Positions 1-64,000 of a DNA stretch of 64,000 bases are shown piece by piece. The translations under genes were made by a program, and so were the position numbers. The stretch spans positions 1 to 64,000 of the forward strand of contig JALVZQ010000002.1 in the NCBI GenBank assembly GCA_027037535.1, given 5' to 3'. Position 1 is the first letter of the stretch; each line of letters opens with the position of its first letter. The notes beneath the pieces were generated by a model. It did no database searches. It saw only the letters and a list, made by a program, of their open reading frames with translations, and was not told the origin of the DNA. This DNA is from Acidilobaceae archaeon. Its GTDB lineage: Archaea > Thermoproteota > Thermoprotei_A > Sulfolobales > Acidilobaceae.

Positions 1-1
1 C

Positions 2-325
2 AATAATATTATATTCTCTGAAGTTATATTCATACTACTCAAACTATTAACAGACATGAAAGCTTACGAGCTAAAGAGGAAACCCGAGATAGTAAGAGAG
101 CTAATTAAAAAGATTGATAAGCAGATCATGTTTCTACGGGAATACTTCATCGAGCTGGAAGTAAATGAGAGTGTTAAGCAAATATCTATAGAGGTAATGA
201 GGCAATACGGACTCTTACCAAACGATGCGCTCATAGCATCCACATGCAAACACTATGGCATAGAGAAAATCATAACATTTGATGAAGACTTCAAACAGAT
301 ACCATGGCTGAAAGTAATCCCCTAG
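2..325 (+). CDS. vapC: VapC toxin, PIN-domain RNase (5' end beyond window)
   Basis: C-terminal two thirds of a PIN-domain toxin, expected to cleave RNA (often tRNA) and to be held in check by a VapB antitoxin. The frame is open from base 2, before the first ATG at 56, and already encodes FSEV with the conserved acidic Glu of the second PIN motif, so the gene starts left of the window. The third motif (LLPNDALIA) and the last (FDEDF) are intact. The ending PWLKVIP is shared with the two other vapC genes at 1505 and 2493, which makes this a third paralogue of the local cluster. Its antitoxin must lie outside the window. Confidence 0.85.
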   Translation, partial: NNIIFSEVIFILLKLLTDMKAYELKRKPEIVRELIKKIDKQIMFLREYFIELEVNESVKQISIEVMRQYGLLPNDALIASTCKHYGIEKIITFDEDFKQIPWLKVIP

Positions 326-427
326 TACCCCAGTACCTCCATGACATCCACTCGGGGGGCACATGCCTGCCAAGCAGATACCGGAGGATTACCGGGCATG
401 ATAACGCATCTAGGTGACTGGTATTGG

Positions 428-947
428 ATGAGCTTATCTATGTGACCCTGAAGTTAAAAGGACCCTCAACCGGCACGGTGCCGGTTTCATAGTCGTTGGG
501 AGCCTTGCTGATTATCTTCTAGGGCTAGACTTTGTGCGGCCCAATGACATAGACGTATTGGTGAGTCGCAGCGACGCTGAGAAAATTATTAAAGTAGCCC
601 GGGAGGAGAGCAGCCTCAGGATTGTAAGCCCGATGGAGTACCGAGAAGGTGATAATATCAGGGGGCTTTACGGGAGAATCCTAGTTGATACGGTTAATGT
701 CGATATCTTGGCAGACGTAAAACTGAGGTACAGAGGCAAGTGGCTACACCTTACATATGAGAATCTAATACCATGCACAATAGAAGTAGCACTAGCCGAT
801 GAAATACCTGTAAGAGTCCCCTGCCCTGAAATCCAAGCAGCGGCGGATGAAGCACTAGGACGTGCAGAGAGGGCACGAGTCCTTAAGAAACTAGCTGCGA
901 GACACACCTGTGGGAAAGAGTTACATCAATGCCTAATAACAAGGTAA
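428..947 (+). pseudogene. Nucleotidyltransferase-fold protein, broken at its 5' end
   Basis: The frame encodes a nucleotidyltransferase (MNT-like) core: a G-S motif in VVGSLADYLLG, about 13 residues, then NDIDVLV with the two catalytic aspartates. The only normal start in frame is GTG 534, which falls inside the motif and would discard the G-S loop. The frame is open back to a TGA at 429-431 but has no ATG/GTG/TTG before 534. An ATG at 428 lies in another frame and stops after five codons, so a 1-nt frameshift would give a proper N terminus. I therefore read it as a remnant or a frameshifted gene; a non-standard start codon is the alternative. It lies between vapC copies in an accessory patch, and no HEPN partner is visible. 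Confidence 0.55.
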
Positions 948-1104
948 CACACTCATTTTATCAAAAAAGTAACAGTATATTTGCCAAATATATGCTGAAA
1001 CGATTATCAGTTTTGAGAAGGAATTAGAGAACTCGGCCGCATTTTGAGGTCTCGTTAACCGATATATTTCCACGTCTGAGTTAGTGATGGTTTTGTGTGG
1101 TTTG

Positions 1105-1152
1105 TGGCGGGCCCGCCGCTAGTTTGAACCCGGGACCCCACGGCTCCGCAGA
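1105..1152 (-). repeat. Degenerate tRNA-Arg 3'-half copy (att-like), distal
   Basis: Read on the minus strand this matches the intact tRNA-Arg gene from its CCA end through the acceptor 3' strand, T arm and variable region to the anticodon loop (CTCCGCAG on the plus strand), with mismatches in the T stem and variable region. Identity is lost upstream of the anticodon, so it cannot fold as a tRNA. About 20 bp beyond the 3' end (TTTTGTGTGGTTTG) also match the intact locus. Confidence 0.75.
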
Positions 1153-1170
1153 CCCAAGCAATAAAAACCC

Positions 1171-1256
1171 ATGTTGCAAAGATCCATGGTAAAATGCAAC
1201 ATATACTCAGACTCGATCTTCAGCCCAGCTTCTCACAACCGATAATAATGCAACAT
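1171..1256. promoter_or_regulatory. Three ATGTTGCA/TGCAACAT sites upstream of vapBC
   Basis: ATGTTGCA at 1171-1178, its reverse complement TGCAACAT at 1195-1202, and another TGCAACAT at 1249-1256. The last directly precedes a TATA-like GGTAAAGC and the vapB start at 1311. The same set with identical spacing stands before the next vapBC, while the DNA between the sites differs. This points to protein binding, most simply autoregulation by VapB or VapBC (inference). Confidence 0.6.
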
Positions 1257-1310
1257 CACAGGGGTAAAGCTTAGAGCCTCTATCTGCCTTATTATTGATG
1301 GGAGGCAAGG

Positions 1311-1508
1311 TTGTCAAAGGTAATCAAGGTCAAGTATGAAAAGGGAGTACTCAAGCCTTTAGGTAACGTAGACCTTGAAGAAGGCAAGGAGTATAAGGTT
1401 ATAGTGGAGGAGGATATAGACGAGCTAGTCAAGAAGTATAGGGGTGTTCTCGGGAAATCCTCTGTTGAGGAGTTCCGGGAGCTAGAGGAGGAGGCACAAG
1501 CCCAATGA
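1311..1508 (+). CDS. vapB: VapB antitoxin, DUF104 family
   Basis: 65 residues. The N-terminal pattern (KVKYEKGVLKPLGNVDL, EEGKEYKV) is the beta-rich DNA-binding/dimerisation module of the DUF104 (AF2212-like) antitoxins, and the acidic C-terminal tail is the part that wraps the toxin. The TTG start lies 6 nt behind GGGAGGC. Its stop overlaps the vapC start by 4 nt (ATGA), so the pair is translationally coupled. It probably represses its own promoter through the upstream TGCAAC sites. Confidence 0.88.
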   Translation: MSKVIKVKYEKGVLKPLGNVDLEEGKEYKVIVEEDIDELVKKYRGVLGKSSVEEFRELEEEAQAQ

Positions 1509-1951
1509 TATGCCTCGACACGAACATAATCTATAACTTCCTCTTCGAGACTGAGCTAACTAGTGCCTCAGAGAAGGTTATTAGGGAAGCAATTGTTGAA
1601 GGCATGGCCGTCCCCATGATAGTATACAATGAGCTACTCTACACTACTGGTGCGAAGATTGCTCGGATGAGGTATGGTGTTAAGGGAAAATATTCATTCC
1701 GGAAACACATTGCTAAACACGGATTTCCCGAAGAAGCCATAGAAAAGGTGAACGGCTTCATTAGGGACTTCAAGGTAACCATACCAAGAGATTACCAGGA
1801 CCCAGAAGAACTTGTCGAGACAATTAAGACTTACAGGCTAGCACCAAACGATGCTCAAATAACCTTAACTTGTAAGCATAGAGGCATAGGAAAGCTAGCA
1901 ACATTTGACGAGGACTTTAAAAGGATACCTTGGCTGAAGGTTATACCATAA
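1505..1951 (+). CDS. vapC: VapC toxin, PIN-domain RNase
   Basis: 148 residues, normal VapC length, and the only complete vapC in the window. PIN acidic residues are visible: Asp5 in CLDTN, Glu43 in YNELLY, Asp116 in APNDAQ, and Asp135/Asp137 in FDEDF. Expected to be an Mg2+-dependent endoribonuclease neutralised by the VapB encoded just upstream with a 4-nt overlap. The C terminus is almost identical to that of the left-edge vapC and of the frameshifted copy downstream. The RNA target cannot be told from sequence. Confidence 0.92.
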   Translation: MICLDTNIIYNFLFETELTSASEKVIREAIVEGMAVPMIVYNELLYTTGAKIARMRYGVKGKYSFRKHIAKHGFPEEAIEKVNGFIRDFKVTIPRDYQDPEELVETIKTYRLAPNDAQITLTCKHRGIGKLATFDEDFKRIPWLKVIP

Positions 1952-2100
1952 GAGCCCTTCCGAGTCAATTAGGCTTAAAACCATAGGCGTGCTATTATAC
2001 ATTACGATTATCAGGACTGAGCGAGTCTTAGTCGAGTTTTCCAGTTCTAGTTGTCGAGCTATTTCACATCGGCTTTTATGATTACTAGAAGGGGGTCTGG

Positions 2101-2147
2101 TGGCGGGCCTGCCGCGGGTTTGAGCCAGGGGGCCTCCGGCTCCGCAG
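2101..2147 (-). repeat. Degenerate tRNA-Arg 3'-half copy (att-like), proximal
   Basis: Second decayed copy, again covering the CCA end to the anticodon loop (plus-strand TCCGCAG at 2141-2147). It carries several substitutions, for example the T loop reads TTTGAGCC instead of TTTGAACC. Beyond the anticodon it continues into a segment shared with the first copy but not with the tRNA gene (CAAGCNATAAAAAC, then ATGTTGCA). Confidence 0.7.
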
Positions 2148-2166
2148 ATCCAAGCTATAAAAACTC

Positions 2167-2252
2167 ATGTTGCATGAATTTATGGAGAAATGCAACGTTC
2201 ACTCTAGCATGATAAGTCCATCAGAGGCTCACTCCTGATAATAATGCAACAT
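2167..2252. promoter_or_regulatory. Second copy of the three-site TGCAAC operator
   Basis: ATGTTGCA at 2167-2174, TGCAACGT at 2191-2198 (one mismatch) and TGCAACAT at 2245-2252. The spacings of 24 and 54 nt equal those of the first copy. A TATA-like GGATAAAAGC follows at about 2257, and vapB starts at 2309. Probably the autoregulated promoter of the second vapBC pair (inference). Confidence 0.6.
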
Positions 2253-2308
2253 CTAAGGGATAAAAGCTTAGAGGCTCCAAGCCCGTCTATAAGCATTGGG
2301 GATTTGGG

Positions 2309-2533
2309 TTGTCTAAGGTAGTTAGGGCAAGATATGAGAGGGGCGTACTCAAACCCCTAGAACCCCTTGAGCTGGAGGATGGTGTAGAGGTTATTCTGGA
2401 AGTTAGGGAGGTCTCAGGTAAGAGCGGGTTGAGGAGGTTCTTTGGCATAGTGAAGGTGAAAGAGTCGGAATCTATAAAAGAGGAGGAGTACTATGAATAC
2501 ATCTCCGAGCGAGGCCATATTTCTCGACAGTAG
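2309..2533 (+). CDS. vapB: VapB antitoxin, DUF104 family (partner toxin broken)
   Basis: 74 residues, paralogue of the VapB at 1311: it begins SKVVRARYERGVLKPLEPLEL with the same DUF104 strand pattern. The C-terminal half differs, which is expected if it must recognise a different toxin. TTG start, as in its neighbour. It overlaps the next vapC by 41 nt in another frame, an unusually long overlap. If the partner toxin is truly dead, this gene is an orphan antitoxin that could still act on the paralogous promoter or toxin. Confidence 0.85.
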   Translation: MSKVVRARYERGVLKPLEPLELEDGVEVILEVREVSGKSGLRRFFGIVKVKESESIKEEEYYEYISERGHISRQ

Positions 2534-2962
2534 CGCTATACTCCACTATCTAACCGGGGATCCCCAGGCCAGAGGCATTATAGAAGGGGCTAGACGCCTA
2601 GCAGTTAACTCTATAGTCTATAGTGAAGTAGCCTTCAACCTGCTAAAGCTACTATATACTAATAAGTATGGCCAATACAAGTTCTACAGCATGAAATCTA
2701 AGATAGCTATGCTTGACCGTGACATACTTGAGGGTTACACGATACTCCAAGACTTCTTAGGCGAACTCCATCGAGAAAATAAACTTGTATACCTTCCCAT
2801 AACCCTTGAGGTAGTCAGAGAAGCCAGCAATATAGCAACCAAATATGGGCTCCTGCCAAATGACGCCTAATAGCGGCAACATGCAAACACTACGGTATAA
2901 GCGTGATCGCAACCTTCGACGAAGACTTCAAACGACTACCGTGGCTAAAAGTAATCCCCTAA
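2493..2962 (+). pseudogene. vapC: VapC toxin, frameshifted near the third PIN motif
   Basis: Starts like a full VapC (IFLDSSAI with the first Asp, YSEVAF with the Glu) and runs to LLPNDA, where GCC is followed by a TAA stop at 2868-2870. Shifting frame by one base (one nucleotide missing near 2865-2868) restores LIAATCKHYGI, then ATFDEDFKRLPWLKVIP ending at 2962, matching its paralogues to the last residue. The truncated 125-residue product lacks the final Asp cluster and should be inactive. The rest of the tail is perfectly kept, so the lesion is recent, a sequencing error, or a rescued frameshift. Confidence 0.8.
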
Positions 2963-3105
2963 CACACAGAAATTCACAATATTGAAACTCATGCCTACTA
3001 AAGAGATATCTGGCGATTATCACTCCAGAGAGGCATCGGCTATGTTTTATGGCCTTGGAAATCGATACATTCTACGCTTAGTTGATGATGATTTTGTGTG
3101 GTTTG

Positions 3106-3184
3106 TGGCGGGCCCGCCGGGATTTGAACCCGGGACCTCCGGCTCCGCAGGCCGGCGCCCTAATCCTGGCTAGGCTACGGGCCC
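3106..3184 (-). tRNA. tRNA-Arg (anticodon GCG)
   Basis: Minus strand, 79 nt, CCA encoded. Acceptor GGGCCCG pairs with CGGGCCC before the discriminator G. D arm with AGCC...GGAT, anticodon stem CCGGC/GCCGG around loop CTGCGGA (anticodon GCG, Arg codon CGC), and T arm CCGGG-TTCAAAT-CCCGG. No intron. It is the intact member of a family with two 3'-half copies upstream, i.e. the probable integration target. Confidence 0.95.
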
Positions 3185-3329
3185 TTTTTCTATGGTTTAT
3201 GCCCATTTATTGTTTGGTGGATGTCGGCGTGTTTTTATGGTTTAGTGTTGGTCTAGTTCTAGTCATTAACATGTATAATTCTGCGCGGTTCTATATTGTA
3301 TAATTGATGTATGTGTCTGGTGAAGTAAT

Positions 3330-3896
3330 ATGTCGGTTGACGAGATCAAGGAGCGTATGAGGAAGGAGATTGAGGAACTCGTTAGACAGGGACGATACGG
3401 AGATATCCCTGGTGTAATATCTAAGTATCTCCCTGAATTATCCAAGGCTGGCTCAGAGACCGGTGCTTCCACAGCCAAGACACCTATGATAGTAAAGGTT
3501 CCTGGATGCGACGATGACAAGGATGATGCCGAGGAGCTTAGAGAGGTTCTTAGCGCGGTGTCTGACTTCTTGAAAGATATCGAAGGCCCCATTAAGAAGC
3601 TTATAGACCTGTTCTTCGGAGCACTCGATGGAGAAAAACTAGGTAAGGAGGTAGCTACATTCTACAAGAGCCTTATCGATTCTGGTATGCCGAAAGAGCT
3701 TGCTGCTGAGATGACCAAAGAATACTTCGAGAAAAGGACACGGCTCGCCGATATAATTAAGGGATTCCAAGGACTAGCTGGATTGAAGGAGGGTTTGGCT
3801 CCTTTTATGAAGGCATCGGGCAATAAGGAGGAAAACCAGGATACAAGCAAGAATAATAATGACAGCGGAGAAGGGGTTGATGTAAAAGTCGAGTAG
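3330..3896 (+). CDS. Hypothetical charged soluble protein
   Basis: 188 residues, not recognised. The N terminus (SVDEIKERMRKEIEELVRQG) is a short amphipathic helix with an R/K/E pattern. The middle (about 60-150) is predicted helical with a hydrophobic stretch IKKLIDLFFGAL too short to be a confident membrane span. The last 25 residues are Asn/Asp/Glu-rich and probably disordered. ATG start behind GGTGAAG. It stands alone between the tRNA-Arg and a winged-helix gene, with no operon context. Confidence 0.7.
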   Translation: MSVDEIKERMRKEIEELVRQGRYGDIPGVISKYLPELSKAGSETGASTAKTPMIVKVPGCDDDKDDAEELREVLSAVSDFLKDIEGPIKKLIDLFFGALDGEKLGKEVATFYKSLIDSGMPKELAAEMTKEYFEKRTRLADIIKGFQGLAGLKEGLAPFMKASGNKEENQDTSKNNNDSGEGVDVKVE

Positions 3897-4082
3897 GATA
3901 GATCGTTACTCGCCTGAGAAATACATGCGTTCAACGGATACTGTTGACTTAGCCTTTTTCCCCGTTCTTGCATCCCACATAGATAGCTCCCAGGACTCAG
4001 GGATCGCATAATCAGACGATACAAGTTACACTGGCCGGTCTGTGCCTGGATCAGTGATAAGTTTACACCTAGACTTCGTGGT

Positions 4083-4538
4083 ATGAAGCGAGGTATCAGG
4101 ATCGTGTCGCGGGGAGAGGATAGGCTAGATAGAATCGAGAGAATGCTGCGGGACATATTGTTGAGGTTGGAAAGGTTAGAGTCTATTATATCCGGTATAG
4201 AGGATGCCGAGACCGCTCAGCTTGCTGCTCGTTTGGCATTTGTGTTTTCTCTGCCCGCATATCAAGCTGTACGTATTGCATCTTCGTTATCTAGTATTCT
4301 TCGTAGGGCTCCAAGTGGTTCTCTTGATGACTTGGATATCATGATTATAGAGGTATTAGCCGTCGAGGAAGAGCTTAGTCTGAGGGGACTTGAAAAGGCT
4401 ATTAGAGAGTCTAGGGGACGGGCTAGTAGGACTACTCTTATGAAGAGGATCCGTAAGCTAGAGAGACTCGGTATTGTTAGAGTCGAGCACGAGGGTAACA
4501 AGATGAGGATAAGGCTTGTCCGCGAAGGCAATGTCTAA
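4083..4538 (+). CDS. Coiled-coil plus winged-helix DNA-binding protein
   Basis: 151 residues. An N-terminal helix (about 12-40, RLDRIERMLRDILLRLERLE) has a heptad pattern suited to dimerisation. Residues 85-150 fit a winged helix-turn-helix: LDIMIIEVLAVEEELSLRGLEKAI, the basic SRTTLMKRIRKLERLGIV recognition region, and a VRVEHEGNKMRIRLV wing. Probably a transcription regulator of MarR/PadR-like size; the target is unknown. It ends 8 bp before the convergent CDF transporter. Confidence 0.7.
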   Translation: MKRGIRIVSRGEDRLDRIERMLRDILLRLERLESIISGIEDAETAQLAARLAFVFSLPAYQAVRIASSLSSILRRAPSGSLDDLDIMIIEVLAVEEELSLRGLEKAIRESRGRASRTTLMKRIRKLERLGIVRVEHEGNKMRIRLVREGNV

Positions 4539-4546
4539 AGAGAAGT

Positions 4547-5398
4547 CTAGTTTCTATCTGGTTCCTCGTATCTCGCTACGTCTATGTGTATGGTTAGATC
4601 CACTCCCAGTCTCTTCGCATAATAAATTGCTTCTTCTGCAAGGAGATCCGATATATCCGCAGGTATTCCTGGAGCTTCTACTATTGCGTCTCCCACATAG
4701 CTATCGCTACTCAGCGGACGGAGCCGTAGACGCTTTACCTTGAACCCTCTCTCTTCCAGGAGACGATAGATCTCATTGAATACCTGTGGCCGCACCCTAT
4801 CGGTTATCACGACGTTGAGCTTCTTTGACTCATTGTAGAGTTCAATGAATATGTATCCTGTTATGAGTACTGCGCCAGCATAGTCTATTAGGTAGCTAAG
4901 CTCTGCGCCAGCATATGCGGCTCCGGCGCTTACGATACCTTCTAGGACTTCGCTGAACGTGAAGAACGCATAAGATTCTCCGCCAGTAGATGCCCTAGAG
5001 GAGACAAATACGCTAATAGCATAGACTCCTGCACCGAGCAATGCATATACGGCTGATTCTGCCTGTACCTCGTATTTCTGTGATTGTAGGAGGACTCCTA
5101 CTGATAGCCCTGCGCTGAAAGCGTATGAGAGGAGGAGGACTAGTATCCCAATATAGACTATTCTTTGGTGACCGTATGGATGATCGACGTCTGGTGGCAT
5201 GCGGGATTTTATCATTGATACAATTATTACTGCTCCAGCAACAATATTTGCTATACAGGTTATTCCGTCGATGATAACTGCTTTGCTCTGATATACTATG
5301 CCTCCGTAGAGCTTTAAGACTGCTCCTATTATGCTTAGTACCAAGGCCACCGTCATTATGTATATGTGTTGCTTTGTGACTGCCTCCTCCATCTCCAA
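4547..5398 (-). CDS. Cation diffusion facilitator (CDF) family transporter
   Basis: 283 residues with about six membrane helices followed by a cytoplasmic domain (about 200-283), and the family HPYGHQ motif at 73-78. CDF proteins export divalent metals in exchange for protons. The usual metal site is altered: TM2 has Asp44 but Cys48 where Asp/His is normal, and TM5 has Ser168/Asp172 instead of His-x3-Asp, so substrate or activity may differ from zinc exporters. ATG at 5356 (residue 15) overlaps the upstream gene's stop as TAATG and is a credible alternative start giving coupling. Confidence 0.85.
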   Translation of the reverse strand: MEMEEAVTKQHIYIMTVALVLSIIGAVLKLYGGIVYQSKAVIIDGITCIANIVAGAVIIVSMIKSRMPPDVDHPYGHQRIVYIGILVLLLSYAFSAGLSVGVLLQSQKYEVQAESAVYALLGAGVYAISVFVSSRASTGGESYAFFTFSEVLEGIVSAGAAYAGAELSYLIDYAGAVLITGYIFIELYNESKKLNVVITDRVRPQVFNEIYRLLEERGFKVKRLRLRPLSSDSYVGDAIVEAPGIPADISDLLAEEAIYYAKRLGVDLTIHIDVARYEEPDRN

Positions 5399-5682
5399 GA
5401 ACCTCTAGATAAGAGCCCCAGAATACTGCTCGGGCTGATAATTAATAATGATTTATCATATGTCTCTCTAAGATACTGTTTGAGGCTTGGATCGGCACCC
5501 CTCATATGGATAGCTAGAACTAGTCTGAACTTTAACTTGTTAATGACCCTGAATAGCGATATCTTTAACAACGAGTACAATAGGATTGCTACCGCGACTA
5601 ATACCGCCTCTACTACGTCTAGAAATGTATCCATTACTCGGAGCGACTTCTCAAGATATCTCGTAAACTTGTTGCGAAGCAT
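5356..5682 (-). CDS. Hypothetical membrane protein upstream of CDF transporter
   Basis: 108 residues, not recognised. One strong hydrophobic helix at about 22-45 (DVVEAVLVAVAILLYSLL), a basic stretch, and a second weaker one near 80. The stop TAA overlaps an in-frame ATG of the CDF gene (TAATG), and the annotated reading frames overlap by 43 nt, which suggests one transcript. The C-terminal 20 residues, read across the overlap, look like out-of-frame coding. It could be an accessory subunit of the transporter, but nothing in the sequence proves that. Confidence 0.5.
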   Translation of the reverse strand: MLRNKFTRYLEKSLRVMDTFLDVVEAVLVAVAILLYSLLKISLFRVINKLKFRLVLAIHMRGADPSLKQYLRETYDKSLLIISPSSILGLLSRGSWRWRRQSQSNTYT

Positions 5683-5807
5683 TATAGTATACCCTTGTTT
5701 CCTCTAAGGTGATTATTCTTGTATATTGCTATGGTTCTCATAAAATTATATCTTATAGGTTTTATGGTGTAGAATACTTGTAGTATCTAGTTTATCACTG
5801 TAAGGTT

Positions 5808-6980
5808 TTATTTTATGTGGATCTCTACGATGTCTTTGTCTGCGAGCGCGTGATCTGCTCCTACTCTTTGCCCGGGGTACTTGGCGCTGGGACCCCATAT
5901 CTTGGCATACTTGAATTTTCTCGCAAGATCCTTATGTATTCTCTTCGCTGCATCCATTACTGTTGCTCCACGCCTCATAACGAGTGGGTTGGGATCCGGT
6001 TCTTTATTGGGTTGTTTGGTATAGATCCTTATTATGCCGAGCATATCGAATAATAGTTTTCCTAGCTTGTTCAGGTCTCCTCTTTTCCTTAGCGAATCTG
6101 CTATGAGTACAGGGACTCCTTCGGGAACTTCTTTTAGGACCTTCTTATAGACCTTTGGTGCATTCGGGTGATCTGCCTTGTTCAGCACTATTATAGCGGG
6201 CTTGTAGACGCGTGTCGTGAATAATGCATCCTCGACGTCGTCGAGGGTCACGTCCCCCTCGATCTCTACAATGGCGTTATAGATCCTGTAGGTTGAAAGG
6301 AGTTTTCGTAGATCGTCTTCTGTGAAACCTATCATTCTGCCATTTGATACGAGCCTGATACCTGTTACGCTACGATCCTTCTTTATCCTAACTATTCCTT
6401 TCCTCTTCGTGACGATAATTCCCCTGTCTTCCAAGAATTCGAGTAGTCTCCTGAGAACCTTATCCGCCTCCGGGTCATCGAGGCCTATGACTATTATTAT
6501 TGCATCAGCATTCCTAGCTAGTCCAATGACCCTATTGTTGACCGGGCTCTCAGGCTGATCCAATACGAGTGGAGGCGTGTCTACTAGTTGGAACTGTATA
6601 TCCTCGTAGTGTAGCATACCTGGACTAGGCAACATTGTTGTAAAAGGGTATGGGGCGATCTCTGGCTTAGCATTAGTCAGAGCCGCCAATAAGCTGCTTT
6701 TACCAGAGTTAGGTGGTCCAAGTATAACGACTTGTGCTGCACCAGCCTTTTCGATGAATATACGTGGTCCACCGCCTACCTTCTTGCGTTTTTTGACTTC
6801 TAATTCTTCTCTCAGCTCGGCTAATCGACGCCTAGCCCATAGTCTAAGGTTCTCTGTACCCTTATGCTTAGGGACGGCGCTGAGGAATTCTTCTAGGGCC
6901 TGAATTTTTTCTTCTACCGTTTTTGCATCGCTGTATTTTGCTAGTTTAGCCTTTGCTTCTGGCGGTAGGTTTGCCGGCAT
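5808..6980 (-). CDS. drg: Drg/Obg-superfamily GTPase with TGS domain
   Basis: 390 residues. Basic helical N terminus, then a G domain with Walker A GPPNSGKSS (88-96), switch region YPFTTMLPSPG (about 111-121), G3 VDTPP (133-137) and G4 NKAD (267-270). A C-terminal TGS domain (about 315-390) begins MRRGATVMDAAKRIH and ends ADKDIVEIHIK. Drg proteins are conserved in archaea and eukaryotes and act on ribosomes during translation. ATG start 6980. Ends shortly upstream of a gap with no feature; not coupled to its neighbours. Confidence 0.93.
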   Translation of the reverse strand: MPANLPPEAKAKLAKYSDAKTVEEKIQALEEFLSAVPKHKGTENLRLWARRRLAELREELEVKKRKKVGGGPRIFIEKAGAAQVVILGPPNSGKSSLLAALTNAKPEIAPYPFTTMLPSPGMLHYEDIQFQLVDTPPLVLDQPESPVNNRVIGLARNADAIIIVIGLDDPEADKVLRRLLEFLEDRGIIVTKRKGIVRIKKDRSVTGIRLVSNGRMIGFTEDDLRKLLSTYRIYNAIVEIEGDVTLDDVEDALFTTRVYKPAIIVLNKADHPNAPKVYKKVLKEVPEGVPVLIADSLRKRGDLNKLGKLLFDMLGIIRIYTKQPNKEPDPNPLVMRRGATVMDAAKRIHKDLARKFKYAKIWGPSAKYPGQRVGADHALADKDIVEIHIK

Positions 6981-7054
6981 ACCTTGTTCTCCCTGTAGTC
7001 ATTATCGTGGTATTTAGGGAATATTAGGAGTGTGCTATTCTCCAAAAAAACTAC

Positions 7055-7852
7055 TCACGAGCTATCTCTTGGTTCACGGCATATACTAGGGTCTTGTCCA
7101 CGCTTCTCAAGAGTCTTCTCACATAATAGAGGCAGTGCTTGTTCCGTAGGAGCCTCGATAAAGAGATCTATTATATCCCTCATAAATATCTCGCCCAGAT
7201 TGACCGCTATGACCCTGCCTCCGCGAGCCTTTACTATTACTGGTACCTGGTTCGCGGGACTAACATAGAGACTACTACCAGCCACCAATATAACGTCGCT
7301 TCTCTCCGCCAACATAAAGGCCTCATTTATCGCTTTAGCCGGGAGAGGCTCTCCGAAGAGTACTACGTTTGGCTTAAGGAGTCCTCCGCAGTACTCGCAT
7401 CTCGGAAGCTCCCCGTTTATCACCTTCTCGAACGCTTTCTCGATCGGGTAGAGGCGTCTGCATGAGAGGCATACTGCATGTCGGAAGTTTCCGTGGAGCT
7501 CTATCACTCGTTGGGAGCCAGCGGCCTGATGCAGGCCGTCTATGTTCTGTGTAATTATCGCCTTTATTACTCCGGCCTTCTCCAATGCGGTCAAGGCATA
7601 GTGGCCGGGGTTCGGTTTTACTCTACCCATGGCCTTGAATCTCTCATAGTAGAGTTTCCAGACCTCCATGGGATTCTCCATAAAGTATTCTATAGTAAAC
7701 TTATAGCTGGGTATTTTCCTCCATAACCCGTCTTTTCCCCTGAAGTCCGGTATACCGCTTGCAGTGCTTATACCGGCTCCTGTTAGGACGATCGCATGCC
7801 TCGACCCTGCAAGTATTTCAGCTGCCTCCTCTACAAGGTCTCTCCAGCTCAT
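7055..7852 (-). CDS. cobB: NAD-dependent protein deacylase, Sir2 family
   Basis: 265 residues, complete sirtuin: NAD-binding GAGISTASGIPDFRG (25-39), TQNIDGLH (101-108), catalytic His120 in ELHG, zinc ribbon Cys128/Cys131/Cys152/Cys155, and AGSSLYV before the second NAD contact. It removes acyl groups from lysines such as those of the chromatin protein Alba. The start overlaps the stop of the hexapeptide-repeat gene by 4 nt (ATGA), so both are made from one mRNA. Two Cys lie near the C terminus (LLCEKTLEKRGQDPSIC), function unknown. Confidence 0.95.
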   Translation of the reverse strand: MSWRDLVEEAAEILAGSRHAIVLTGAGISTASGIPDFRGKDGLWRKIPSYKFTIEYFMENPMEVWKLYYERFKAMGRVKPNPGHYALTALEKAGVIKAIITQNIDGLHQAAGSQRVIELHGNFRHAVCLSCRRLYPIEKAFEKVINGELPRCEYCGGLLKPNVVLFGEPLPAKAINEAFMLAERSDVILVAGSSLYVSPANQVPVIVKARGGRVIAVNLGEIFMRDIIDLFIEAPTEQALPLLCEKTLEKRGQDPSICREPRDSS

Positions 7853-8385
7853 TTCTCGTTACACCCTAGTATTTCTCTGTAGACGGGTACCTTTCTATGC
7901 ACGGCTTCTAGTTCACTCTTCACGATTTCAAGATCCTGATCGGTCAGAGTCCTCACTATTTTTCCGGGCACTCCCATTACAAGGCTCCGCGGCGGTATCT
8001 TCTTCCCAGGAGGAACCAGGGCTCCTGCCGCAATAATTGATTCCTCGCCGATAACAGCGCCGTCAAGGACCCGGCTCCCTATGCCTATAAGTGATCCACT
8101 ACCGATAACAGCGCCATGAATAATTGCGCCGTGGGATACGAGTACGTTTTCGCCTATTATGACTGGATGTCCACGTGGAGCTTCTATGAGGCTCAGCTCT
8201 AATACAACTGTTCTCGAACCGATGGTCACCGTATCATCGTCTCCTCTGATAATCGATCCATAGAGTACTGCAACGTTATCGCCGAGGTTAACAGCACCCA
8301 TTATTCTCGCGCTGGGATCTACATATACGTTTCTTCCTAGAACTGGTACTTTTTCTCTGAAAGGAATAATATTGTTGCAGGCCAT
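7849..8385 (-). CDS. Gamma-carbonic anhydrase-like hexapeptide-repeat protein
   Basis: 178 residues. Left-handed beta-helix repeats ([IV]-G-x4) from about 22 to 140, then a C-terminal helix, as in the YrdA/Cam/PaaY group of trimeric gamma-class carbonic anhydrases. Two of the three metal His are present (VSHGAIIHG, His85 and His90). The position of the first His is Glu68 (SLIEAPRGHP), so zinc binding and hydratase activity are doubtful unless His73 substitutes. Coupled by ATGA overlap to the downstream sirtuin; the functional link is unknown. Confidence 0.85.
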   Translation of the reverse strand: MACNNIIPFREKVPVLGRNVYVDPSARIMGAVNLGDNVAVLYGSIIRGDDDTVTIGSRTVVLELSLIEAPRGHPVIIGENVLVSHGAIIHGAVIGSGSLIGIGSRVLDGAVIGEESIIAAGALVPPGKKIPPRSLVMGVPGKIVRTLTDQDLEIVKSELEAVHRKVPVYREILGCNEK

Positions 8386-8476
8386 GTCTTGGAACCCTAC
8401 TATATGATTCTATACACAGGATACATAAGCTTAAACAGTTACCTCGACCTATTATATTATTATGAGGAGATAATAG

Positions 8477-9040
8477 TTGAGTGCCCGACTTGGATGGATC
8501 GAGAAAGCGATGATGCTAGTACCCGGCTATAGAGGATATAAAAAACGTGAACTACTGAGGGAGGATGACCGGCTCCTAAGAAGATACGTCGCCGATTTAC
8601 TCCGGGATGCGTCTAATACTCTAAGACAGGCCAGTAGCGAGCTCGTACAGCTCCTCGGCGTACAGGCACAGATGATGCTACAACAACCAGGCAACCCGGT
8701 ACAGATACTGAACTGGCTGACTCAGCGAATATATGATGTCGCAGGCCAGATAGAGCATTTGGAGGCAGGATACTCTCCGAGCTTTGATAGGATTAAGGTA
8801 AAGGAAGAAGAACTAGAGAGACTCCTAGAAATAGATAACCAGTTAATAGGATACTCTAACGTCATATCGGAGACAAGCAAAATTATCCTAGGCCAGATAA
8901 GGTCAAGCAGAGGATTTGATCCAAGATACCTCTACACTATTCAACAAAGTCTCGACGCGCTCGAGAGAATCATAGCTGAAAGACGCAGATTCTTACATGG
9001 ATCCGAATCCCTTCCAGGTGGAAGACAAGAGACAGGCTAA
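8477..9040 (+). CDS. Helical protein with PGYRGYK motif, possible PspA-like partner of SPFH cluster
   Basis: 187 residues, almost entirely helical and rich in Arg/Leu/Glu, no membrane span. It begins with a short amphipathic helix and LVPGYRGYKKRELLREDDRLLRRYVADLL, then Gln-rich and coiled-coil-prone segments to about 170. I recall similar PGYRGYK-type proteins encoded near SPFH genes in bacteria, but cannot confirm that here. The TTG start follows GAGGAG. It converges on the SPFH/zinc-ribbon operon with 35 bp between stops. A role in membrane maintenance, as PspA has in the bacterial ydjFGHI operon, is inference. Confidence 0.65.
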   Translation: MSARLGWIEKAMMLVPGYRGYKKRELLREDDRLLRRYVADLLRDASNTLRQASSELVQLLGVQAQMMLQQPGNPVQILNWLTQRIYDVAGQIEHLEAGYSPSFDRIKVKEEELERLLEIDNQLIGYSNVISETSKIILGQIRSSRGFDPRYLYTIQQSLDALERIIAERRRFLHGSESLPGGRQETG

Positions 9041-9075
9041 GACCTGTAATATAATTATATTAATAAATATCATGA

Positions 9076-9390
9076 TTATTTCCTTAGATAAGACACAACT
9101 ATGAGCACACCAATTACTACGAGAACAAGTCCAGCTACAACCCTAAGCGTAGTTAATCCATAGACATAGGATCCCGCTAGAAATAATACAGTATATAAGC
9201 CAACATTATAGTACTTGTCACGTTCCCTGCTAACAACATAATAGCCCAGCATTACAAGACTAGGAGCCATAATTAATAATCCGACCAACTGGGACAATGA
9301 CAATTCTCTTACAAAAAGATACACTGCAACAATAAACAATATCAACGCAAGGGACAATGCCTCGGCCTTCTCTCTCGCTCCTACTCGCAT
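9076..9390 (-). CDS. Small four-helix membrane protein of the SPFH cluster
   Basis: 104 residues with four evident hydrophobic helices: about 11-30 (LSLALILFIVAVYLFV), 34-52, 60-76 and 80-101 (VVAGLVLVVIGVLIVV). The ends are basic (MRVGAREK; SYLRK), suggesting a cytoplasmic N terminus. No family recognised. It is the last and most separated gene (92 bp) behind the SPFH/zinc-ribbon genes on the same strand, so co-transcription is likely but not proven. Confidence 0.7.
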   Translation of the reverse strand: MRVGAREKAEALSLALILFIVAVYLFVRELSLSQLVGLLIMAPSLVMLGYYVVSRERDKYYNVGLYTVLFLAGSYVYGLTTLRVVAGLVLVVIGVLIVVSYLRK

Positions 9391-9482
9391 TCTTTAACGC
9401 CTCCACCCGCCAAGATTATCCAAACACTATAATATAGATCTCCCGTAGGGGAGCACAACGAGCCAGAGCCCGCCGTAAAAAC

Positions 9483-10361
9483 CTACTTTACTCTGTATTT
9501 ACCTATTCTAGCGGTTCCCATTCTTAACATATTAAATACTCCGCCGAGAGAAGCTATAACTCCTCCCTCAAGACCCAGTTTAGCGGCACCTAGTACAGAA
9601 CCAATGCCTGCTCCCAAGAGGGCACCGGCCAATAATAGTCCGATGGTACCTCCTAATAATAATTGCCTCCTTTTTGATCCTATAGGGTATTCAAGGTATA
9701 CGACTGTGCCGTCGGAGGCGTCTACAAGCCCATAATATTCCTTTCCTTGATAAGTATACCCTACCTGCCAGAATGGATAGTGTATTATACCAAGCCATTT
9801 GCTTTCGTCATGTAGCCTTGGATTATCACATTCATTATATGCTTCTCTCAATGCACGGATCCTGCTACTACTTACGACGAGCTCCAATAATTCATGGGGA
9901 TCTCGGTCGGGCTGATGATACTTCCCTCGCTTTAGTACTCTGGGCTCAAAGAACCTTCTTCCCCGGGTAGGAAACCTGTATTCCTGGGTAAGCCCTTTTA
10001 GAGGCGTGGACATAGCCAGTACCGTCTTCCAACGCTCCTCTATCCCTGCATGTGGGTTTTCCGGGCATTCTGCTCTTATCTTGATCTGGTATAGGTATAG
10101 TGGTACAAAGTGTAGTGTTCCCTCGCTGGGTGTAGCACTTGTTGCTAGGTCTTCTGGCGCTGCAAATTGTCTTTGGGCAATTCCTATTGCATTATTGTAG
10201 GCTTTATTGTATTCTATCCTGAGGTCGTAGATATAGTGTTCCTTGAAGATCTCGCCTGACTGCACCCATATGGTTGAACCACAGTACGGGCAGACAGCTA
10301 CACTTACTGTTTCCGGGACCTCGAATTCTGCACCGCAGTAACTGCACTTAATCCTCTTCAT
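9483..10361 (-). CDS. Zinc-ribbon membrane protein (second paralogue)
   Basis: 292 residues. An N-terminal zinc ribbon (CSYCGAEFEVPE...CPYCGSTIW; Cys6, 9, 25, 28) is followed by a soluble alpha/beta region of about 190 residues. A C-terminal Gly/Ala-rich hydrophobic hairpin (LLLGGTIGLLLAGALLGAGIG and the next segment) then leads to a basic tail. The architecture matches the upstream gene at 10388, i.e. a tandem paralogue pair, and resembles Bacillus YdjG (zinc ribbon plus membrane helices). It lies 26 bp behind its paralogue in the SPFH operon and probably anchors a complex at the inner face of the membrane (inference). Confidence 0.8.
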   Translation of the reverse strand: MKRIKCSYCGAEFEVPETVSVAVCPYCGSTIWVQSGEIFKEHYIYDLRIEYNKAYNNAIGIAQRQFAAPEDLATSATPSEGTLHFVPLYLYQIKIRAECPENPHAGIEERWKTVLAMSTPLKGLTQEYRFPTRGRRFFEPRVLKRGKYHQPDRDPHELLELVVSSSRIRALREAYNECDNPRLHDESKWLGIIHYPFWQVGYTYQGKEYYGLVDASDGTVVYLEYPIGSKRRQLLLGGTIGLLLAGALLGAGIGSVLGAAKLGLEGGVIASLGGVFNMLRMGTARIGKYRVK

Positions 10362-10387
10362 CGCATTTTCATCCCCTAGGAGTCTCC

Positions 10388-11455
10388 TTATTCCAGCTCT
10401 TCTACCTCAACATCTTTCAAAGCTTCCCTAGTCAAGAAATAGGATCCGGCAAGGCCAGCGACAAGTCCTATTCCACCAGCTATAGCTGCTTCCCCGCCAA
10501 GATAGATACCAGCCAATCCGGCTCCTCCCAATATACCGCTAGCAAAGAGAGCCCCGATATAGCTGATTATCCTAGCACCCTGCGTTACCGGCTCTTCGCT
10601 ATAGACTTTTCTCCCGTCCCAGCCGGCGAAGGCTGCTCGATAGAGTCTTCTCTGATAGGTATAGTATGCATGGATCATTGGAAGGAGTATTATAGGAGTT
10701 ATATTCTCTATTCTTGTTCTACATGGTATAATCTTATAATGCCAAGAGACAAATGTAGGTATCCATCCAGGACTCATTAAGGCGGCTTTTTCCCTGGCTT
10801 CAGTATTCATGCGTTTCTCGACTTCCTTATGCATTGATTCGCATGCCTGGTCTCTAGCATAGTCTTCTGCGTCTCTAGGACCTATCTCTGGAGCCAATAC
10901 CTGGCCCTTGACATCTTTCCAATCTACCTTCTCTATCGGAACCTGGAGATTCTCCCTTTTCTCGAGGAAGCCATAATAGTATTCTATCAGTGGATCTATG
11001 ATTCTTCGATCAGCAGCTCTGCGCGCCACTAGTGGTATTGTGTAGGAGTCCTGATAGTTTCCTGAGACATATACAGTAATATACCTGGTTTGAACCTCGG
11101 TACGTGTTCCTTTGTCTGTCTTTATTACTCGTGTCCTGGTAAGAGTAACAGTGGCTTTTCCACGATAATGGCTGCTGGCAGATACAGAGACGTAGTATAC
11201 AGGTACGTAGATCATATCTATGTTTTTGAGGACTACTTTGTCCTTTAGATGCTTCATTTCCTCGTCTATGGAGAGCCACTCGTAGAATACCCTATCAAGC
11301 CCCCTGGCTTTCCCCGGCACTATTACTATAGGGTGGGTGAATGCTTGGTTTATCCAGTTTGGATATCCACAATATGGGCATATGGCAACGATCGTTTCAG
11401 GACTTATATCTAGTGGGGCTCCACATCTTTGACATTTAAAGACTTCTCCTCTCAT
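10388..11455 (-). CDS. Zinc-ribbon membrane protein (first paralogue)
   Basis: About 355 residues from ATG 11455. This start sits behind GAGGAA and puts the ribbon at the N terminus as in the paralogue; a TTG at 11500 would add 15 residues. Zinc ribbon CQRCGAPLDISPE...CPYCGYPNW, then a beta-rich soluble middle with KATVTLTRTRVIKTDKGTRT, then two C-terminal Gly-rich membrane helices (YIGALFASGILGGAGLAGIYL; AIAGGIGLVAGLAGSYFL). Second gene of the SPFH operon. No catalytic motif seen; probably a scaffold or regulator of membrane integrity. Confidence 0.8.
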   Translation of the reverse strand: MRGEVFKCQRCGAPLDISPETIVAICPYCGYPNWINQAFTHPIVIVPGKARGLDRVFYEWLSIDEEMKHLKDKVVLKNIDMIYVPVYYVSVSASSHYRGKATVTLTRTRVIKTDKGTRTEVQTRYITVYVSGNYQDSYTIPLVARRAADRRIIDPLIEYYYGFLEKRENLQVPIEKVDWKDVKGQVLAPEIGPRDAEDYARDQACESMHKEVEKRMNTEAREKAALMSPGWIPTFVSWHYKIIPCRTRIENITPIILLPMIHAYYTYQRRLYRAAFAGWDGRKVYSEEPVTQGARIISYIGALFASGILGGAGLAGIYLGGEAAIAGGIGLVAGLAGSYFLTREALKDVEVEELE

Positions 11456-11573
11456 TTCCTCGACATGTCCGCCTGACAACCGGGTCTTCACCCATATCAA
11501 ACGGTATCAGTATTTATTGTTACTCTTCTTTACTCGCGTAGCATGAGGAAAGATACCTTGACTCTATCATGAT

Positions 11574-12803
11574 CTAGCAGTTGTCTTCTTCTTTTACTGG
11601 CCGTCCATCGGGGCACCATTTTATTCGCTTAGCACAGTGTGGGCATACCGGTGCCATGTAAGGTATTGGTCTTCCACAATACGGACATACTAGTTGCGGC
11701 ATTTGTTGTGGTTGCTGTTGCTGTGCTGGCTGCTGAGGCGGGTATTGTGGCGGTGGATAAGGTTGCTGTGGAGGATACGGATATGGATACTGGTAGCCTG
11801 GATACTGTTGCTGTTGTGGATATGGGTAAGGATACGGATAATATGGGTACGGGGGCCTCTGCTGTTGTGGCTGGCCCGGCTGCTGGGGAGGGGTCATCTG
11901 TTGCTGGGCTGGCGGCATCGGCGGCGGGTACATCATCCACGGCATCATTATGAACGGCGCTACCGCTGCAGCTGTGCCAGCTGATCCTTGTCCTTGGGAT
12001 AGCTTCTCGGCTATCCTCTCTCTACCCATCCATTCCCTCTCGTACATCGCTGCGAAGGCCCGGGGGCCACTCATCTGCAGGATTCTCTTGTCCTCATCGG
12101 ATATATCAAGTCTTAATACGAGCTCGCTTATAACAATACCGAACATCTCGTTTACTCGCTGCGAGATCCTTGCTTTCACGTATTCGCTGAACTCGTCTAG
12201 CATAGCCATAAAGTCCGAGACGTTCTGTATGGTTCTCCCCATACGAGCTTGTTCTGTGGCGTATTCTGCGAGAGCGTCTCTTAGGGTCGAATCTATTATT
12301 GGGGCTATCATTTCACGTATGTCATCTGTTGTTACTTCACTACTGGTTCCCATGACCCGGGTATAGAAGGATTCTAGCCTGTTCTCATCAACCGTATAAT
12401 AATACGTTCCGTTGTAGAGGAGATGCACGCCTATCCAGTCAATGAATGCTCTTCCTCCCAGCTGGTCCTGATACCTTAGGAGGTTAACGAATACTACGTC
12501 TGCCTTGAATATTGACTCTCCATAGAGGCCTGTAACTAGGCCTTGTAGGAAGGGTACGTTCTGGGTATCGAGGAAGTGCCGTCCAGCATCTACGACTCCC
12601 ATGAGTTTACCATCGCGGAAGAACAAGGCCTTCTGAGCCTCGTTAACTATTAGGACGCTTCCAATACGTATCTCGTTCTTAGGATAACGCCATGCAACGT
12701 AGCTGCGTGGATCCAGATGATCAGGCCATTTGATGACTTCGGGGTCTCCGGCGACTATTTTGGTTCCTTTACCGATAAACTTGCCGAACTTGTCAAAAAC
12801 CAA
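11574..12803 (-). CDS. SPFH-domain protein with Q/P/Y-rich tail and C-terminal zinc ribbon
   Basis: 409 residues. Residues about 1-285 form an SPFH/band-7-like domain of the YdjI ('virion core protein') type, including VLIVNEAQKALFFRDGKL and the helical STLRDALAEYA region. There is no membrane span. Residues about 290-372 are a low-complexity tail of Pro, Gln and Tyr with PYPYPYP repeats, and 376-400 a zinc ribbon CPYCGRPIPYMAPVCPHC. SPFH proteins oligomerise at membranes. It heads the operon with two zinc-ribbon membrane proteins, which parallels bacterial ydjGHI next to pspA-like ydjF. A membrane-stress role is inferred from that parallel. Confidence 0.85.
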   Translation of the reverse strand: MVFDKFGKFIGKGTKIVAGDPEVIKWPDHLDPRSYVAWRYPKNEIRIGSVLIVNEAQKALFFRDGKLMGVVDAGRHFLDTQNVPFLQGLVTGLYGESIFKADVVFVNLLRYQDQLGGRAFIDWIGVHLLYNGTYYYTVDENRLESFYTRVMGTSSEVTTDDIREMIAPIIDSTLRDALAEYATEQARMGRTIQNVSDFMAMLDEFSEYVKARISQRVNEMFGIVISELVLRLDISDEDKRILQMSGPRAFAAMYEREWMGRERIAEKLSQGQGSAGTAAAVAPFIMMPWMMYPPPMPPAQQQMTPPQQPGQPQQQRPPYPYYPYPYPYPQQQQYPGYQYPYPYPPQQPYPPPQYPPQQPAQQQQPQQMPQLVCPYCGRPIPYMAPVCPHCAKRIKWCPDGRPVKEEDNC

Positions 12804-12966
12804 TACTTATCCCTCCACATAATAATAGGAACAATGGATGTACATATATCATTATACACCTAAGAAAACAATATTCTACACAAGGTCCCCATCAATCATT
12901 TACGATCCTGACTCTGAAGAGGACGAGAGATAATAGGTTTGTTTAAACATAGACTTAACTTATCTT

Positions 12967-14481
12967 CTAGATTGATGCCTTTCTCATATCGCCATGTTCT
13001 TCGAGTGCGATATGGAAACTGTACCCCCTGTCTAATAGGTGCGGTATGTGTCCTCCCTTGTTCTCAAGTGCTAGCCTATAGTATTTCCAGAGTAGGTCTC
13101 TATAATCTGGGTCGGCGCATCTCTCTATTATTACCTTAGCTTTCTCTCTTGGAGAGAGTCCTCTGAGATCACAGACTCCATGCTCCGTTACAACAATGTC
13201 GACATCATGGTCCGGTGTATCAACATGAGTAACCATTGGTACTATGCTGGATATCTTGCCATTCTTCCTGGTACTAGGCGTTATGAATATGCTCATATGA
13301 GCTGCTCTCGAATAGTCTCCGCTCCCACCTATACCGTTTATTATCCTTCTACCTAGAATATGTGTACTGTTCACGTTTCCATAGATGTCTATCTCGACCG
13401 CCGTATTTACGGCTATTACTCTGAGACGCCTAATGAGCTCCCAATTATTCGTCACGTCCTGTGGTCTAAGGACTATGTTTTCCCTGCCCCGGGTCTCCGC
13501 GTAGAAGTTCTCTAGGTTCTTTGGTGACAGCATTAGGCTTGTGCAAGAGAGCGCGGTCATTACTCCCTGATAATAGAGATCGAGGAGGCTGTCTTGTACG
13601 ACTTCAGTCCAAGCTCTTAGCCCTTTTAGGCCTGCTCCGGCTAGTGCCTTGAATACCGCGTCGTTGACTGTTCCTACCCCGCTTTCCAACGGGTACAGGT
13701 TTCTGGGGAGCCTTCCCCGTGATATTTCCTCCTGGAAGAACTCTAGCAGGTTTTCTGCAATTTGTTTCTCTACTTTGCCGGGCTCTACTGGTGTTCCACC
13801 GTGGTCTATGCCTTTGGATTCTACTATTGCAAGAATCTTTTCTTGCGGCACTCTCACTATTGGTTCTCCTATCCTGTCCTCGACTCTTTTCAGCGGTATA
13901 GGCTCACCGGGAACCGGTCTATAGATGTCGTGTATTCCATGAATACTCGGAGATACATCTGTGTTTACTTCGATTACCACGTAGTCTGCTTGTTGTACCC
14001 AGGCTGGCACAGCGCCTACGCTTCCTGTAGGTACGAAGCCCTCTTCCATTACGAGGCTTGCCTCGACGTGTGCTACTTGTAGTTTGCCGACTGTTTTATC
14101 TAGCCATCCGTGCTCTACCATGTAGGGCCACTCGCCTAGATGATAATCCATGAAGTGGACTATTCCGTTATCGATTTGTTTGCGGAGAAGCGGATTATTC
14201 TGATACGGGTAGCGTCTCTCTAGGACATTATGAGAGGCATAGTGTGCATCCATAGCATATGCGCTTGCTCCCGTCAGTATCCTGACCTTTACATTGTTTT
14301 CCGAGGCGAGTTGTGCAAGCACTGGTGGTATCATCTTCGGGTATCCCACGCTTCCGAAGCCGCTGGTGCCTATGTTTATCCTATTATTCTGTGCTAGTTG
14401 GAGGATTCTATTTGCGGCTGTCTCGGGATCGACTAGTTTAGAACAATGAATATCGGTGATCCTCGAATTTAGACAAGTCAT
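12967..14481 (-). CDS. Acetyl-CoA hydrolase / CoA-transferase (Ach1 family)
   Basis: 504 residues, typical length for class I CoA transferases of the Ach1/succinyl-CoA:acetate type. N-terminal Rossmann-like half with INIGTSGFGSVG. Catalytic Glu266 in LESGVGTVNDAV, which carries the CoA thioester. C-terminal glycine loops NGIGGSGDYSRAA and VVTEHGVCDLRGLSPREKA. It transfers CoA between short-chain acyl groups, or hydrolyses acetyl-CoA, and so can exchange CoA between succinate and acetate. Transcribed away from the Liv operon. The exact acyl donor cannot be read from sequence. Confidence 0.9.
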   Translation of the reverse strand: MTCLNSRITDIHCSKLVDPETAANRILQLAQNNRINIGTSGFGSVGYPKMIPPVLAQLASENNVKVRILTGASAYAMDAHYASHNVLERRYPYQNNPLLRKQIDNGIVHFMDYHLGEWPYMVEHGWLDKTVGKLQVAHVEASLVMEEGFVPTGSVGAVPAWVQQADYVVIEVNTDVSPSIHGIHDIYRPVPGEPIPLKRVEDRIGEPIVRVPQEKILAIVESKGIDHGGTPVEPGKVEKQIAENLLEFFQEEISRGRLPRNLYPLESGVGTVNDAVFKALAGAGLKGLRAWTEVVQDSLLDLYYQGVMTALSCTSLMLSPKNLENFYAETRGRENIVLRPQDVTNNWELIRRLRVIAVNTAVEIDIYGNVNSTHILGRRIINGIGGSGDYSRAAHMSIFITPSTRKNGKISSIVPMVTHVDTPDHDVDIVVTEHGVCDLRGLSPREKAKVIIERCADPDYRDLLWKYYRLALENKGGHIPHLLDRGYSFHIALEEHGDMRKASI

Positions 14482-14680
14482 AGTCTTTCACCAAAGGGCT
14501 AGACTCATCTCCAGGTGTTTTTGTTTCTCAAATGTTAATATTATTAATATGAAGGGGGCTTGAAATCTAGACATATACTCTCATATTGTCTCATCGTTTT
14601 TCTATTCTCTTTGCAGATCGGTCCTCTAGATTAAATAAGATATCCTTATAAATCATCTATATAGAATCAAATATATACTT

Positions 14681-14760
14681 TTAGGTGTCTATGCGTAATA
14701 CCCTCAAAGACTTAAATAAGCATCCCACTATTTCTACACAATTCGAGAATAAACACCTAA
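14681..14760. promoter_or_regulatory. Liv operon promoter region with inverted TTAGGTGT sites
   Basis: TTAGGTGT at 14681-14688 and its exact complement ACACCTAA at 14753-14760 flank a good archaeal TATA candidate, CTTAAATAAG at 14711-14720. Start of transcription is expected near 14745. The second arm ends 6 bp before GAGGTG, the ribosome binding site of the binding-protein gene. The placement suits an operator pair for a regulator of amino acid uptake; function is inferred. Confidence 0.45.
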
Positions 14761-14779
14761 GTTTCGAGAGGTGTCCTGT

Positions 14780-16066
14780 ATGAACAAAAACTTGGCGATA
14801 GCTCTCGCAGTGGTTATAATAATCATAATCGCTGCTGTACCCATACTAATGAAGCAGGGTGGAGGAGAAGAAACCACTGAAGAATATGGAACGATCAAAA
14901 TCGGTATGACCATTAGCCTCCAAGGAAAATACCAGACAGAGGGCAAACAGGCGCTCTGCGGAGTTGAGGCAGCGATAAAGTGGTACAATGACAACGGAGG
15001 TATCGAAGTAAACGGCAAAAAATACAAGTTAGAGCTCAAATACTATGACGACCAGTCGAAGAAGGAACTAGTACAGAGCTACTACGCCGACCTAGTAACA
15101 AAGGACAAGGTCAACTTCCTCCTAGCACCCTACAGCTCGGGACTCACACTAGCAGCAGCACCCATCAGCCAACAGTATGGAATCATAATGATCAGCCATG
15201 GCGGAGCAAGCGACAAGATCTTCAGCCAAGGATTCCAATACGTAGTCCAAGTACTAACACCCGCAAGCAAATACTTCGAGTCCTCACTCAAACTAGTAAA
15301 AGAACAAATCCCCGACGCAAAGATAGCCTTCATCTATGAGAACAGTGCATTCAGCAACGCAGTAATGCAAGGAGCAAGCCAGATAGCCCAGCAGTACGGT
15401 CTACAAGTAGTATACAACAACACCTATGAAAAGGGACAGACAGAATTCACAAGCCTAGTCCAGGAAGCTAAGCAAGCAGGAGCAAACGTCCTCATAGGAG
15501 GAGGACACTTCGAGGACGGACAAATACTAATCAACACAGCATACAACAACGGCTGGCACCTAAAGTTCATAAGCATACTGGTAGCACCAGCACAGCCAGA
15601 GTTCGCGCAAGCAGTAGGAGACGCAGCGATAGGAGTAGCAGCACCAGCACAGTGGCACGTAAAAGCATCATACTCGCCTGACAATGTACCAAGCGGATAT
15701 GTATGGGCTGGTCCAACCAAGGAAGAGTGGCTCCAAGCATTCCACGAAGTATGCCCCGATATAGAAACACCCGCCTACCAGGCAGCAGAAGCAGGTGCAG
15801 CAATAGTATTCCTCGTTGAGGGAATAAAAAGTGCAAATAGCCTAGACAACCAGGCAGTAAGACAAGCAATGAACAATTTAGCAATCTATACATTCTTCGG
15901 ACCACTAAAGATAGACCCAGATACAGGTAAGCAAATAGCACACCCGATGATCGTGATACAATGGCAGGAACAGAATGGCCAACTAGTACAAGAGATAATC
16001 TATCCGCCGGACTCAGCTACTGCACAGCCACTAATAGCGCCCGCAGTCTGGTGGCCAACCGGCTAA
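14780..16066 (+). CDS. livK: Branched-chain amino acid ABC transporter substrate-binding protein
   Basis: 428 residues from ATG 14780, chosen because GAGGTG stands 7 nt upstream (a GTG at 14771 lies inside that site). N-terminal membrane anchor NLAIALAVVIIIIIAAVPIL without a lipobox Cys, so it is tethered by an uncleaved or signal-peptide helix rather than lipid. Then a type I periplasmic-binding fold: KIGMTISLQGKYQTEG, LLAPYSSGLTLAAAP, AFIYENSAFSNAV. It captures branched-chain or other amino acids outside the cell for the LivHMGF complex encoded downstream. Codon use (CTA, ATA, GGA) suggests high expression. Confidence 0.92.
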   Translation: MNKNLAIALAVVIIIIIAAVPILMKQGGGEETTEEYGTIKIGMTISLQGKYQTEGKQALCGVEAAIKWYNDNGGIEVNGKKYKLELKYYDDQSKKELVQSYYADLVTKDKVNFLLAPYSSGLTLAAAPISQQYGIIMISHGGASDKIFSQGFQYVVQVLTPASKYFESSLKLVKEQIPDAKIAFIYENSAFSNAVMQGASQIAQQYGLQVVYNNTYEKGQTEFTSLVQEAKQAGANVLIGGGHFEDGQILINTAYNNGWHLKFISILVAPAQPEFAQAVGDAAIGVAAPAQWHVKASYSPDNVPSGYVWAGPTKEEWLQAFHEVCPDIETPAYQAAEAGAAIVFLVEGIKSANSLDNQAVRQAMNNLAIYTFFGPLKIDPDTGKQIAHPMIVIQWQEQNGQLVQEIIYPPDSATAQPLIAPAVWWPTG

Positions 16067-16240
16067 GCTCCTTTCACGGAATCCTAGCTTTTTCCCTCAA
16101 CAATATATTTATAACAATCTTTTTATTGTTTAATAACCCCTAAGTCTAGTTCACTCTATGAAAGATGGGAAAACACAGAGTCAAAACTGGAGGAATCCAA
16201 TATTGAACCCCTTCATTCGTGATTGGAGGTGTAAAACACT
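16067..16240 (+). promoter_or_regulatory. livK-livH intergenic: T-rich terminator and second promoter candidate
   Basis: 174 bp between the binding-protein gene and the permease genes. It holds T runs (CTTTTTCCC at 16088, CTTTTTATTG at 16120), which are archaeal-type terminators. AT-rich TATA-like sequences stand near 16104-16113, and a strong GGAGGTG lies 9 nt before the livH start. Partial termination here would make more binding protein than permease, as is common for ABC importers (inference). Confidence 0.4.
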
Positions 16241-17155
16241 ATGGAGTTCATAAGCAACATAATATACGGACTAATATATGGTGCAATACTAGGCGCCGTA
16301 GCCAGCGGCCTTACACTCATCTGGGGAGTAATGAAAGTAGTAAACTTAGCCCACGGACACCTAGCAGTACTAGGAGCATTCCTAGCAGTAATATTCTATA
16401 AATACACGCCGATAACAATCGACCCCTCTCTAAGCCCTATCATAGCGTTCATCATAGGAGCCCTCTTCGGAATATTCTTCTACTATACGTCACTACACGT
16501 CATCGTAGGAAAAGCAGAGACAATGACCCTCAAGGTAGAGATGAGCAGCCTTCTATCAACATTCGGCTTCGGAGTAGCACTCTACGGACTCCTCTACTAT
16601 GGTAGTGCTCAAGGCTGGTATCTACAATTCGAAGGACTAACAGGCTGGACAATACAAGTAGGAGGAAAACCCTACTTCGAGATACTAGGAGTATCAATAC
16701 AGTATAGCTGGCTTGTAGGATTATTCTACGCAGTAATACTAATAGCCCTAGTCGAACTATTCCTGAGAAAAACCGTCTGGGGACTAGCAATAAGAGCGGT
16801 AGCACAGGACTCACGGGCAGTGGCACTTACAGGATACGATCCTGTAAAGGTCAAGCTCCTAACAACAGTCCTATCGACTGCAATGGCTCTAAGCGCAGGC
16901 GCAATATTCACACTCTACATACAGAACGGTATAAACCCCGACCTAGAACACTTCCTAGCCCCACTAAGCTTCGTCATAGTAGTACTAGGAGGCCTAGGCA
17001 GCGTTATAGGAACATTTATCGGAGGCCTCATCATCGGACTAGCCTATGGCATAACGATGGCATTAACCGGCACCCAAGCAATAGCACTCTCCGTATCCTT
17101 CGTTATCCTAGTAGTAATCCTACTCGTAAAGCCACAGGGACTGTTCGGAAGGTGA
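16241..17155 (+). CDS. livH: Branched-chain amino acid ABC transporter permease LivH
   Basis: 304 residues, about eight membrane helices. Family signatures are GLTLIWGVMKVVNLAHGHL near the N terminus, IRAVAQDSRAVALTGYDPVKVK in the cytoplasmic loop that contacts the ATPase (about 185-206), and LGGLGSVIGTFIGGLIIGL. Forms the translocation channel with LivM. ATG start behind GGAGGTG. First gene of a tight four-gene run (livH-M-G-F). Confidence 0.94.
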   Translation: MEFISNIIYGLIYGAILGAVASGLTLIWGVMKVVNLAHGHLAVLGAFLAVIFYKYTPITIDPSLSPIIAFIIGALFGIFFYYTSLHVIVGKAETMTLKVEMSSLLSTFGFGVALYGLLYYGSAQGWYLQFEGLTGWTIQVGGKPYFEILGVSIQYSWLVGLFYAVILIALVELFLRKTVWGLAIRAVAQDSRAVALTGYDPVKVKLLTTVLSTAMALSAGAIFTLYIQNGINPDLEHFLAPLSFVIVVLGGLGSVIGTFIGGLIIGLAYGITMALTGTQAIALSVSFVILVVILLVKPQGLFGR

Positions 17156-17164
17156 ATAGCCGTG

Positions 17165-18154
17165 ATGGAGATAACAAAGTACCTCAAGAAGCCCTCATCC
17201 TACATCATGTGGCTACTCATCATAGTATTCGGTATTGTCGGAGTACAATACTATGCAGGATACATCAGTGCATCCACCGCAGCAATATTTATGGACCTAA
17301 TGAAGTTCATCGGCATAGCATTAAGCCTTGCAGTAATAATGAGCTACACAGGATACGTAAGCTTCGGACATGTAGTATTCTTCGGAATAGGAGGATTCTT
17401 CACAGCATACGAACTAAGCAAGTACTCGCAACAAATACTCCAAGGCGGCAACCCCTACACTATATTCCTAATGGGCATGCTGATAGGAGTAGGACTCTCA
17501 GTACTCCTAGCGGCAACAGTGGGAGCAGCCGTGCTAAGGCTCAGAGGAGCATTCTTCGCAATAGCAACCATAGGCCTAGACTACGTCATCCTCTACCTAG
17601 AAATGACCTATAAAGGTGGAGCAGGAGGAGGAGAAATATACTTCAACGTGTCGAGACCAAGGTTCCTCGAAGAAACATACTTCGTCTTCTTCATAGCGTT
17701 CGTAATAACACTAATCATAGCATACATTGTAAAAGTCTCCAAGTTCGGCTACGGACTCGCAGCGATAAGAGAAGACGAAGACGCAGCAGAAGTAATAGGA
17801 GTAGACACGGTAAGATACAAGATCTACGCATTCATGATAGCCGCAGGGCTCGCAGCCATCTGGGGAAGCGTATACAGCTGGAGACAATTCAACTTCACTC
17901 CAGAAAACTTCAGCCTAGGTATAAGCGTAGACATGATCGTGATGAATGTTATCGGAGGACTAGGAACATTCATAGGACCAATAATAGGAGCATTCATATA
18001 CTACATAATCTATAGACTAACAAACACCTACTTGCCACAGCTAGCATACATTATACTTGGAATCATAGTCGTCGCGGTAGTATCATTCCTACCAGAAGGA
18101 GTAGCAGGACTCATTCGATCAAAATTCCCTAACCTAAGAAAATACTTCGAATAG
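17165..18154 (+). CDS. livM: Branched-chain amino acid ABC transporter permease LivM
   Basis: About 329 residues from ATG 17165 (a GTG one codon earlier is possible). Nine to ten hydrophobic helices. LivM hallmarks are SYTGYVSFGHVVFFGIGGFF, LRLRGAFFAIATIGL, the ATPase-contact loop GLAAIREDEDAAEVIGVDTVRYK, and NVIGGLGTFIGPIIGAF. It starts 9 bp after livH, so the pair is co-translated and makes the heterodimeric channel. Confidence 0.94.
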   Translation: MEITKYLKKPSSYIMWLLIIVFGIVGVQYYAGYISASTAAIFMDLMKFIGIALSLAVIMSYTGYVSFGHVVFFGIGGFFTAYELSKYSQQILQGGNPYTIFLMGMLIGVGLSVLLAATVGAAVLRLRGAFFAIATIGLDYVILYLEMTYKGGAGGGEIYFNVSRPRFLEETYFVFFIAFVITLIIAYIVKVSKFGYGLAAIREDEDAAEVIGVDTVRYKIYAFMIAAGLAAIWGSVYSWRQFNFTPENFSLGISVDMIVMNVIGGLGTFIGPIIGAFIYYIIYRLTNTYLPQLAYIILGIIVVAVVSFLPEGVAGLIRSKFPNLRKYFE

Positions 18155-18170
18155 CCGGGGTGGAACAGAG

Positions 18171-18953
18171 ATGGCGGAAGGAGATATTGTAATTCTCAGG
18201 GTCGAGAAAGTCACTAAAAGATTCGGAGGGCTCGTAGCTCTATCAGACGTAAGCTTCGAAGTAAACCAAGGAGAAATACTAGGACTGATAGGCCCCAACG
18301 GAGCAGGAAAAACAACGCTCTTCAACGTTATAACAGGAGTCTACAAGCCAGAAGAGGGAAGAGTAATATTCAAGAACAAAGACATAACCGGGCTAAGACC
18401 CCATAAGATTGCAAGAATGGGAATAGCTAGAACCCACCAAATAGTCAAGCCCTTCGGAGACCTAACAGTACTAGAAAACACTATGATAGGAGCCCTATAT
18501 GGGAGAAGACACGGCCATATAACAGAGGAAGAGGCAAGAGACATTGCACTAGACATACTTGAATTCGTAGGACTAAAAGAAAAAGCAGATCTCCCAGCCA
18601 GAATACTAAACATCCAGGAGAAGAAAAGACTAGAGCTCGCAAGAGCCCTAGCAGAGGAACCAGAACTACTCCTACTAGACGAGGTACTCGCCGGACTAAA
18701 CCCAAGCGAAGTAGCAAAAATGCTGGACCTACTAAGGAAGATCCGGTCAGAAAAGAATGTAACAATGATAATGATAGAGCACGTAATGCACGCTGTAATG
18801 AACCTAGCAGACAGGATCGTAGTACTCCATTTCGGAAGAAAGATAGCAGAAGGAACGCCCGAGGAAGTGGCAAGCAATCCAGAAGTAATAACAGCATATT
18901 TAGGAGACCCAGAAATGGCCCTCAAATTCGTCAAATCGCTGAAAAAGGGGTGA
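18171..18953 (+). CDS. livG: Branched-chain amino acid ABC transporter ATPase LivG
   Basis: 260 residues. Walker A GPNGAGKTT (41-49), Q-loop region TGLRPHKIARMGIARTHQI, Walker B ELLLLDEVLAGLN, and H-loop MIEHVMHAV. The signature motif is odd: where LivG proteins usually have a Gly-Gln pair before RRLE, this one reads ARILNIQEKKRLELARAL, without the Gly-Gly/Gly-Gln. It should power transport as a dimer with LivF, whose signature is canonical. The last base pairs overlap livF by 4 nt (GTGA). Confidence 0.92.
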   Translation: MAEGDIVILRVEKVTKRFGGLVALSDVSFEVNQGEILGLIGPNGAGKTTLFNVITGVYKPEEGRVIFKNKDITGLRPHKIARMGIARTHQIVKPFGDLTVLENTMIGALYGRRHGHITEEEARDIALDILEFVGLKEKADLPARILNIQEKKRLELARALAEEPELLLLDEVLAGLNPSEVAKMLDLLRKIRSEKNVTMIMIEHVMHAVMNLADRIVVLHFGRKIAEGTPEEVASNPEVITAYLGDPEMALKFVKSLKKG

Positions 18954-19675
18954 TCGCAGTGACGTACGTGCTTGAATTAGAAAAACTAGAATCAGGATAT
19001 GGAGAAACCCAAGTACTCTTTGGAGTAAATCTCAAGGCCAGGAAAGGACAAATAACAGCACTACTCGGAAGCAACGGAGCCGGAAAATCAACAACACTAT
19101 GGACAATAATGGGAATAGTCAAGCCCTGGGGAGGCAAAATACTGTTCAACGGAGAAGACGTAACCATGCTACCACCCTATAAGAAAGTCAATATTGGCAT
19201 GACACTAGTGCCAGAAGGAAGAAGACTATGGCCACAACTAACAGTAGAGGAGCACCTAATTATGGCAGCAAGCATCCCAAGAAGCAAGGAGAGGGCACAA
19301 GAAATACTAGAAATGGTCTACCAACTATTCCCCCGACTCAAAGAGAGAAGAAACCAGCTAGCAGGCACCTTGAGCGGTGGAGAACAACAAATGCTAGCAA
19401 TTGCAAGAGGACTCATGCTAAACCCAGTACTATTCATGCTTGACGAGCCCAGCCTGGGACTAGCGCCCAAACTAGTACAAGAAATAGCCGAGACGATCAG
19501 CAAGCTCAGGGATGAATGGAAGCTAACCGTACTGCTTGTAGAGCAAAACATACACATGAGCATGCAAATAGCAGACTATGCCTACATCATCGAGAACGGT
19601 CGCATAGTTCTTGAAGGAACAGTAGACGAGCTCAAAGAGAACCCAATGGTTAAAAAAGCATATCTCGGACTCTAA
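18950..19675 (+). CDS. livF: Branched-chain amino acid ABC transporter ATPase LivF
   Basis: 241 residues. Walker A LLGSNGAGKST (38-48), canonical signature LSGGEQQMLAIARG, Walker B VLFMLDEPSLGLAP, H-loop LLVEQNIHMSM. GTG start overlapping the livG stop (GTGA); a GTG three codons later is also possible. Terminal gene of the operon; a T-rich stretch follows (TTGTTTCCCC, TTTGTTTTCC near 19678-19720). With LivG it forms the ATPase pair of the importer. Confidence 0.94.
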   Translation: MIAVTYVLELEKLESGYGETQVLFGVNLKARKGQITALLGSNGAGKSTTLWTIMGIVKPWGGKILFNGEDVTMLPPYKKVNIGMTLVPEGRRLWPQLTVEEHLIMAASIPRSKERAQEILEMVYQLFPRLKERRNQLAGTLSGGEQQMLAIARGLMLNPVLFMLDEPSLGLAPKLVQEIAETISKLRDEWKLTVLLVEQNIHMSMQIADYAYIIENGRIVLEGTVDELKENPMVKKAYLGL

Positions 19676-19737
19676 CCCTTGTTTCCCCACTGTATCTTTA
19701 CATGGATTCTCTTTGTTTTCCCGTAGCCTATCAAATC

Positions 19738-21273
19738 CTACTTGTAGAGTGATATCTTAGGATACGGCACATATACCTTTTCCCCTGCGGCCTCAAAGTC
19801 CACCTGAAGAAACCTCATGTTCTCCTTGTGGTATCTCCCACGCGTCAGCAATCGAACCAATACCACTAGCTGTAAGAAGTAGTACATTGCCTCGTCATAG
19901 CTAAGATCCCGTACCCGCATAGCCATTTCTTCACATGATGGGCTATCTACCAATACTATGTCTGTACCGGCAAGCATAGGGTGAATCTTCCATAGCCTAT
20001 ATGCTCCTATGTCTCGTGTCACTATGATACTTTTTGATAGTAGAAATGGATCCATCATTGGTAGAACTGCCTCACACTTATGGGCCATATGGGATGAAAC
20101 CAGCTCTCCCCTGCCACTAATTAATAATTCTTCGAGACCCATGTATGCCGCGAGATCTATGAACACGTCTCCGTACTCATGTGCTTTAGCGCTCTCAGAA
20201 TATATGGCTGAAACCTCATAGAATATACAGTAGGGGACTAAGACCTCTATACCCTTATATGCTATATTGTGGACCCCGGCATACATCATGTTAGAATCAA
20301 CAAGCAGGGACTTACCACTCCCCCTAGCTAAATCTTCTAGCTTTCTACCAGCCACTCTTGAGCTACATGAAGCACCGGAGCATTCAACTATTCTCGGCAT
20401 GGAAAGGCCGCTTATATAGATTAGTTGTCTAAAAGCGTTACGTCTATGGGTTTTTAGTCTTCCATGGATCTTTAGTTGGCCCCATAGCGAATCCATGAAC
20501 CTACAAACTTCACTCGTCAAGTTTCCGAGAGCTTCTATGAATTCCCGCTCGTCGTGTATAGGTAGGATGAAGTCTATGGCTTCACCCATGTAGTCGCTTG
20601 AGAGAGCTAAGCGGAACGATGCTTCATGTGGCTTGATATCATCTAGCGATAGTCTTTGTGTAGGTCCGGGAATAACCGTCTTAAGAGCCACATTTATCCT
20701 CCTAGACAGTTCAGCTATTGCACAGCGTAGAGGCGGTAGTCCTGGCTTGCCCTTGCTAATAGAACATAAATTTTCTAGGTTTTGGTATCTGTTGGCAAGG
20801 CCTTTAGTACACGGTATCTTACACTTGAATCCTTTCTTCTTGGGAAGTACTACGGATCCAGGAATATACGGGTACTCGAGACCTTTCCATAGAAGGCCTG
20901 GCTCATACATGTACCAAGTCTCCGGAATCTTGCTTATTTCGCTCTCCCTAAGAGCATTGAGGAATCTGCTTAGGATCACCCAGCTATGAGGCAAGGCAAC
21001 TATGACGCTATTGGTTTCATCACTCACTAGTTCCTTAATCCTGTCGATGGGAGTTACATCATCGCTCATAACAATAATGTTACATCCGGAACAGCCCTCA
21101 AGCCTCCTATCGATTTCTGAGAGTTCTTTCTCTAGAACGGGCAGCGATTCTTCACTTGAGAAAATATAGAAGTGGTGCTCACTCTCTGGAAAGAATTCGA
21201 GCAGTCTAAGTATGTATCCTTTTAGACCCTCCGCGAGCTCCTTCCTATGACCTACGAAAACCAACACGTTCAA
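19738..21273 (-). CDS. Large protein with N-terminal Rossmann-like region and C-terminal PIN nuclease domain
   Basis: 511 residues, no family recognised with certainty. Residues about 320-440 fit a PIN nuclease: LLVDSNMMYAG (Asp326), IFYEVSAIY (Glu353), MDPFLLSKSIIVTRDIGAYR (Asp408, Asp421), with all acidic positions kept. Residues 1-115 alternate strands and helices (MNVLVFVGHRK, HHFYIFSSEES, NIIVMSDD, SVIVALPHSW) like a Rossmann or CARF-type sensor. The middle holds a Cys pair (151/155) and a basic region RLKTHRRNAFRQ. It stands alone between livF and a permease. Nuclease activity is a fair prediction; the trigger and the CARF reading are speculative. Confidence 0.7.
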   Translation of the reverse strand: MNVLVFVGHRKELAEGLKGYILRLLEFFPESEHHFYIFSSEESLPVLEKELSEIDRRLEGCSGCNIIVMSDDVTPIDRIKELVSDETNSVIVALPHSWVILSRFLNALRESEISKIPETWYMYEPGLLWKGLEYPYIPGSVVLPKKKGFKCKIPCTKGLANRYQNLENLCSISKGKPGLPPLRCAIAELSRRINVALKTVIPGPTQRLSLDDIKPHEASFRLALSSDYMGEAIDFILPIHDEREFIEALGNLTSEVCRFMDSLWGQLKIHGRLKTHRRNAFRQLIYISGLSMPRIVECSGASCSSRVAGRKLEDLARGSGKSLLVDSNMMYAGVHNIAYKGIEVLVPYCIFYEVSAIYSESAKAHEYGDVFIDLAAYMGLEELLISGRGELVSSHMAHKCEAVLPMMDPFLLSKSIIVTRDIGAYRLWKIHPMLAGTDIVLVDSPSCEEMAMRVRDLSYDEAMYYFLQLVVLVRLLTRGRYHKENMRFLQVDFEAAGEKVYVPYPKISLYK

Positions 21274-21472
21274 AACCTACACCCTCCTAACGTTGTAAAT
21301 ATCTAGTCTCTACCGGGACCCGAACATGGCCTATACAGCCACTAGCGTCGAAATTCTACTATGTTCAATACGTATTAATATAGTTACTAGAAAGAAAATT
21401 AAGACAAATTAATGTAAATGTGCAATACCACCCAAAAATAAATCCTTAAATAGCATTGTTATGAACTAACGA

Positions 21473-22759
21473 TCACCAATACAACACGTATATTAATCCG
21501 CCCCCAATCAGTGTCGCCATTACGACGGAGGCCAGTACTTTTACAATCACAGGAGAGAACCTTGCATTAAAATATGTTAGTGTAAGGGCTAGACATAGGT
21601 GAACCGGACTAGCCATCACGCCCAGAAAGCCTCCCAGATAGGCGACGGAGAGATAACCCCAGTTGACGCTGCTGCCTATACCTATAACAGCTGCAAGCAA
21701 AGGTATGGCTGTACTAGCAAAGAAGTTCTCTCCTCCTGCCGCCAGTCCAAGTACAAATGGTATAATGTATAGCATTATAGTCAATGGTAATAGATCCTTG
21801 TCTAGTAAATTAGCTGTACTAGTAGCTGCTCCACTATTAATTATCATATTCTTGAACAAAAGACTCTCAAACAATACAATGTGAATTGTAGGCTTTGTAG
21901 CAAGCTTTAGTGCCTCAATCCATCCTTTCCGATCCGGGATCTTGCTAAGAACAGTTAACAAGACGACGATAACAAGTGAGACCAGCATCGGCTCATCAGA
22001 ATACCATGGAATCATAGATGACAATGTCGAACTCATCTCTGTCCTAGATAATATGAAGAGGACAGCCAATAATAGTAAAGGCCAGAAACTCGCCAAGAAT
22101 AATCTAAGTGGATTTTCAATGCTCTTTTTTCCGCATGCTAGTCCGCGGAGCACAAAGTAGGCCATGACCAGGCCTCCAATTATCGCACCAATTGTTCCCG
22201 GCCATGTATGACTCACTACATCTAAAGGATCTATAGCTAGAACTGCAGCTGTAATAACTACGCTCTGGAACAATGGCCATACAGGCACCCATAGATGTCT
22301 AAACCAGTAGTTAATGTATGTCGCGTCTTCGGGTGAAAGTCGGGCTTCCTTGAAAAACTTATCCTTTAACGCTATAGCGCTTACAAGTGCTCCGCCCGGC
22401 ATCGGCATTAATCCTATAATCGCTGGAACACCTAGGAGACTGAACCTACAGCTGACTCCTGAAGTCGATTCTACCAGCCCATCTAGTTTTCCTTGAGCCT
22501 TCATTATACCTGCTAGGAACATGCTGAGAAATATGTATACGAAAACCCGTATATCATTCCAAGAATAGAGGCCAAGGAATGATTTCTCTAGTTCACCAAT
22601 GCTCATAGATAACGCGAAGAATACCACGATGAGAATCACTAGACTATAGTATACGCGGACACCTTTACTACTAGCAACAACTAATAGCGTGTAGCCAAGA
22701 ACAAATGCTAATAGTGGATCGACTAGCTTCACTTCGATCTCATCTCCGCCAGTTGGCAT
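21473..22759 (-). CDS. DUF401 family membrane protein (putative permease)
   Basis: 428 residues with ten or more hydrophobic helices. Diagnostic of DUF401 are LMPMPGGALVSAIAL (about 118-132), the following charged segment with YINYWFRHLWVPVWPLF, and LAAGGENFFASTAIPLL late in the protein. The family belongs with the ArsB/CitM-like permeases, and its substrate is unknown. No obvious operon partner. An AT-rich 200-bp gap separates it from the PIN-domain gene. Confidence 0.85.
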   Translation of the reverse strand: MPTGGDEIEVKLVDPLLAFVLGYTLLVVASSKGVRVYYSLVILIVVFFALSMSIGELEKSFLGLYSWNDIRVFVYIFLSMFLAGIMKAQGKLDGLVESTSGVSCRFSLLGVPAIIGLMPMPGGALVSAIALKDKFFKEARLSPEDATYINYWFRHLWVPVWPLFQSVVITAAVLAIDPLDVVSHTWPGTIGAIIGGLVMAYFVLRGLACGKKSIENPLRLFLASFWPLLLLAVLFILSRTEMSSTLSSMIPWYSDEPMLVSLVIVVLLTVLSKIPDRKGWIEALKLATKPTIHIVLFESLLFKNMIINSGAATSTANLLDKDLLPLTIMLYIIPFVLGLAAGGENFFASTAIPLLAAVIGIGSSVNWGYLSVAYLGGFLGVMASPVHLCLALTLTYFNARFSPVIVKVLASVVMATLIGGGLIYVLYW

Positions 22760-22922
22760 ATTATATATGGTTTATCGCTTCCCTTTATCCAGGGTGAATA
22801 CCTAGGAAACCGATATAGTATTAATATTTGAGTAATAAGAAAATAAAATATATTTTCTAAGGCCCACACGACTCCCACACTAGAACACGGCAAAGCCCGG
22901 CATAAAGAAAGGTGCCCGGACC

Positions 22923-23765
22923 ATGCTCCACACAAAGAAGATCGCAGTAATAGGAGCAGGAAGAATAGGACAAATATTCGTAAGAGAACTATCCAAGTGC
23001 TCATCACAAGTATACGCTACAGCTAGGAGCGAGAAAACCCTAGAAGTAATTAAACAACTCGGGGGAGAACCACTTAGAGACAATAAAAAAGCCGCGGAGA
23101 AAGCAGACATAGTAGTTATAAGTGTAAAGCCCTACCAGTTCCCCAGCATCGTTAACGATCTCAAAGAAACAGTTAAGAACAAAATAGTCGTATCAGTACT
23201 GGCAGGAGTAAACCTCAACACCATAAGAGAAGCATTCCCCAACGCAAAAATCTTCCGGGCAATGCCTAATATAAATGCATTCATAAGAAAAAGCACAACC
23301 GCACTAACATACGATCCCTCCACAAAAGTATCCGAAGAAGATAGAAGACTAATAGAACAATTATTCAAATGTATCGGCTCAGTATACTGGATACCAGAAG
23401 AATACATGAACACCTGGACATCCCTAATAGGAAGCACACCCGCGTTCCTCGCAGAAATAATAGACGCCCTAGTACTAGGAGCGGTTATGACAGGTATGCC
23501 GAGACGCCTGGCACAAGAAGCACTACTAGACGCGGTAAAAGCAACCATAGAGCACCTCCAGACAATACCAGTCCATCCACTCGAGCTAAGAGACGAGGTA
23601 ACTACGCCGGGTGGAACAACAATCTACGGGTTAAAACTACTAGAGGCTAGAGGGGTAAAGGCAGGATTAATGGAAGTAGTCGTGGAAAGTACCAAGAGAG
23701 GTATTGAACTAGGTGTGGCTATAGAGAAGAACATTAAGAAGAGTCTATTGAAGATGAAGAGTTAA
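22923..23765 (+). CDS. proC: Pyrroline-5-carboxylate reductase
   Basis: 280 residues, full length. N-terminal NAD(P) fold with AVIGAGRIG (8-16), VVISVKPYQ before the central helix, and C-terminal dimer domain with the family motif VTTPGGTTIYGL. Catalyses the last step of proline synthesis, pyrroline-5-carboxylate to proline. ATG start with GGTG 10 nt upstream. Convergent with the SpeD-like gene (stops overlap by 4 bp). Codon use is strongly A-ending, as in other core genes here. Confidence 0.94.
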   Translation: MLHTKKIAVIGAGRIGQIFVRELSKCSSQVYATARSEKTLEVIKQLGGEPLRDNKKAAEKADIVVISVKPYQFPSIVNDLKETVKNKIVVSVLAGVNLNTIREAFPNAKIFRAMPNINAFIRKSTTALTYDPSTKVSEEDRRLIEQLFKCIGSVYWIPEEYMNTWTSLIGSTPAFLAEIIDALVLGAVMTGMPRRLAQEALLDAVKATIEHLQTIPVHPLELRDEVTTPGGTTIYGLKLLEARGVKAGLMEVVVESTKRGIELGVAIEKNIKKSLLKMKS

Positions 23766-24160
23766 ACTTGATCTCTCCTGTATTCCCTTATTGATCCTGG
23801 CACTTGGCTTCTATCAGCATAGTGTACACTATAGTATTTTGGCCTAAGACCATGTAATATTACTTCCCATGCCTTCCAGGGATCCGTGTGTTCTCCACAT
23901 GTATAGACGTCTACGGTCGTATAACCATATTCAAGCCATGTATGGATCGCGATATGGCTCTCCAGTACTATTGCTATTATACTTATCCCGCCCTTCTTAC
24001 CTGGAACCACCCAGGTTCGTAGATCTAGTAGGGTGGCCCCCGAAGCCTTTACAGCTTCTAATACTAGGTTCTTCAGGTATTCTTCGTCGCTGGCGATCTC
24101 TTCTGGTACTCCATAGAGACTCCCATAGACGTGTTTTCCTACTATTATGTCTGGGGCCAC
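23762..24160 (-). CDS. speD: SpeD-like pyruvoyl decarboxylase (S-adenosylmethionine or arginine decarboxylase)
   Basis: 132 residues. The self-cleaving site LESHIAIHTW (Ser68 becomes the pyruvoyl group), His73 and Cys88 in YTCGEHTDPWKAW are present, with the crenarchaeal KHVYGSLYG N terminus. In Crenarchaeota two near-identical paralogues of this fold decarboxylate S-adenosylmethionine or arginine, so the substrate cannot be settled here. Either way it serves polyamine synthesis. GTG start directly behind GGAGG. The MTA phosphorylase 1.7 kb away recycles the by-product of the SAM-dependent route. Confidence 0.9.
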   Translation of the reverse strand: MAPDIIVGKHVYGSLYGVPEEIASDEEYLKNLVLEAVKASGATLLDLRTWVVPGKKGGISIIAIVLESHIAIHTWLEYGYTTVDVYTCGEHTDPWKAWEVILHGLRPKYYSVHYADRSQVPGSIREYRRDQV

Positions 24161-24330
24161 CCTCCATCACCCTTATCGGCAAGCTTTTCTAAAGCGTAAT
24201 ATCTTGGATTTCATTCCGTTCAATAATGTTTCGGAGTTTAAAAGTGTAATTCAGCGAAAATAAAGAAGATTTAAGCAGAAAATAGCCCCTCTACGGTAAT
24301 AATTTATAGATTATCAGGATTCCTACGATC

Positions 24331-24846
24331 CTAATGGGGAGAATTTTTATTAAGGTGTCTATCCCAGTGACTTGCTCCTCTAAGAGCCTCGACAATATGA
24401 TGAGCTATTTCGGAGAGGATATCAAGCATTACTTTTACTGCATCTGGGGATCCCGGTGTGACTACTATCAGGGATTCTCCCAGGGTATACCCTGATACCC
24501 TTGATATCGATGCTCTTAGTCCTACACTCTTCCTGCTTCTAAAGCGATGTTCTTCACCCAACCCCTCAAGTCTTTTCTCAGCTACTAGTTCAACGGCTTC
24601 AATCGACTTATCTCTTGGACCAGGCCCTGTGCCTCCTGTGACAAGCACAACGTCTGCGTATGTTACAGCTGTTTTTACAGTATCTACTATCTCGGAGACC
24701 TTGTTTCCAACAATCTTATAGTATACTAGGATACCGTTATTGTATTCAAGCCATTCCTCTAGCATCGGCCGGATCTTATCTTTTCTTATTCCCTTCTTAA
24801 CTCTATCACTGGTAACTACTAGTGCATATCTGATATATGACCTCAT
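24331..24846 (-). CDS. moaB: Molybdenum cofactor biosynthesis protein MoaB/MogA
   Basis: 171 residues. MPT-binding fold with ALVVTSDRVKKG, VVLVTGGTGPGPRDKSIEAV (the TGGTG motif) and IVVTPGSPDAVKVML. It adenylylates molybdopterin before metal insertion, so it works with the MoeA encoded at 42967. ATG start. Single gene; molybdate or tungstate enzymes are not encoded in the window. Confidence 0.93.
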   Translation of the reverse strand: MRSYIRYALVVTSDRVKKGIRKDKIRPMLEEWLEYNNGILVYYKIVGNKVSEIVDTVKTAVTYADVVLVTGGTGPGPRDKSIEAVELVAEKRLEGLGEEHRFRSRKSVGLRASISRVSGYTLGESLIVVTPGSPDAVKVMLDILSEIAHHIVEALRGASHWDRHLNKNSPH

Positions 24847-24889
24847 TTTCTAGTCCCCCCAATATAGAGCCTCTTGGTAGGTAGGTATA

Positions 24890-24990
24890 GGGGAGGCCGT
24901 CTGTGAAGAACCACTACCTCAATCCCCAGGGGATAACCCGGGGGGTGCTCGGTGTGGGTAGGGGCCTCGTCATGGGCCTCCCCAGACACA
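24890..24990 (+). ncRNA. Structured RNA candidate, H/ACA-like
   Basis: A GC-rich block in an otherwise AT-rich gap. GGGGAGGCC (24890-24898) pairs perfectly with GGCCTCCCC (24975-24983). Inside, CTACC (24914 region) pairs with GGTAG near 24956-24960, and a CCCC/GGGG hairpin caps it. The closing stem is followed by AGACACA and then ATTTTTTATG, a T-run terminator. A TATA-like AATATAG stands about 25 bp upstream of the first stem base. The 3' ACA after a closing stem recalls archaeal H/ACA guide RNAs. The pocket-to-ACA distance looks long, so the class is uncertain while structure and transcription signals are good. Confidence 0.55.
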
Positions 24991-25058
24991 ATTTTTTATG
25001 TATAGCTAGAGGGCCATATAGTTTAGTCCTCCTTGGATCATGAACGATAATAGGAAAT

Positions 25059-25889
25059 CTATGTGGTTTTTCCTATAAGCAATATCACTGCTAGGATACT
25101 GTAGAGTCCTGCCGTTATGGGATCAGTGTCTATTTTTAGGATTCTCCTTTGTCCTCCTCTTATACGATATTGCATTATAATGTCCTTGTAGGTGAGCTCC
25201 TCCACGCCCGTTATAATTACTAGTCCTTTTGCCTTTCCCGGCATAAGAGCATCGAGTGGGAGCGGATACTTGCCTGTTAGCGCATAGTAATAGTATCCTC
25301 CTGGTTCGGTTGCAGGAGTATAATATAATGTCTCGGAGTTCTCTAATAGCCTAGGCTCTTCAACAGTTATTTTATCGCGCATCCATTCTAGTGCTGAGTC
25401 TAAGTGGTCTAGTTCTGCTTGGAAACGTTCCTGTCTACTACCCATGAGGCTTGGCGTGTTTAGCAACGCGTATAGCGCCATGATTAGCAGTGGATCCTTA
25501 TCTGGTACCTCTATTAATTCAGCGTTTTGTTGCTGTATTCTTTCTTTTACTGCTGGATGGAGGCTTGGAGTTATTATTGTCGTCTCAGCTCCTAATAATC
25601 CAGCTGATTCTGCCAATCCTACTATTCTCAGGCTTCTAGGCTCATCGTTGAAGACAACTACTTTGCCCGTTTCCCTGTATGGGAGTAGATGGTACATGGC
25701 CTCTGTAGGAGATGAGAGAAAAACTTGTTTTCCCGAGTGAAGTATGCCCATGTATAGTATACGGGCAGCTGCCCTTGCTCGAGTAGTAGAGACGATTATC
25801 GTCTCGTCCCCTATCTGTATCCTCGGTAATGCCTTAGCTCTTTCCAGTGCCTTACTATATGATTTTTCTAGTTCTTCATACGAGTGCAT
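25059..25889 (-). CDS. SIS-domain-like protein, possible sugar isomerase
   Basis: 276 residues. The N-terminal part resembles a SIS (phosphosugar binding) fold: [72 protein letters not shown] second half has [35 protein letters not shown] and a C-terminal hydrophobic segment [10 protein letters not shown]. No catalytic residues could be assigned. Its start overlaps the 3' end of MTA phosphorylase by 14 nt on the same strand, so it may act in the same purine/sugar-phosphate salvage; that is context only. Confidence 0.65.
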
Positions 25890-26706
25890 GGTCGAGCGCC
25901 CGGCAACAGCTACACTTCTTCTCGTCTGGCTCCCCTGCTAGTTTTGGTATCAGCTCGTATAGTATTTTACGGGCTCTCTCAGTGTTTTGCTTCATTATTT
26001 TCTCCACTTCGGACGCCGTTACTGGGTGCTCTGCCCATACATCATAGTCCGTTATCATGGCCAGTGTCGCGTAGCATATCTCTGCCTCGCACGCTAGGTT
26101 TATCTCTGGAACAAGCGTCATTCCTATGATATCGGCTTTGAATACTTCTTTCCATACCCTGCTTTCGGCCCTTGTACTAAACCTCGGACCCTCGATACAT
26201 ACATATGTTCCCTTAGAGTGAACTGGATACCCAAGTGACTTCACCGTATCTAGTAGTTTTTCTCTTAGATCGTCGCAGAATGGATCCGCCATGCTGACAT
26301 GCGCTGTTACTGGGCCGTCGAAGAACGTGTATTCCCGTTTCTTTGTCATGTCTATGAATTGATCGGGTACAACGAAGTCTCCCGGCTTATAGTCTTCACG
26401 CAGGCTACCTACAGCCGATACACTTATGATGTATTTTACTCCAAGGGCCCTGAGAGCCCATATGTTTGCACGATAGTTTATCATGTGCGGGGGAATCCTG
26501 TGGCCTCGTCCATGGCGGGGGAGAAACGCTACTCTGACCCCTTGTATTTTTCCAACAATAATAAAGTCGCTGGGCTCTCCATAGGGAGTATACACTCTTA
26601 CCTCTACGGGATCCTCAACTATTCCCGGATCATACAGTCCAGAACCACCAATAATACCTACGTGGGCCTTGACGTCTCCAGGCCTTGTTATCCCAACTAT
26701 CTTCAT
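25876..26706 (-). CDS. mtnP: S-methyl-5'-thioadenosine phosphorylase
   Basis: About 276 residues from ATG 26706, which puts the family N terminus (MKIVG... [13 protein letters not shown]) where expected. An open frame continues to 26835 but overlaps the region upstream of pth2 and lacks similarity to the family. Phosphate site [27 protein letters not shown], and substrate site [29 protein letters not shown]-terminal CSCC pair, a trait of the thermostable archaeal enzyme group where disulphides stabilise the fold. It splits methylthioadenosine to adenine and methylthioribose phosphate. Confidence 0.94.
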
Positions 26707-26923
26707 GGCAGGACACCCGTTAACCAAATTATATCTCATCTCACGAGGGAAACCTTTTTCCCATCGGTTAAAACTTGGCATATCCGCGCGGATAAAAACA
26801 TTCAATAGCGTCCAAGGCTCTAGTTGACTTACCATGGAGAAATACTCTAAGCCAATACCCGGTTACAAGGTACTACACGAGAAAAACAAGGGGATAAACC
26901 GGTGCATGATCATGCTATATACT

Positions 26924-27286
26924 ATGTATAAGCAGGTTATCGTGGTACGCAGAGATCTCCGGCTAGGAAAGGGAAAACTCGCTGCACAAGTAGCACACGC
27001 TAGTTGTGAGGCCGTTTTCAGCATACTTGAAAGAGGAAGCGCTGTCTGGAGAGAATGGCTTGACTCATGGAAGAGATCTGGCCAGGAGAAAGTCGTGCTA
27101 AGAGTAGATACCCTGAATGAACTGCTCGAACTCTACAATAAAGCAAAGGCCGCAGGACTACCAATATCACTCGTTAGGGACGCAGGGCACACACAGGTTC
27201 CTCCAGGCACAATTACAGCTATAGCAATAGGGCCAGCTCCAGAACACGAGATAGATAAGATAACGGGACACCTGAAACTACTCTAA
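26924..27286 (+). CDS. pth2: Peptidyl-tRNA hydrolase, Pth2 type
   Basis: 120 residues from ATG 26924, the usual Pth2 length. The frame is open from 26834 but the added residues have no family likeness. Motifs: KQVIVVRRDLRLGKGKLAAQVAHAS at the start, and LVRDAGHTQVPPGTITAIAIGPAP at the end with the catalytic Asp/His region. It frees peptides from tRNA after premature release. Divergent from mtnP; 34 bp upstream of truD on the same strand, so probably a translation/tRNA-maintenance operon. Confidence 0.95.
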   Translation: MYKQVIVVRRDLRLGKGKLAAQVAHASCEAVFSILERGSAVWREWLDSWKRSGQEKVVLRVDTLNELLELYNKAKAAGLPISLVRDAGHTQVPPGTITAIAIGPAPEHEIDKITGHLKLL

Positions 27287-27320
27287 CCTCATACCTACTT
27301 CCACTGGAGGTAACCCAGTT

Positions 27321-28433
27321 ATGTGCCTCTTCAGCCACTATATCAACAGAGTTCTAGAATGTCTATGGGGTATAGCTGACCATAATAGACTACCAACAAG
27401 GCCAAACGCGTATATTCCACGGCCAGAAGGATTCATTGTTGTCGAGCCCAGACCGCTCGAAATACAAGGAGACTATTCACTATATCTTGTTAAAAAGAAG
27501 AACCTGACAACTCTACAAGCCACGGGTCTACTTAAAAGCATGCTTGGAGCGAGAAAAGTAACTGTTTCTGGGCTAAAGGACAAAGAGGCTATCGCCTACC
27601 AGTACATGTATGTACTGGATCCACAGCGGACGCCTCGAAAACTCCATGCGATAGGCCGCTACTTAGAAGCTTGGCTGGTTAAAACCAATATTTCTGAGCC
27701 ATGGAAAGGATCACACTACTACAACATTTTCAGAATACTCATAAGATTGAATAAGCAGGATATAGAACCCAGCGTATCCCAGATAAACGCCATTAGGTAC
27801 TTCCCTAATTACTTCGGACCCCAACGTTTCGGCACATGTAAGCCTGACAGTCATATATCCGGATTCCTTATGCTGAGAAGAGAACACGACTACGCTTATA
27901 GGATCGAGTATCCTGAGAGAACAGGGCGTGGAAGGATACCTGATAAAATTGTAAAGTTCATGGTACAAGCATATCAATCATATCTCTGGAACCGAGCTCT
28001 ATCATCTCTCGTCAAGACATACAGTATAGAATATATCATAGAGAACAAGGACGATATAGGAGACAGAGTCATCAGGCTATACTGTCCACAGAGCAAGATA
28101 CGTGTTCCAGCAGGAGTTCTTCCCTCAGGAAACATATCTCTAAGAGAGAGCTTATGGAGCCAAATACTTGGCAAGATACTAGACCAGGAACAGGCCTGGG
28201 ATCTACTCGAAGAGATGAAGAAATACGGGGTCTCTGGAGGCATCAGGCCTATCTTGTCGAGGCCATGCCGTTCAACAATTAAGTATAATAATGAAAACAA
28301 TGTGATCGCCATATTTAGTTTACCCCGGGGCTCCTATGCTACAGTCTACTTGAGAGAACTCTTCGACCTTGACTGGGTAAAACAATGTAAGGAGGTCCGG
28401 CTAGGTCCTTGGAGACTAGCCGCTATAGAATAA
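27321..28433 (+). CDS. truD: tRNA pseudouridine synthase TruD
   Basis: 370 residues. Catalytic Asp87 in VSGLKDKEA (82-90), NYFGPQRFG (about 167-175), and the TruD insertion domain followed by FSLPRGSYATVYLRELF near the C terminus. It modifies U13 of tRNA in the archaeal/eukaryal TruD/Pus7 family. ATG 27321 follows GGAGGTAACCCAGTT. Its 3' end overlaps the convergent pilin-like gene by 18 bp. Confidence 0.92.
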   Translation: MCLFSHYINRVLECLWGIADHNRLPTRPNAYIPRPEGFIVVEPRPLEIQGDYSLYLVKKKNLTTLQATGLLKSMLGARKVTVSGLKDKEAIAYQYMYVLDPQRTPRKLHAIGRYLEAWLVKTNISEPWKGSHYYNIFRILIRLNKQDIEPSVSQINAIRYFPNYFGPQRFGTCKPDSHISGFLMLRREHDYAYRIEYPERTGRGRIPDKIVKFMVQAYQSYLWNRALSSLVKTYSIEYIIENKDDIGDRVIRLYCPQSKIRVPAGVLPSGNISLRESLWSQILGKILDQEQAWDLLEEMKKYGVSGGIRPILSRPCRSTIKYNNENNVIAIFSLPRGSYATVYLRELFDLDWVKQCKEVRLGPWRLAAIE

Positions 28434-29228
28434 CAAGGCGCTCGCTAAATAATACTGGTTATTGACTTGGGCTAGAACCAGCAGACTAATATCGCTTAGT
28501 GGCACAGGAGACTCAATATATATGTAGAGGGTAAGTTCCTCAGCAGGATTCATTAGAAAACTCCATAAAGGCAATACGACCGTGCCAGGATCGACACTGG
28601 TTTTCTCGCTCACTAGCTCTGAGTATTTGAATCCAGTTGCAAGATCTAAGGTCACAGTATCGCCAGTTATGATGATTGGCTTATAGTCGTTTGCTTTAAT
28701 CGTAGCATTTGCATATATAGTCTGGCAAGGAACAATATTCTCAGAGGCCACCACTAGTCCTCCAGCAGATGATCCTATCAACTCGACAACGCCGTCTTCA
28801 TCAATATCATCTGCAACGAATACGTAAACATCTCTCAAAGGCGGATTAACAGTATAGTCAATCGGGACCCGGTATACGTTTGAAGAGAGATTTAAGAGTG
28901 GTCCGCCTGGTGTACCGGGTACAACACTAATGTAAGGACGCATAGTGTCTCCTCCCATATTGGATAGTGTAATCATGGTACAGTAAAGGTATGTTCCACT
29001 AGTGGTATTTTCCGCTGAATAAATAACCTGGCTCCTAATACCTGTTGTATATGATGCAACAATGTCAGCAATTATTTGTTCTTGTTGTCTTGCAGAGAAT
29101 ATGCCTGAAAAGTATGCGTATAGCATGAGTGCAAGTACAAGCGTAGCACTCACAAGTATCATTAGAGTAATAGCCTCTCCCTGACCCTTCCTACGAAGCC
29201 TTTTATCCCTTGCCAATGCTCTCCACAC
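28416..29228 (-). CDS. Pilin/archaellin-like surface protein with class III signal peptide
   Basis: 270 residues. N terminus RLRRKGQGEAITLMILVSATLVLALMLYAYF: a basic leader, a prepilin-peptidase-type site (KGQ/GE) and a single hydrophobic helix used for assembly, followed by about 215 residues of beta-rich Thr/Ser/Val extracellular domain. It is longer than a minor pilin and lacks further helices. GTG start. Divergent from the very large pilin-like gene at 29406, whose signal region is the same type (KGQSEIIG), so the two likely build or decorate one surface structure. No assembly ATPase or peptidase is in the window. Confidence 0.75.
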   Translation of the reverse strand: MWRALARDKRLRRKGQGEAITLMILVSATLVLALMLYAYFSGIFSARQQEQIIADIVASYTTGIRSQVIYSAENTTSGTYLYCTMITLSNMGGDTMRPYISVVPGTPGGPLLNLSSNVYRVPIDYTVNPPLRDVYVFVADDIDEDGVVELIGSSAGGLVVASENIVPCQTIYANATIKANDYKPIIITGDTVTLDLATGFKYSELVSEKTSVDPGTVVLPLWSFLMNPAEELTLYIYIESPVPLSDISLLVLAQVNNQYYLASALLFYSG

Positions 29229-29405
29229 ACTATCATCACTCTAAATAGATATTTCGCATGATATCTATCGATCAAACGATGATATCTATGAGACAGTTCT
29301 TCATCACTATATCAAGTAATGTTTCCAAGATAAATATATTATATCTAGTAATGACTTCAATATAACGAAGAGCCCCCTAACAGCCTATAGTATGGTGGTT
29401 ACGTA

Positions 29406-31835
29406 TTGACAATAATGATAAAATCAAGATATAAGAAACGGATAAGATTGAAGAGAAAGGGTCAGAGCGAGATTATCGGAGGACTCATAGTTCTAACACT
29501 TCTATTCGCATTCGCCATACCTCTTATGATCAACGTCTATTATTCCACTATTCAAACAAGTGAGCAAGCCCAACAAGCATTCCAACAATTAAGAACACAA
29601 TACAATGAGAAAATAACCGTTACGCCTCTGGATCCCAACAACGAAGCATATATAAGAGCGGGATGGATCCCCGGAGTGTTTATTAATAATACTGGGACGA
29701 CACAAGTAACACTAGTCAAACTATATATTCTAGATACCGAGACTAATAATATATATACTATTCTCGATTTAAGATACGCTAGACCAAATCCAGTCACACC
29801 ACTAATTAAATATATGCTAGTAAACGTGACACTTCCCGGAACAGGACAGCCTCCTCCACCAGCAGGAGAACCAATAACATTAATGCCAGGAGAAAGCCTA
29901 CTTATATCATTTAATGAATCCTTGCTTCCCTATCCAAGTAACCTCGTTGTTCTAGTAGAATCTTCAACCGGAGTAATACATCCAATAATCGGCCAGGGAG
30001 GAGCTGAACCCCTCTATCCAGGGAGAGGGGCTGGAACAAGTCTAAGCGTAGGACAAGGAGCTTGGAGAGGAATATTTAGCCCACAGAGCGGCTTCATTCT
30101 TAGGGGAGCGGAAGACCTGGAAAAAGCCGGGACCTCATATACATGGACACCTCCACTCCGAGTAGTCCCCTATAAGTATAGTTCCCGGAGTGGATGGTAT
30201 GTCTCATCCTTCGACTTCTATACAAGCTTCATATATGACGATCCATTATATCCAGGACTATACTATCTCTATATAATTCCGGCAGAGACTTTCTATATTA
30301 GCATCTATGATAGGAACACAGGAGACTCTTATATTATAACCGTAGACAGTGGAGACGAATTAGAGATCCGTGGATTCCTCGGCACGTATGATACCGGTCC
30401 AGATACAGATCCCTCAACTTACTTCAGCGGCTACGCATACATGATAAAGATCAACGGTATAGTATACTATGTTGATAACACAACATATAATCTAGGGACT
30501 AGAGGAATAACCACTCTGGACTTTGATTCAAATGGCGTAGATGAAGTTGCATTCTATAGCTACTTAAACGGTCCCAGTGTAACTACTCCGACAAATTATG
30601 ACTCTGACGGAGACGGTTATCAGTATTATGACGCTAATGCTTGGACCTATATAGTGGGCAGAGACATATCTGGCGTAAACTATGTGAAGGTAACAGTAAA
30701 AGTAAACTACTATTGGACCCAGACGTTTTCAGGGTCATGTCCGGACTGGAACTATAGGAAGCTCAAAATATTCGCTATAGTTGTCTGGAAATACGATAAC
30801 ACCACCGGTGGCTGGGATATATATCAGTACCAGGCCTACTCTTATACCAACATTAAGCCCCTCCAATTCCAAAAAACAGCAGTATTCCCCCTAAACAGTA
30901 ATGGAGTCTACAGGATAGGCCTAATATTCTTCGACAATTATAGAGATTGGGACGGCTACGGATACTCTTGTTTTACAGACTTCACATATTCACTAGAACA
31001 CTTAATAGTAGAATACGGAATATATAACCCAATATTCGTTGAGAGCCCTCCCCTATACATAATAGCAATACCAGACGCCAACTACATAAGTGATATAGGC
31101 GAAACCGACTTGGCACTTGCATACAATATTACCGATATAAACACCGCAAAAGTACTAGCCCAAAAGACACTCCTAAACAAGCTAATAGAAGAACTAAACT
31201 ACGCAGGTGTATCAGGATACACGATCATAACAAATGCCACTGATGCATGCAACTTACTGTTCAGCAACACACCTCCAAAATATGCAGTGATCTACTGGCT
31301 TCAAGGCGCAGTTCCTCTATCCGACGTCTTACCATGCCTCACAACCGAAGAAGATGCATTGGAGTACATTATTGATAATCATTGGATTCTCGTATCACCC
31401 TTCGGAACCCCCTTCGGAGGAAAAACAAATCTACAAAATTATAACACCGAGTTGAACCTATTACCCGAAGGAAACTACACAGCAAACATCACGGATGTAG
31501 GAATAGAGTATCGTCAAAAGGCCTATGCCTTCTATCTGTTTAACACCGTGCAATTTAAGACACTCGCCTACATCTCCCCGGCATATGATTACCTGTATGT
31601 AGCTAACGGCACCTTCTATACCAATACCTCTGGACTAACAGAATACTATGGAACCAGCAGCTTCTGGGTATATAACCCAATCATAGGAGGAGGAGAAGGA
31701 ACAGGAATGATCGTCATAAACCCAGTACACATAGACTGGGACTACACAAGAGACGGAGCCGTGGTAGATACAGTCGTCCAACAAATCGTGTACTCAAGCC
31801 TCTCGGCATGGAGATATCTAATATCAAACTACTAA
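29406..31835 (+). CDS. Very large pilin-like surface protein / adhesin
   Basis: 809 residues. N terminus RLKRKGQSEIIGGLIVLTLLFAFAIPLMIN (about 14-45) is a class III signal with a membrane helix. The rest is an extracellular, Tyr/Asn/Thr-rich beta protein with many NxT/NxS sequons and acidic loops such as FDSNGVDEVAFY and YDSDGDGYQYYD, which may bind calcium. A Rossmann-like late segment (about 555-640, YIIAIPDANYISD...) is unusual for a pilin. The TTG start lies 7 nt behind GGTGG; ATG 29415 is an alternative. Probably an adhesin displayed on a type IV-like pilus with the divergent neighbour. Confidence 0.75.
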   Translation: MTIMIKSRYKKRIRLKRKGQSEIIGGLIVLTLLFAFAIPLMINVYYSTIQTSEQAQQAFQQLRTQYNEKITVTPLDPNNEAYIRAGWIPGVFINNTGTTQVTLVKLYILDTETNNIYTILDLRYARPNPVTPLIKYMLVNVTLPGTGQPPPPAGEPITLMPGESLLISFNESLLPYPSNLVVLVESSTGVIHPIIGQGGAEPLYPGRGAGTSLSVGQGAWRGIFSPQSGFILRGAEDLEKAGTSYTWTPPLRVVPYKYSSRSGWYVSSFDFYTSFIYDDPLYPGLYYLYIIPAETFYISIYDRNTGDSYIITVDSGDELEIRGFLGTYDTGPDTDPSTYFSGYAYMIKINGIVYYVDNTTYNLGTRGITTLDFDSNGVDEVAFYSYLNGPSVTTPTNYDSDGDGYQYYDANAWTYIVGRDISGVNYVKVTVKVNYYWTQTFSGSCPDWNYRKLKIFAIVVWKYDNTTGGWDIYQYQAYSYTNIKPLQFQKTAVFPLNSNGVYRIGLIFFDNYRDWDGYGYSCFTDFTYSLEHLIVEYGIYNPIFVESPPLYIIAIPDANYISDIGETDLALAYNITDINTAKVLAQKTLLNKLIEELNYAGVSGYTIITNATDACNLLFSNTPPKYAVIYWLQGAVPLSDVLPCLTTEEDALEYIIDNHWILVSPFGTPFGGKTNLQNYNTELNLLPEGNYTANITDVGIEYRQKAYAFYLFNTVQFKTLAYISPAYDYLYVANGTFYTNTSGLTEYYGTSSFWVYNPIIGGGEGTGMIVINPVHIDWDYTRDGAVVDTVVQQIVYSSLSAWRYLISNY

Positions 31836-32270
31836 ACCCGGAGCTTTCCTAATCTCCAGACTCACAATTCCCACAATTATTTTACACTCCTCCTACTACA
31901 TTATATGAACCTCCATGAATCATATGGCTAGTATACCCCGCATCTAAGTATACTAGAATGTTCACTAGTCAATCAACTGACCAGTTCACAAAACTAAATA
32001 CATACAAGATATAGAGCGATAAATAATTATAAAAATAACTTTTTTAGGATAATACTCTATGACTAAAAAACCATAAAATAATAAGCCATCATATAGCCCA
32101 ACGACCCATAATCGGATACCATTCGACCATAATAGTATTACCAATAAATACGAAAACTATAATTAATAACAATTAAAACAACTAAAAAGAATAATATCCA
32201 TACGACAATGACCCGAGTAACAAATAACAAATAGGCTACCTAAACACAGTACACCAACAACCTTTCACAC

Positions 32271-32347
32271 CATAACGTAACACGGTGTTATTGTTAGTTT
32301 TTGTATTTATTTTTATGTTATTTGTTTATTTTTGGTGTTACGTTATG
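32271..32347. repeat. 13-bp inverted repeat around a T-rich loop
   Basis: CATAACGTAACAC at 32271-32283 and its exact complement GTGTTACGTTATG at 32335-32347, 51 nt apart. The loop is almost all T and G on the plus strand. As RNA it would fold into a stable stem; as DNA it resembles an element end or a protein-binding pair. Confidence 0.7.
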
Positions 32348-32538
32348 AAACGTTTCAGCGCTAACAACGTACCGGTGGGCTATATCAGGCAACGATATCA
32401 GGGATAAAATATACCCTAATGTAATACTTATCTCGACACTCCTCCAATCATATATTTAACATCAAATTTATAACTATTCATATATTAAATAATTAACATT
32501 GAAACAATTAATACATATCAAGTAAGGCTCCACCCGGT

Positions 32539-32601
32539 TGAGTTAAGTGCCCCTTAACTCTACCACCCCAGCAAGAAAAGTAGAGTTAACATAGAGTTAA
32601 C
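32539..32601. promoter_or_regulatory. Four TAGAGTTAA-type repeats upstream of the 2TM-Nudix gene
   Basis: TTGAGTTAAG (32538-32547), CTTAACTCTA (32553-32562, opposite strand), TAGAGTTAAC (32581-32590) and TAGAGTTAAC (32592-32601). The first two form a hairpin with a short loop; the last two are an exact 11-bp direct repeat. A TATA-like AGTTAAAAGT follows at 32622-32631, and the gene starts at 32670 behind GAGGCAGGGAT. The arrangement suits repressor binding just upstream of a promoter (inference). Confidence 0.6.
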
Positions 32602-32669
32602 CACACAACAAGTAGAAAAAAAGTTAAAAGTCATCCTGCTTCAGTCTATCTTATACGAGGCAGGGATAT

Positions 32670-34370
32670 ATGACCATTCGAAGTATGATAAATAATAAAC
32701 TAAAAACATTAATTAATAATCTTAAAAACATTTATAAATTCATGATTTCTAATATAAATAAATTACTTTATATTATCCTTTTGAACATAATTATTATTCT
32801 TGGAATCGTATATTTAAGATATCATACATTCTCATTATTGAAATTTCTATCACCAGATGTACTAACCAATTACCTTGTATTATTATTTTCACAAATACTG
32901 ATAATCTTTATCCTATCTTTTTACGATAGCTGGCGTGAATATAAATTCAAGATATCTGAAAAATACCGTATGAGACCGCTTGAAGATTTGGGAAACTACT
33001 ACACATCATTTTATGACAAAAGTAAAGAATATAGGTTTAATTTATATAAAGAAAAAATTAATCTACTTAAGCAAAAAACCACAATGAAAATCAATGAAAA
33101 CTGTGAAAAAACTCTTTTTATTCCAGGTTATGGATTGGGGTATAATTATTTTGTGAAAATTAATAATAATCCAGACAAAGTCCTACTGAAGCCTTTTATT
33201 CCAAAACACTATCCAAAGTGGCTTTATCAACTTGACATGTTACTAAAACCTTATGAAAAAGATTTTAGTAGAATATTATTGAACAATGGATGGAACCAAT
33301 TAAAATATCGTCCACACTCGATTAAAATAGATTCTTCTCCCGAGTATAATCAACCCAATAATCCAAATAAAGAATCTAATACTATAATTAAACTATTCGT
33401 CGAGCCTATTTCATATTATTATAGCTTTTTCGCAGAGCAAAGTGCTGATTACGTACTTTATCGAGATAAGAACAGAACACTGAGAGATATATTGTCTCCC
33501 TACTTTTTTGCAACTATAACTCAAGATTCGGATATTAAAAAAGAAATAGGGCTCTCAAGATCTAATCCAATACCAAATACTTTAGGCATCGAAATACTTC
33601 TTGTAACCAAGGACGGTACTATACTTATTAAGCAAAGAAGTAAAAGTGTAGCTGTTGAAAAGGAAAAACTAGATCCGGGAATATCAGGAGGACTAGATTG
33701 GAACACTCTTATATATTATTATAAATCAAATAATTATAGACCTGTAAAGTTGAGTGATGCAATTAAGCATGAGCTTGCAGAAAGAGAAGAACTATCTCCT
33801 AATAACATTGAGAGTTTACGACTTTATCTTATTAGTATGACCCGTAACCTGCGATATCTAGGTAAAATGAACTTTCTTTTAATAGGCTATGTACCCAGGG
33901 ATTGGAAAGAATTATATAATTTAGAAAAAATGAGAAAAGCTTTTGAAACTAGAAACATAATAGGAATCAGAATCCAAAACCTCTGGAAGGAGCTTACTAA
34001 AAATAAAGAAGAGAATATTGATCTTTGTACGCTACTTACGTACATAAAAATAGGTTTAGTAGATTATATAATATATAATTTGAACAACAACGACTGTTGT
34101 GCTAGAGACGATTTAAAAGACTGCCCACTATTATTCGATAATGGAGGAGATCAAAGTAAACAATTTTGTCCATTGAACCATAATTGTTATCATGTTGAAG
34201 TAAAAAGAATACTTTTGGATAATCAAGGTAATCCCTCATGGGAAATTTCATATCCTATACGTGAATTTGAGGCTTTAAAATATAGAGATTTCTCGGCAGT
34301 ATTTTTGGTAAATTTAAAATCTCTCTATGACGCATACTACTCTTATTGTACTCGTATATCTATCACGTAG
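32670..34370 (+). CDS. Two-TM protein with divergent Nudix domain
   Basis: 566 residues, very rich in Ile, Asn, Lys and Tyr, and AT-rich with codon use unlike neighbouring genes. Two membrane helices (about 31-49 and 64-84) are followed by a cytoplasmic region. Residues about 300-410 look like a Nudix fold: NTLGIEILLVTKDGTILIKQRS, GISGGL, then KHELAEREELSPN in place of the Nudix box REUxEExGU, and KMNFLLIGYVP. The N-terminal Gly of the box is displaced, so hydrolysis is uncertain. A C-terminal Cys-rich patch (Cys476, 477, 485, 500, 506) could bind metal. A membrane effector tied to a nucleotide-sensing domain, as in predicted conflict systems, is a reasonable hypothesis. Confidence 0.7.
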   Translation: MTIRSMINNKLKTLINNLKNIYKFMISNINKLLYIILLNIIIILGIVYLRYHTFSLLKFLSPDVLTNYLVLLFSQILIIFILSFYDSWREYKFKISEKYRMRPLEDLGNYYTSFYDKSKEYRFNLYKEKINLLKQKTTMKINENCEKTLFIPGYGLGYNYFVKINNNPDKVLLKPFIPKHYPKWLYQLDMLLKPYEKDFSRILLNNGWNQLKYRPHSIKIDSSPEYNQPNNPNKESNTIIKLFVEPISYYYSFFAEQSADYVLYRDKNRTLRDILSPYFFATITQDSDIKKEIGLSRSNPIPNTLGIEILLVTKDGTILIKQRSKSVAVEKEKLDPGISGGLDWNTLIYYYKSNNYRPVKLSDAIKHELAEREELSPNNIESLRLYLISMTRNLRYLGKMNFLLIGYVPRDWKELYNLEKMRKAFETRNIIGIRIQNLWKELTKNKEENIDLCTLLTYIKIGLVDYIIYNLNNNDCCARDDLKDCPLLFDNGGDQSKQFCPLNHNCYHVEVKRILLDNQGNPSWEISYPIREFEALKYRDFSAVFLVNLKSLYDAYYSYCTRISIT

Positions 34371-34578
34371 TCACGGTCGATTACTTAATATAGTATAATA
34401 CTTGGAAGAACTGCTATAAAAGACTACGGTATACTATCTGATCAATCGACTAGTGCATATTCTTATACATATGATTTTCTGAAGTTGTGAAAGATTTAAT
34501 ATAAATCCTTAAATATCAAGGCTATCTTAGCTTATAAGGAACTAGAAATAGAACTTTATCACGTAGGTGCCAGTAATT

Positions 34579-35499
34579 ATGGAGTCTAGTCGCAATTATA
34601 TAGAAGGTCTCCTTTACTCGTCAGTCGTAGGTATAGTCGAGAGAATTGGTATTTCACTATTGTTACTATTCTTGTTTAGTCATGGTTTTAGTTGTTTCAG
34701 TGGTTGTTTCTGGCTTGGTATTGTTTTTGCTTTGTCTGAAGGTTTAAGTAGGGCTCTCGAACACGGTATTGAGAAAAATATTAGTTCGAAAAAAGTTAAT
34801 GTAATTTTAGCGAAGCTCCGTATCATAGTTTCCAGCATTGTTTTCGTTCTGGGTGTTCCAAGTCTAATTTTTTTCCTTATGAGTCTTGGCCTATATTGGT
34901 TGGGTTTTGCTTTCTCCGATATGGTTATCGGTGTGTCTATGGTGTTAATGTTATCTGTAAGGAGCTTGCTGGGATGGGTTTTGGCTCGAAGCGGATTATA
35001 TAGAGTTGTTCTCGGATCTAGTGTTTTGGGTATTGCTACGGGCTTCTTTCTTGCCTTATTCACGGCTTCACACACACATAATGTCGTTATCGTGTTGGGC
35101 TCTGTGTATTTAGTGGGTTTGATAATGCTAATAGTTACGGGTGTATTAGCAGGGATAGTTTCCAGGAGATATTCTCGTCTTAATATAAAGTTCGGAAAGT
35201 GTGATGTGCCTTGTGTTGTAAGCTCCTTGAAATACTTAGTAGTATTGCTTTCGCTGATTGTTACCAGCCTTGATCCTGTTGGCCTGCTTGGTCTGATTGT
35301 TTTATACGATTGTGTCCAGCGATTGGTTTTACTGCTTGTTCCAAAATTTGGTGTTATAAGTAGTGTCTTGCATTTACTGAGTATTGGTATAGCGTTATTG
35401 CTTGGTCCAGAGTACGCATATGTTGTTGGTTTACTCGGTCTTCTCTCCATTGTAGGACTTGGCTCTCAGAGCCCTTTACGTGCTTTATTATCTGTATAG
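34579..35499 (+). CDS. Polytopic membrane protein, unknown
   Basis: About 306 residues from ATG 34579, which has GTAGGTG 9 nt upstream (the open frame begins at a GTG inside that site). Eight or so hydrophobic helices and short loops. A Cys-rich spot FSCFSGCFW is near residue 40, a polar loop EHGIEKNISSKKVNV near 70-85, and a basic loop RRYSRLNIKFGKC near 205. No family recognised; flippase- or transporter-like by shape only. Codon use is T-rich (GTT, TTG, GGT), opposite to the A-ending style of neighbours. It sits 200 bp behind the AT-rich 2TM-Nudix gene and may be part of the same acquired block. Confidence 0.65.
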   Translation: MESSRNYIEGLLYSSVVGIVERIGISLLLLFLFSHGFSCFSGCFWLGIVFALSEGLSRALEHGIEKNISSKKVNVILAKLRIIVSSIVFVLGVPSLIFFLMSLGLYWLGFAFSDMVIGVSMVLMLSVRSLLGWVLARSGLYRVVLGSSVLGIATGFFLALFTASHTHNVVIVLGSVYLVGLIMLIVTGVLAGIVSRRYSRLNIKFGKCDVPCVVSSLKYLVVLLSLIVTSLDPVGLLGLIVLYDCVQRLVLLLVPKFGVISSVLHLLSIGIALLLGPEYAYVVGLLGLLSIVGLGSQSPLRALLSV

Positions 35500-35626
35500 T
35501 CTTAATTGTTAGGTTTAAAATATCAGAGTACTTGTCGGAATAGGTGGGAAGATCGTGGGATAATTTGTTTTTCCTAAGTTTTCGTAATTATTTCAAACCT
35601 CATTGACAATACTTCTGATGAATTTT

Positions 35627-35637
35627 ACTATAAATAT
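35627..35637 (+). promoter_or_regulatory. TATA box of the small membrane protein / symporter operon
   Basis: ACTATAAATAT, a good archaeal TATA element, with transcription expected to start near 35660 and a ribosome site GAGGTGG at 35685-35691 ahead of the ATG at 35697. Confidence 0.55.
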
Positions 35638-35696
35638 TTGTTAAGCTATATGAAATACTACAGTAAACCCACAGACACATCCTAGAGGTGGAATAA

Positions 35697-35867
35697 ATGG
35701 AGACCCTCAAGAGGGATTTGACCGTATTATTAGTCATCGCAGTCTTCATAGCAATAATAGTTCTCATAGCCTTCGCCGGTAGTACAGCTTTCTGGTACGG
35801 ACAAATAATCCTACAGCTAATAATGGCTGCTATCGCGTTAAAGATAGCTTTCCAGGAGGAGGGGTGA
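35697..35867 (+). CDS. 56-residue membrane protein, likely symporter companion
   Basis: A short gene with all signals: ATG 35697 behind GAGGTGG, open for 56 codons to TGA 35865-35867, and A-ending codons like the symporter. The product has a basic N terminus (METLKRDL), one long hydrophobic helix (TVLLVIAVFIAIIVLIAFAG), a second amphipathic hydrophobic segment (IILQLIMAAIALKIAF) and an acidic end. The symporter starts 7 bp later, and its ribosome site GGAGG lies inside this gene's 3' end. Small partner subunits are known for some solute:sodium symporters (the DUF997/YhdT-PanF type); homology to them was not tested. Confidence 0.75.
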   Translation: METLKRDLTVLLVIAVFIAIIVLIAFAGSTAFWYGQIILQLIMAAIALKIAFQEEG

Positions 35868-35874
35868 GTAGGAT

Positions 35875-37725
35875 ATGAGTACGACAGCGACAATATTTGC
35901 GACCCTAGGACTATACTTCGTAATAGTCCTCGTTATCGGTTTTATCTTCGAGAAGAAGGTTAAGGGACTGGCAGACTACCTCCTCGGAGGTAGAAAAGTA
36001 GGACCCTACGTAATAGCCTTCAGCGAAAGAGCCAGCGAGATGAGCGGATGGGTAGGACTAGGACTACCCAGCGAAGGATTCTACTCCGGACTCAACGCGA
36101 CGTGGAACGCGATAGGATGCTTCTACGCAGACCTAATGAACTGGACAATACTAGCAAAGAAGATGAGGAGATTCACCGAGAAAGTAGGTGCACTAACAGT
36201 CCCAGAATACTACGAGTTCAGGCTAGCAGACAAGAGCGGAGTACTAAGAATAACGAGCGCCCTAATAATCATACTCTTCCTAACAGGCTACGTTGGAGCA
36301 CAGGCCACGGCTGCCGGAAAAGTATTCTCAAGCGTAATAGCGGCAAGCGGAGGAAATGTAACACCCGACACTATACAGACATGGATAATTGTAGGAGCGC
36401 TAATAATGATAATCTACACGGTCCTAGGAGGATTCTTCGCAGTAGCATGGACAGACTTCATACAAGGACTCTGGGCCCTACTAGGATTCACATTAGTAGT
36501 CCTAATAGCACTAGCTAAACTAGGCAATCCCCTAGACAAGCTCGCAACATACACTATAAGCCAAGGATCCACAGTAACATACACAGACATCCACAACTTC
36601 TGGGGATACGAGTACACCGGAGCCCTACTCATGGTAATCATACTGTCATACATAGCGATAGGATTCGGATGGCCAGGCAACCCACACATAACAGTAAGAT
36701 ACATGGCTATAAAGAGCACCAAGGACATACCAAAGAGCGCCTTCGTAGCCCTAGCACTCCTACTAGTAATATACTATCTCGCAATGAGCGTCGGATGGCT
36801 CACGAGAGTAGCCATAACAGAGGGAGTAATGAGCCAAAACCTAGCTGATCTAGTAGCCCAAGACGCAGAATACTCGTTCCCAGCCCTAACAATGCAGTTC
36901 ACACACCCAATACTAGCAGGACTAATACTCGCAGCCCCCGTCGCACTAATGATGAGCACAGCAGACAGCCAGCTACTAGTAGCAACAAGCGCGATAATCG
37001 AGGACATCTATAGGAGAACACTAGCAAAAGAAATCGACGAGAAAAAACTAGTACTATACGGTAGAATAGTCACCTTCGTCCTAGGTATACTAGCACTCAT
37101 CTGGGCATTATACTTCGAGAGCAGCGTATACTACTTCGTACTATTCAGCTGGGGAGGACTGGGAGCAGCACTAGGAAGCGTCACACTCCTAACAGTACTA
37201 TGGAAGAGAATGACGGCCTCCAGCGCTCTCGCAGGACTAGTAACAGGAGCCGCAGGAGTAGTAATCTGGAAGAGCTACAGTAAAGGATGGATACTAATGC
37301 CTGGAGGAGACCCCAACGGAGCCCTAACAGCACTAGCCATAAGCGTCCCAATAATAGTACTAATACTCGGCTTCATAGGAATGTACCTTATCGAGAAGGA
37401 TCCCGGCAAAGCAGCAAAAGGCGCAATCGCAGCAACTATAGCAGCAGGCATACTCTGGGTATTATGGGTATTCCTAAGATATAAGCTAGACCCCGATTAC
37501 ACTGCATGGTGGTATGAGCTACTAATAAGCTTCCCAATGGCAATAGTCGCATCCCTCGCCTCAGGATACGTAACAACCCCTCCACCAGAAGACGAGCTAG
37601 AAGAAATAATAAAGAACTTCTACGGAACAGAGACCCAAGCAACCAGTCATACAAGCGAGATCAAACCACTAGCAGTAACAGAAATAGACGTCGTCAAAGC
37701 CTATCTAACCTATAAAGGAATATGA
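35875..37725 (+). CDS. Sodium:solute symporter, PutP-like (SSS family)
   Basis: 616 residues with about 13-14 membrane helices. SSS features: KGLADYLLGGRKVGPYVIAFSERASEMSGWVGLG (TM1-2, sodium and substrate region), GGFFAVAWTDFIQG (about 180-193), RYMAIKSTKDIPKS, and APVALMMSTADSQLLVATSAIIEDIY. This pattern is closest to proline/sodium symporters. The C terminus extends about 100 residues beyond the core, with two helices and an acidic tail (PPPEDELEEIIKNFYG). Highly A-ending codon use suggests strong expression. Preceded by the small membrane protein in one operon. Confidence 0.92.
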   Translation: MSTTATIFATLGLYFVIVLVIGFIFEKKVKGLADYLLGGRKVGPYVIAFSERASEMSGWVGLGLPSEGFYSGLNATWNAIGCFYADLMNWTILAKKMRRFTEKVGALTVPEYYEFRLADKSGVLRITSALIIILFLTGYVGAQATAAGKVFSSVIAASGGNVTPDTIQTWIIVGALIMIIYTVLGGFFAVAWTDFIQGLWALLGFTLVVLIALAKLGNPLDKLATYTISQGSTVTYTDIHNFWGYEYTGALLMVIILSYIAIGFGWPGNPHITVRYMAIKSTKDIPKSAFVALALLLVIYYLAMSVGWLTRVAITEGVMSQNLADLVAQDAEYSFPALTMQFTHPILAGLILAAPVALMMSTADSQLLVATSAIIEDIYRRTLAKEIDEKKLVLYGRIVTFVLGILALIWALYFESSVYYFVLFSWGGLGAALGSVTLLTVLWKRMTASSALAGLVTGAAGVVIWKSYSKGWILMPGGDPNGALTALAISVPIIVLILGFIGMYLIEKDPGKAAKGAIAATIAAGILWVLWVFLRYKLDPDYTAWWYELLISFPMAIVASLASGYVTTPPPEDELEEIIKNFYGTETQATSHTSEIKPLAVTEIDVVKAYLTYKGI

Positions 37726-37890
37726 ACATAGAACAAGTTTGTTTTCCCCAGAAAAATCCTTCATTAATTTTTCCATCTCCTAATAAGAACTAAGCATACA
37801 TTCATAGAGAGACCCGTGGACTCTTGAAAATCCTAAGCCCATAAACTTATGACTAATCTATAATCCACAACCATACAGGGATGAAAAGTC

Positions 37891-38307
37891 TTGCTAGCTA
37901 TAAAGCCAGCCATAGACCCGCCGAAAAATATAGTGAAAAAACTACTATATCCATATGCAGTATACAGAATCAAAGTATACGTGAAGAGACCCTTCAAACC
38001 TCCCCGTACCTTCGAATTAGTTATAAGCGTTGATAAATTCAGAGCGAAAGGATTCATATCCGATATCTTTCCAGAGCTCATAGAAGACGAAGGAGAAATA
38101 ATACCCTCAAGACTAAACGATGAGCAAGCTGATAAAATAGCGCGCAGAACCGCCCTATACTATACGCTTAAAAAATGGAGAGTAGGCATAGCCCCAGACA
38201 TCGAGATAATAGAGAAAAAAGACACATACAAGATCTTCTGGCTAGTTCACCAAGACAATAAAAAAGTACTCATAGACAGTATCAGTGGAGACTGGGAAGA
38301 ACTATAA
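37891..38307 (+). CDS. Hypothetical basic protein
   Basis: 138 residues, not recognised. N-terminal basic segment AIDPPKNIVKKLLYPYAVYRIKVYVKRPFKPPRTFELVISVD, a middle helical part with EQADKIARRTALYYTLKKW, and a C-terminal strand pair YKIFWLVHQDNKKVLIDSISGDWEEL that resembles the end of PepSY-type domains, a weak similarity only. TTG start; no strong ribosome site. Single gene between the symporter and an amidohydrolase. Confidence 0.6.
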   Translation: MLAIKPAIDPPKNIVKKLLYPYAVYRIKVYVKRPFKPPRTFELVISVDKFRAKGFISDIFPELIEDEGEIIPSRLNDEQADKIARRTALYYTLKKWRVGIAPDIEIIEKKDTYKIFWLVHQDNKKVLIDSISGDWEEL

Positions 38308-38451
38308 TCTTTCTCCTCAAATATCAACAAATCAATATTCTCTACTAAAGAGAGTCTAGATTCCTACTCCGGATCAATAATAATAACTAACACACACAAT
38401 ACTGATACTCCGAGACCTATATCACCGCCGTAATTCGCAGGTGACCCTTGC

Positions 38452-39726
38452 TTGCCCGTGAAGGGATACTGTGCCGATTTCCTATTCACAGGGGATCAAG
38501 TGATAAATAATGGCTGTGTAGTATATGAAGGAGACCGCATTCTAGAAGCAGGTACGAAAGGCTCAATAGAGAAATGCAAAGATCCAGTCGTTCTTAAAGG
38601 CTATACATTAATGCCCGGACTCATAGATGCCCATATCCATATAACTGGTTTTAGAAGCGGGGATTATATCAAAGAGAGTCTTATTACACCCTACGCTACT
38701 CTAGTCGCGAGAGCAATAAAAGATCTGGAATCCGTTATAATGGCAGGCTACACAACGATTGTCGACGCAGGAAGTATTATAAGTTTAGAACTAAAACACG
38801 CAGAGAAAGAGGGAGCAATAGTTTCGCCACGAATAATTGCAGCGGGATATCCTGTCTCACAGACCTATGGACACGGAGACATACACTTTCTCCCACCAGA
38901 ACTAGTAGATCCCAGGACAAGCAAGCTAAAGATGCCGTTCCAAATCCTACTATGCGATGGTCCAAGTGAGTGTAGGAAAGCGGCAAGATATGCTCTCAGG
39001 ACTGGAGCCGATTTCATAAAGGTATTCACCACTGGCGGAATAGCCAGCGAGAAGGATCGCCCCGAATACCAGCAAATGACAAGAGAAGAGCTCAACGCAA
39101 TAGTAGAAGAAGCTTATAGAGCCCATAAATTTGTCCACGCCCATGCAGAGGGCAGAGAAGGAATTATCGCAGCATTGGAAGCAGGAATAACAAGGATAGC
39201 ACACGCAATATACCTAGACGAGGACGGAATCAGTCTAGCAAAAGAGAAAAACGCAGTAATCATACCGACCCTAACAATCATAGACCTAATACTAAGATTC
39301 GGAGAGGCAAGCGGTCTTCCAGAGTGGGCAATTCAGAAAACACGAGAAGCCCAGGACCATCACATCAATAGTATTAAAAAAGCATACAAGGAAGGCATAA
39401 AACTCGCTACTGGTACCGACTTCTTCATTAATAGCAGAAGCTATAACGTTTACGGACTAAACTCTCTAGAAATACTATTACTCGTCAATGAAATAGGGCT
39501 CTCCCCAATAGAAGCACTTAAAGCAGCCACCGTCAACTCCGCATACGTAGCAGGACTAACCAATGAAATAGGACTTCTTAAACCAGGATACAAGGCAGAC
39601 ACTATCGCGGTGAAAGGAAACCCATTAGAAGACCCAACACTACTCCTCGGACCAGATAATGTACATCTTGTCGTCAAGAACGGAACAGTATACAAGGATA
39701 CTATAGTTACAAACCAAACAGTGTAG
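38452..39726 (+). CDS. Metal-dependent amidohydrolase (imidazolonepropionase/prolidase-like)
   Basis: 424 residues. Metal ligands in order: GLIDAHIHITG (HxH), Lys in ADFIKVFTTGGIAS, His in FVHAHAEG, His in IAHAIYLDEDG, Asp in TGTDFF, then the closing small beta domain GLLKPGYKADTIAVKGNPLED. This is the amidohydrolase group that includes Xaa-Arg dipeptidases (prolidases) and imidazolonepropionase-like enzymes; a peptide or cyclic amide substrate is likely. TTG start 7 nt behind GGTGA (GTG 38458 also possible). It ends 5 bp from the convergent tRNA-Ser gene. Confidence 0.88.
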   Translation: MPVKGYCADFLFTGDQVINNGCVVYEGDRILEAGTKGSIEKCKDPVVLKGYTLMPGLIDAHIHITGFRSGDYIKESLITPYATLVARAIKDLESVIMAGYTTIVDAGSIISLELKHAEKEGAIVSPRIIAAGYPVSQTYGHGDIHFLPPELVDPRTSKLKMPFQILLCDGPSECRKAARYALRTGADFIKVFTTGGIASEKDRPEYQQMTREELNAIVEEAYRAHKFVHAHAEGREGIIAALEAGITRIAHAIYLDEDGISLAKEKNAVIIPTLTIIDLILRFGEASGLPEWAIQKTREAQDHHINSIKKAYKEGIKLATGTDFFINSRSYNVYGLNSLEILLLVNEIGLSPIEALKAATVNSAYVAGLTNEIGLLKPGYKADTIAVKGNPLEDPTLLLGPDNVHLVVKNGTVYKDTIVTNQTV

Positions 39727-39731
39727 GAGTA

Positions 39732-39853
39732 TGGCGCCGGGGGCGGGATTCGAACCCGCGCGTCCCGTATGGGACAACGGGTCTCACGTGCGGCGGGGAA
39801 CCAATCCCCTCCGACCTCGAGCCCGCCGCCTTGGGCCGCTCGGCCACCCCGGC
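39732..39853 (-). tRNA. tRNA-Ser (anticodon CGA) with 33-nt intron
   Basis: Minus strand. Exon 1 39853-39816, intron 39815-39783, exon 2 39782-39732. Acceptor GCCGGGG pairs with CCCCGGC before discriminator G and an encoded CCA. Anticodon stem GCGGG/CCCGT around loop CTCGAGA gives CGA. The long variable arm GTCCC-ATAC-GGGAC marks a serine-type class II tRNA, with T arm GCGGG-TTCGAAT-CCCGC. The intron lies after position 37, the canonical archaeal site, where the splicing endonuclease cuts a bulge-helix-bulge. Confidence 0.95.
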
Positions 39854-40037
39854 ACACTGAGGGATCTCAGTACAGCTACCTATCGCCCAGGAATATTCAG
39901 TATACTCTCCACCTTCATAAATATGTAGTCATAGTACAATTCTTTTTTAATCACATTATTATAATACTCTCAAAAGCATTTTTCATTTAGAGGTAGCAAA
40001 AAACACATAACAACCTAGCACGGTGGTGAACTAAGAG

Positions 40038-40601
40038 ATGGTTACAAAAAAGGGATTCGCAAGAACTATCAGGATACTACTAGACAATGGATTCAGATTC
40101 ACGCTCATAGGAGGAACAATTGTAGAACTAGAACTAAAGAACAAAGATCTAGGACCCGACATAGACTTGTTCGCGGAGGAACCAGGAGTCCTACTCGGAG
40201 AACAAGAGTATTATGAATTCGCAGAGTCCCAAGGATGGATTGTAGGCCAAACCTGGCTGGGAACCCCTAGAATTATCGCGAGAATCGACCAGGAAGAGGT
40301 GCCAGTCGAGTTCTACGACAACATATACGACTTCTACGTTCCAGAAGAAATGTTGAAAAAAGCGAAGAAAATCAAAATTGAAGGAGTCTCAATAAAATCC
40401 ATATCGCTCGAGGACCATATCGTGCTAAAAGCCAATAGCGGGAGAGGAAGCGATATAGAGAGACTGAAAGAAATAGGCAGATTAATAAAGAAAAAGAAGC
40501 TAAAGATAGACCCACAAAAAATATACGAATCTGCATCGCTATTCGACGACGAAAAAGTCATACTAAGGCGAATAATGGATTCGGGAATTCCCCTCAAATA
40601 A
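40038..40601 (+). CDS. Stand-alone nucleotidyltransferase-fold protein
   Basis: 187 residues. FTLIGGTIVELELKNKDLGPDIDLF gives the G-G motif followed by D-x-D, and VPVEFYDNIYDFYV supplies a third acidic strand: the layout of MNT-type nucleotidyltransferases. The C-terminal half (IKSISLEDHIVLKANSGRGSDIERLKEIGRLI) resembles the helical part of AbiEii/MNT-like proteins. Such proteins often modify a partner toxin or tRNA, but no HEPN or toxin gene is adjacent. ATG start behind GGTGGTGA. Confidence 0.75.
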   Translation: MVTKKGFARTIRILLDNGFRFTLIGGTIVELELKNKDLGPDIDLFAEEPGVLLGEQEYYEFAESQGWIVGQTWLGTPRIIARIDQEEVPVEFYDNIYDFYVPEEMLKKAKKIKIEGVSIKSISLEDHIVLKANSGRGSDIERLKEIGRLIKKKKLKIDPQKIYESASLFDDEKVILRRIMDSGIPLK

Positions 40602-40773
40602 ATGCTCAACACATATACTCTTGTATTATCCATGTATGAGAACAAGGAAACGCATATCATCTCTCTAAGATAAAACAATTGTATCGAGCAACGACGTGAT
40701 GATACACCAAGAGGAGTGTGTAGGAATCTTGCTTTCAAACAAGGGTACAAAAGTACTAGAATGCTACAAGCTC

Positions 40774-42144
40774 ATGAAGCCTTGTAGCATAAAAGTACTA
40801 GCCACACTCGGACCAACCAGCATGAAGTATGAAATAATTTCGTCGATGGTAGAGGCAGGAGTAGCCGGCTTCAGGATAAACATGAGCCATGGCTCTCCCA
40901 GTGTCTGGGACGAGATGCTTAAACTGATACTAGACGCCGAAGAACGCCTAGGCCTTTACCCCGCCATTATATTTGACCTTGAAGGTCCCCGTATCAGGAT
41001 TGCCCAGTCTCCCGCTACTCATGTAGAGCCAGGGCAGAAAATCAAGATATGCGAAGATGAACAAGATGAATGCCTCAAGCTAACCCATAAGGGAGTTATC
41101 AACCATCTCGAGCCTGGAGACATAATACTAGTAGACGATGGAAAAACCGTGCTCCGCATAGTAGAAAAACGTGATGAAAGCGTCACAGCCTTGGTCGTAG
41201 GAGGATATAGTCTTGAGCCCGGTAAAGGCATCGCTGTTCGAGGCAAGCATATTCCATTAGAACCCCTTACAGAAAAAGACCTACGATGCCTCGACTATCT
41301 TAGAGGAAAACCAGTTAGCCACATAATGCTATCATACGTAGCGGACGGAGACCACGTGAAACTTCTCAGACACGAGCTAGAGAAACGGGGTCTAGGCCAC
41401 GTAGACATCATGGCAAAAATAGAGACACCGCGTGGAGTACAGAACATTGAGGAGATCTCAAAGGAAGCTGATGCCATAGTAATAGCACGTGGAGACCTAG
41501 GAATGCATTATCCACTGGAGGAAATACCACTAGTCTCATCCAAGATCGCAGAAGTAGCCGTCAAAAACTATAAGCCCCTCATAGTCGCGACAGAAATCCT
41601 AACAAGCATGATCGAGAGACCCATACCTACAAGAGCCGAGATAGTAGATATATATAAAGCAGTAGAGCTCGGCGCAGACGGCCTATTGTTAACAGGCGAG
41701 ACCGCCATAGGACGCTTCCCTGTTAAAGCAGTAGAATGGGCCCTTCGAGTAGCCTCTCTCGCCTCATCGAAGGTAAGGTCTCCGAGACCTGAAGCGCGAG
41801 GAGTAGCATATAGGCTCGCACTAGCACTAGTAGAAACAGCCGAAGACATAGACGCCCCAATCATAGCCTATACTATGAAAGGCAGACTCCCAAAACGAAT
41901 AGCCAGCTTCAAGCCCACTATAAAAGTATACGCTGGGACTAGAGATCCCCTTGTCTATAGAAAATTAATGATTCTGAGAAGCATATTCCCGATCCATGTC
42001 GAGGCAACAGACTACCAGGAAGGCCTACAGAAGACATCAAGCATCGTCCTAGAGAGGCTAGGAAGTGACAGTACATTCGTTGAGGCTTCATGGAGCAGGG
42101 AGAACAGAGTCTTTCAAATAAAAGTGAGAAATATTCACTATTAG
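40774..42144 (+). CDS. pyk: Pyruvate kinase
   Basis: 456 residues from ATG 40774, which matches the family N terminus (IKVLATLGPTS). The open frame extends to 40696, but its 26 extra residues have no homologous look. A TATA-like GGTACAAAAG about 26 bp upstream suggests a leaderless mRNA. Motifs: RINMSHGS, FDLEGPRIRI, the Lys-containing DIMAKIETPRGVQNIEEI, AIVIARGDLGMHYPLEE, and TGETAIGRFPVKAV. Makes ATP and pyruvate from phosphoenolpyruvate. The C-terminal domain is present but lacks obvious effector motifs. Confidence 0.94.
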   Translation: MKPCSIKVLATLGPTSMKYEIISSMVEAGVAGFRINMSHGSPSVWDEMLKLILDAEERLGLYPAIIFDLEGPRIRIAQSPATHVEPGQKIKICEDEQDECLKLTHKGVINHLEPGDIILVDDGKTVLRIVEKRDESVTALVVGGYSLEPGKGIAVRGKHIPLEPLTEKDLRCLDYLRGKPVSHIMLSYVADGDHVKLLRHELEKRGLGHVDIMAKIETPRGVQNIEEISKEADAIVIARGDLGMHYPLEEIPLVSSKIAEVAVKNYKPLIVATEILTSMIERPIPTRAEIVDIYKAVELGADGLLLTGETAIGRFPVKAVEWALRVASLASSKVRSPRPEARGVAYRLALALVETAEDIDAPIIAYTMKGRLPKRIASFKPTIKVYAGTRDPLVYRKLMILRSIFPIHVEATDYQEGLQKTSSIVLERLGSDSTFVEASWSRENRVFQIKVRNIHY

Positions 42145-42206
42145 ATCCTAAAAAACAATAACTATGGAAAACAAATAATTAAACTAATAATAACTAGAAA
42201 GACCCG

Positions 42207-42863
42207 CTATTTGAGGCGGTATCCTTTCTCCCTTAATCTCGAAATCGCAAGCTCCCAATAATCTCCGAAATCCTCTGGCTTAACACCATACCATTCAACG
42301 AACACATCAACGAGTTCTGCTAAGCTGACCTCGTCTCTATCTTTGAATCTTTCATCTTCCCTAAGTATCCTCGCTATAAACTGCTGTAGATCCTCTAGCC
42401 TTGTCCATGGATACTGGAACCAGGTCCAGTCCCTTACCTCTAAATAATAGTAGTCTGGCTCAAACTTAGCCACTTGACTAATCCATTGTAGAGCCGCCAC
42501 TTTTACCTCGACAGGTCTCCATTCTCTCCGAATATAATCCCGTGCAAGTAGTAGTGTCTCACCAGTATCGACAATATCATCAACTACGAGAACATTCTTG
42601 CCCTCCATATCAACCTTATAGGGATACTTCAAGATAGCTTTCTCCGCGGCTCTGGCGGCCTCGGTCCAGTGCTGGCTCTGTACGCTTAGTAGATCTGTTA
42701 TATCGAGGAAGTCGCATAGGAGTCGTGCTGGGACATACCCTCCTCTGGCAACCGCTACAACTACGTCCGGTGTCCAGCCACTATCCTTGATTTTCTGAGA
42801 GAGGCCCCTGGTCCACTCCACTATCTCGTCCCAGGACACTATTTTTACAGGAACTTTGACCAT
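42207..42863 (-). CDS. Purine-type phosphoribosyltransferase
   Basis: 218 residues. PRPP motif NVLVVDDIVDTGET (about 95-108) and the N-terminal VVVAVARGGYVPARLLCDFL define a type I phosphoribosyltransferase of the archaeal Gpt-like (xanthine/hypoxanthine) group. The C-terminal extension of about 70 acidic residues (EDERFKDRDEVSLAELVDVFVEW) is characteristic of this archaeal subgroup. Salvages a purine base with PRPP; which base is not decided by sequence. ATG start behind GGTGTC. Confidence 0.87.
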   Translation of the reverse strand: MVKVPVKIVSWDEIVEWTRGLSQKIKDSGWTPDVVVAVARGGYVPARLLCDFLDITDLLSVQSQHWTEAARAAEKAILKYPYKVDMEGKNVLVVDDIVDTGETLLLARDYIRREWRPVEVKVAALQWISQVAKFEPDYYYLEVRDWTWFQYPWTRLEDLQQFIARILREDERFKDRDEVSLAELVDVFVEWYGVKPEDFGDYWELAISRLREKGYRLK

Positions 42864-42966
42864 TTTGCGGTGACACCAAATCCTTGATTATAGATCTAGT
42901 AGAGAATAAAAAGATAGTGGGTCTCTAGTATTGTTTTTTACATGATTATGTAAAGGATTCAGCGGG

Positions 42967-44241
42967 TTATATCGGATATTTCCTTCCAATAGGATCCCTA
43001 TACAACAATACAGGGATCCTGTCTCCAGGATTTAGATTTTCGGCTCCTGTAAACGCGATTCCGTTGGCGAGGACTAGTCCCACATTAGCGCTACTCAACT
43101 GGTATACTTTGTTTAATGGGGTAGCGTAGTATGCTCCGTCCCTGTATTCTACGCGGACCTTGATTGGCCTCGGCCTGCCCGCCTTGATGCCATCGGTGAG
43201 GACAGCGTCGACTATATAGAGTGGCGGTGCTCCCCTCTCAACGTTACCTAGATATCTAAGATATGGATACACAAGTCTTACGAATCCATGTAAAGCGCTC
43301 ATCGGATAGCCGGAGAGCCCTATTATAGGCTTGTTGCCTACTATGAAGGCGCTTGTCGGTCGTCCTCCCTTTACGAATAGTCCCCTGAAGAGCAGTTTTC
43401 CTCCTATGTCGTCTTTTAGCTGATAGAATAAGTCTATGTTGCTGGGCCCTGTTCCACCAGTTAAAAGAACCAGGTCGACGTTGTCCAATAGGTGTTTAAT
43501 ATACCATGAGACTGCTTCCTTATTGTCTGGTAATAGGACGCTGTCGACTACCTCTACCCATGGCAGGTATTCGTATATGAAGGCTTCTAGGAGTCCGCCT
43601 GTTGTTGCTACTACTTTACCCTTATACACTTTCATTTGTGTGCTTACTGGATCGCTCGGGATTATGAGCTCGGTGCCTGTGCTTATTATCGCTACTCTAA
43701 CCTTCCTGTAGACCTCTACCTCGGTCACTGCAACTTCTAAGAGTCCCACGACATCGTATACTGTTAGGAGCTGGCCTCTCTTTGCTAGGAGCTGGCCCTT
43801 CCTCGTTATACTGCCTCTGGGATCGATATATTGGTGTGGCTCTATCTTATCTTTAACAATAATATATCCGTCCTCGACCTCAACCTTCTCCTCAGGAACT
43901 ACCGCATCAGCTCCATCCGGTAGATAAGCGCCAGTTGTCACATAGACGGCCTCGCCCTCGCCGATCCTAATACCGACATCGCTCGTTCCAATAACAGCCT
44001 CGCCAACTAGTTTCAGCCTGCCCGGCGTATCACTGCTACGAACAGCGTAGCCATCGTATGCGCTTTTGTGACGGGGTGGCCAGTCGAAGGGAGCGTGTAC
44101 ATCCTTTGCAAGCACATGATCAGGAGACTCCCATACAGGGATAGATAATGATTCCGTTACTGGACGGGTATGACTCTTCAAAATCTCTAAGGCTTCTGGC
44201 ACAGGAGTAAGTTTTCCAAGATACCTCGACACTTTAATCAC
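42967..44241 (-). CDS. moeA: Molybdopterin molybdenumtransferase MoeA
   Basis: 424 residues, full length. Domain order as in MoeA: VWESPDHVLAKDVHAPFDWPPRHKSAYDGYAVRS, GAYLPDGADAVVPEE, the MPT-binding part VDLVLLTGGTGPSNIDLFYQL, GRPTSAFIVGNKPIIGLSGYPMSAL, and a C-terminal beta domain. Inserts molybdate (or tungstate) into adenylylated molybdopterin, completing the step prepared by MoaB. GTG start behind GTGGTG. Single gene. Confidence 0.94.
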   Translation of the reverse strand: MIKVSRYLGKLTPVPEALEILKSHTRPVTESLSIPVWESPDHVLAKDVHAPFDWPPRHKSAYDGYAVRSSDTPGRLKLVGEAVIGTSDVGIRIGEGEAVYVTTGAYLPDGADAVVPEEKVEVEDGYIIVKDKIEPHQYIDPRGSITRKGQLLAKRGQLLTVYDVVGLLEVAVTEVEVYRKVRVAIISTGTELIIPSDPVSTQMKVYKGKVVATTGGLLEAFIYEYLPWVEVVDSVLLPDNKEAVSWYIKHLLDNVDLVLLTGGTGPSNIDLFYQLKDDIGGKLLFRGLFVKGGRPTSAFIVGNKPIIGLSGYPMSALHGFVRLVYPYLRYLGNVERGAPPLYIVDAVLTDGIKAGRPRPIKVRVEYRDGAYYATPLNKVYQLSSANVGLVLANGIAFTGAENLNPGDRIPVLLYRDPIGRKYPI

Positions 44242-44425
44242 ACCACATAATATAGTGCGTTACCATATCCTAAAATATAACTAAACGTCTAGATACTTGT
44301 ATTTTGGAAAGATATAGTATCGGAAACCTAGACATAGCCTCGGTTAGAAACAACCGCGCAGACAGACCAAGAATCCACAGATAATGAGGTGACAACCGCT
44401 GACAACTAGATCGATTAGACTCTAC

Positions 44426-45547
44426 TTGATGATAATAGGAGTAACAATAGCAGGCATAGCCGCAGGAATAGCCAGGCCATCCATAGCCTACTATGTAAGA
44501 TACGATCTACAAAGCACAATGCTATACGCCGCAGGCTTAACAAGCGGATTTATGATGGGGAGAGCAATCACAAGTATCCTAGGAGGAGTCATAGGAGACC
44601 TTGTACCAGAGAAACGCTGGATAATGGCAGGAATACCAATAGCCCTCTCAGCAATACTAATCGCAATTATACCATTTCTAAAGGCTCCCAGCCTAGTCTT
44701 AGTAATAATGGGCATATGGGGACTACTAGCAGGACTAGCCTGGCCAACCGCACAGGTAGTAACAGCCTACCTAGACGAGAAAGGAGGCAAAGCATTAAGC
44801 TATTATTTCGCGGCAGGAAGCCTAGGAATATCTATAGGAAACAAGCTCTTCGGAACACTCCAGCTATCATATACCAAGCTTATCTGGCTAGGCGCAGTAC
44901 TCATGGCCCTATCCTCATTCCTAATAATAGCTAGCGCATGCTGTATCTCCTGGATGCCGAAGAGCAAGATCAAGCACATAAAGAAGAGCCTACTAGACGT
45001 AAGAGTAGTATTCGTACTGGCCTCGGCACTAGCCCTAGGCATGATGAGCGGAGTCCTAAAAGAATTCTTCTACATATACAGTAACGAGGTATATGGCATC
45101 GGAAAAGAAGGCCTCGGAAACCTCCTCCTAGTCTCCGGACTCCTAAGCGTAGTAGCAGGCCTGATCGCTGGGTATGCGAGTGACAAATATGGGCCCGATA
45201 AAGTTCTCTTGCCTGTTCTAGGAATAACTATACTGGGAGGCATCATACTTGGACTAGAGGTCAAATCCCTCCTCGCCCTATACCTAGGTTATCTCCTAGC
45301 CGGAGCAGGAGTCAGGGCAAGCATGCCCCTGACACGAAACGCGAAGATAGTTAGCAGAGCAGGAGGCACAGTAGTAGGTTTAAGCAATGCAATGAGCAAT
45401 CTGGGAATGGTGATTAGCCCTATAATCGCGGGAACACTATACGAGTACACGCCCTGGAAGAGCATCCCGTTCCTAGCAGTATCGATCCTCCTACTAATAA
45501 TAGCAATGGTATACATCTACATTCTCACAAAGAGAATAGAGGCCTAG
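44426..45547 (+). CDS. Major facilitator superfamily transporter
   Basis: 373 residues with about 11-12 membrane helices and MFS features: GLTSGFMMGRAITSILGGVIGDLVPEKRW (loop 2-3 with G-x3-D-x-x-x-K/R), and in the second half AGYASDKYGPDKVLLP, the repeat of that motif. Drug/sugar-type carrier; substrate unknown. Start uncertain: TTG 44426 has no ribosome site, while a CTG at 44399 in the same frame stands 7 nt behind GAGGTGA and would add TTRSIRLY, a normal positive N terminus. A stable hairpin follows the stop codon. Confidence 0.85.
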   Translation: MMIIGVTIAGIAAGIARPSIAYYVRYDLQSTMLYAAGLTSGFMMGRAITSILGGVIGDLVPEKRWIMAGIPIALSAILIAIIPFLKAPSLVLVIMGIWGLLAGLAWPTAQVVTAYLDEKGGKALSYYFAAGSLGISIGNKLFGTLQLSYTKLIWLGAVLMALSSFLIIASACCISWMPKSKIKHIKKSLLDVRVVFVLASALALGMMSGVLKEFFYIYSNEVYGIGKEGLGNLLLVSGLLSVVAGLIAGYASDKYGPDKVLLPVLGITILGGIILGLEVKSLLALYLGYLLAGAGVRASMPLTRNAKIVSRAGGTVVGLSNAMSNLGMVISPIIAGTLYEYTPWKSIPFLAVSILLLIIAMVYIYILTKRIEA

Positions 45548-45553
45548 GGTGGA

Positions 45554-45606
45554 GCCTCCCGTGCTCACTGCACGCCCCGATCTGCGAGGCACTCGCACGG
45601 GCAGGC
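45554..45606. ncRNA. GC-rich hairpin after the MFS gene (structured RNA or terminator)
   Basis: GCCT-CCCGTGC (45554-45564) pairs with GCACGGG-C-AGGC (45595-45606), an 11-bp stem with one bulged base, enclosing a 30-nt loop that can form a GCC/GGC sub-stem. It begins 6 bp after the MFS stop in an AT-rich gap. No T run follows directly, so it is not a typical archaeal terminator. Strand and function are open. Confidence 0.4.
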
Positions 45607-45739
45607 TTCAATAATTATTAATATCCTTTGGGACAGTGATAAATATACCGTTTCCCGACGCCTAAATATATGAGTCAAGAAATTAATTCCGCAACCCCTA
45701 CACCTAATAATTATGAATAGCCTAGCTGGTGATCATAGC

Positions 45740-47017
45740 ATGGTAGAGAGTTCTAGGCTACCTGGATTCTATAAGAAAAGTATCGAGGAGAGACTAGATC
45801 TTATCTCACAGCTCGTAGGCCTAGACGAGGAAGAAAAGAAGCTCCTGAGAAACCTCGGAAACCTAGACGAGAAGATCGCCGATGCAATGATCGAGAACGT
45901 AATAGGCGGAATGACATATCCATTCGCAATAGCTACAAACTTCAAGATCAACGGCAGAGACAGACTAGTCGCCATGGTAATAGAAGAATCAAGCGTAGTA
46001 GCCGCTGCTAGCAACGCCGCAAAAATGCTCCGCGAAGGCAACGGAATAATCGCTGTTGCGGATAAACAAGTAATGATCGGGCAAATCCACATAGTAAACG
46101 TGACTGCTCCACAGTATAAGGCCATGAAAATCCTAGAGCATAAGGAAGAGATACTTGATCACGCCAATCAACAGGATCCAGTATTAGTCAAACTGGGAGG
46201 AGGAGCCCAAGACCTCGAGGTCAGGGTAGTAGATACACGTAGAGGCCCCGCCATCATAGTACACCTAATAGTAAACGTCCTCGACGCTATGGGTGCAAAC
46301 GCTGTAAACACTATGGCAGAGAGCATTGCTCCACTACTAGAAAAGATAACCGGAGGAGAAGTCAGGCTAAGAATAATCTCGAACTACGCAGTCTACAGGA
46401 TAGCCAGGGCATGGGCAAGAGCACCGCCCGAGGCAGTCGGAGGCCCAGAAGTAGTAGACAAGATAGTAGACGCCAGCATCCTAGCCGAGGCTGACCCATA
46501 CAGAGCAGTTACACACAATAAGGGAATAATGAACGGCATAATAGCAGTCGCGCTCGCAACAGGACAAGACCACCGCGCAATAGAGGCAGGAGCACACGCC
46601 TACGCTGCGAGAACAGGAGTATACAAGCCTCTCAGCTACTGGGAGAAAGACGAAGACGGATACCTAGTAGGAAGCCTCGAGCTACCACTCCAAGTAGGAA
46701 TAATAGGTGGAGCAGTAAGAGTACACCCAATAGCGAGACTAGCGCTAAAAATCATGGAAGTCAAAACCGCGAGGGACCTAGCAGAGATCATGGCGGCGGT
46801 AGGACTGGCACAGAACCTAGCGGCGGTAAGAGCACTAGTAACAGAGGGAATACAGAGAGGACACATGAAGCTCCACGCCAAAAACCTAGCCGTAATGGCT
46901 GGAGCAACAGGAGACCTCATAGACAAAGTAGCACAGAAAATGATAGAAGACCAAAGAATAAGATTCGACTATGCAAAGGAGCTCGTAGAGAAACTCTCCA
47001 GAGGAGAACCCCTTTAG
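45740..47017 (+). CDS. hmgA: 3-hydroxy-3-methylglutaryl-CoA reductase, class II
   Basis: 425 residues from ATG 45740, chosen because GGTGATC lies 8 nt upstream and because SRLPGFYKKS aligns with the start of class II enzymes; ATG 45713 would add nine residues. Motifs: IENVIGGMTYPFAIATNFKINGRD (catalytic Glu), VLDAMGANAVNTM (cofactor), THNKGIMNG (catalytic Lys), and GIQRGHMKLHAKN (catalytic His). It reduces HMG-CoA to mevalonate for isoprenoid lipids. The sequence follows the Pseudomonas mevalonii-type class II form rather than the class I form of Sulfolobus. Confidence 0.94.
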   Translation: MVESSRLPGFYKKSIEERLDLISQLVGLDEEEKKLLRNLGNLDEKIADAMIENVIGGMTYPFAIATNFKINGRDRLVAMVIEESSVVAAASNAAKMLREGNGIIAVADKQVMIGQIHIVNVTAPQYKAMKILEHKEEILDHANQQDPVLVKLGGGAQDLEVRVVDTRRGPAIIVHLIVNVLDAMGANAVNTMAESIAPLLEKITGGEVRLRIISNYAVYRIARAWARAPPEAVGGPEVVDKIVDASILAEADPYRAVTHNKGIMNGIIAVALATGQDHRAIEAGAHAYAARTGVYKPLSYWEKDEDGYLVGSLELPLQVGIIGGAVRVHPIARLALKIMEVKTARDLAEIMAAVGLAQNLAAVRALVTEGIQRGHMKLHAKNLAVMAGATGDLIDKVAQKMIEDQRIRFDYAKELVEKLSRGEPL

Positions 47018-47326
47018 TCCTCTAACACAATGTTTTCTAATATTATCTGAAACCTACCTAGTTACTACGACACCATTATCGAGGGGTCCACTATATTTAA
47101 CGAGCGTTTACCGGGGAGTTAACAGGGCTTCTTCACCCAACATAACTACACCAAGCCATGCTATAACTCTAATATGTTAAAACCAGATGTAGCTAATCAG
47201 GAAGCATACTGGGGAAAAGAGGCTATATGACAAATACTTTCCGGAAGGTCATCATTAAACTACCTGGCTGGATTAGGTCTTTACCTAGGTTATCGAATTG
47301 TTAGACGGATATGAGAAGTGTTATTC
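47018..47326. other. Intergenic region between convergent hmgA and SQR-like gene
   Basis: 309 bp without a credible gene. It holds one copy of the 22-bp GTTAACCGGGG-type motif (47104-47125), listed separately, and T-rich tracts just past the hmgA stop (ATGTTTTCTAAT) that could end transcription. Nothing else stands out. Confidence 0.5.
47104..47125 (+). repeat. 22-bp near-palindrome, copy B
   Basis: Core GTTTACCGGGGAGTTAACAG, preceded by GC. It matches copy C (58620-58641, opposite strand) at 20 of 22 positions and copy A (54764-54785) at 18 of 22. This is the only intergenic copy. Confidence 0.65.
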
Positions 47327-48499
47327 TCAGTACTCGAATAGGTTTTTGAGATATGCTTGTTCCCATTGATCCTTTGCCTTGGTGTATTCTTGTCTTAGTT
47401 CTGGATCTTTTGTTGGTTTCGGCGGTTTTGTCGTGAAGTTTAGGCCGAATTTTAAGCTTAGTGTTTCTAATCTTCCTTCTGGGTTTCCTAGGTATGCCCA
47501 TCCTAGGAATGCGTATTGGACGCTGTAGGGTTCTCCTTCTCCTAGGTCTTCTAGTATGTTGTTCGCGGCGTATAGGCTTGATTCATACGCTATTTCTTGG
47601 TTCTTGGGGAACGGTAGCTTTGCAGCGTCTCCTGCTGCTAGTATGTCATCATATCTTATTGTCTTAAGGTTTTGTGGGCTTCTCACTTCTACCCATTTGT
47701 CTCCCAGTCCGGCTTCTTTTATGAAGCTTGGTGCCCTATTCGGCTCTAGAAGGCTGAGGACCGCGTAGCCGAGTTTTTCACCGTTGTCTAGGACTATGTA
47801 GTCTTCTCCTATCTCTGTGATTTGCCTGTTCGTTATTAGTTCTATTCCGTTCTCCTCGAATATTGTCTTGACTATGTCTGCTATTACTGGTGGTTGTGGC
47901 TTATCATTTGCGTCTACGTGTATTACGTTTACTTTGTTTCTTACTCCGCGGTGTTTTAGCACTGTGTGGAGAAGCATTGTTGTCTCGCTGGGAGCGGGGG
48001 CACATCTATAGGGCATTGGCGGTGCATACACTATTACGTTTCCTTCCTTTACACTCCATATCCTGTGTCTGAGCGTGTCGATTCTGCCTGGATCGTATAC
48101 GTTTGCTATTTTGTGCCAGTGCTTCTTGTAGCCTTCTATGTTTGAGCCGTCGTATACCACGCCTGGGGCGATTATTAGGTAGTCGTATCCTATCTCACCT
48201 TCTTCTGGCTTAGTGGGTGTCTCCTTGTAGCTTACTTTTCTTTCTGCGGGGTCGATCTTGTCGACGAGGCCGAAGCGGATATCTAGTCGATCTTTATATT
48301 TTTCTCTTAGTAGCTCGTATCCTCTGATTATCCTCTCGTATTTTTGTTCTCCTGTCAATAGGAGTGGCCTGCTGGGACCTGCTAGGTAGAATGTGTCTTT
48401 GGTTATTACCGTGACTTTGACGTTGTTTGTTTTATCTAGTAGTGCTCGTGCAGCTCCTATTCCGGCTATTCCTCCTCCTATAATTGTGACTTGTTTCAT
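47327..48499 (-). CDS. Sulfide:quinone oxidoreductase-like flavoprotein
   Basis: 390 residues from ATG 48499, which has GAGGTGA 5 nt upstream (the frame opens at a GTG inside that site). FAD site [17 protein letters not shown], second dinucleotide region [30 protein letters not shown] with the redox-type Cys, and [20 protein letters not shown]. This is the FccB/SQR/NDH-II branch of disulphide oxidoreductases at the membrane surface. Oxidation of sulfide with transfer to quinone is plausible, but the other SQR cysteines are not evident. Confidence 0.82.
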
Positions 48500-48593
48500 T
48501 GTGCTCACCTCTTATTCTTCGTAGAAATAGTTTCTATGTTGTAGCGTTTATTGGATACGTAAATATTGATATATAAGAAAATGGGTAATACCG

Positions 48594-49979
48594 CTAGATG
48601 TTGAAATACTCCATTATTTCAGCTGGACTGACATAGGAAGTTACTCTCCTCGCCTCTGCTCGTTTCAAATCAATATATGCGTTTAGGAGTTCTTTTGGCC
48701 AAGACCTAAGAAGCCACTCCATATCTGACTCAAGACAGTCAAGTGCCTCCTCGAGGCTCCTCGGCAACTGCTTTATTCCCAGCTCTCTTCTTTCCTGCGG
48801 AGACAGCATATAGATATTCTTGTCAACTGGATCGCCAGGATCTATTTTCTTGATTATCCCGTCGAGACCAGCTAGTACTATAGCAGACATTGCTAAGTAT
48901 GGGTTTGCCGAGGGATCAGGGCTCCTATACTCTATCCTTGCATGCTTCATTCCCTTACCATAGCCAGGGATCCTAATCGCGGCGCTCCTGTTCGCTTTGC
49001 TCCAAGCAAGATATATAGGTGCCTCATAGCCTGGAACTAGCCGCTTATAGCTGTTGACAGTTGGGCTCACAATTGCTGAGAGGGCTCTTCCATGCTCGAT
49101 TAGGCCTCCGATAAAGTATCTAGTTAGCTGGCTTATACCTGCGTACTCGTCTGATTCATCGTAGAAGAGGTTCCTCTCGCCATTCCACAGGCTTACATGT
49201 ATGTGCATCCCGTTACCATTGTCACCATATAGGGGTTTTGGCATAAAGGTTGCCATATACCCGTTTTCTGCAGCAACCGTCTTCACAGTTTCCTTAATTA
49301 GCTGTATTCTATCAGCTGTTTCTAGCGGGTCTCCCGGCTCAAAGTTTATCTCGTGTTGGCTTGCTGCAGCGACCTCGTGGTGTAATACTTCTACTTTTAT
49401 CCCATAGTAGTCCTCGAGTATTTCGGCTATCTCGATCTTGACAGGCTCCGTCACGTCTCGTGGCGGAATAGTATAGTAGCCGTCTTTGAGGAGGTTCATA
49501 TATGAGGCTTCACCGGACCATGGAGCCTCTATACTAGATATCTCCAGTATTTGACTCCATGGCTCCACGCTTACCTTTACCTCGTCAAATATGAAGAACT
49601 CGAGCTCGGCCGCCATCACTATGTTATAGCCTAGATCGGCTAGGAGGCTCCTCGTGGCTTTAGCCGCGTACCGAGGATCCCGAGGATACGGCTCCCTTCC
49701 CCCTGGCTTGTAGACGTCAGCTATTACTCTTACTGTCTTCTCCGTCAACGGATATACTTCGAGTGTCTTTGGATCTGGTTTGAGTACTAGGTCGCTCTCA
49801 TCTATTGATGCGAATCCTTTAACGCTACTACCATCGAGTTTGCCTAGTCCTTCGTTGAATGCTTTCTCGTCTAGCATGTCTGATTTGACGAGGACTCTGC
49901 GAGGATAACCCATGAGATCGGTGAAGTAGATATATGCCCATCGGGCTCCGCTCAGGAGCTTGCGTCCGTTCCCATTCAT
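48594..49979 (-). CDS. glnA: Glutamine synthetase, type I
   Basis: 461 residues. Metal and substrate motifs: MAAELEFFIFDE, HHEVAAASQHEINFEPGDPLETAD, GNGMHIHVSLWN, APIYLAWSKANRSAAIRIPG, and HARIEYRSPDPSANPYLAMSAIVLAG. Forms glutamine from glutamate and ammonia. The adenylylation-site region is short, as in the archaeal alpha group. ATG start; single gene. Confidence 0.94.
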   Translation of the reverse strand: MNGNGRKLLSGARWAYIYFTDLMGYPRRVLVKSDMLDEKAFNEGLGKLDGSSVKGFASIDESDLVLKPDPKTLEVYPLTEKTVRVIADVYKPGGREPYPRDPRYAAKATRSLLADLGYNIVMAAELEFFIFDEVKVSVEPWSQILEISSIEAPWSGEASYMNLLKDGYYTIPPRDVTEPVKIEIAEILEDYYGIKVEVLHHEVAAASQHEINFEPGDPLETADRIQLIKETVKTVAAENGYMATFMPKPLYGDNGNGMHIHVSLWNGERNLFYDESDEYAGISQLTRYFIGGLIEHGRALSAIVSPTVNSYKRLVPGYEAPIYLAWSKANRSAAIRIPGYGKGMKHARIEYRSPDPSANPYLAMSAIVLAGLDGIIKKIDPGDPVDKNIYMLSPQERRELGIKQLPRSLEEALDCLESDMEWLLRSWPKELLNAYIDLKRAEARRVTSYVSPAEIMEYFNI

Positions 49980-50042
49980 ATGTGCCCGGCTATGACTTGT
50001 TTCAAGAGATCCTATTTAAGTAGCCTGTATTGTATATGAGAA

Positions 50043-50690
50043 TCACTTTACTTGAAGAATCCTCCTTATTCTAGCTGGCTTATGAGTGAACATTATTAGT
50101 CGATCTGATATCTCCATTAGCTCGTCCATCATGTGTGATACAGTTATGATAGTCAAATTATGCGCCTCCTTTAGCATTTTTATCTGTGCCTGGAAGCTCT
50201 CGATTGTCTCCATATCGAGGCCTGTGAATGGTTCATCGAGCAAGAGAATATCTGGGTCCAAGACCAGTGCCATGAGTATCTGGGCTTTACGAGCTGTCCC
50301 CCCGCTTACTTGTGAGGGGTACATGTCCAAGTAACCTGATATCGCGAGAATGTCGGCATTCTCATCCAGAATCCTCTCCGCAACACGCTTCTCTATGCCT
50401 CGGATCTTTGCAGCTAGCAGAATGTTGCCTTTAAGCGTTCGCCATGGTAGAAGTATCGTCTCCTGTGGAACGTATCCTATACTCCCATTTACCTCTACGG
50501 TGCCGGAGTCGTATGGCTCTATGCCTGCTAAGACCCTTAGAAATGTGGATTTGCCTGCTCCATTAGGACCTACTATGCCTATTGACTCTCCCTTCCGTAC
50601 TTCTAGAGTTATATGGTCTAGGACTAGTTCTTCTCCATATCTTTTAACTAGATCCCTGACCCTGATTATAGTCTCCACTTCATCGTCCAC
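50043..50690 (-). CDS. ABC transporter ATPase, NitT/TauT type
   Basis: 215 residues. Walker A GPNGAGKST (about 41-49), signature VSGGTARKAQILMAL (a Thr-Ala variant of LSGGQ), Walker B DPDILLLDEPFTGLD, and H-loop ITVSHMMDEL. Drives import with the permease and binding protein encoded upstream. The start overlaps the permease stop by about 25 nt; GTG 50678 stands 7 nt behind GGTGG and may be the true start. Nitrate, sulfonate, taurine or thiamine-precursor uptake are typical of the family; the solute is not determined. Confidence 0.88.
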   Translation of the reverse strand: MDDEVETIIRVRDLVKRYGEELVLDHITLEVRKGESIGIVGPNGAGKSTFLRVLAGIEPYDSGTVEVNGSIGYVPQETILLPWRTLKGNILLAAKIRGIEKRVAERILDENADILAISGYLDMYPSQVSGGTARKAQILMALVLDPDILLLDEPFTGLDMETIESFQAQIKMLKEAHNLTIITVSHMMDELMEISDRLIMFTHKPARIRRILQVK

Positions 50691-51454
50691 CTCTCTATTG
50701 GTCTCAGTATAAGCATGTCGACAGCGATCATGAGAATAATGAGTATTGATGCCCAGGCGAATACGCCTTCCTTGAAGCCTATATCATAGCTGTAGACAAG
50801 CCAGTATCCTACTCCTCCACTAGCCCCGAATGCCTCGGCGACAACGCTTATTCTCAGCGCTATCCCTATGGCGGCCCTGCTGGCCGCGGCCAGATATGAG
50901 ACGGTTCCGGGTAGTATGAAGTAGAATAGTTCTTGTAGCTTAGATGCCCCAAGCATTTTCGCTAGGAGGCTGAATTTCTCGTCTAGGCTTCTGACTGCTC
51001 CTATTAGGCTTGAGAGGAGTATTGGGAACGTCGCCGCTGCTACTACTAGTATTGGCGGCTTCCTGCTTGTTACCCCGAATATCATTATGAATATTATTGC
51101 CCATACGAGTACTGATATGCTTTGCGCAAATGTATTGGTTGCATTGACTAGGGCTTCTATGTGTTTGTTGAGGTACGCTCCGATTACGAGCGCTATTGAT
51201 CCTATTAGCCCGAGGAGGTATCCGAGCAGGCTGTTTGTTAGGGTTGTGGTTACTGCATTGAGGATCTTGTCGGTGCCTATACGTGTTATAGCCTCATATG
51301 TGCTGGTCGGAGATGGTATGAGCACGGGGTAGGCTTCTGAGAGGAGGTGCCAGCCAAGAAGAATCAGTATTATGAGATATATCCAGCCTAGCCCTTGTAG
51401 AAGACTGTGTCTGGTATGTTTGCCGGGTTTTGTTCTAGGTATCCTCCTTTCCAT
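50666..51454 (-). CDS. ABC transporter permease, NitT/TauT type
   Basis: 262 residues from ATG 51454 (GGTGG 5 nt upstream; ATG 51466 is four codons earlier). Six membrane helices, a SsuC/TauC-like loop KMLGASKLQELFYFILPGTVSYLAAASRAAIGIALRISVVAEAF (EAA-type contact with the ATPase) and a basic C terminus. Overlaps the binding-protein gene by about 67 nt in another frame, which is long but consistent with no later start codon in frame. Middle gene of the three-gene importer. Confidence 0.88.
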   Translation of the reverse strand: MERRIPRTKPGKHTRHSLLQGLGWIYLIILILLGWHLLSEAYPVLIPSPTSTYEAITRIGTDKILNAVTTTLTNSLLGYLLGLIGSIALVIGAYLNKHIEALVNATNTFAQSISVLVWAIIFIMIFGVTSRKPPILVVAAATFPILLSSLIGAVRSLDEKFSLLAKMLGASKLQELFYFILPGTVSYLAAASRAAIGIALRISVVAEAFGASGGVGYWLVYSYDIGFKEGVFAWASILIILMIAVDMLILRPIERWTMKWRL

Positions 51455-52398
51455 GCAAGCCACCATTCTGTACGTATGGAGTCTATTAGTTCGTCGCTGA
51501 GATACTTGTCTGCTACTATTACTGTCCTGTTATACATCGTGTTGAATGTTGCATCGTCTAGGTTATATAGGCTGACGATTATTTGCTTGGTCTCCTGCAT
51601 GTCATTTATCCATGTATCGGCCGCCTGGCTTCTAGCCTCAAGGAACGCCTCTAGTGCGTCGGGATGATTATTTACGAAGTCACCTCTTGCTAGCCACACA
51701 AGCATGACCGGTTGCCCTTCTAGACCTGCCTCTTGCCAGAGATCGCTGAACGACGCCAATATCTTTGCTCCCTTAGTCACACCTATGCTTACGAGCGGCT
51801 CCCATATTACTACAGCGTCTACCTGCCTGTTGAGCAATGCGTCGATGATGCTTCCTGGAGGTACGTTGACGACGCTAATCACGCCTGGCTGGGGCTGATC
51901 GGATTCTACTACTGTGAGGTTGTAGACTGTTTGCATGTATGCTTTGAAGACCTTGTAGGTTCCGCTCGCGACTACTGCTCCCACAAGCTTGCCTGTTAGA
52001 TCTGCCGGGCTAGTTATGTTATCGTCTACCACTAGGATCGCCTGGTTCTGGAGCATGTCTACTGCTACAATATAGTAGTCTCCCCCCTGCTCGATTAATT
52101 TAGCGGCCATCTCGGCTGGGACGACTACCAGGTCCGTCTCGTTGTTTGCTAGAGCCGCTATGATATCTGGGGTCTTCTGTAGACGTAGCACTTTTAGCCC
52201 ATAGCCTGTTGATTCTAGGAGGTTGTCTTGCTCTATGATGTCTAGTGTGCTTATTCCTCCTTGGAGTGTAGCTGTCCTAATAGTGTATTTCTCGGCTGTT
52301 TCCTGGGATTCTTTCTGCGGGGATGTGACTGTGTATATTAGGGCTCCTACTACTATTATAGTTATTATTAATATTCCCAGGGCCATCTTATACTCCAT
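51388..52398 (-). CDS. ABC transporter substrate-binding protein, NitT/TauT type
   Basis: 336 residues. N-terminal membrane anchor LGILIITIIVVGALIYTV without a lipobox Cys, then a type II binding fold: RTATLQGGISTLDIIEQDNLLE, DLVVVPAEMAAKLIEQGG, LVGAVVASGTYKVF, DAVVIWEPLVSIGV. The fold is that of SsuA/TauA/ThiY-like proteins. ATG start behind GGTGAGTGG. First gene of the importer operon. Solute not identifiable. Confidence 0.88.
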   Translation of the reverse strand: MEYKMALGILIITIIVVGALIYTVTSPQKESQETAEKYTIRTATLQGGISTLDIIEQDNLLESTGYGLKVLRLQKTPDIIAALANNETDLVVVPAEMAAKLIEQGGDYYIVAVDMLQNQAILVVDDNITSPADLTGKLVGAVVASGTYKVFKAYMQTVYNLTVVESDQPQPGVISVVNVPPGSIIDALLNRQVDAVVIWEPLVSIGVTKGAKILASFSDLWQEAGLEGQPVMLVWLARGDFVNNHPDALEAFLEARSQAADTWINDMQETKQIIVSLYNLDDATFNTMYNRTVIVADKYLSDELIDSIRTEWWLAWKGGYLEQNPANIPDTVFYKG

Positions 52399-52580
52399 AA
52401 ACCACTCACCAGTGGTTCAACACTACGCATAGAACTAAATAACAATACCACTATACACAGCCAATACATCCAAGCACAAACAGCCAGATATACATTACCA
52501 ACAAGCCTCTCATCTCAAAACAACAATAATAGAAACATAAAATAATAAGAAAATACAATCAAGGGGACTGGTCAATAGAA

Positions 52581-54035
52581 ATGGATCCCCTCACAGATCT
52601 TCGAAGCTATCTTGAATGGCTCAAACACAACAACATGCTAGTAGAAGTAGACGAGCCCCTATCACCCATATTAGAAATACCAGCAGTACTAAGAAGGGCG
52701 ATGTACGATAAAGGACCTGCACTCCTGTTCACAAACATAAAAGGACATCCTGGTTGGAGAGTGGCAGGCAACCTCTATCCAAGCCTAGAAGTATTTAGGA
52801 AAGCCCTAGGAGTGGAGAGACTAGAAGACATAGGATTACGCCTAGTTGCAGGGGCATTAAAACAACCACCACTCTCCCTAAGAGAAAAAATACAGTCCCT
52901 AAGGGAACTTGGTGACATGGGTAAGTATCTCCCCAAGAAGACCAGACGCGCGAGATTCACAAAACACATTGTAGAGGAAAAACCCTTGGATAAGCTACCC
53001 GCGTTCAAGACCTGGCCTCTGGACGGAGGCCGTTACCTAACATTCCCGCTTGTCATAACTAGGAGCCCAGAGGCCGGTACATACAATATAGGAGTATACC
53101 GGGTAATGCTCCTCGACGATAAGAGAGGAGTAATCCATTGGCAGATACACAAGCGTGGGGCAAAAGACTATTTCGACGCCAACGGGAAACTACCGGTAGC
53201 AATAGTGATAGGCTCTGATCCTGGGACTATGTTCACAGGAGTAGCCCCTGTACCCTACCCCATGGACAAGTACCTCTTCGCCGGGATAGTAAGGGGGAGA
53301 GGAATAGAGTTCTACGAGCTCCCAAGCGGGCTACTAGTACCGGCAAACGCCGAGATAGTCATAGAGGGATACGTTAAGAAAGGAGAGCTAGCGGAGGAAG
53401 GACCCTTCGGCGACCACTGGGGCTACTATGATAAACCTGTTGAGAAATACCCTGTCCTCCACGTGGAAAAGATCTATCATAGAGACAATCCAATATACTA
53501 TGGGAGCGTCGTCGGCTTACCACCGCTAGAAGACGCTGTAATAGGCAAGGCAATCGAAAGAATATTCCTCCCAATCATACAAATGCTACTACCCGAGATT
53601 GTAGACATGAATCTACCAGAGTACGGGGTATTCCAAGGCCTCATGATAGTCAGCATAAAGAAAAGGTATCCTGGACACGCTAAGAAAGTCATGCAGGCAC
53701 TATGGGGCCTAGGGCAGACAAGCTTGACAAAAATCATTATAGTAGTAGACCACGACGTTGATCCGCATGATATAAACCAAGTAATCTGGGCAGTCTCCTC
53801 AAACGTACTACCAGAAAGAGATGTTCTAATAATCGATAATACGCATACAGACGCTCTAGACCCAGCGATGAAGGCACCAGGATACGGCTCAAAGCTCGGT
53901 ATAGATGCGACCCGGAAGCTTCCGGAAGAGAACTTTGGACGAGAATGGCCCTTATTAGTCGAAGAAGATGATGAGACAAGGAGGAAAGCAGACAAGATAT
54001 ATGATGAGATCAAGAGGAGGCTCAACAAGGAATGA
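52581..54035 (+). CDS. ubiD: UbiD-family decarboxylase (possible trans-anhydromevalonate 5-phosphate decarboxylase)
   Basis: 484 residues, full UbiD length. Features: LRSYLEWLKHNNMLVEVDEPL, GNLYPSLEVFRKAL, NIGVYRVMLLDDKRGVIHWQIHKRG, EIVIEGYVKKGELAEEGPFGDHWGYYD (the E-x-P-F-G region with catalytic acidic residues), and VVDHDVDPHDINQVIWA. It needs prenylated FMN made by UbiX, which is not in the window. Known archaeal roles are decarboxylation of trans-anhydromevalonate 5-phosphate in the mevalonate route (shown for Aeropyrum pernix) or of a quinone precursor. The coupled UbiA gene favours the second, the presence of HMG-CoA reductase the first. Confidence 0.88.
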   Translation: MDPLTDLRSYLEWLKHNNMLVEVDEPLSPILEIPAVLRRAMYDKGPALLFTNIKGHPGWRVAGNLYPSLEVFRKALGVERLEDIGLRLVAGALKQPPLSLREKIQSLRELGDMGKYLPKKTRRARFTKHIVEEKPLDKLPAFKTWPLDGGRYLTFPLVITRSPEAGTYNIGVYRVMLLDDKRGVIHWQIHKRGAKDYFDANGKLPVAIVIGSDPGTMFTGVAPVPYPMDKYLFAGIVRGRGIEFYELPSGLLVPANAEIVIEGYVKKGELAEEGPFGDHWGYYDKPVEKYPVLHVEKIYHRDNPIYYGSVVGLPPLEDAVIGKAIERIFLPIIQMLLPEIVDMNLPEYGVFQGLMIVSIKKRYPGHAKKVMQALWGLGQTSLTKIIIVVDHDVDPHDINQVIWAVSSNVLPERDVLIIDNTHTDALDPAMKAPGYGSKLGIDATRKLPEENFGREWPLLVEEDDETRRKADKIYDEIKRRLNKE

Positions 54036-54943
54036 ACAGCTGGGATCCCGGTAAACTAAGGGAGAAGAATAAGATCCACGCTGTTCTCAGACTAATAAGA
54101 ATAGAACATACATTATTCAGCCTGCCATTTGCATACGCAGGAGCTATACTCAGCGGATATAATTTTACCCTTAGAGATGCGGTATTGATAGGATTGGCCT
54201 TATTCGGTCTTCGTACAGCGGCAATGGCATACAATAATATCGCTGACCTCGATATAGATAGGCTTAATCCACGTAGCTCTAAGCGGCCCCTCGTAACAGG
54301 AGTGCTATCAGTCAGGGACGCTTACCTAGTGGTTCTATTCGGCACGGTGCTCTACTATTCGAGCGCTGCCTTGCTGAACAAGTATGCTCTGTTATTTAGC
54401 CCTATACTGTGGCTTCTTGCTATGACTTATCCATACGCTAAGCGTCTTCACTGGCTTCCTCATATTCATCTTGGACTGGTGCTTGGATACGCGGTGTTTG
54501 GTGGAGCTGTGGCGGCTAGTGGAGACGAGCTGACTAGTATATGTAGTGTTTTAGCGAGTATTCCTTGGAGCTATGTTTTTGGCGTGACTTTCTGGGTTGC
54601 TGGGTTCGATATTATTTACAGTATTATGGATATTGATTTTGACAGAGTTCACGGACTGGGAAGTGTTCCGGCTAGACTGGGCGTAAGAGGGGCGTTCTTT
54701 GCATCGCTTTTGTTCTATTTCTTGGCGGGGTTCTTTTTCTTGTATGGTTTGTGGGAGTACAGGGTGTTAACCGGGGGGTTAACACTCGTCTCCACACTAA
54801 TAGGAATCACACTAATGATAACAAGCTGGCTAATAGCATACAAAGACCTAGACAAGATACCATTATCGTTTAATCTAAATCTCCTAGTAGGAATACTAGT
54901 ATCAACGGGAATAATCCTAGATTATCTAACAAGCCTAGTATAA
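54032..54943 (+). CDS. ubiA: UbiA-family prenyltransferase
   Basis: 303 residues, about eight to nine membrane helices. First Asp-rich motif YNNIADLDIDRLNPRSSKRPLVTG (about 68-91), second FDIIYSIMDIDFDRVHGLGSVPARLG (about 190-216). The wording is that of 4-hydroxybenzoate/menaquinone-type enzymes (UbiA/MqnP) rather than geranylgeranylglyceryl phosphate synthases. Attaches an isoprenoid chain to an aromatic acid at the membrane. ATG start overlaps the ubiD stop by 4 nt. Codon use changes within the gene: T/G-ending in the middle, A-ending after about 54785, at a palindromic motif. Confidence 0.88.
   Translation: MNSWDPGKLREKNKIHAVLRLIRIEHTLFSLPFAYAGAILSGYNFTLRDAVLIGLALFGLRTAAMAYNNIADLDIDRLNPRSSKRPLVTGVLSVRDAYLVVLFGTVLYYSSAALLNKYALLFSPILWLLAMTYPYAKRLHWLPHIHLGLVLGYAVFGGAVAASGDELTSICSVLASIPWSYVFGVTFWVAGFDIIYSIMDIDFDRVHGLGSVPARLGVRGAFFASLLFYFLAGFFFLYGLWEYRVLTGGLTLVSTLIGITLMITSWLIAYKDLDKIPLSFNLNLLVGILVSTGIILDYLTSLV
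54764..54785 (+). repeat. 22-bp palindrome, copy A (inside ubiA)
   Basis: Perfect 9-bp inverted repeat GTGTTAACC / GGTTAACAC around GGGG. It lies in coding sequence (VLTGGLT). It coincides with a visible shift in codon style within the gene. Related copies stand at 47104 and 58620. Confidence 0.75.
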
Positions 54944-55019
54944 ACAAACGTCCCTATCTCCTCCGTCTAGGATAATAAAAGGTTGTGGATGAAAGAGGCC
55001 TGACGAAAAGTTGAGGTTA

Positions 55020-56048
55020 TTATATGTTGATTCCTTTAACGGCTACGTTGTAGAGTAGTTTTACAATGTTCTCTATATCGCTTGGATAGACTGTTTCGGC
55101 AAGTGTATGAGTGTTTAGTAGAGGGATTCCTAATGCTACCGCCTGTATTCCGAGTCTCTGGAAGGCTGATGCATCAGTAGTTCCTCCTCCCGTTGCAACC
55201 TGTAAGGGGATATTGTTCTCCTTCGCGATTCTCTTCATTTCATTAGCCATAGTCATGTTAGCTACGTATGCATTATCGATTAGCCTGAGAGCCGGTCCCC
55301 TTCCGGGCTTCATTCTACCCGTTATCTCTGGTCTACAGCAAGCCATGGTGTCTACTGCTATGAACGCGTCAGCCCTGGTTTTAGCGGCTAGAGCGTATGC
55401 TCCCCATAAACCTATCTCTTCCTTAACGGTCCAGGCTATCACTATTCTATGCTTCTTCTCTGTATCCTCTAGGAGTTTTGCTAGCTCAACTAGTGCATAG
55501 GTTCCTGCCCGGTCGTCGAATCCTCTTGAAGCCACTGCTTTGCCTCCGGCTAGGAGGGTCCAGTGTTTTATGAACACGGCGGGAGCCCCAATGTATACTC
55601 CCGTCTCCTCGGCTTCTTCTCGGGATTCTGCCCCTATGAATATTCGTAGTTTGTGCCATGGTATGACGTTTTGGTCTTTCTCGAAGTTGAGGTGTGGGCT
55701 GGGGAAGTTGATTACGCCGTGTACTTCTCCTTTTTCTCCCAGTATTCTTACGTGTCTCGCGGGGAGTATTCTGTCGTCTATTCCTCCTAGTTTTCTAAAG
55801 CTTAGTAGTCCATCGTCGAATATGTTGGTTACGACTAGTCCTAGCTCGTCCATGTGTGCGGCTATCAGGAGTGTTTTACCGTTTCCGCCAAGGTCTAGTA
55901 TTATGTTGCCGTGCTCGTCTACGCTTAGGTCTCCGAGGTTCTTTACCTCGCTGATAATTGCTTGTCTTATTTGGTCTTCGTAGCCTGGGATTCCAGGAGT
56001 GTAGACTAGTTTCTTGAGTAGCTCGAGATTTGTCTTGAACTCTACCAT
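55020..56048 (-). CDS. M42 family aminopeptidase
   Basis: 342 residues from ATG 56048, which fits the family start (VEFKTNLELLKKLVYTPGIPGYE); ATG 56075 adds nine residues. Metal and catalytic residues: AAHMDELGLVV, RGFDDRAGTYALVELAK, WTVKEEIGLWGA (Glu pair), FIAVDT, and LLNTHTLAETVYPSD. This is the TET/deblocking aminopeptidase and FrvX group, usually dodecameric cytosolic peptidases with cobalt or zinc. Supports peptide use suggested by the transporters. Confidence 0.92.
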   Translation of the reverse strand: MVEFKTNLELLKKLVYTPGIPGYEDQIRQAIISEVKNLGDLSVDEHGNIILDLGGNGKTLLIAAHMDELGLVVTNIFDDGLLSFRKLGGIDDRILPARHVRILGEKGEVHGVINFPSPHLNFEKDQNVIPWHKLRIFIGAESREEAEETGVYIGAPAVFIKHWTLLAGGKAVASRGFDDRAGTYALVELAKLLEDTEKKHRIVIAWTVKEEIGLWGAYALAAKTRADAFIAVDTMACCRPEITGRMKPGRGPALRLIDNAYVANMTMANEMKRIAKENNIPLQVATGGGTTDASAFQRLGIQAVALGIPLLNTHTLAETVYPSDIENIVKLLYNVAVKGINI

Positions 56049-56157
56049 TTTATTTGCCCTCGATAGACTTCTCATATTGACTGTTATTTTTCATCATAGA
56101 TATTTATGTATGCGATATAAACCTCGGAAGAAAACTCTTCCACTAAACTGTTAGGTT

Positions 56158-56493
56158 TCAGCCTTTCTTGAACCTCTCATTAATCCCCTCTCCGACCAAG
56201 TCCCCGCTACTATCGTAGGCCTTCATGTATACGAGAGCCCGTCTACTATCCCACTCGAAAACCTTCACCATAACAGTTATCTCTTCTCCGATCCTTACAC
56301 TTTTCCTATGCTTAACGTCTACACGGTATCCCACACTTGTGACTCCAGCATTATTATCAAGGCATTTCCGGGCGGAAGCCTCCATGAAGAGTACAAGACA
56401 AGGCGTGCTAAGAACATACTCGCCTCTCTCCGCCAAGTGCTGGGCCGCATGCTCTCTCTCGACCTTATATGTATAGGTGCATTCCCAACTCAT
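56158..56493 (-). CDS. Hotdog-fold thioesterase, FlK-like
   Basis: 111 residues. STPCLVLFMEASARKCL (Glu38 in the helix) and VGYRVDVKHRKSVRIGEEITV (His61) reproduce the Thr/Glu/His pattern of the fluoroacetyl-CoA thioesterase-like family, and the rest is a single hotdog domain. Expected to hydrolyse a short acyl-CoA. ATG start behind GAGCTACC. Single gene divergent from galU. Confidence 0.82.
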   Translation of the reverse strand: MSWECTYTYKVEREHAAQHLAERGEYVLSTPCLVLFMEASARKCLDNNAGVTSVGYRVDVKHRKSVRIGEEITVMVKVFEWDSRRALVYMKAYDSSGDLVGEGINERFKKG

Positions 56494-56618
56494 GGTAGCT
56501 CACCTACATTGATGTTCTGAATATTTATTCGTCCACCACTTTATAAATCATGCATAATATATAATTAAACCAGCATCGAAACCCATAACATAAGCAACAC
56601 CAGTATCTGGTGGCAACC

Positions 56619-57533
56619 ATGACGACTACAAGAGAATGCACAAGTATCAAGAACGGCGTTACAGCACTCATACCGGCAGCCGGTCTTGGAACACGTATGA
56701 CTCCTGCCACTAAAGAAATGCCGAAAGAAATGCTTCCTGTACCAGCTAGATACGATAAGAGAACCATATTCAAGCCCTTCATCCAGTTAATATATGAAAC
56801 CCTCTATAAAGCAGGTATCCGGACCTTCGTCTTCGTAGTAGGCCGAGGTAAGCGGATACTTCAGGACCACTTCCTACCAGACTGGGGACTATATGATACG
56901 TTAATGGAGAAGGGAAAGACTCTTGAGGCCGAGTCCCTGAAGGAGCTTTATCTTATGCTCGAAAAAAGTAATATCATATGGGTAGATCAGCCTTCTCCAA
57001 AGGGCCTTGGAGACGCTGTTCTGAGAGGACTTAAGGCAGTGAACACCGAATACGTCCTAATCCATCTAGGAGATATACTTCTCAAACAGAACAATAATGA
57101 CAACATCGTAGAGGATATGCTCAAAGCGTTCAATAACCTCGGAGACAAATGCCAGTCCTTAATACACTCTTTGACCGTACCAGATCCCCAGAACTACGGC
57201 GTCGTAGTTCCCGGCACAAGAATAATGGATGGCATTGGCCAAATAGACGAAATATTTACGGTCAAGGATCTAGTCGAGAAACCACGTGATCCTCCAAGCA
57301 ACTATGCTATAACTGGCATCTACCTATTGCCAAGCAGGGAACTACTCTCCTCCCTTGAAAATACTCCTAGGAACCCAAATACCGGTGAACTAGAAGTGAC
57401 AGATGGGCTGAGGCTTCTATTATCGAGGGGACATGAGATGTGTACTGCATTATCCAGCAGAGTCCAATACCTAGATATTGGAAGACCAGACAGATATCTA
57501 GAAACATTCATCTCGCTTTCGAAACTATCCTAG
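56619..57533 (+). CDS. galU: UTP-glucose-1-phosphate uridylyltransferase
   Basis: 304 residues from ATG 56619, which has GGTGG 5 nt upstream (the frame opens at a GTG within that site). Nucleotide-binding ALIPAAGLGTRMTPATKEMPKEMLPV, WVDQPSPKGLGDAVLRG, and GVVVPGTRIMDGIGQIDEIFTVKDLVEKP. Makes UDP-glucose for glycosylation of surface proteins and lipids. Convergent with pyrC (4 bp between stops). Confidence 0.93.
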   Translation: MTTTRECTSIKNGVTALIPAAGLGTRMTPATKEMPKEMLPVPARYDKRTIFKPFIQLIYETLYKAGIRTFVFVVGRGKRILQDHFLPDWGLYDTLMEKGKTLEAESLKELYLMLEKSNIIWVDQPSPKGLGDAVLRGLKAVNTEYVLIHLGDILLKQNNNDNIVEDMLKAFNNLGDKCQSLIHSLTVPDPQNYGVVVPGTRIMDGIGQIDEIFTVKDLVEKPRDPPSNYAITGIYLLPSRELLSSLENTPRNPNTGELEVTDGLRLLLSRGHEMCTALSSRVQYLDIGRPDRYLETFISLSKLS

Positions 57534-57537
57534 TTTC

Positions 57538-58719
57538 CTAGCCATATACTAACCTGCCTTTCCAGTAGACGCATCTTGCCTCTCCATAATACTCCAGCAT
57601 ATAGTGATAGTATGGTATTGCCTTAGAGTACCTGGATCCCGAGTATCTTCCCTGGTAGTATGGATCATATACAACGATTGTCTCCCACGTGTTTACTCCT
57701 ATGAGTTTCCTCGGGTTCCACACGGTTAGTTGAAAGAATTCTCGTTGGCTCAGTGCTCCTGGTTTAACGAGTACTCTACGTAGGATTGAAGGCCATGCCT
57801 CCAGCCATGGTATGCCTGGTCTCGAGGATAATGGATCGTTCTTTTCCCACCGGGCGTGTGGAGCATGGTCACTTGCAAACATATCTATTCTCTCTTCGAT
57901 GATGAGTTGTAGGAGCCTGTGGGAATCCAGCATTGATCTGAGGGGAGGATTCACCTTATAGGTGGAGTTGTCCAGGTTCTGGTCATAGTTGTATATTATG
58001 TGGTGGGGTGCGACGTCTACAGTGAATCCATATTCTTTAGCTTTCTTTACTGTCTCTGGACAACTGGCGTGTGTTATGTGGATTCTTGAAGATTTATTGT
58101 CTGAGAGCGATGCAAGCACGTCTACTGCGGCTCCTTCCAGGTGGCATCCGCGGATTACTCCTCTTTGAGAGATATCTTCTGCTTCGAGCCCATCGGCTTC
58201 GGGGAGCTCTGGGTGTAGGACTACTAGTTTCCCTGTTTCTAGTATTTTCTTGATTGATCCTACTCTTTTTTCTAGGTCCGATGGATATATTTTGAAGCCT
58301 GCGATGTTTTTTCTAGCGAGTTTCTCTACTGTTTCTGGTTTTTGTGGTACCGCGGCGTATGGTTTAACTGGTATTTGTGCTTTTTCCTTGATTGCTTTGA
58401 GTTTTAGGTCTAGTGCCTCTGGTGTGTCGAGTCTGGGGCTTGTATTGGGCATGTCTGCTAGGAATGTTATTCCTTGGCTTACAGCTGCCTTGGTACCTGT
58501 GTACTCGTCTTCTTTGTATGATTGGTTTAGTCCGCGTAGGTGGACGTGTATGTCTGCGTATCCTGGGAATATTATGAGTGTTGTGTGGGTTAGGTCTAGT
58601 GGGTTTCTTGTTGTTTTGTCTGTTAACTCCCCGGTTAACACGTCTATGCATCCAGAACTACGCCCTTCCTCTTCCCATATTTCTCCGCATATCCACCTAG
58701 CACTTCGAGGACACTTCAA
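57538..58719 (-). CDS. pyrC: Dihydroorotase
   Basis: 393 residues. Metal ligands: YADIHVHLRGLN, Lys in IAGFKIYPSD (carboxylated), His in VVLHPELPE, His in RIHITHASCPE, and Asp in FASDHAPHARWEK. Cyclises N-carbamoyl-aspartate to dihydroorotate, the step after PyrB/PyrI. TTG start overlapping the pyrI stop by 4 nt (TTGA). A 22-bp palindromic motif falls within codons for VLTGELT near the N terminus. Confidence 0.93.
   Translation of the reverse strand: MKCPRSARWICGEIWEEEGRSSGCIDVLTGELTDKTTRNPLDLTHTTLIIFPGYADIHVHLRGLNQSYKEDEYTGTKAAVSQGITFLADMPNTSPRLDTPEALDLKLKAIKEKAQIPVKPYAAVPQKPETVEKLARKNIAGFKIYPSDLEKRVGSIKKILETGKLVVLHPELPEADGLEAEDISQRGVIRGCHLEGAAVDVLASLSDNKSSRIHITHASCPETVKKAKEYGFTVDVAPHHIIYNYDQNLDNSTYKVNPPLRSMLDSHRLLQLIIEERIDMFASDHAPHARWEKNDPLSSRPGIPWLEAWPSILRRVLVKPGALSQREFFQLTVWNPRKLIGVNTWETIVVYDPYYQGRYSGSRYSKAIPYYHYMLEYYGEARCVYWKGRLVYG
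58620..58641 (-). repeat. 22-bp near-palindrome, copy C (inside pyrC)
   Basis: On the minus strand the core reads GTTAACCGGGGAGTTAACAG, in codons for VLTGELT. It is 20/22 identical to copy A and to copy B. Perfect 7-bp arms (TGTTAAC/GTTAACA) are readable on the plus strand. Confidence 0.7.
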
Positions 58720-59207
58720 ACATGTTCACCGGCTAGCTGTCTAACGATCTCTTCTTCGCTAATGATCGTGCTACAGTATATGCACTGGTATCTTAGCTTC
58801 TTTCCCCTGACCCTATAGAATCTCGGCGTTACAGGTTCCCTGGGCTTCCTTGTTATACAGGTGGGGTTCGTACATGTCAGGGTTCCTTCAAGCTCTTCCG
58901 GTGGCTCTAGCTTCTTCTTGGATACAACCACGTAGTTCTCTATCCTGTTAAGTGTGGCTTCTGGAGCTACAAGAGCTATTTTCTTCGCGTGTTCCTCGTC
59001 GACGTATACTCCTTCTATTTTTACTATGTCTTTCTTTCCAAGGCGTCCGCTCTCAACGTTCATTACGAGCGCTACCCTGTATCCTTCTCGCCCGGTTATT
59101 CCTAGGAGCTTGAGGACTGCTAGGGCTCTTCCCGCAGGGATATGGTCTATTACCGTCCCCTTCTCTATCCTAGACACGAGCAAGTGTTTCTCTACCATCC
59201 CTTTCAC
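58716..59207 (-). CDS. pyrI: Aspartate carbamoyltransferase regulatory chain
   Basis: 163 residues. N-terminal allosteric domain with [22 protein letters not shown]-terminal zinc domain with four Cys in [10 protein letters not shown] and [10 protein letters not shown]. Binds the PyrB chain through the zinc domain and CTP/ATP at the N-terminal domain. GTG start overlapping the pyrB stop by 4 nt; its own stop overlaps pyrC. The order pyrB-pyrI-pyrC is one translationally coupled operon. Confidence 0.95.
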
Positions 59208-60145
59208 CCCTCTTTTCCGAGGACGAGGCTCAGTACCGCCATCCTTACAGGGACCCCATAGTATGCCTGCTTGAAGTATGCCTGGTATCGTGTATCGTCT
59301 ACGTCATATGATATCTCGTCTACGCGTGGCAGTGGATGCATGACTATTAGGTCTGGCTTAGCCCTTGTCTCCAATAGGCGTCTCGTGACCCTGTAGCTTC
59401 CCTTTACCTTCTCGTACTCGCTTAGATCAGGGAACCTCTCCTTCTGTATCCGGGTCACGTATAGGACATCTAGATCTGAGACGACGTCTTCTAGGCTCTC
59501 TGTCTCATAAAAGCGTACACCGAGATCCTCCAATATTATCCTCGTCTCATCCCTCATCCGTAGCTGAGGCGGGCTAATCAAGTACAAGGTGTTAGTCCTA
59601 TAAAGGGCTGTTCCAAGAATGAAGCTGTTCGCGGCCCTACCGTATCTTAGATCGCCTAATACCCCTATATTCAAGCCTTCAAGCCTTTCCTTTAGCCTCC
59701 TTATAGTGTAGAGGTCGATGAATGCCTGTGTCGGATGATGTTGTTTACCGTCTCCCCCGTTAACAACGGGATGCTTTGCGATCTCGGCGGCGAATCTAGC
59801 TGCTCCCTCATACTTGTGCCTTAGAACAATTAGATCACTATAACCGTCTAGCATCCGTATAGTATCAGCGTAGCTCTCTCCCTTCTCAAGGCTTGTTCCT
59901 GCCGCCGCTGTAAACCCTATGACACCGGCTCCCAGCCGTTTGGCAGCGGTCTCGAAGCTCATTCGTGTACGTGTGCTTGGCTCAAAGAACGCAAGTGATA
60001 TTACGAATCCCTCTAGTGTTCTAAGAGGAGTCGCATTCTGGATCTTCTCGAGGTATTTATCAGCCAGATAATAGAGCGCGTCGAGATCATCCCGGGAGAA
60101 GTCGAGAATGCTTATTACGTCTCTTCCCTTCCACGAGCCATGCAT
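59204..60145 (-). CDS. pyrB: Aspartate carbamoyltransferase catalytic chain
   Basis: 313 residues. Carbamoyl-phosphate site [14 protein letters not shown] (54-67), [25 protein letters not shown], and [22 protein letters not shown]. Condenses carbamoyl phosphate with aspartate, the committed step of pyrimidine synthesis, as a complex with PyrI. ATG start 60145, 35 bp behind an unknown gene that may lead the operon. Confidence 0.96.
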
Positions 60146-60180
60146 TATAAGCCCATCGTATACATGTCATTGCCTGGGAC

Positions 60181-60738
60181 TTATAAGGACTCCCTTCCTA
60201 CTATCAGACGTATTTTCTGGACCATGGATCTTGCTATGGCTTCTTTGCCTGGATACTCGTTGGGAGGCATGTATTCTACTATTACTCCTAGATTTGATAG
60301 GAGCATACTAGTCTGCTTGGCCAGCTTTTTATCCCCGGTGAATAACACGGCTCTTCCATGCTTTCTTGCAAACTCCTCTACTGCTTTCATCACGTCATAG
60401 TCATCCTGGGCAGGCCAGTATAGGACGCCTCCCTGCTCATAGGGGCTCTTTATCCCTCTACCCAAGATCTCCACTACTAAGGCCTTGTCTGGTACTTCTC
60501 GCCGTATTATTTTCCCGAATCCATGGAACATCTGATCTAATACCACCACAAGCATATGCTTATCCTCTGGCTTACGGGGGGATCCGTTGTTGGTCTCAAG
60601 CACATACTTATAAACTTTTCCCGTACCAGGTTCAGCGAGTAATATCATTGATGGCGGGGTTTTATACCGGCCTAGATATTCTACTATTTCCACCTTATCG
60701 TCTAGGATCAATATTATGAACGATGCCTGCTTCTCCAA
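60181..60738 (-). CDS. Hypothetical protein upstream of pyrBIC, PIN/NYN-like end
   Basis: 185 residues, not recognised. Alternating strands and helices (FIILILDDKVEIVEYLG, LVVVLDQMFHGFGKII, ALVVEILG) with a late segment GRAVLFTGDKKLAKQTSMLLSNLGVIVEYMPPNEYP that recalls the last part of PIN or NYN nuclease folds. The full set of acidic residues is not evident. TTG start. It lies 35 bp upstream of pyrB on the same strand, so it may be co-transcribed; no functional link is established. Confidence 0.65.
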   Translation of the reverse strand: MEKQASFIILILDDKVEIVEYLGRYKTPPSMILLAEPGTGKVYKYVLETNNGSPRKPEDKHMLVVVLDQMFHGFGKIIRREVPDKALVVEILGRGIKSPYEQGGVLYWPAQDDYDVMKAVEEFARKHGRAVLFTGDKKLAKQTSMLLSNLGVIVEYMPPNEYPGKEAIARSMVQKIRLIVGRESL

Positions 60739-60833
60739 TTCAATTCCCTTGAAGAATAATGTGCTGGAGACCGTATATTATACCATTGTCTTAGGAAAGA
60801 AGAGTGTAAGGATTCGATTAACACGACATATCT

Positions 60834-61715
60834 TTAGTTTGCGTCCTTTGCGGTGGGTGATATCGTTACTTTTACCTCTTCATCTTGATCCAGCATATCT
60901 ATAGGGCTCTTTGATCCTTGTGAGCCCAGTCTTTTTAGTAGTCTTATAGTGTTTAGCCTATGCATCACCATGAGGAACTCGTCATCGTCGAGGAACTCTA
61001 TCTCTTCAAGCATTCGCAATAGTTTTATCTTTTCCCTGTCAAGCGGTGGTAGATGAGCGTCTAGTTCTTCTTGTGCTGTCATCCTTGCTATTATCCATGC
61101 CATCTGCGAGAGTAGAAACATTATGAGGCCTACTCCAAATATCATCATCAACGAAGTAACAAGCCTACCAGCTGATGTCACGGGGGTTATGTCTCCATAC
61201 CCCACCGTTGTCGTTGTAACAATGCTTGCCCATAGCGCATCCCAAAAGCTGTGGATCATGGATCCAGGAGCGTCCTTCTCGACCACGTATAGGCTGATCG
61301 CACCGCCGAAGAGTATCACTATAGCCATTAGGGTAGCCTGTGTAGCGAATACCGTTATCTCCTTGCCTATCTTACTAGCCTGGCTAGCGAACCAGTTAAG
61401 GTTCCATAGGATCCTCCAGACCCTCATAACAACCAACATATAAATAAATAAGTGGCTCTGCGCAAATGCCTGATCTATCACCACTCCAGGCACACTGGAT
61501 GCTATTATAAGCCAAGAGGGTAGCCCAGCAACAATACCGGATACTGCAAGTAGAATTGAAACCGCCCAGTCAACATGGATAAACTGGGCAGGATCAGATC
61601 CGCTAGCGAGAGAATAAGCTATCATAGCCGCTGCCGCAGACAGATTCGCGTCTATCGCATGCCTGAAGCCCCTTGTCATAACGCGATATTCTCCATGTTC
61701 AGAAACCATTTCCAA
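60834..61715 (-). CDS. Potassium channel, KvAP-like with weak voltage sensor
   Basis: 293 residues. Hydrophobic helices at about 24-37, 50-65, 66-80 and 87-108, then pore helices flanking the selectivity filter TTVGYGD (169-175), and a cytoplasmic acidic C terminus. The S4-like helix LFIYMLVVMRVWRILWNLNWF carries only two arginines (98, 101), where voltage-gated KvAP has several at three-residue spacing. It is therefore probably a K+ channel with reduced or no voltage sensing. Single gene; ATG start. Confidence 0.88.
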   Translation of the reverse strand: MEMVSEHGEYRVMTRGFRHAIDANLSAAAAMIAYSLASGSDPAQFIHVDWAVSILLAVSGIVAGLPSWLIIASSVPGVVIDQAFAQSHLFIYMLVVMRVWRILWNLNWFASQASKIGKEITVFATQATLMAIVILFGGAISLYVVEKDAPGSMIHSFWDALWASIVTTTTVGYGDITPVTSAGRLVTSLMMIFGVGLIMFLLSQMAWIIARMTAQEELDAHLPPLDREKIKLLRMLEEIEFLDDDEFLMVMHRLNTIRLLKRLGSQGSKSPIDMLDQDEEVKVTISPTAKDAN

Positions 61716-61794
61716 CCCAGGCTACCCCCAACCTATACACTATAGGACAAGATATAGGGTATAGTCGTAGACCAGGTATTACTAGGAGAACACC

Positions 61795-62193
61795 ATGAAC
61801 AATACACAGCCGACGAGAGATGGATATACCATGAAGAACAACTGCAGTAAGAAAAGGCTAAGTGCATATCTTAGAGGGTCATTGAACAATATCATAAAGC
61901 TAGAAGCATTCTATCATCCAGCCACATGTAGGGGAATCAGGTATCCCCACTTAGACATAATTCTTTCAGACGAGGAATGTGGAATAAAAACCTACTTTAA
62001 TCGCGGCGGAGGATCCGTTCCGTACCGCTATCATGACGGTCTTCTAGTAATAGAGATAGGCGAGATATTAGGCTATCCTTGTTTAATCGAAGTAGATGTT
62101 TCAAGCCTAAAAATGAGAACAATCAAGCATATGGGATCCTTATATGTAAGGATCTCCCGTAGGGGAAACCTGTATGTAAGACTGCCATTATAG
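61795..62193 (+). CDS. Hypothetical small protein
   Basis: 132 residues, not recognised. Beta-rich after residue 45 with YHPATCRGIRYPHLDIILSDEECGIKTYFNRGGG and a basic C terminus MGSLYVRISRRGNLYVRLPL. No membrane span. A later ATG at 61831 is an alternative start. Divergent from the K+ channel gene (about 80 bp between starts) and convergent with the following membrane protein. Confidence 0.55.
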   Translation: MNNTQPTRDGYTMKNNCSKKRLSAYLRGSLNNIIKLEAFYHPATCRGIRYPHLDIILSDEECGIKTYFNRGGGSVPYRYHDGLLVIEIGEILGYPCLIEVDVSSLKMRTIKHMGSLYVRISRRGNLYVRLPL

Positions 62194-62214
62194 AAAACAA
62201 TAGTCAATAATCAC

Positions 62215-63420
62215 TTACGATTGTACTTCTATAGTTTTTCTCGTTCCCTCGTGTACATAAAAACTGTATGTTGAGAGATTCCCCAGATATTGATAAGTTA
62301 TGTTTAATGCTACTATTGGTGCATCTGTTCGATATAATAGATAGGGGCATGCACTAGTGTATATCGTCTCGTTGAGAGGAGTCTCTGGGTCAAGATAAGC
62401 TGTTACCTCGACTAGCTTAACACCGCGACACGGATAATTCTCAACCTTTACTATTAGAGTATCATTTATGAATGACACGTTAAATACAGGTTTTGGTGTC
62501 GGTACCTTCAACTTGGTTTTAAAGATGAATATTCCCTCATAATTATTATTGTAGAGGAGCTTGCCTGCAATAGTCATGTTTATACTAAGAGGTTTACCAT
62601 ACAGCTGAGCGTTCTCGATTGATTCTTGGCTAGGGCTTATAACATAATATTCCTGTAAAATAGTTAGATTCACTCCGAAAAGATCATCTGAGCACACATT
62701 GAGTTGTGTTAAATTAGCACCTAGTATTCTCTTCGATATAATAACTGAGTCCCCGGTATTCCTAAGCGTATATCCAGGATAATTCACGCTTGGAAACTCC
62801 AACACTATTCGGGAGAACGGTATGAACAATAATAATCCAACAATTATTGCAGCATAAATATAGATCTCGTAATCACTCTCCCTTTCTTTCTCTTTATCCT
62901 CGGAGTAGACAGCCCATTCATATCCGTATACCACATAAGCTATGATTGTTAGTACTAGAGGGATTAGGAGAACGACCATACTGGTTCCGATACTTATTAC
63001 GGATAGGTGGGCTCGAGCTCCTCCTAGCTGGATATATGAAAAATTACTTACATAATCGTGGTACAAGGAATGTACCCTATATGCTAAACCCAGTTGCAGA
63101 GCCATTAGATCCATTATTACATAGGTAACAACGAACCTAGAAAACTTGCTAGTATTTAGCCATTCCTGTACGAGAACCATAACTAATAGTCCTATCTCTA
63201 GTATTATGAGTGACTGGTTTAGGAGTGTAATGAGGTGAGCTGAATCGAACTTCTGTTCACTTCCTAAAATAAATAGCAGTGTGCCCGGTATTGATACGTC
63301 GATAGTGATTAATCCGTTGGTGATTATTTCTCTGAATGAGTACATGATTATAACATCTAGAGATACTGCTATTATCAGTAATATAATTGGTATTTTTCCC
63401 ATGTACGTGTTTTTTGTCAC
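62215..63420 (-). CDS. Membrane protein with large extracytoplasmic domain
   Basis: 401 residues. Five hydrophobic helices in the first half (IPIILLIIAVSLDVIIMYSF; the segment near 65-85; FVVTYVIMDLMALQLGLAY; MVVLLIPLVLTIIAYVVYGY; IYIYAAIIVGLLLFIPFSRIV). About 190 beta-rich residues with several NxT/NxS sequons follow (LGANLTQLNV, KPLSINMTIAG, FINDTLIV), typical of a glycosylated outside domain. Family not recognised. Start close to GTGACAAAAAACACG. It is divergent from the secreted protein gene at the right edge. Confidence 0.65.
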   Translation of the reverse strand: MTKNTYMGKIPIILLIIAVSLDVIIMYSFREIITNGLITIDVSIPGTLLFILGSEQKFDSAHLITLLNQSLIILEIGLLVMVLVQEWLNTSKFSRFVVTYVIMDLMALQLGLAYRVHSLYHDYVSNFSYIQLGGARAHLSVISIGTSMVVLLIPLVLTIIAYVVYGYEWAVYSEDKEKERESDYEIYIYAAIIVGLLLFIPFSRIVLEFPSVNYPGYTLRNTGDSVIISKRILGANLTQLNVCSDDLFGVNLTILQEYYVISPSQESIENAQLYGKPLSINMTIAGKLLYNNNYEGIFIFKTKLKVPTPKPVFNVSFINDTLIVKVENYPCRGVKLVEVTAYLDPETPLNETIYTSACPYLLYRTDAPIVALNITYQYLGNLSTYSFYVHEGTRKTIEVQS

Positions 63421-63735
63421 AATCTAGCACCACGTTATGCTGCTACAGTTATGTTTTTCGATTTCTATTCTTGTCTACTTGGGTTGAATTTACTATGATA
63501 ATTGAGTTATGAACTATATGTTATATCTGGTTTATGGATTCACTTCATATTCTACTTGTTACCTGTGTGTATCATAATGTCTTCATGGTTAATTAAAAGG
63601 TAGCATCCTCGTTGTCTATTAGGGGAAGGTGATACGGGTAGTCGGGTTTAAATATTTTTTCCAAAAATAAAAACTCTAAACAGAAATCATTACTATTGAG
63701 CAACCACTCCATATAATAATAACTGGTGAAGAAGA
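63421..63735 (+). promoter_or_regulatory. Divergent intergenic region with strong promoter for the right-edge gene
   Basis: 315 bp without a gene. It contains TTTAAATAT at 63647-63655, a good TATA element, with transcription expected near 63676, i.e. a 60-nt leader. The ribosome site GGTGA lies at 63725-63729, 6 nt before the ATG at 63736. The first half is AT-rich with no repeat I can see. Confidence 0.55.
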
Positions 63736-64000
63736 ATGAAAGCTAAGAGAAGCATTATATTACTTGCATCACTACTACTAACTGCCGCATTAGTAGGCTA
63801 TGCAGGAGTATTAGTAGTCTATAACTTTGAAGTTAGCTCAACAAGCACTAGTGCCCCTATATCATTAGTAGCAGGCACAAACGCGGGAGCAACTGATCTA
63901 GGAAATAACACAATAACAGTAACAGTCACTGGAAATTATTCAGCGACAATTGAAGTGCACCCAACTTATGCACCAACGTATTACTTCGACGTACTAGGCA
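63736..64000 (+). CDS. Secreted surface protein, possibly filament-forming (3' end beyond window)
   Basis: The first 88 codons of a gene cut by the window edge. N terminus KAKRSIILLASLLLTAALVGYAGVLVVYNFEV is a signal peptide or anchor. The mature part is Thr/Ser/Ala/Val/Asn-rich with NNTITVTVTGNYSATIEV, i.e. a beta-strand protein with sequons. The leader and the immediate VVYNFEVSS stretch resemble TasA/camelysin-type fibre subunits such as archaeal bundling pilins. That assignment is by eye and unproven. Strong promoter and ribosome site suggest abundant product. Confidence 0.6.
   Translation, partial: MKAKRSIILLASLLLTAALVGYAGVLVVYNFEVSSTSTSAPISLVAGTNAGATDLGNNTITVTVTGNYSATIEVHPTYAPTYYFDVLG

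Follow-up and report, generated by a model that had tools for sequence, protein, structure and literature searches.

The window, that is, the whole stretch of 64 kb analysed here, carries an open reading frame of 511 codons on its minus strand (21273→19738), exactly where an earlier note on this DNA had placed it. The gene (19738..21273) starts with a TTG codon, and a Shine–Dalgarno-like AGGAGGGTG (21280..21288, minus strand) lies 6 nt before this start and also upstream of the sister gene described below. It is flanked by a branched-chain-amino-acid-type ABC transporter operon (14771–19675, plus strand) and by a DUF401 gene (21473–22759, minus strand). Its G+C content, about 0.43–0.46, is similar to that of the flanking DNA, and the idea of a foreign base composition was rejected on this ground.

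The closest relative is a syntenic orthologue (L001) in a congener, genome G003, which is 93% identical and lies on a 10.7-kb contig whose whole length can be aligned with the window (86% DNA identity); no nearer relative was detected among 398 genomes sampled across the phylum. Comparison of both genes yields a synonymous divergence of 0.81 and a nonsynonymous divergence of 0.033, hence an overall dN/dS of 0.042, and such an orthologue under such a constraint shows that the frame is not a chance one. The ratio amounts to 0.054 for residues 1–128, 0.046 for residues 129–300 and 0.030 for the PIN part. Both halves of this CARF-PIN protein are under strong purifying selection, and the values for the sensor and PIN halves indicate that the sensor is maintained and is not decaying. 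The stem branch leading to the window pair in the family tree is long (2.28 changes per column), as could be expected for a decaying or non-functional copy, but the full-length frame, the retention of all PIN acids and the low ratio at a synonymous divergence of 0.8 make this explanation very improbable, and a dead copy was rejected on the overall dN/dS.

In a PADLOC profile search, the protein was recognized as CARF_m3--CARF_PIN (PDLC01984, E = 2.8e-37), mostly via residues 311–485, and a second stretch (approximately residues 129–206) matches the CARF half of the profile weakly (E = 5.8e-6). The same model is matched by all 24 members of the family alignment. As judged from these matches and from the full-length collinear homologues, the protein is by descent a member of the CARF_m3–PIN family already known from crenarchaea, and the CARF-PIN identity first read from the sequence is thus borne out at the level of descent. 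Pfam and NCBIfam profile searches with the window protein gave no match, a PDB sequence search with either the protein or the family profile as query returned chance matches only, and no relatives were found in the viral contigs searched. Makarova et al. (2014, PMC4012209) described two families of CARF-PIN fusions, and a limited search of the open-access literature retrieved no characterised CARF-PIN protein. Within the order, CARF_m3--CARF_PIN is present in 71 of 214 genomes by profile search, with a scattered distribution, the matches in f9, one of its families, being remote (E about 1e-6 to 1e-11). The CARF_m3 name likely goes back to work by Makarova et al. in 2020. Of note, two CARF-PIN copies are split in two ORFs (L043, 1393–2959, in G168, and L019, 436–2106, in G057); a frameshift, decay or an assembly error may account for this.

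The PIN nuclease domain, delimited by the PADLOC profile and the family alignment, covers residues 311–485 (19819..20343, minus strand). Its four acidic residues had been placed at positions 326, 353, 408 and 421. In the 33-row family alignment, where counts refer to the rows aligned at each column, the predicted catalytic residues D326 (20296..20298), E353 (20215..20217) and D421 (20011..20013, all minus strand) are conserved in 33/33, 31/32 and 31/31 rows, respectively. D408, however, was rejected as the third acid: 9 of the 33 rows have a gap in its column, whereas all 31 rows aligned at residue 401 carry D or E there. The third acid is thus most consistently read as E401 (20071..20073, minus strand), and the PIN active site, with the set 326/353/401/421, is intact by alignment. 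Across 24 homologues, W129, P135, N194, D326, P347, E353, T419 and D421 are invariant. Two cysteines, C349 (20227..20229) and C400 (20074..20076, both minus strand), adjoin acids 353 and 401 and covary perfectly in the family alignment (28 rows with C/C, 3 with A/A and no mixed row), pointing to a possible conserved disulfide beside the putative active site in these hyperthermophile proteins. A metal-binding, Cys-containing middle, as initially imagined, found no support, since the cysteines in that region are not conserved in the family and the conserved pair sits inside the PIN domain. The AF2 model of the full-length protein, obtained with two sequences, was too poor to be used (pLDDT 39.5).

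The N-terminal half starts with a predicted Rossmann-like, CARF-derived sensor domain of four beta-alpha units (residues 1–110, 20944..21273, minus strand), recognized by AF2 modelling and collinear profile alignment. The AF2 model of residues 1–145, also obtained with two sequences (pLDDT 66.6, pTM 0.67), displays a beta-alpha alternating Rossmann-like fold with the succession E2-6, H11-27, E34-39, H41-55, E65-70, H76-82, E89-93, H98-110 and E120-122. Block-mean pLDDT values range from 68 to 83 over residues 1–110, and residues after 122 are unreliable. The strand/helix alternation noticed earlier is thus supported with moderate confidence, and the model points to a Rossmann-like fold class. 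Foldseek comparison of this model with the PDB retrieved generic Rossmann proteins (best E = 1.7e-3) and no CARF among the 50 best matches. The CARF type of Rossmann core comprises six strands, the last two of which (5 and 6) form a hairpin. In hhalign comparisons, residues 1–214 match the family N-terminus over 197 columns (E = 5e-14), and residues 1–128 by themselves, in global mode, give a weak family match (E = 0.002). The best conserved part of this half lies further on, at residues 129–199 (20677..20889, minus strand; family alignment), and includes the motifs W-x-G-x-x-Y/F-P at 129–135 and LPPLRC...RRIN at 179–194. Since residues 1–128 match weakly and the 50 best Foldseek matches are devoid of CARF, it is by homology and collinearity with the family that the sensor is identified as CARF. 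When the family N-terminus was compared directly, as a profile, with the Csx1 protein of the same genome (one sequence), no significant match emerged.

The main peculiarity of the sensor is found just after strand 4 of the AF2 model (89–93), where LPHSWV (residues 94–99, 20977..20994, minus strand) takes the place of the CARF ligand-loop signature present in 30 other homologues, such as SPASRR or SSAGRR. The 29 other family rows covering the loop, as well as L090, have S-x-[AG]-[SG]-R or a near variant (e.g., SPASR), with S at the first position and R at the last one in 25/31 rows each. Among the 32 proteins inspected at this region, the signature is wholly different only in the window protein and its sister. 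The window pair has W98 at the position of the basic residue (K/R) that directly follows strand 4 in CARF domains, versus R in 25/31 rows, and the window protein has G8 in place of the polar S/T at the end of strand 1, which is found in 14/25 aligned rows and is frequent, not universal, in CARF domains (PMC4012209). Makarova et al. (2014, PMC4012209) place the K/R after strand 4 in the ligand pocket and consider that CARF families without it may have other ligands. This was proposed for the RtcR and Rv2818 CARF families, most members of which have no basic residue there (PMC4012209), and W98 therefore argues less against CARF descent than against the binding of a canonical ligand. Because this lineage alone has replaced the signature, gating of the window protein by cyclic oligoadenylate (cOA), evoked in the earlier note, is not supported.

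The 64-kb window contains neither a CRISPR array nor a PADLOC cas match, and the gene thus lies neither in nor near a type III locus. The remark that no CRISPR locus is near holds true at this scale, a complete type III-B system being found on another contig, and the free-standing location is confirmed as typical of the CARF_m3--CARF_PIN family. Among the neighbours listed for 20 sampled CARF-PIN neighbourhoods, none is conserved beyond close species; CRISPR arrays occur within the examined stretches in three genomes (G051, G168 and G047). In another congener, G001 (L085), a gap of 17 bp devoid of any gene separates the flanking genes LivF and DUF401; this genome encodes a CARF-PIN of its own, a different and canonical one, at another place. 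The tree does not unite the window pair with the G001 copy but groups it with that of G065, with a support of 94/94 that narrowly misses the starred level. This grouping and the empty junction suggest that the gene was gained between LivF and DUF401 in the lineage of the window genome (G000) and G003; it may alternatively have been lost from this junction in G001.

Such a setting, with metabolic genes around and no defence gene nearby, would also suit a sensor that binds no small ligand at all, the protein then being a stand-alone RNase controlled by protein partners, by redox through C349–C400 or by expression, possibly in housekeeping RNA processing. The loss of the loop signature and the covariation of the two cysteines next to two catalytic acids go in the same direction. 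We nevertheless consider this explanation unlikely, since residues 1–128 are still strongly constrained (dN/dS 0.054) and the patchy spread of the family, together with a gain at an otherwise empty junction, is unlike the behaviour of a housekeeping gene.

The other contig of the window genome (G000:C3:144863-158304; L054, L055, L089) harbours a type III-B Cmr locus that is complete (Cmr1, 3, 4, 5 and 6, together with Cas10), as well as an array of about 40 CRISPR repeats. The GGDD motif of this Cas10 is intact, at residue 856, and the enzyme could thus be a plausible source of cOA. The genome also encodes a CARF9-HEPN Csx1 with R-x4-H (G000:C3:156829-158304). CARF effectors act in trans through a diffusible messenger. 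The main rival reading is that of an ordinary accessory effector, in which cOA made by the type III-B Cas10 would be sensed in trans by the CARF-PIN protein alongside Csx1, the altered loop still binding it. The occurrence of Cas10 in 26 of the 44 good-quality genomes with the family may be taken in its favour, but the signature is lost only in the window lineage, the sister genome G003 (86% complete) has no Cas10 match and the family as a whole lacks a significant association with Cas10, so that we regard this rival as rather unlikely.

This last point comes from 118 good-quality genomes, 44 with the CARF-PIN family and 74 without. Cas10, scored by TIGR02577 or PF22335 and tallied by hand, with profile sensitivity as a caveat, is matched in 26/44 and 34/74 of them, respectively (Fisher p = 0.19, phylogeny ignored); across the order, CARF-PIN thus shows no significant association with Cas10. 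Among the 18 good genomes with the family and without Cas10, 17 are also without RAMP matches (G201 has RAMPs), and nine correspond to remote f9 matches. When only strong matches are retained (E below 1e-15), 8 of 26 good genomes have no Cas10, and neither Cas10 nor RAMP was detected in G017, G025 (L057, L058), G033, G064, G125, G127, G047 and G130. Two of these genomes, G017 and G025, are closed; cas1 is present and the CARF motifs of their CARF-PIN proteins are intact. As to alternative signal sources, mCpol was absent in 20/20 genomes tested. SMODS was set aside, since each genome gave a single weak match, to a protein of about 430–500 aa that is probably a CCA-adding enzyme.

The reading that we favour, to which we give about an even chance of being right, is that the window protein is a divergent CARF_m3-PIN protein acting as a signal-gated RNase with an altered ligand specificity, where RNase activity, gating, dimerisation, the change of ligand and a role in defence are what we infer. 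The C-terminal PIN domain (D326, E353, E401, D421) would be the RNase, metal-dependent by analogy with PIN RNases, and the N-terminal Rossmann/CARF-like sensor would restrain it. The nuclease would be turned on when two sensor domains, paired as a dimer, bind a small and probably nucleotide-like ligand, and infected or stressed cells could then become dormant or die. Because LPHSW replaces the canonical loop, the sensor most likely answers to a signal other than ordinary Cas10-made cOA. The weak family match of residues 1–128, the lack of CARF among the 50 best Foldseek matches and the complete Cmr system with an intact Cas10 cyclase motif, which could supply cOA, speak against this reading. 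More tentatively, the CARF-PIN family could be an at least partly type III-independent signalling nuclease, the sensor of the window lineage having been re-tooled for a non-cOA ligand. This combined reading, possible though doubtful, draws on the relatives with intact CARF motifs in closed genomes without detectable Cas10, RAMP or mCpol. The presence of CARF-PIN in a third of the genomes of the order, often without Cas10, makes one ask to what signal these CARF domains respond. As a natural and selected ligand-loop variant, the window protein would help to separate cOA-dependent from cOA-independent gating.

The nearest known system is the CARF_m3--CARF_PIN family itself (PDLC01984/PDLC01983), with which the window protein shares its architecture, length, collinear homology in both halves, four PIN acids and stand-alone location. 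It differs from the other members by LPHSW in place of the canonical loop signature, by a GLL insertion after YMYEP (residues 126–128) and by a full-length aligned identity to them of 17–24%. The Csx1/Csm6 proteins (CARF-HEPN; PADLOC CARF9--CARF_HEPN) have a similar organization, with an N-terminal CARF-type sensor and a C-terminal RNase-type domain. In contrast, the Csx1 of the window genome bears HEPN instead of PIN, adjoins the Cmr genes and keeps an intact CARF motif region (LLDTTHG). The RtcR and Rv2818 CARF families (PMC4012209), likened here from their description, resemble the window protein in that most of their members have no basic residue after strand 4, and differ from it in their output domains, a sigma-54 AAA+ module in the case of RtcR.
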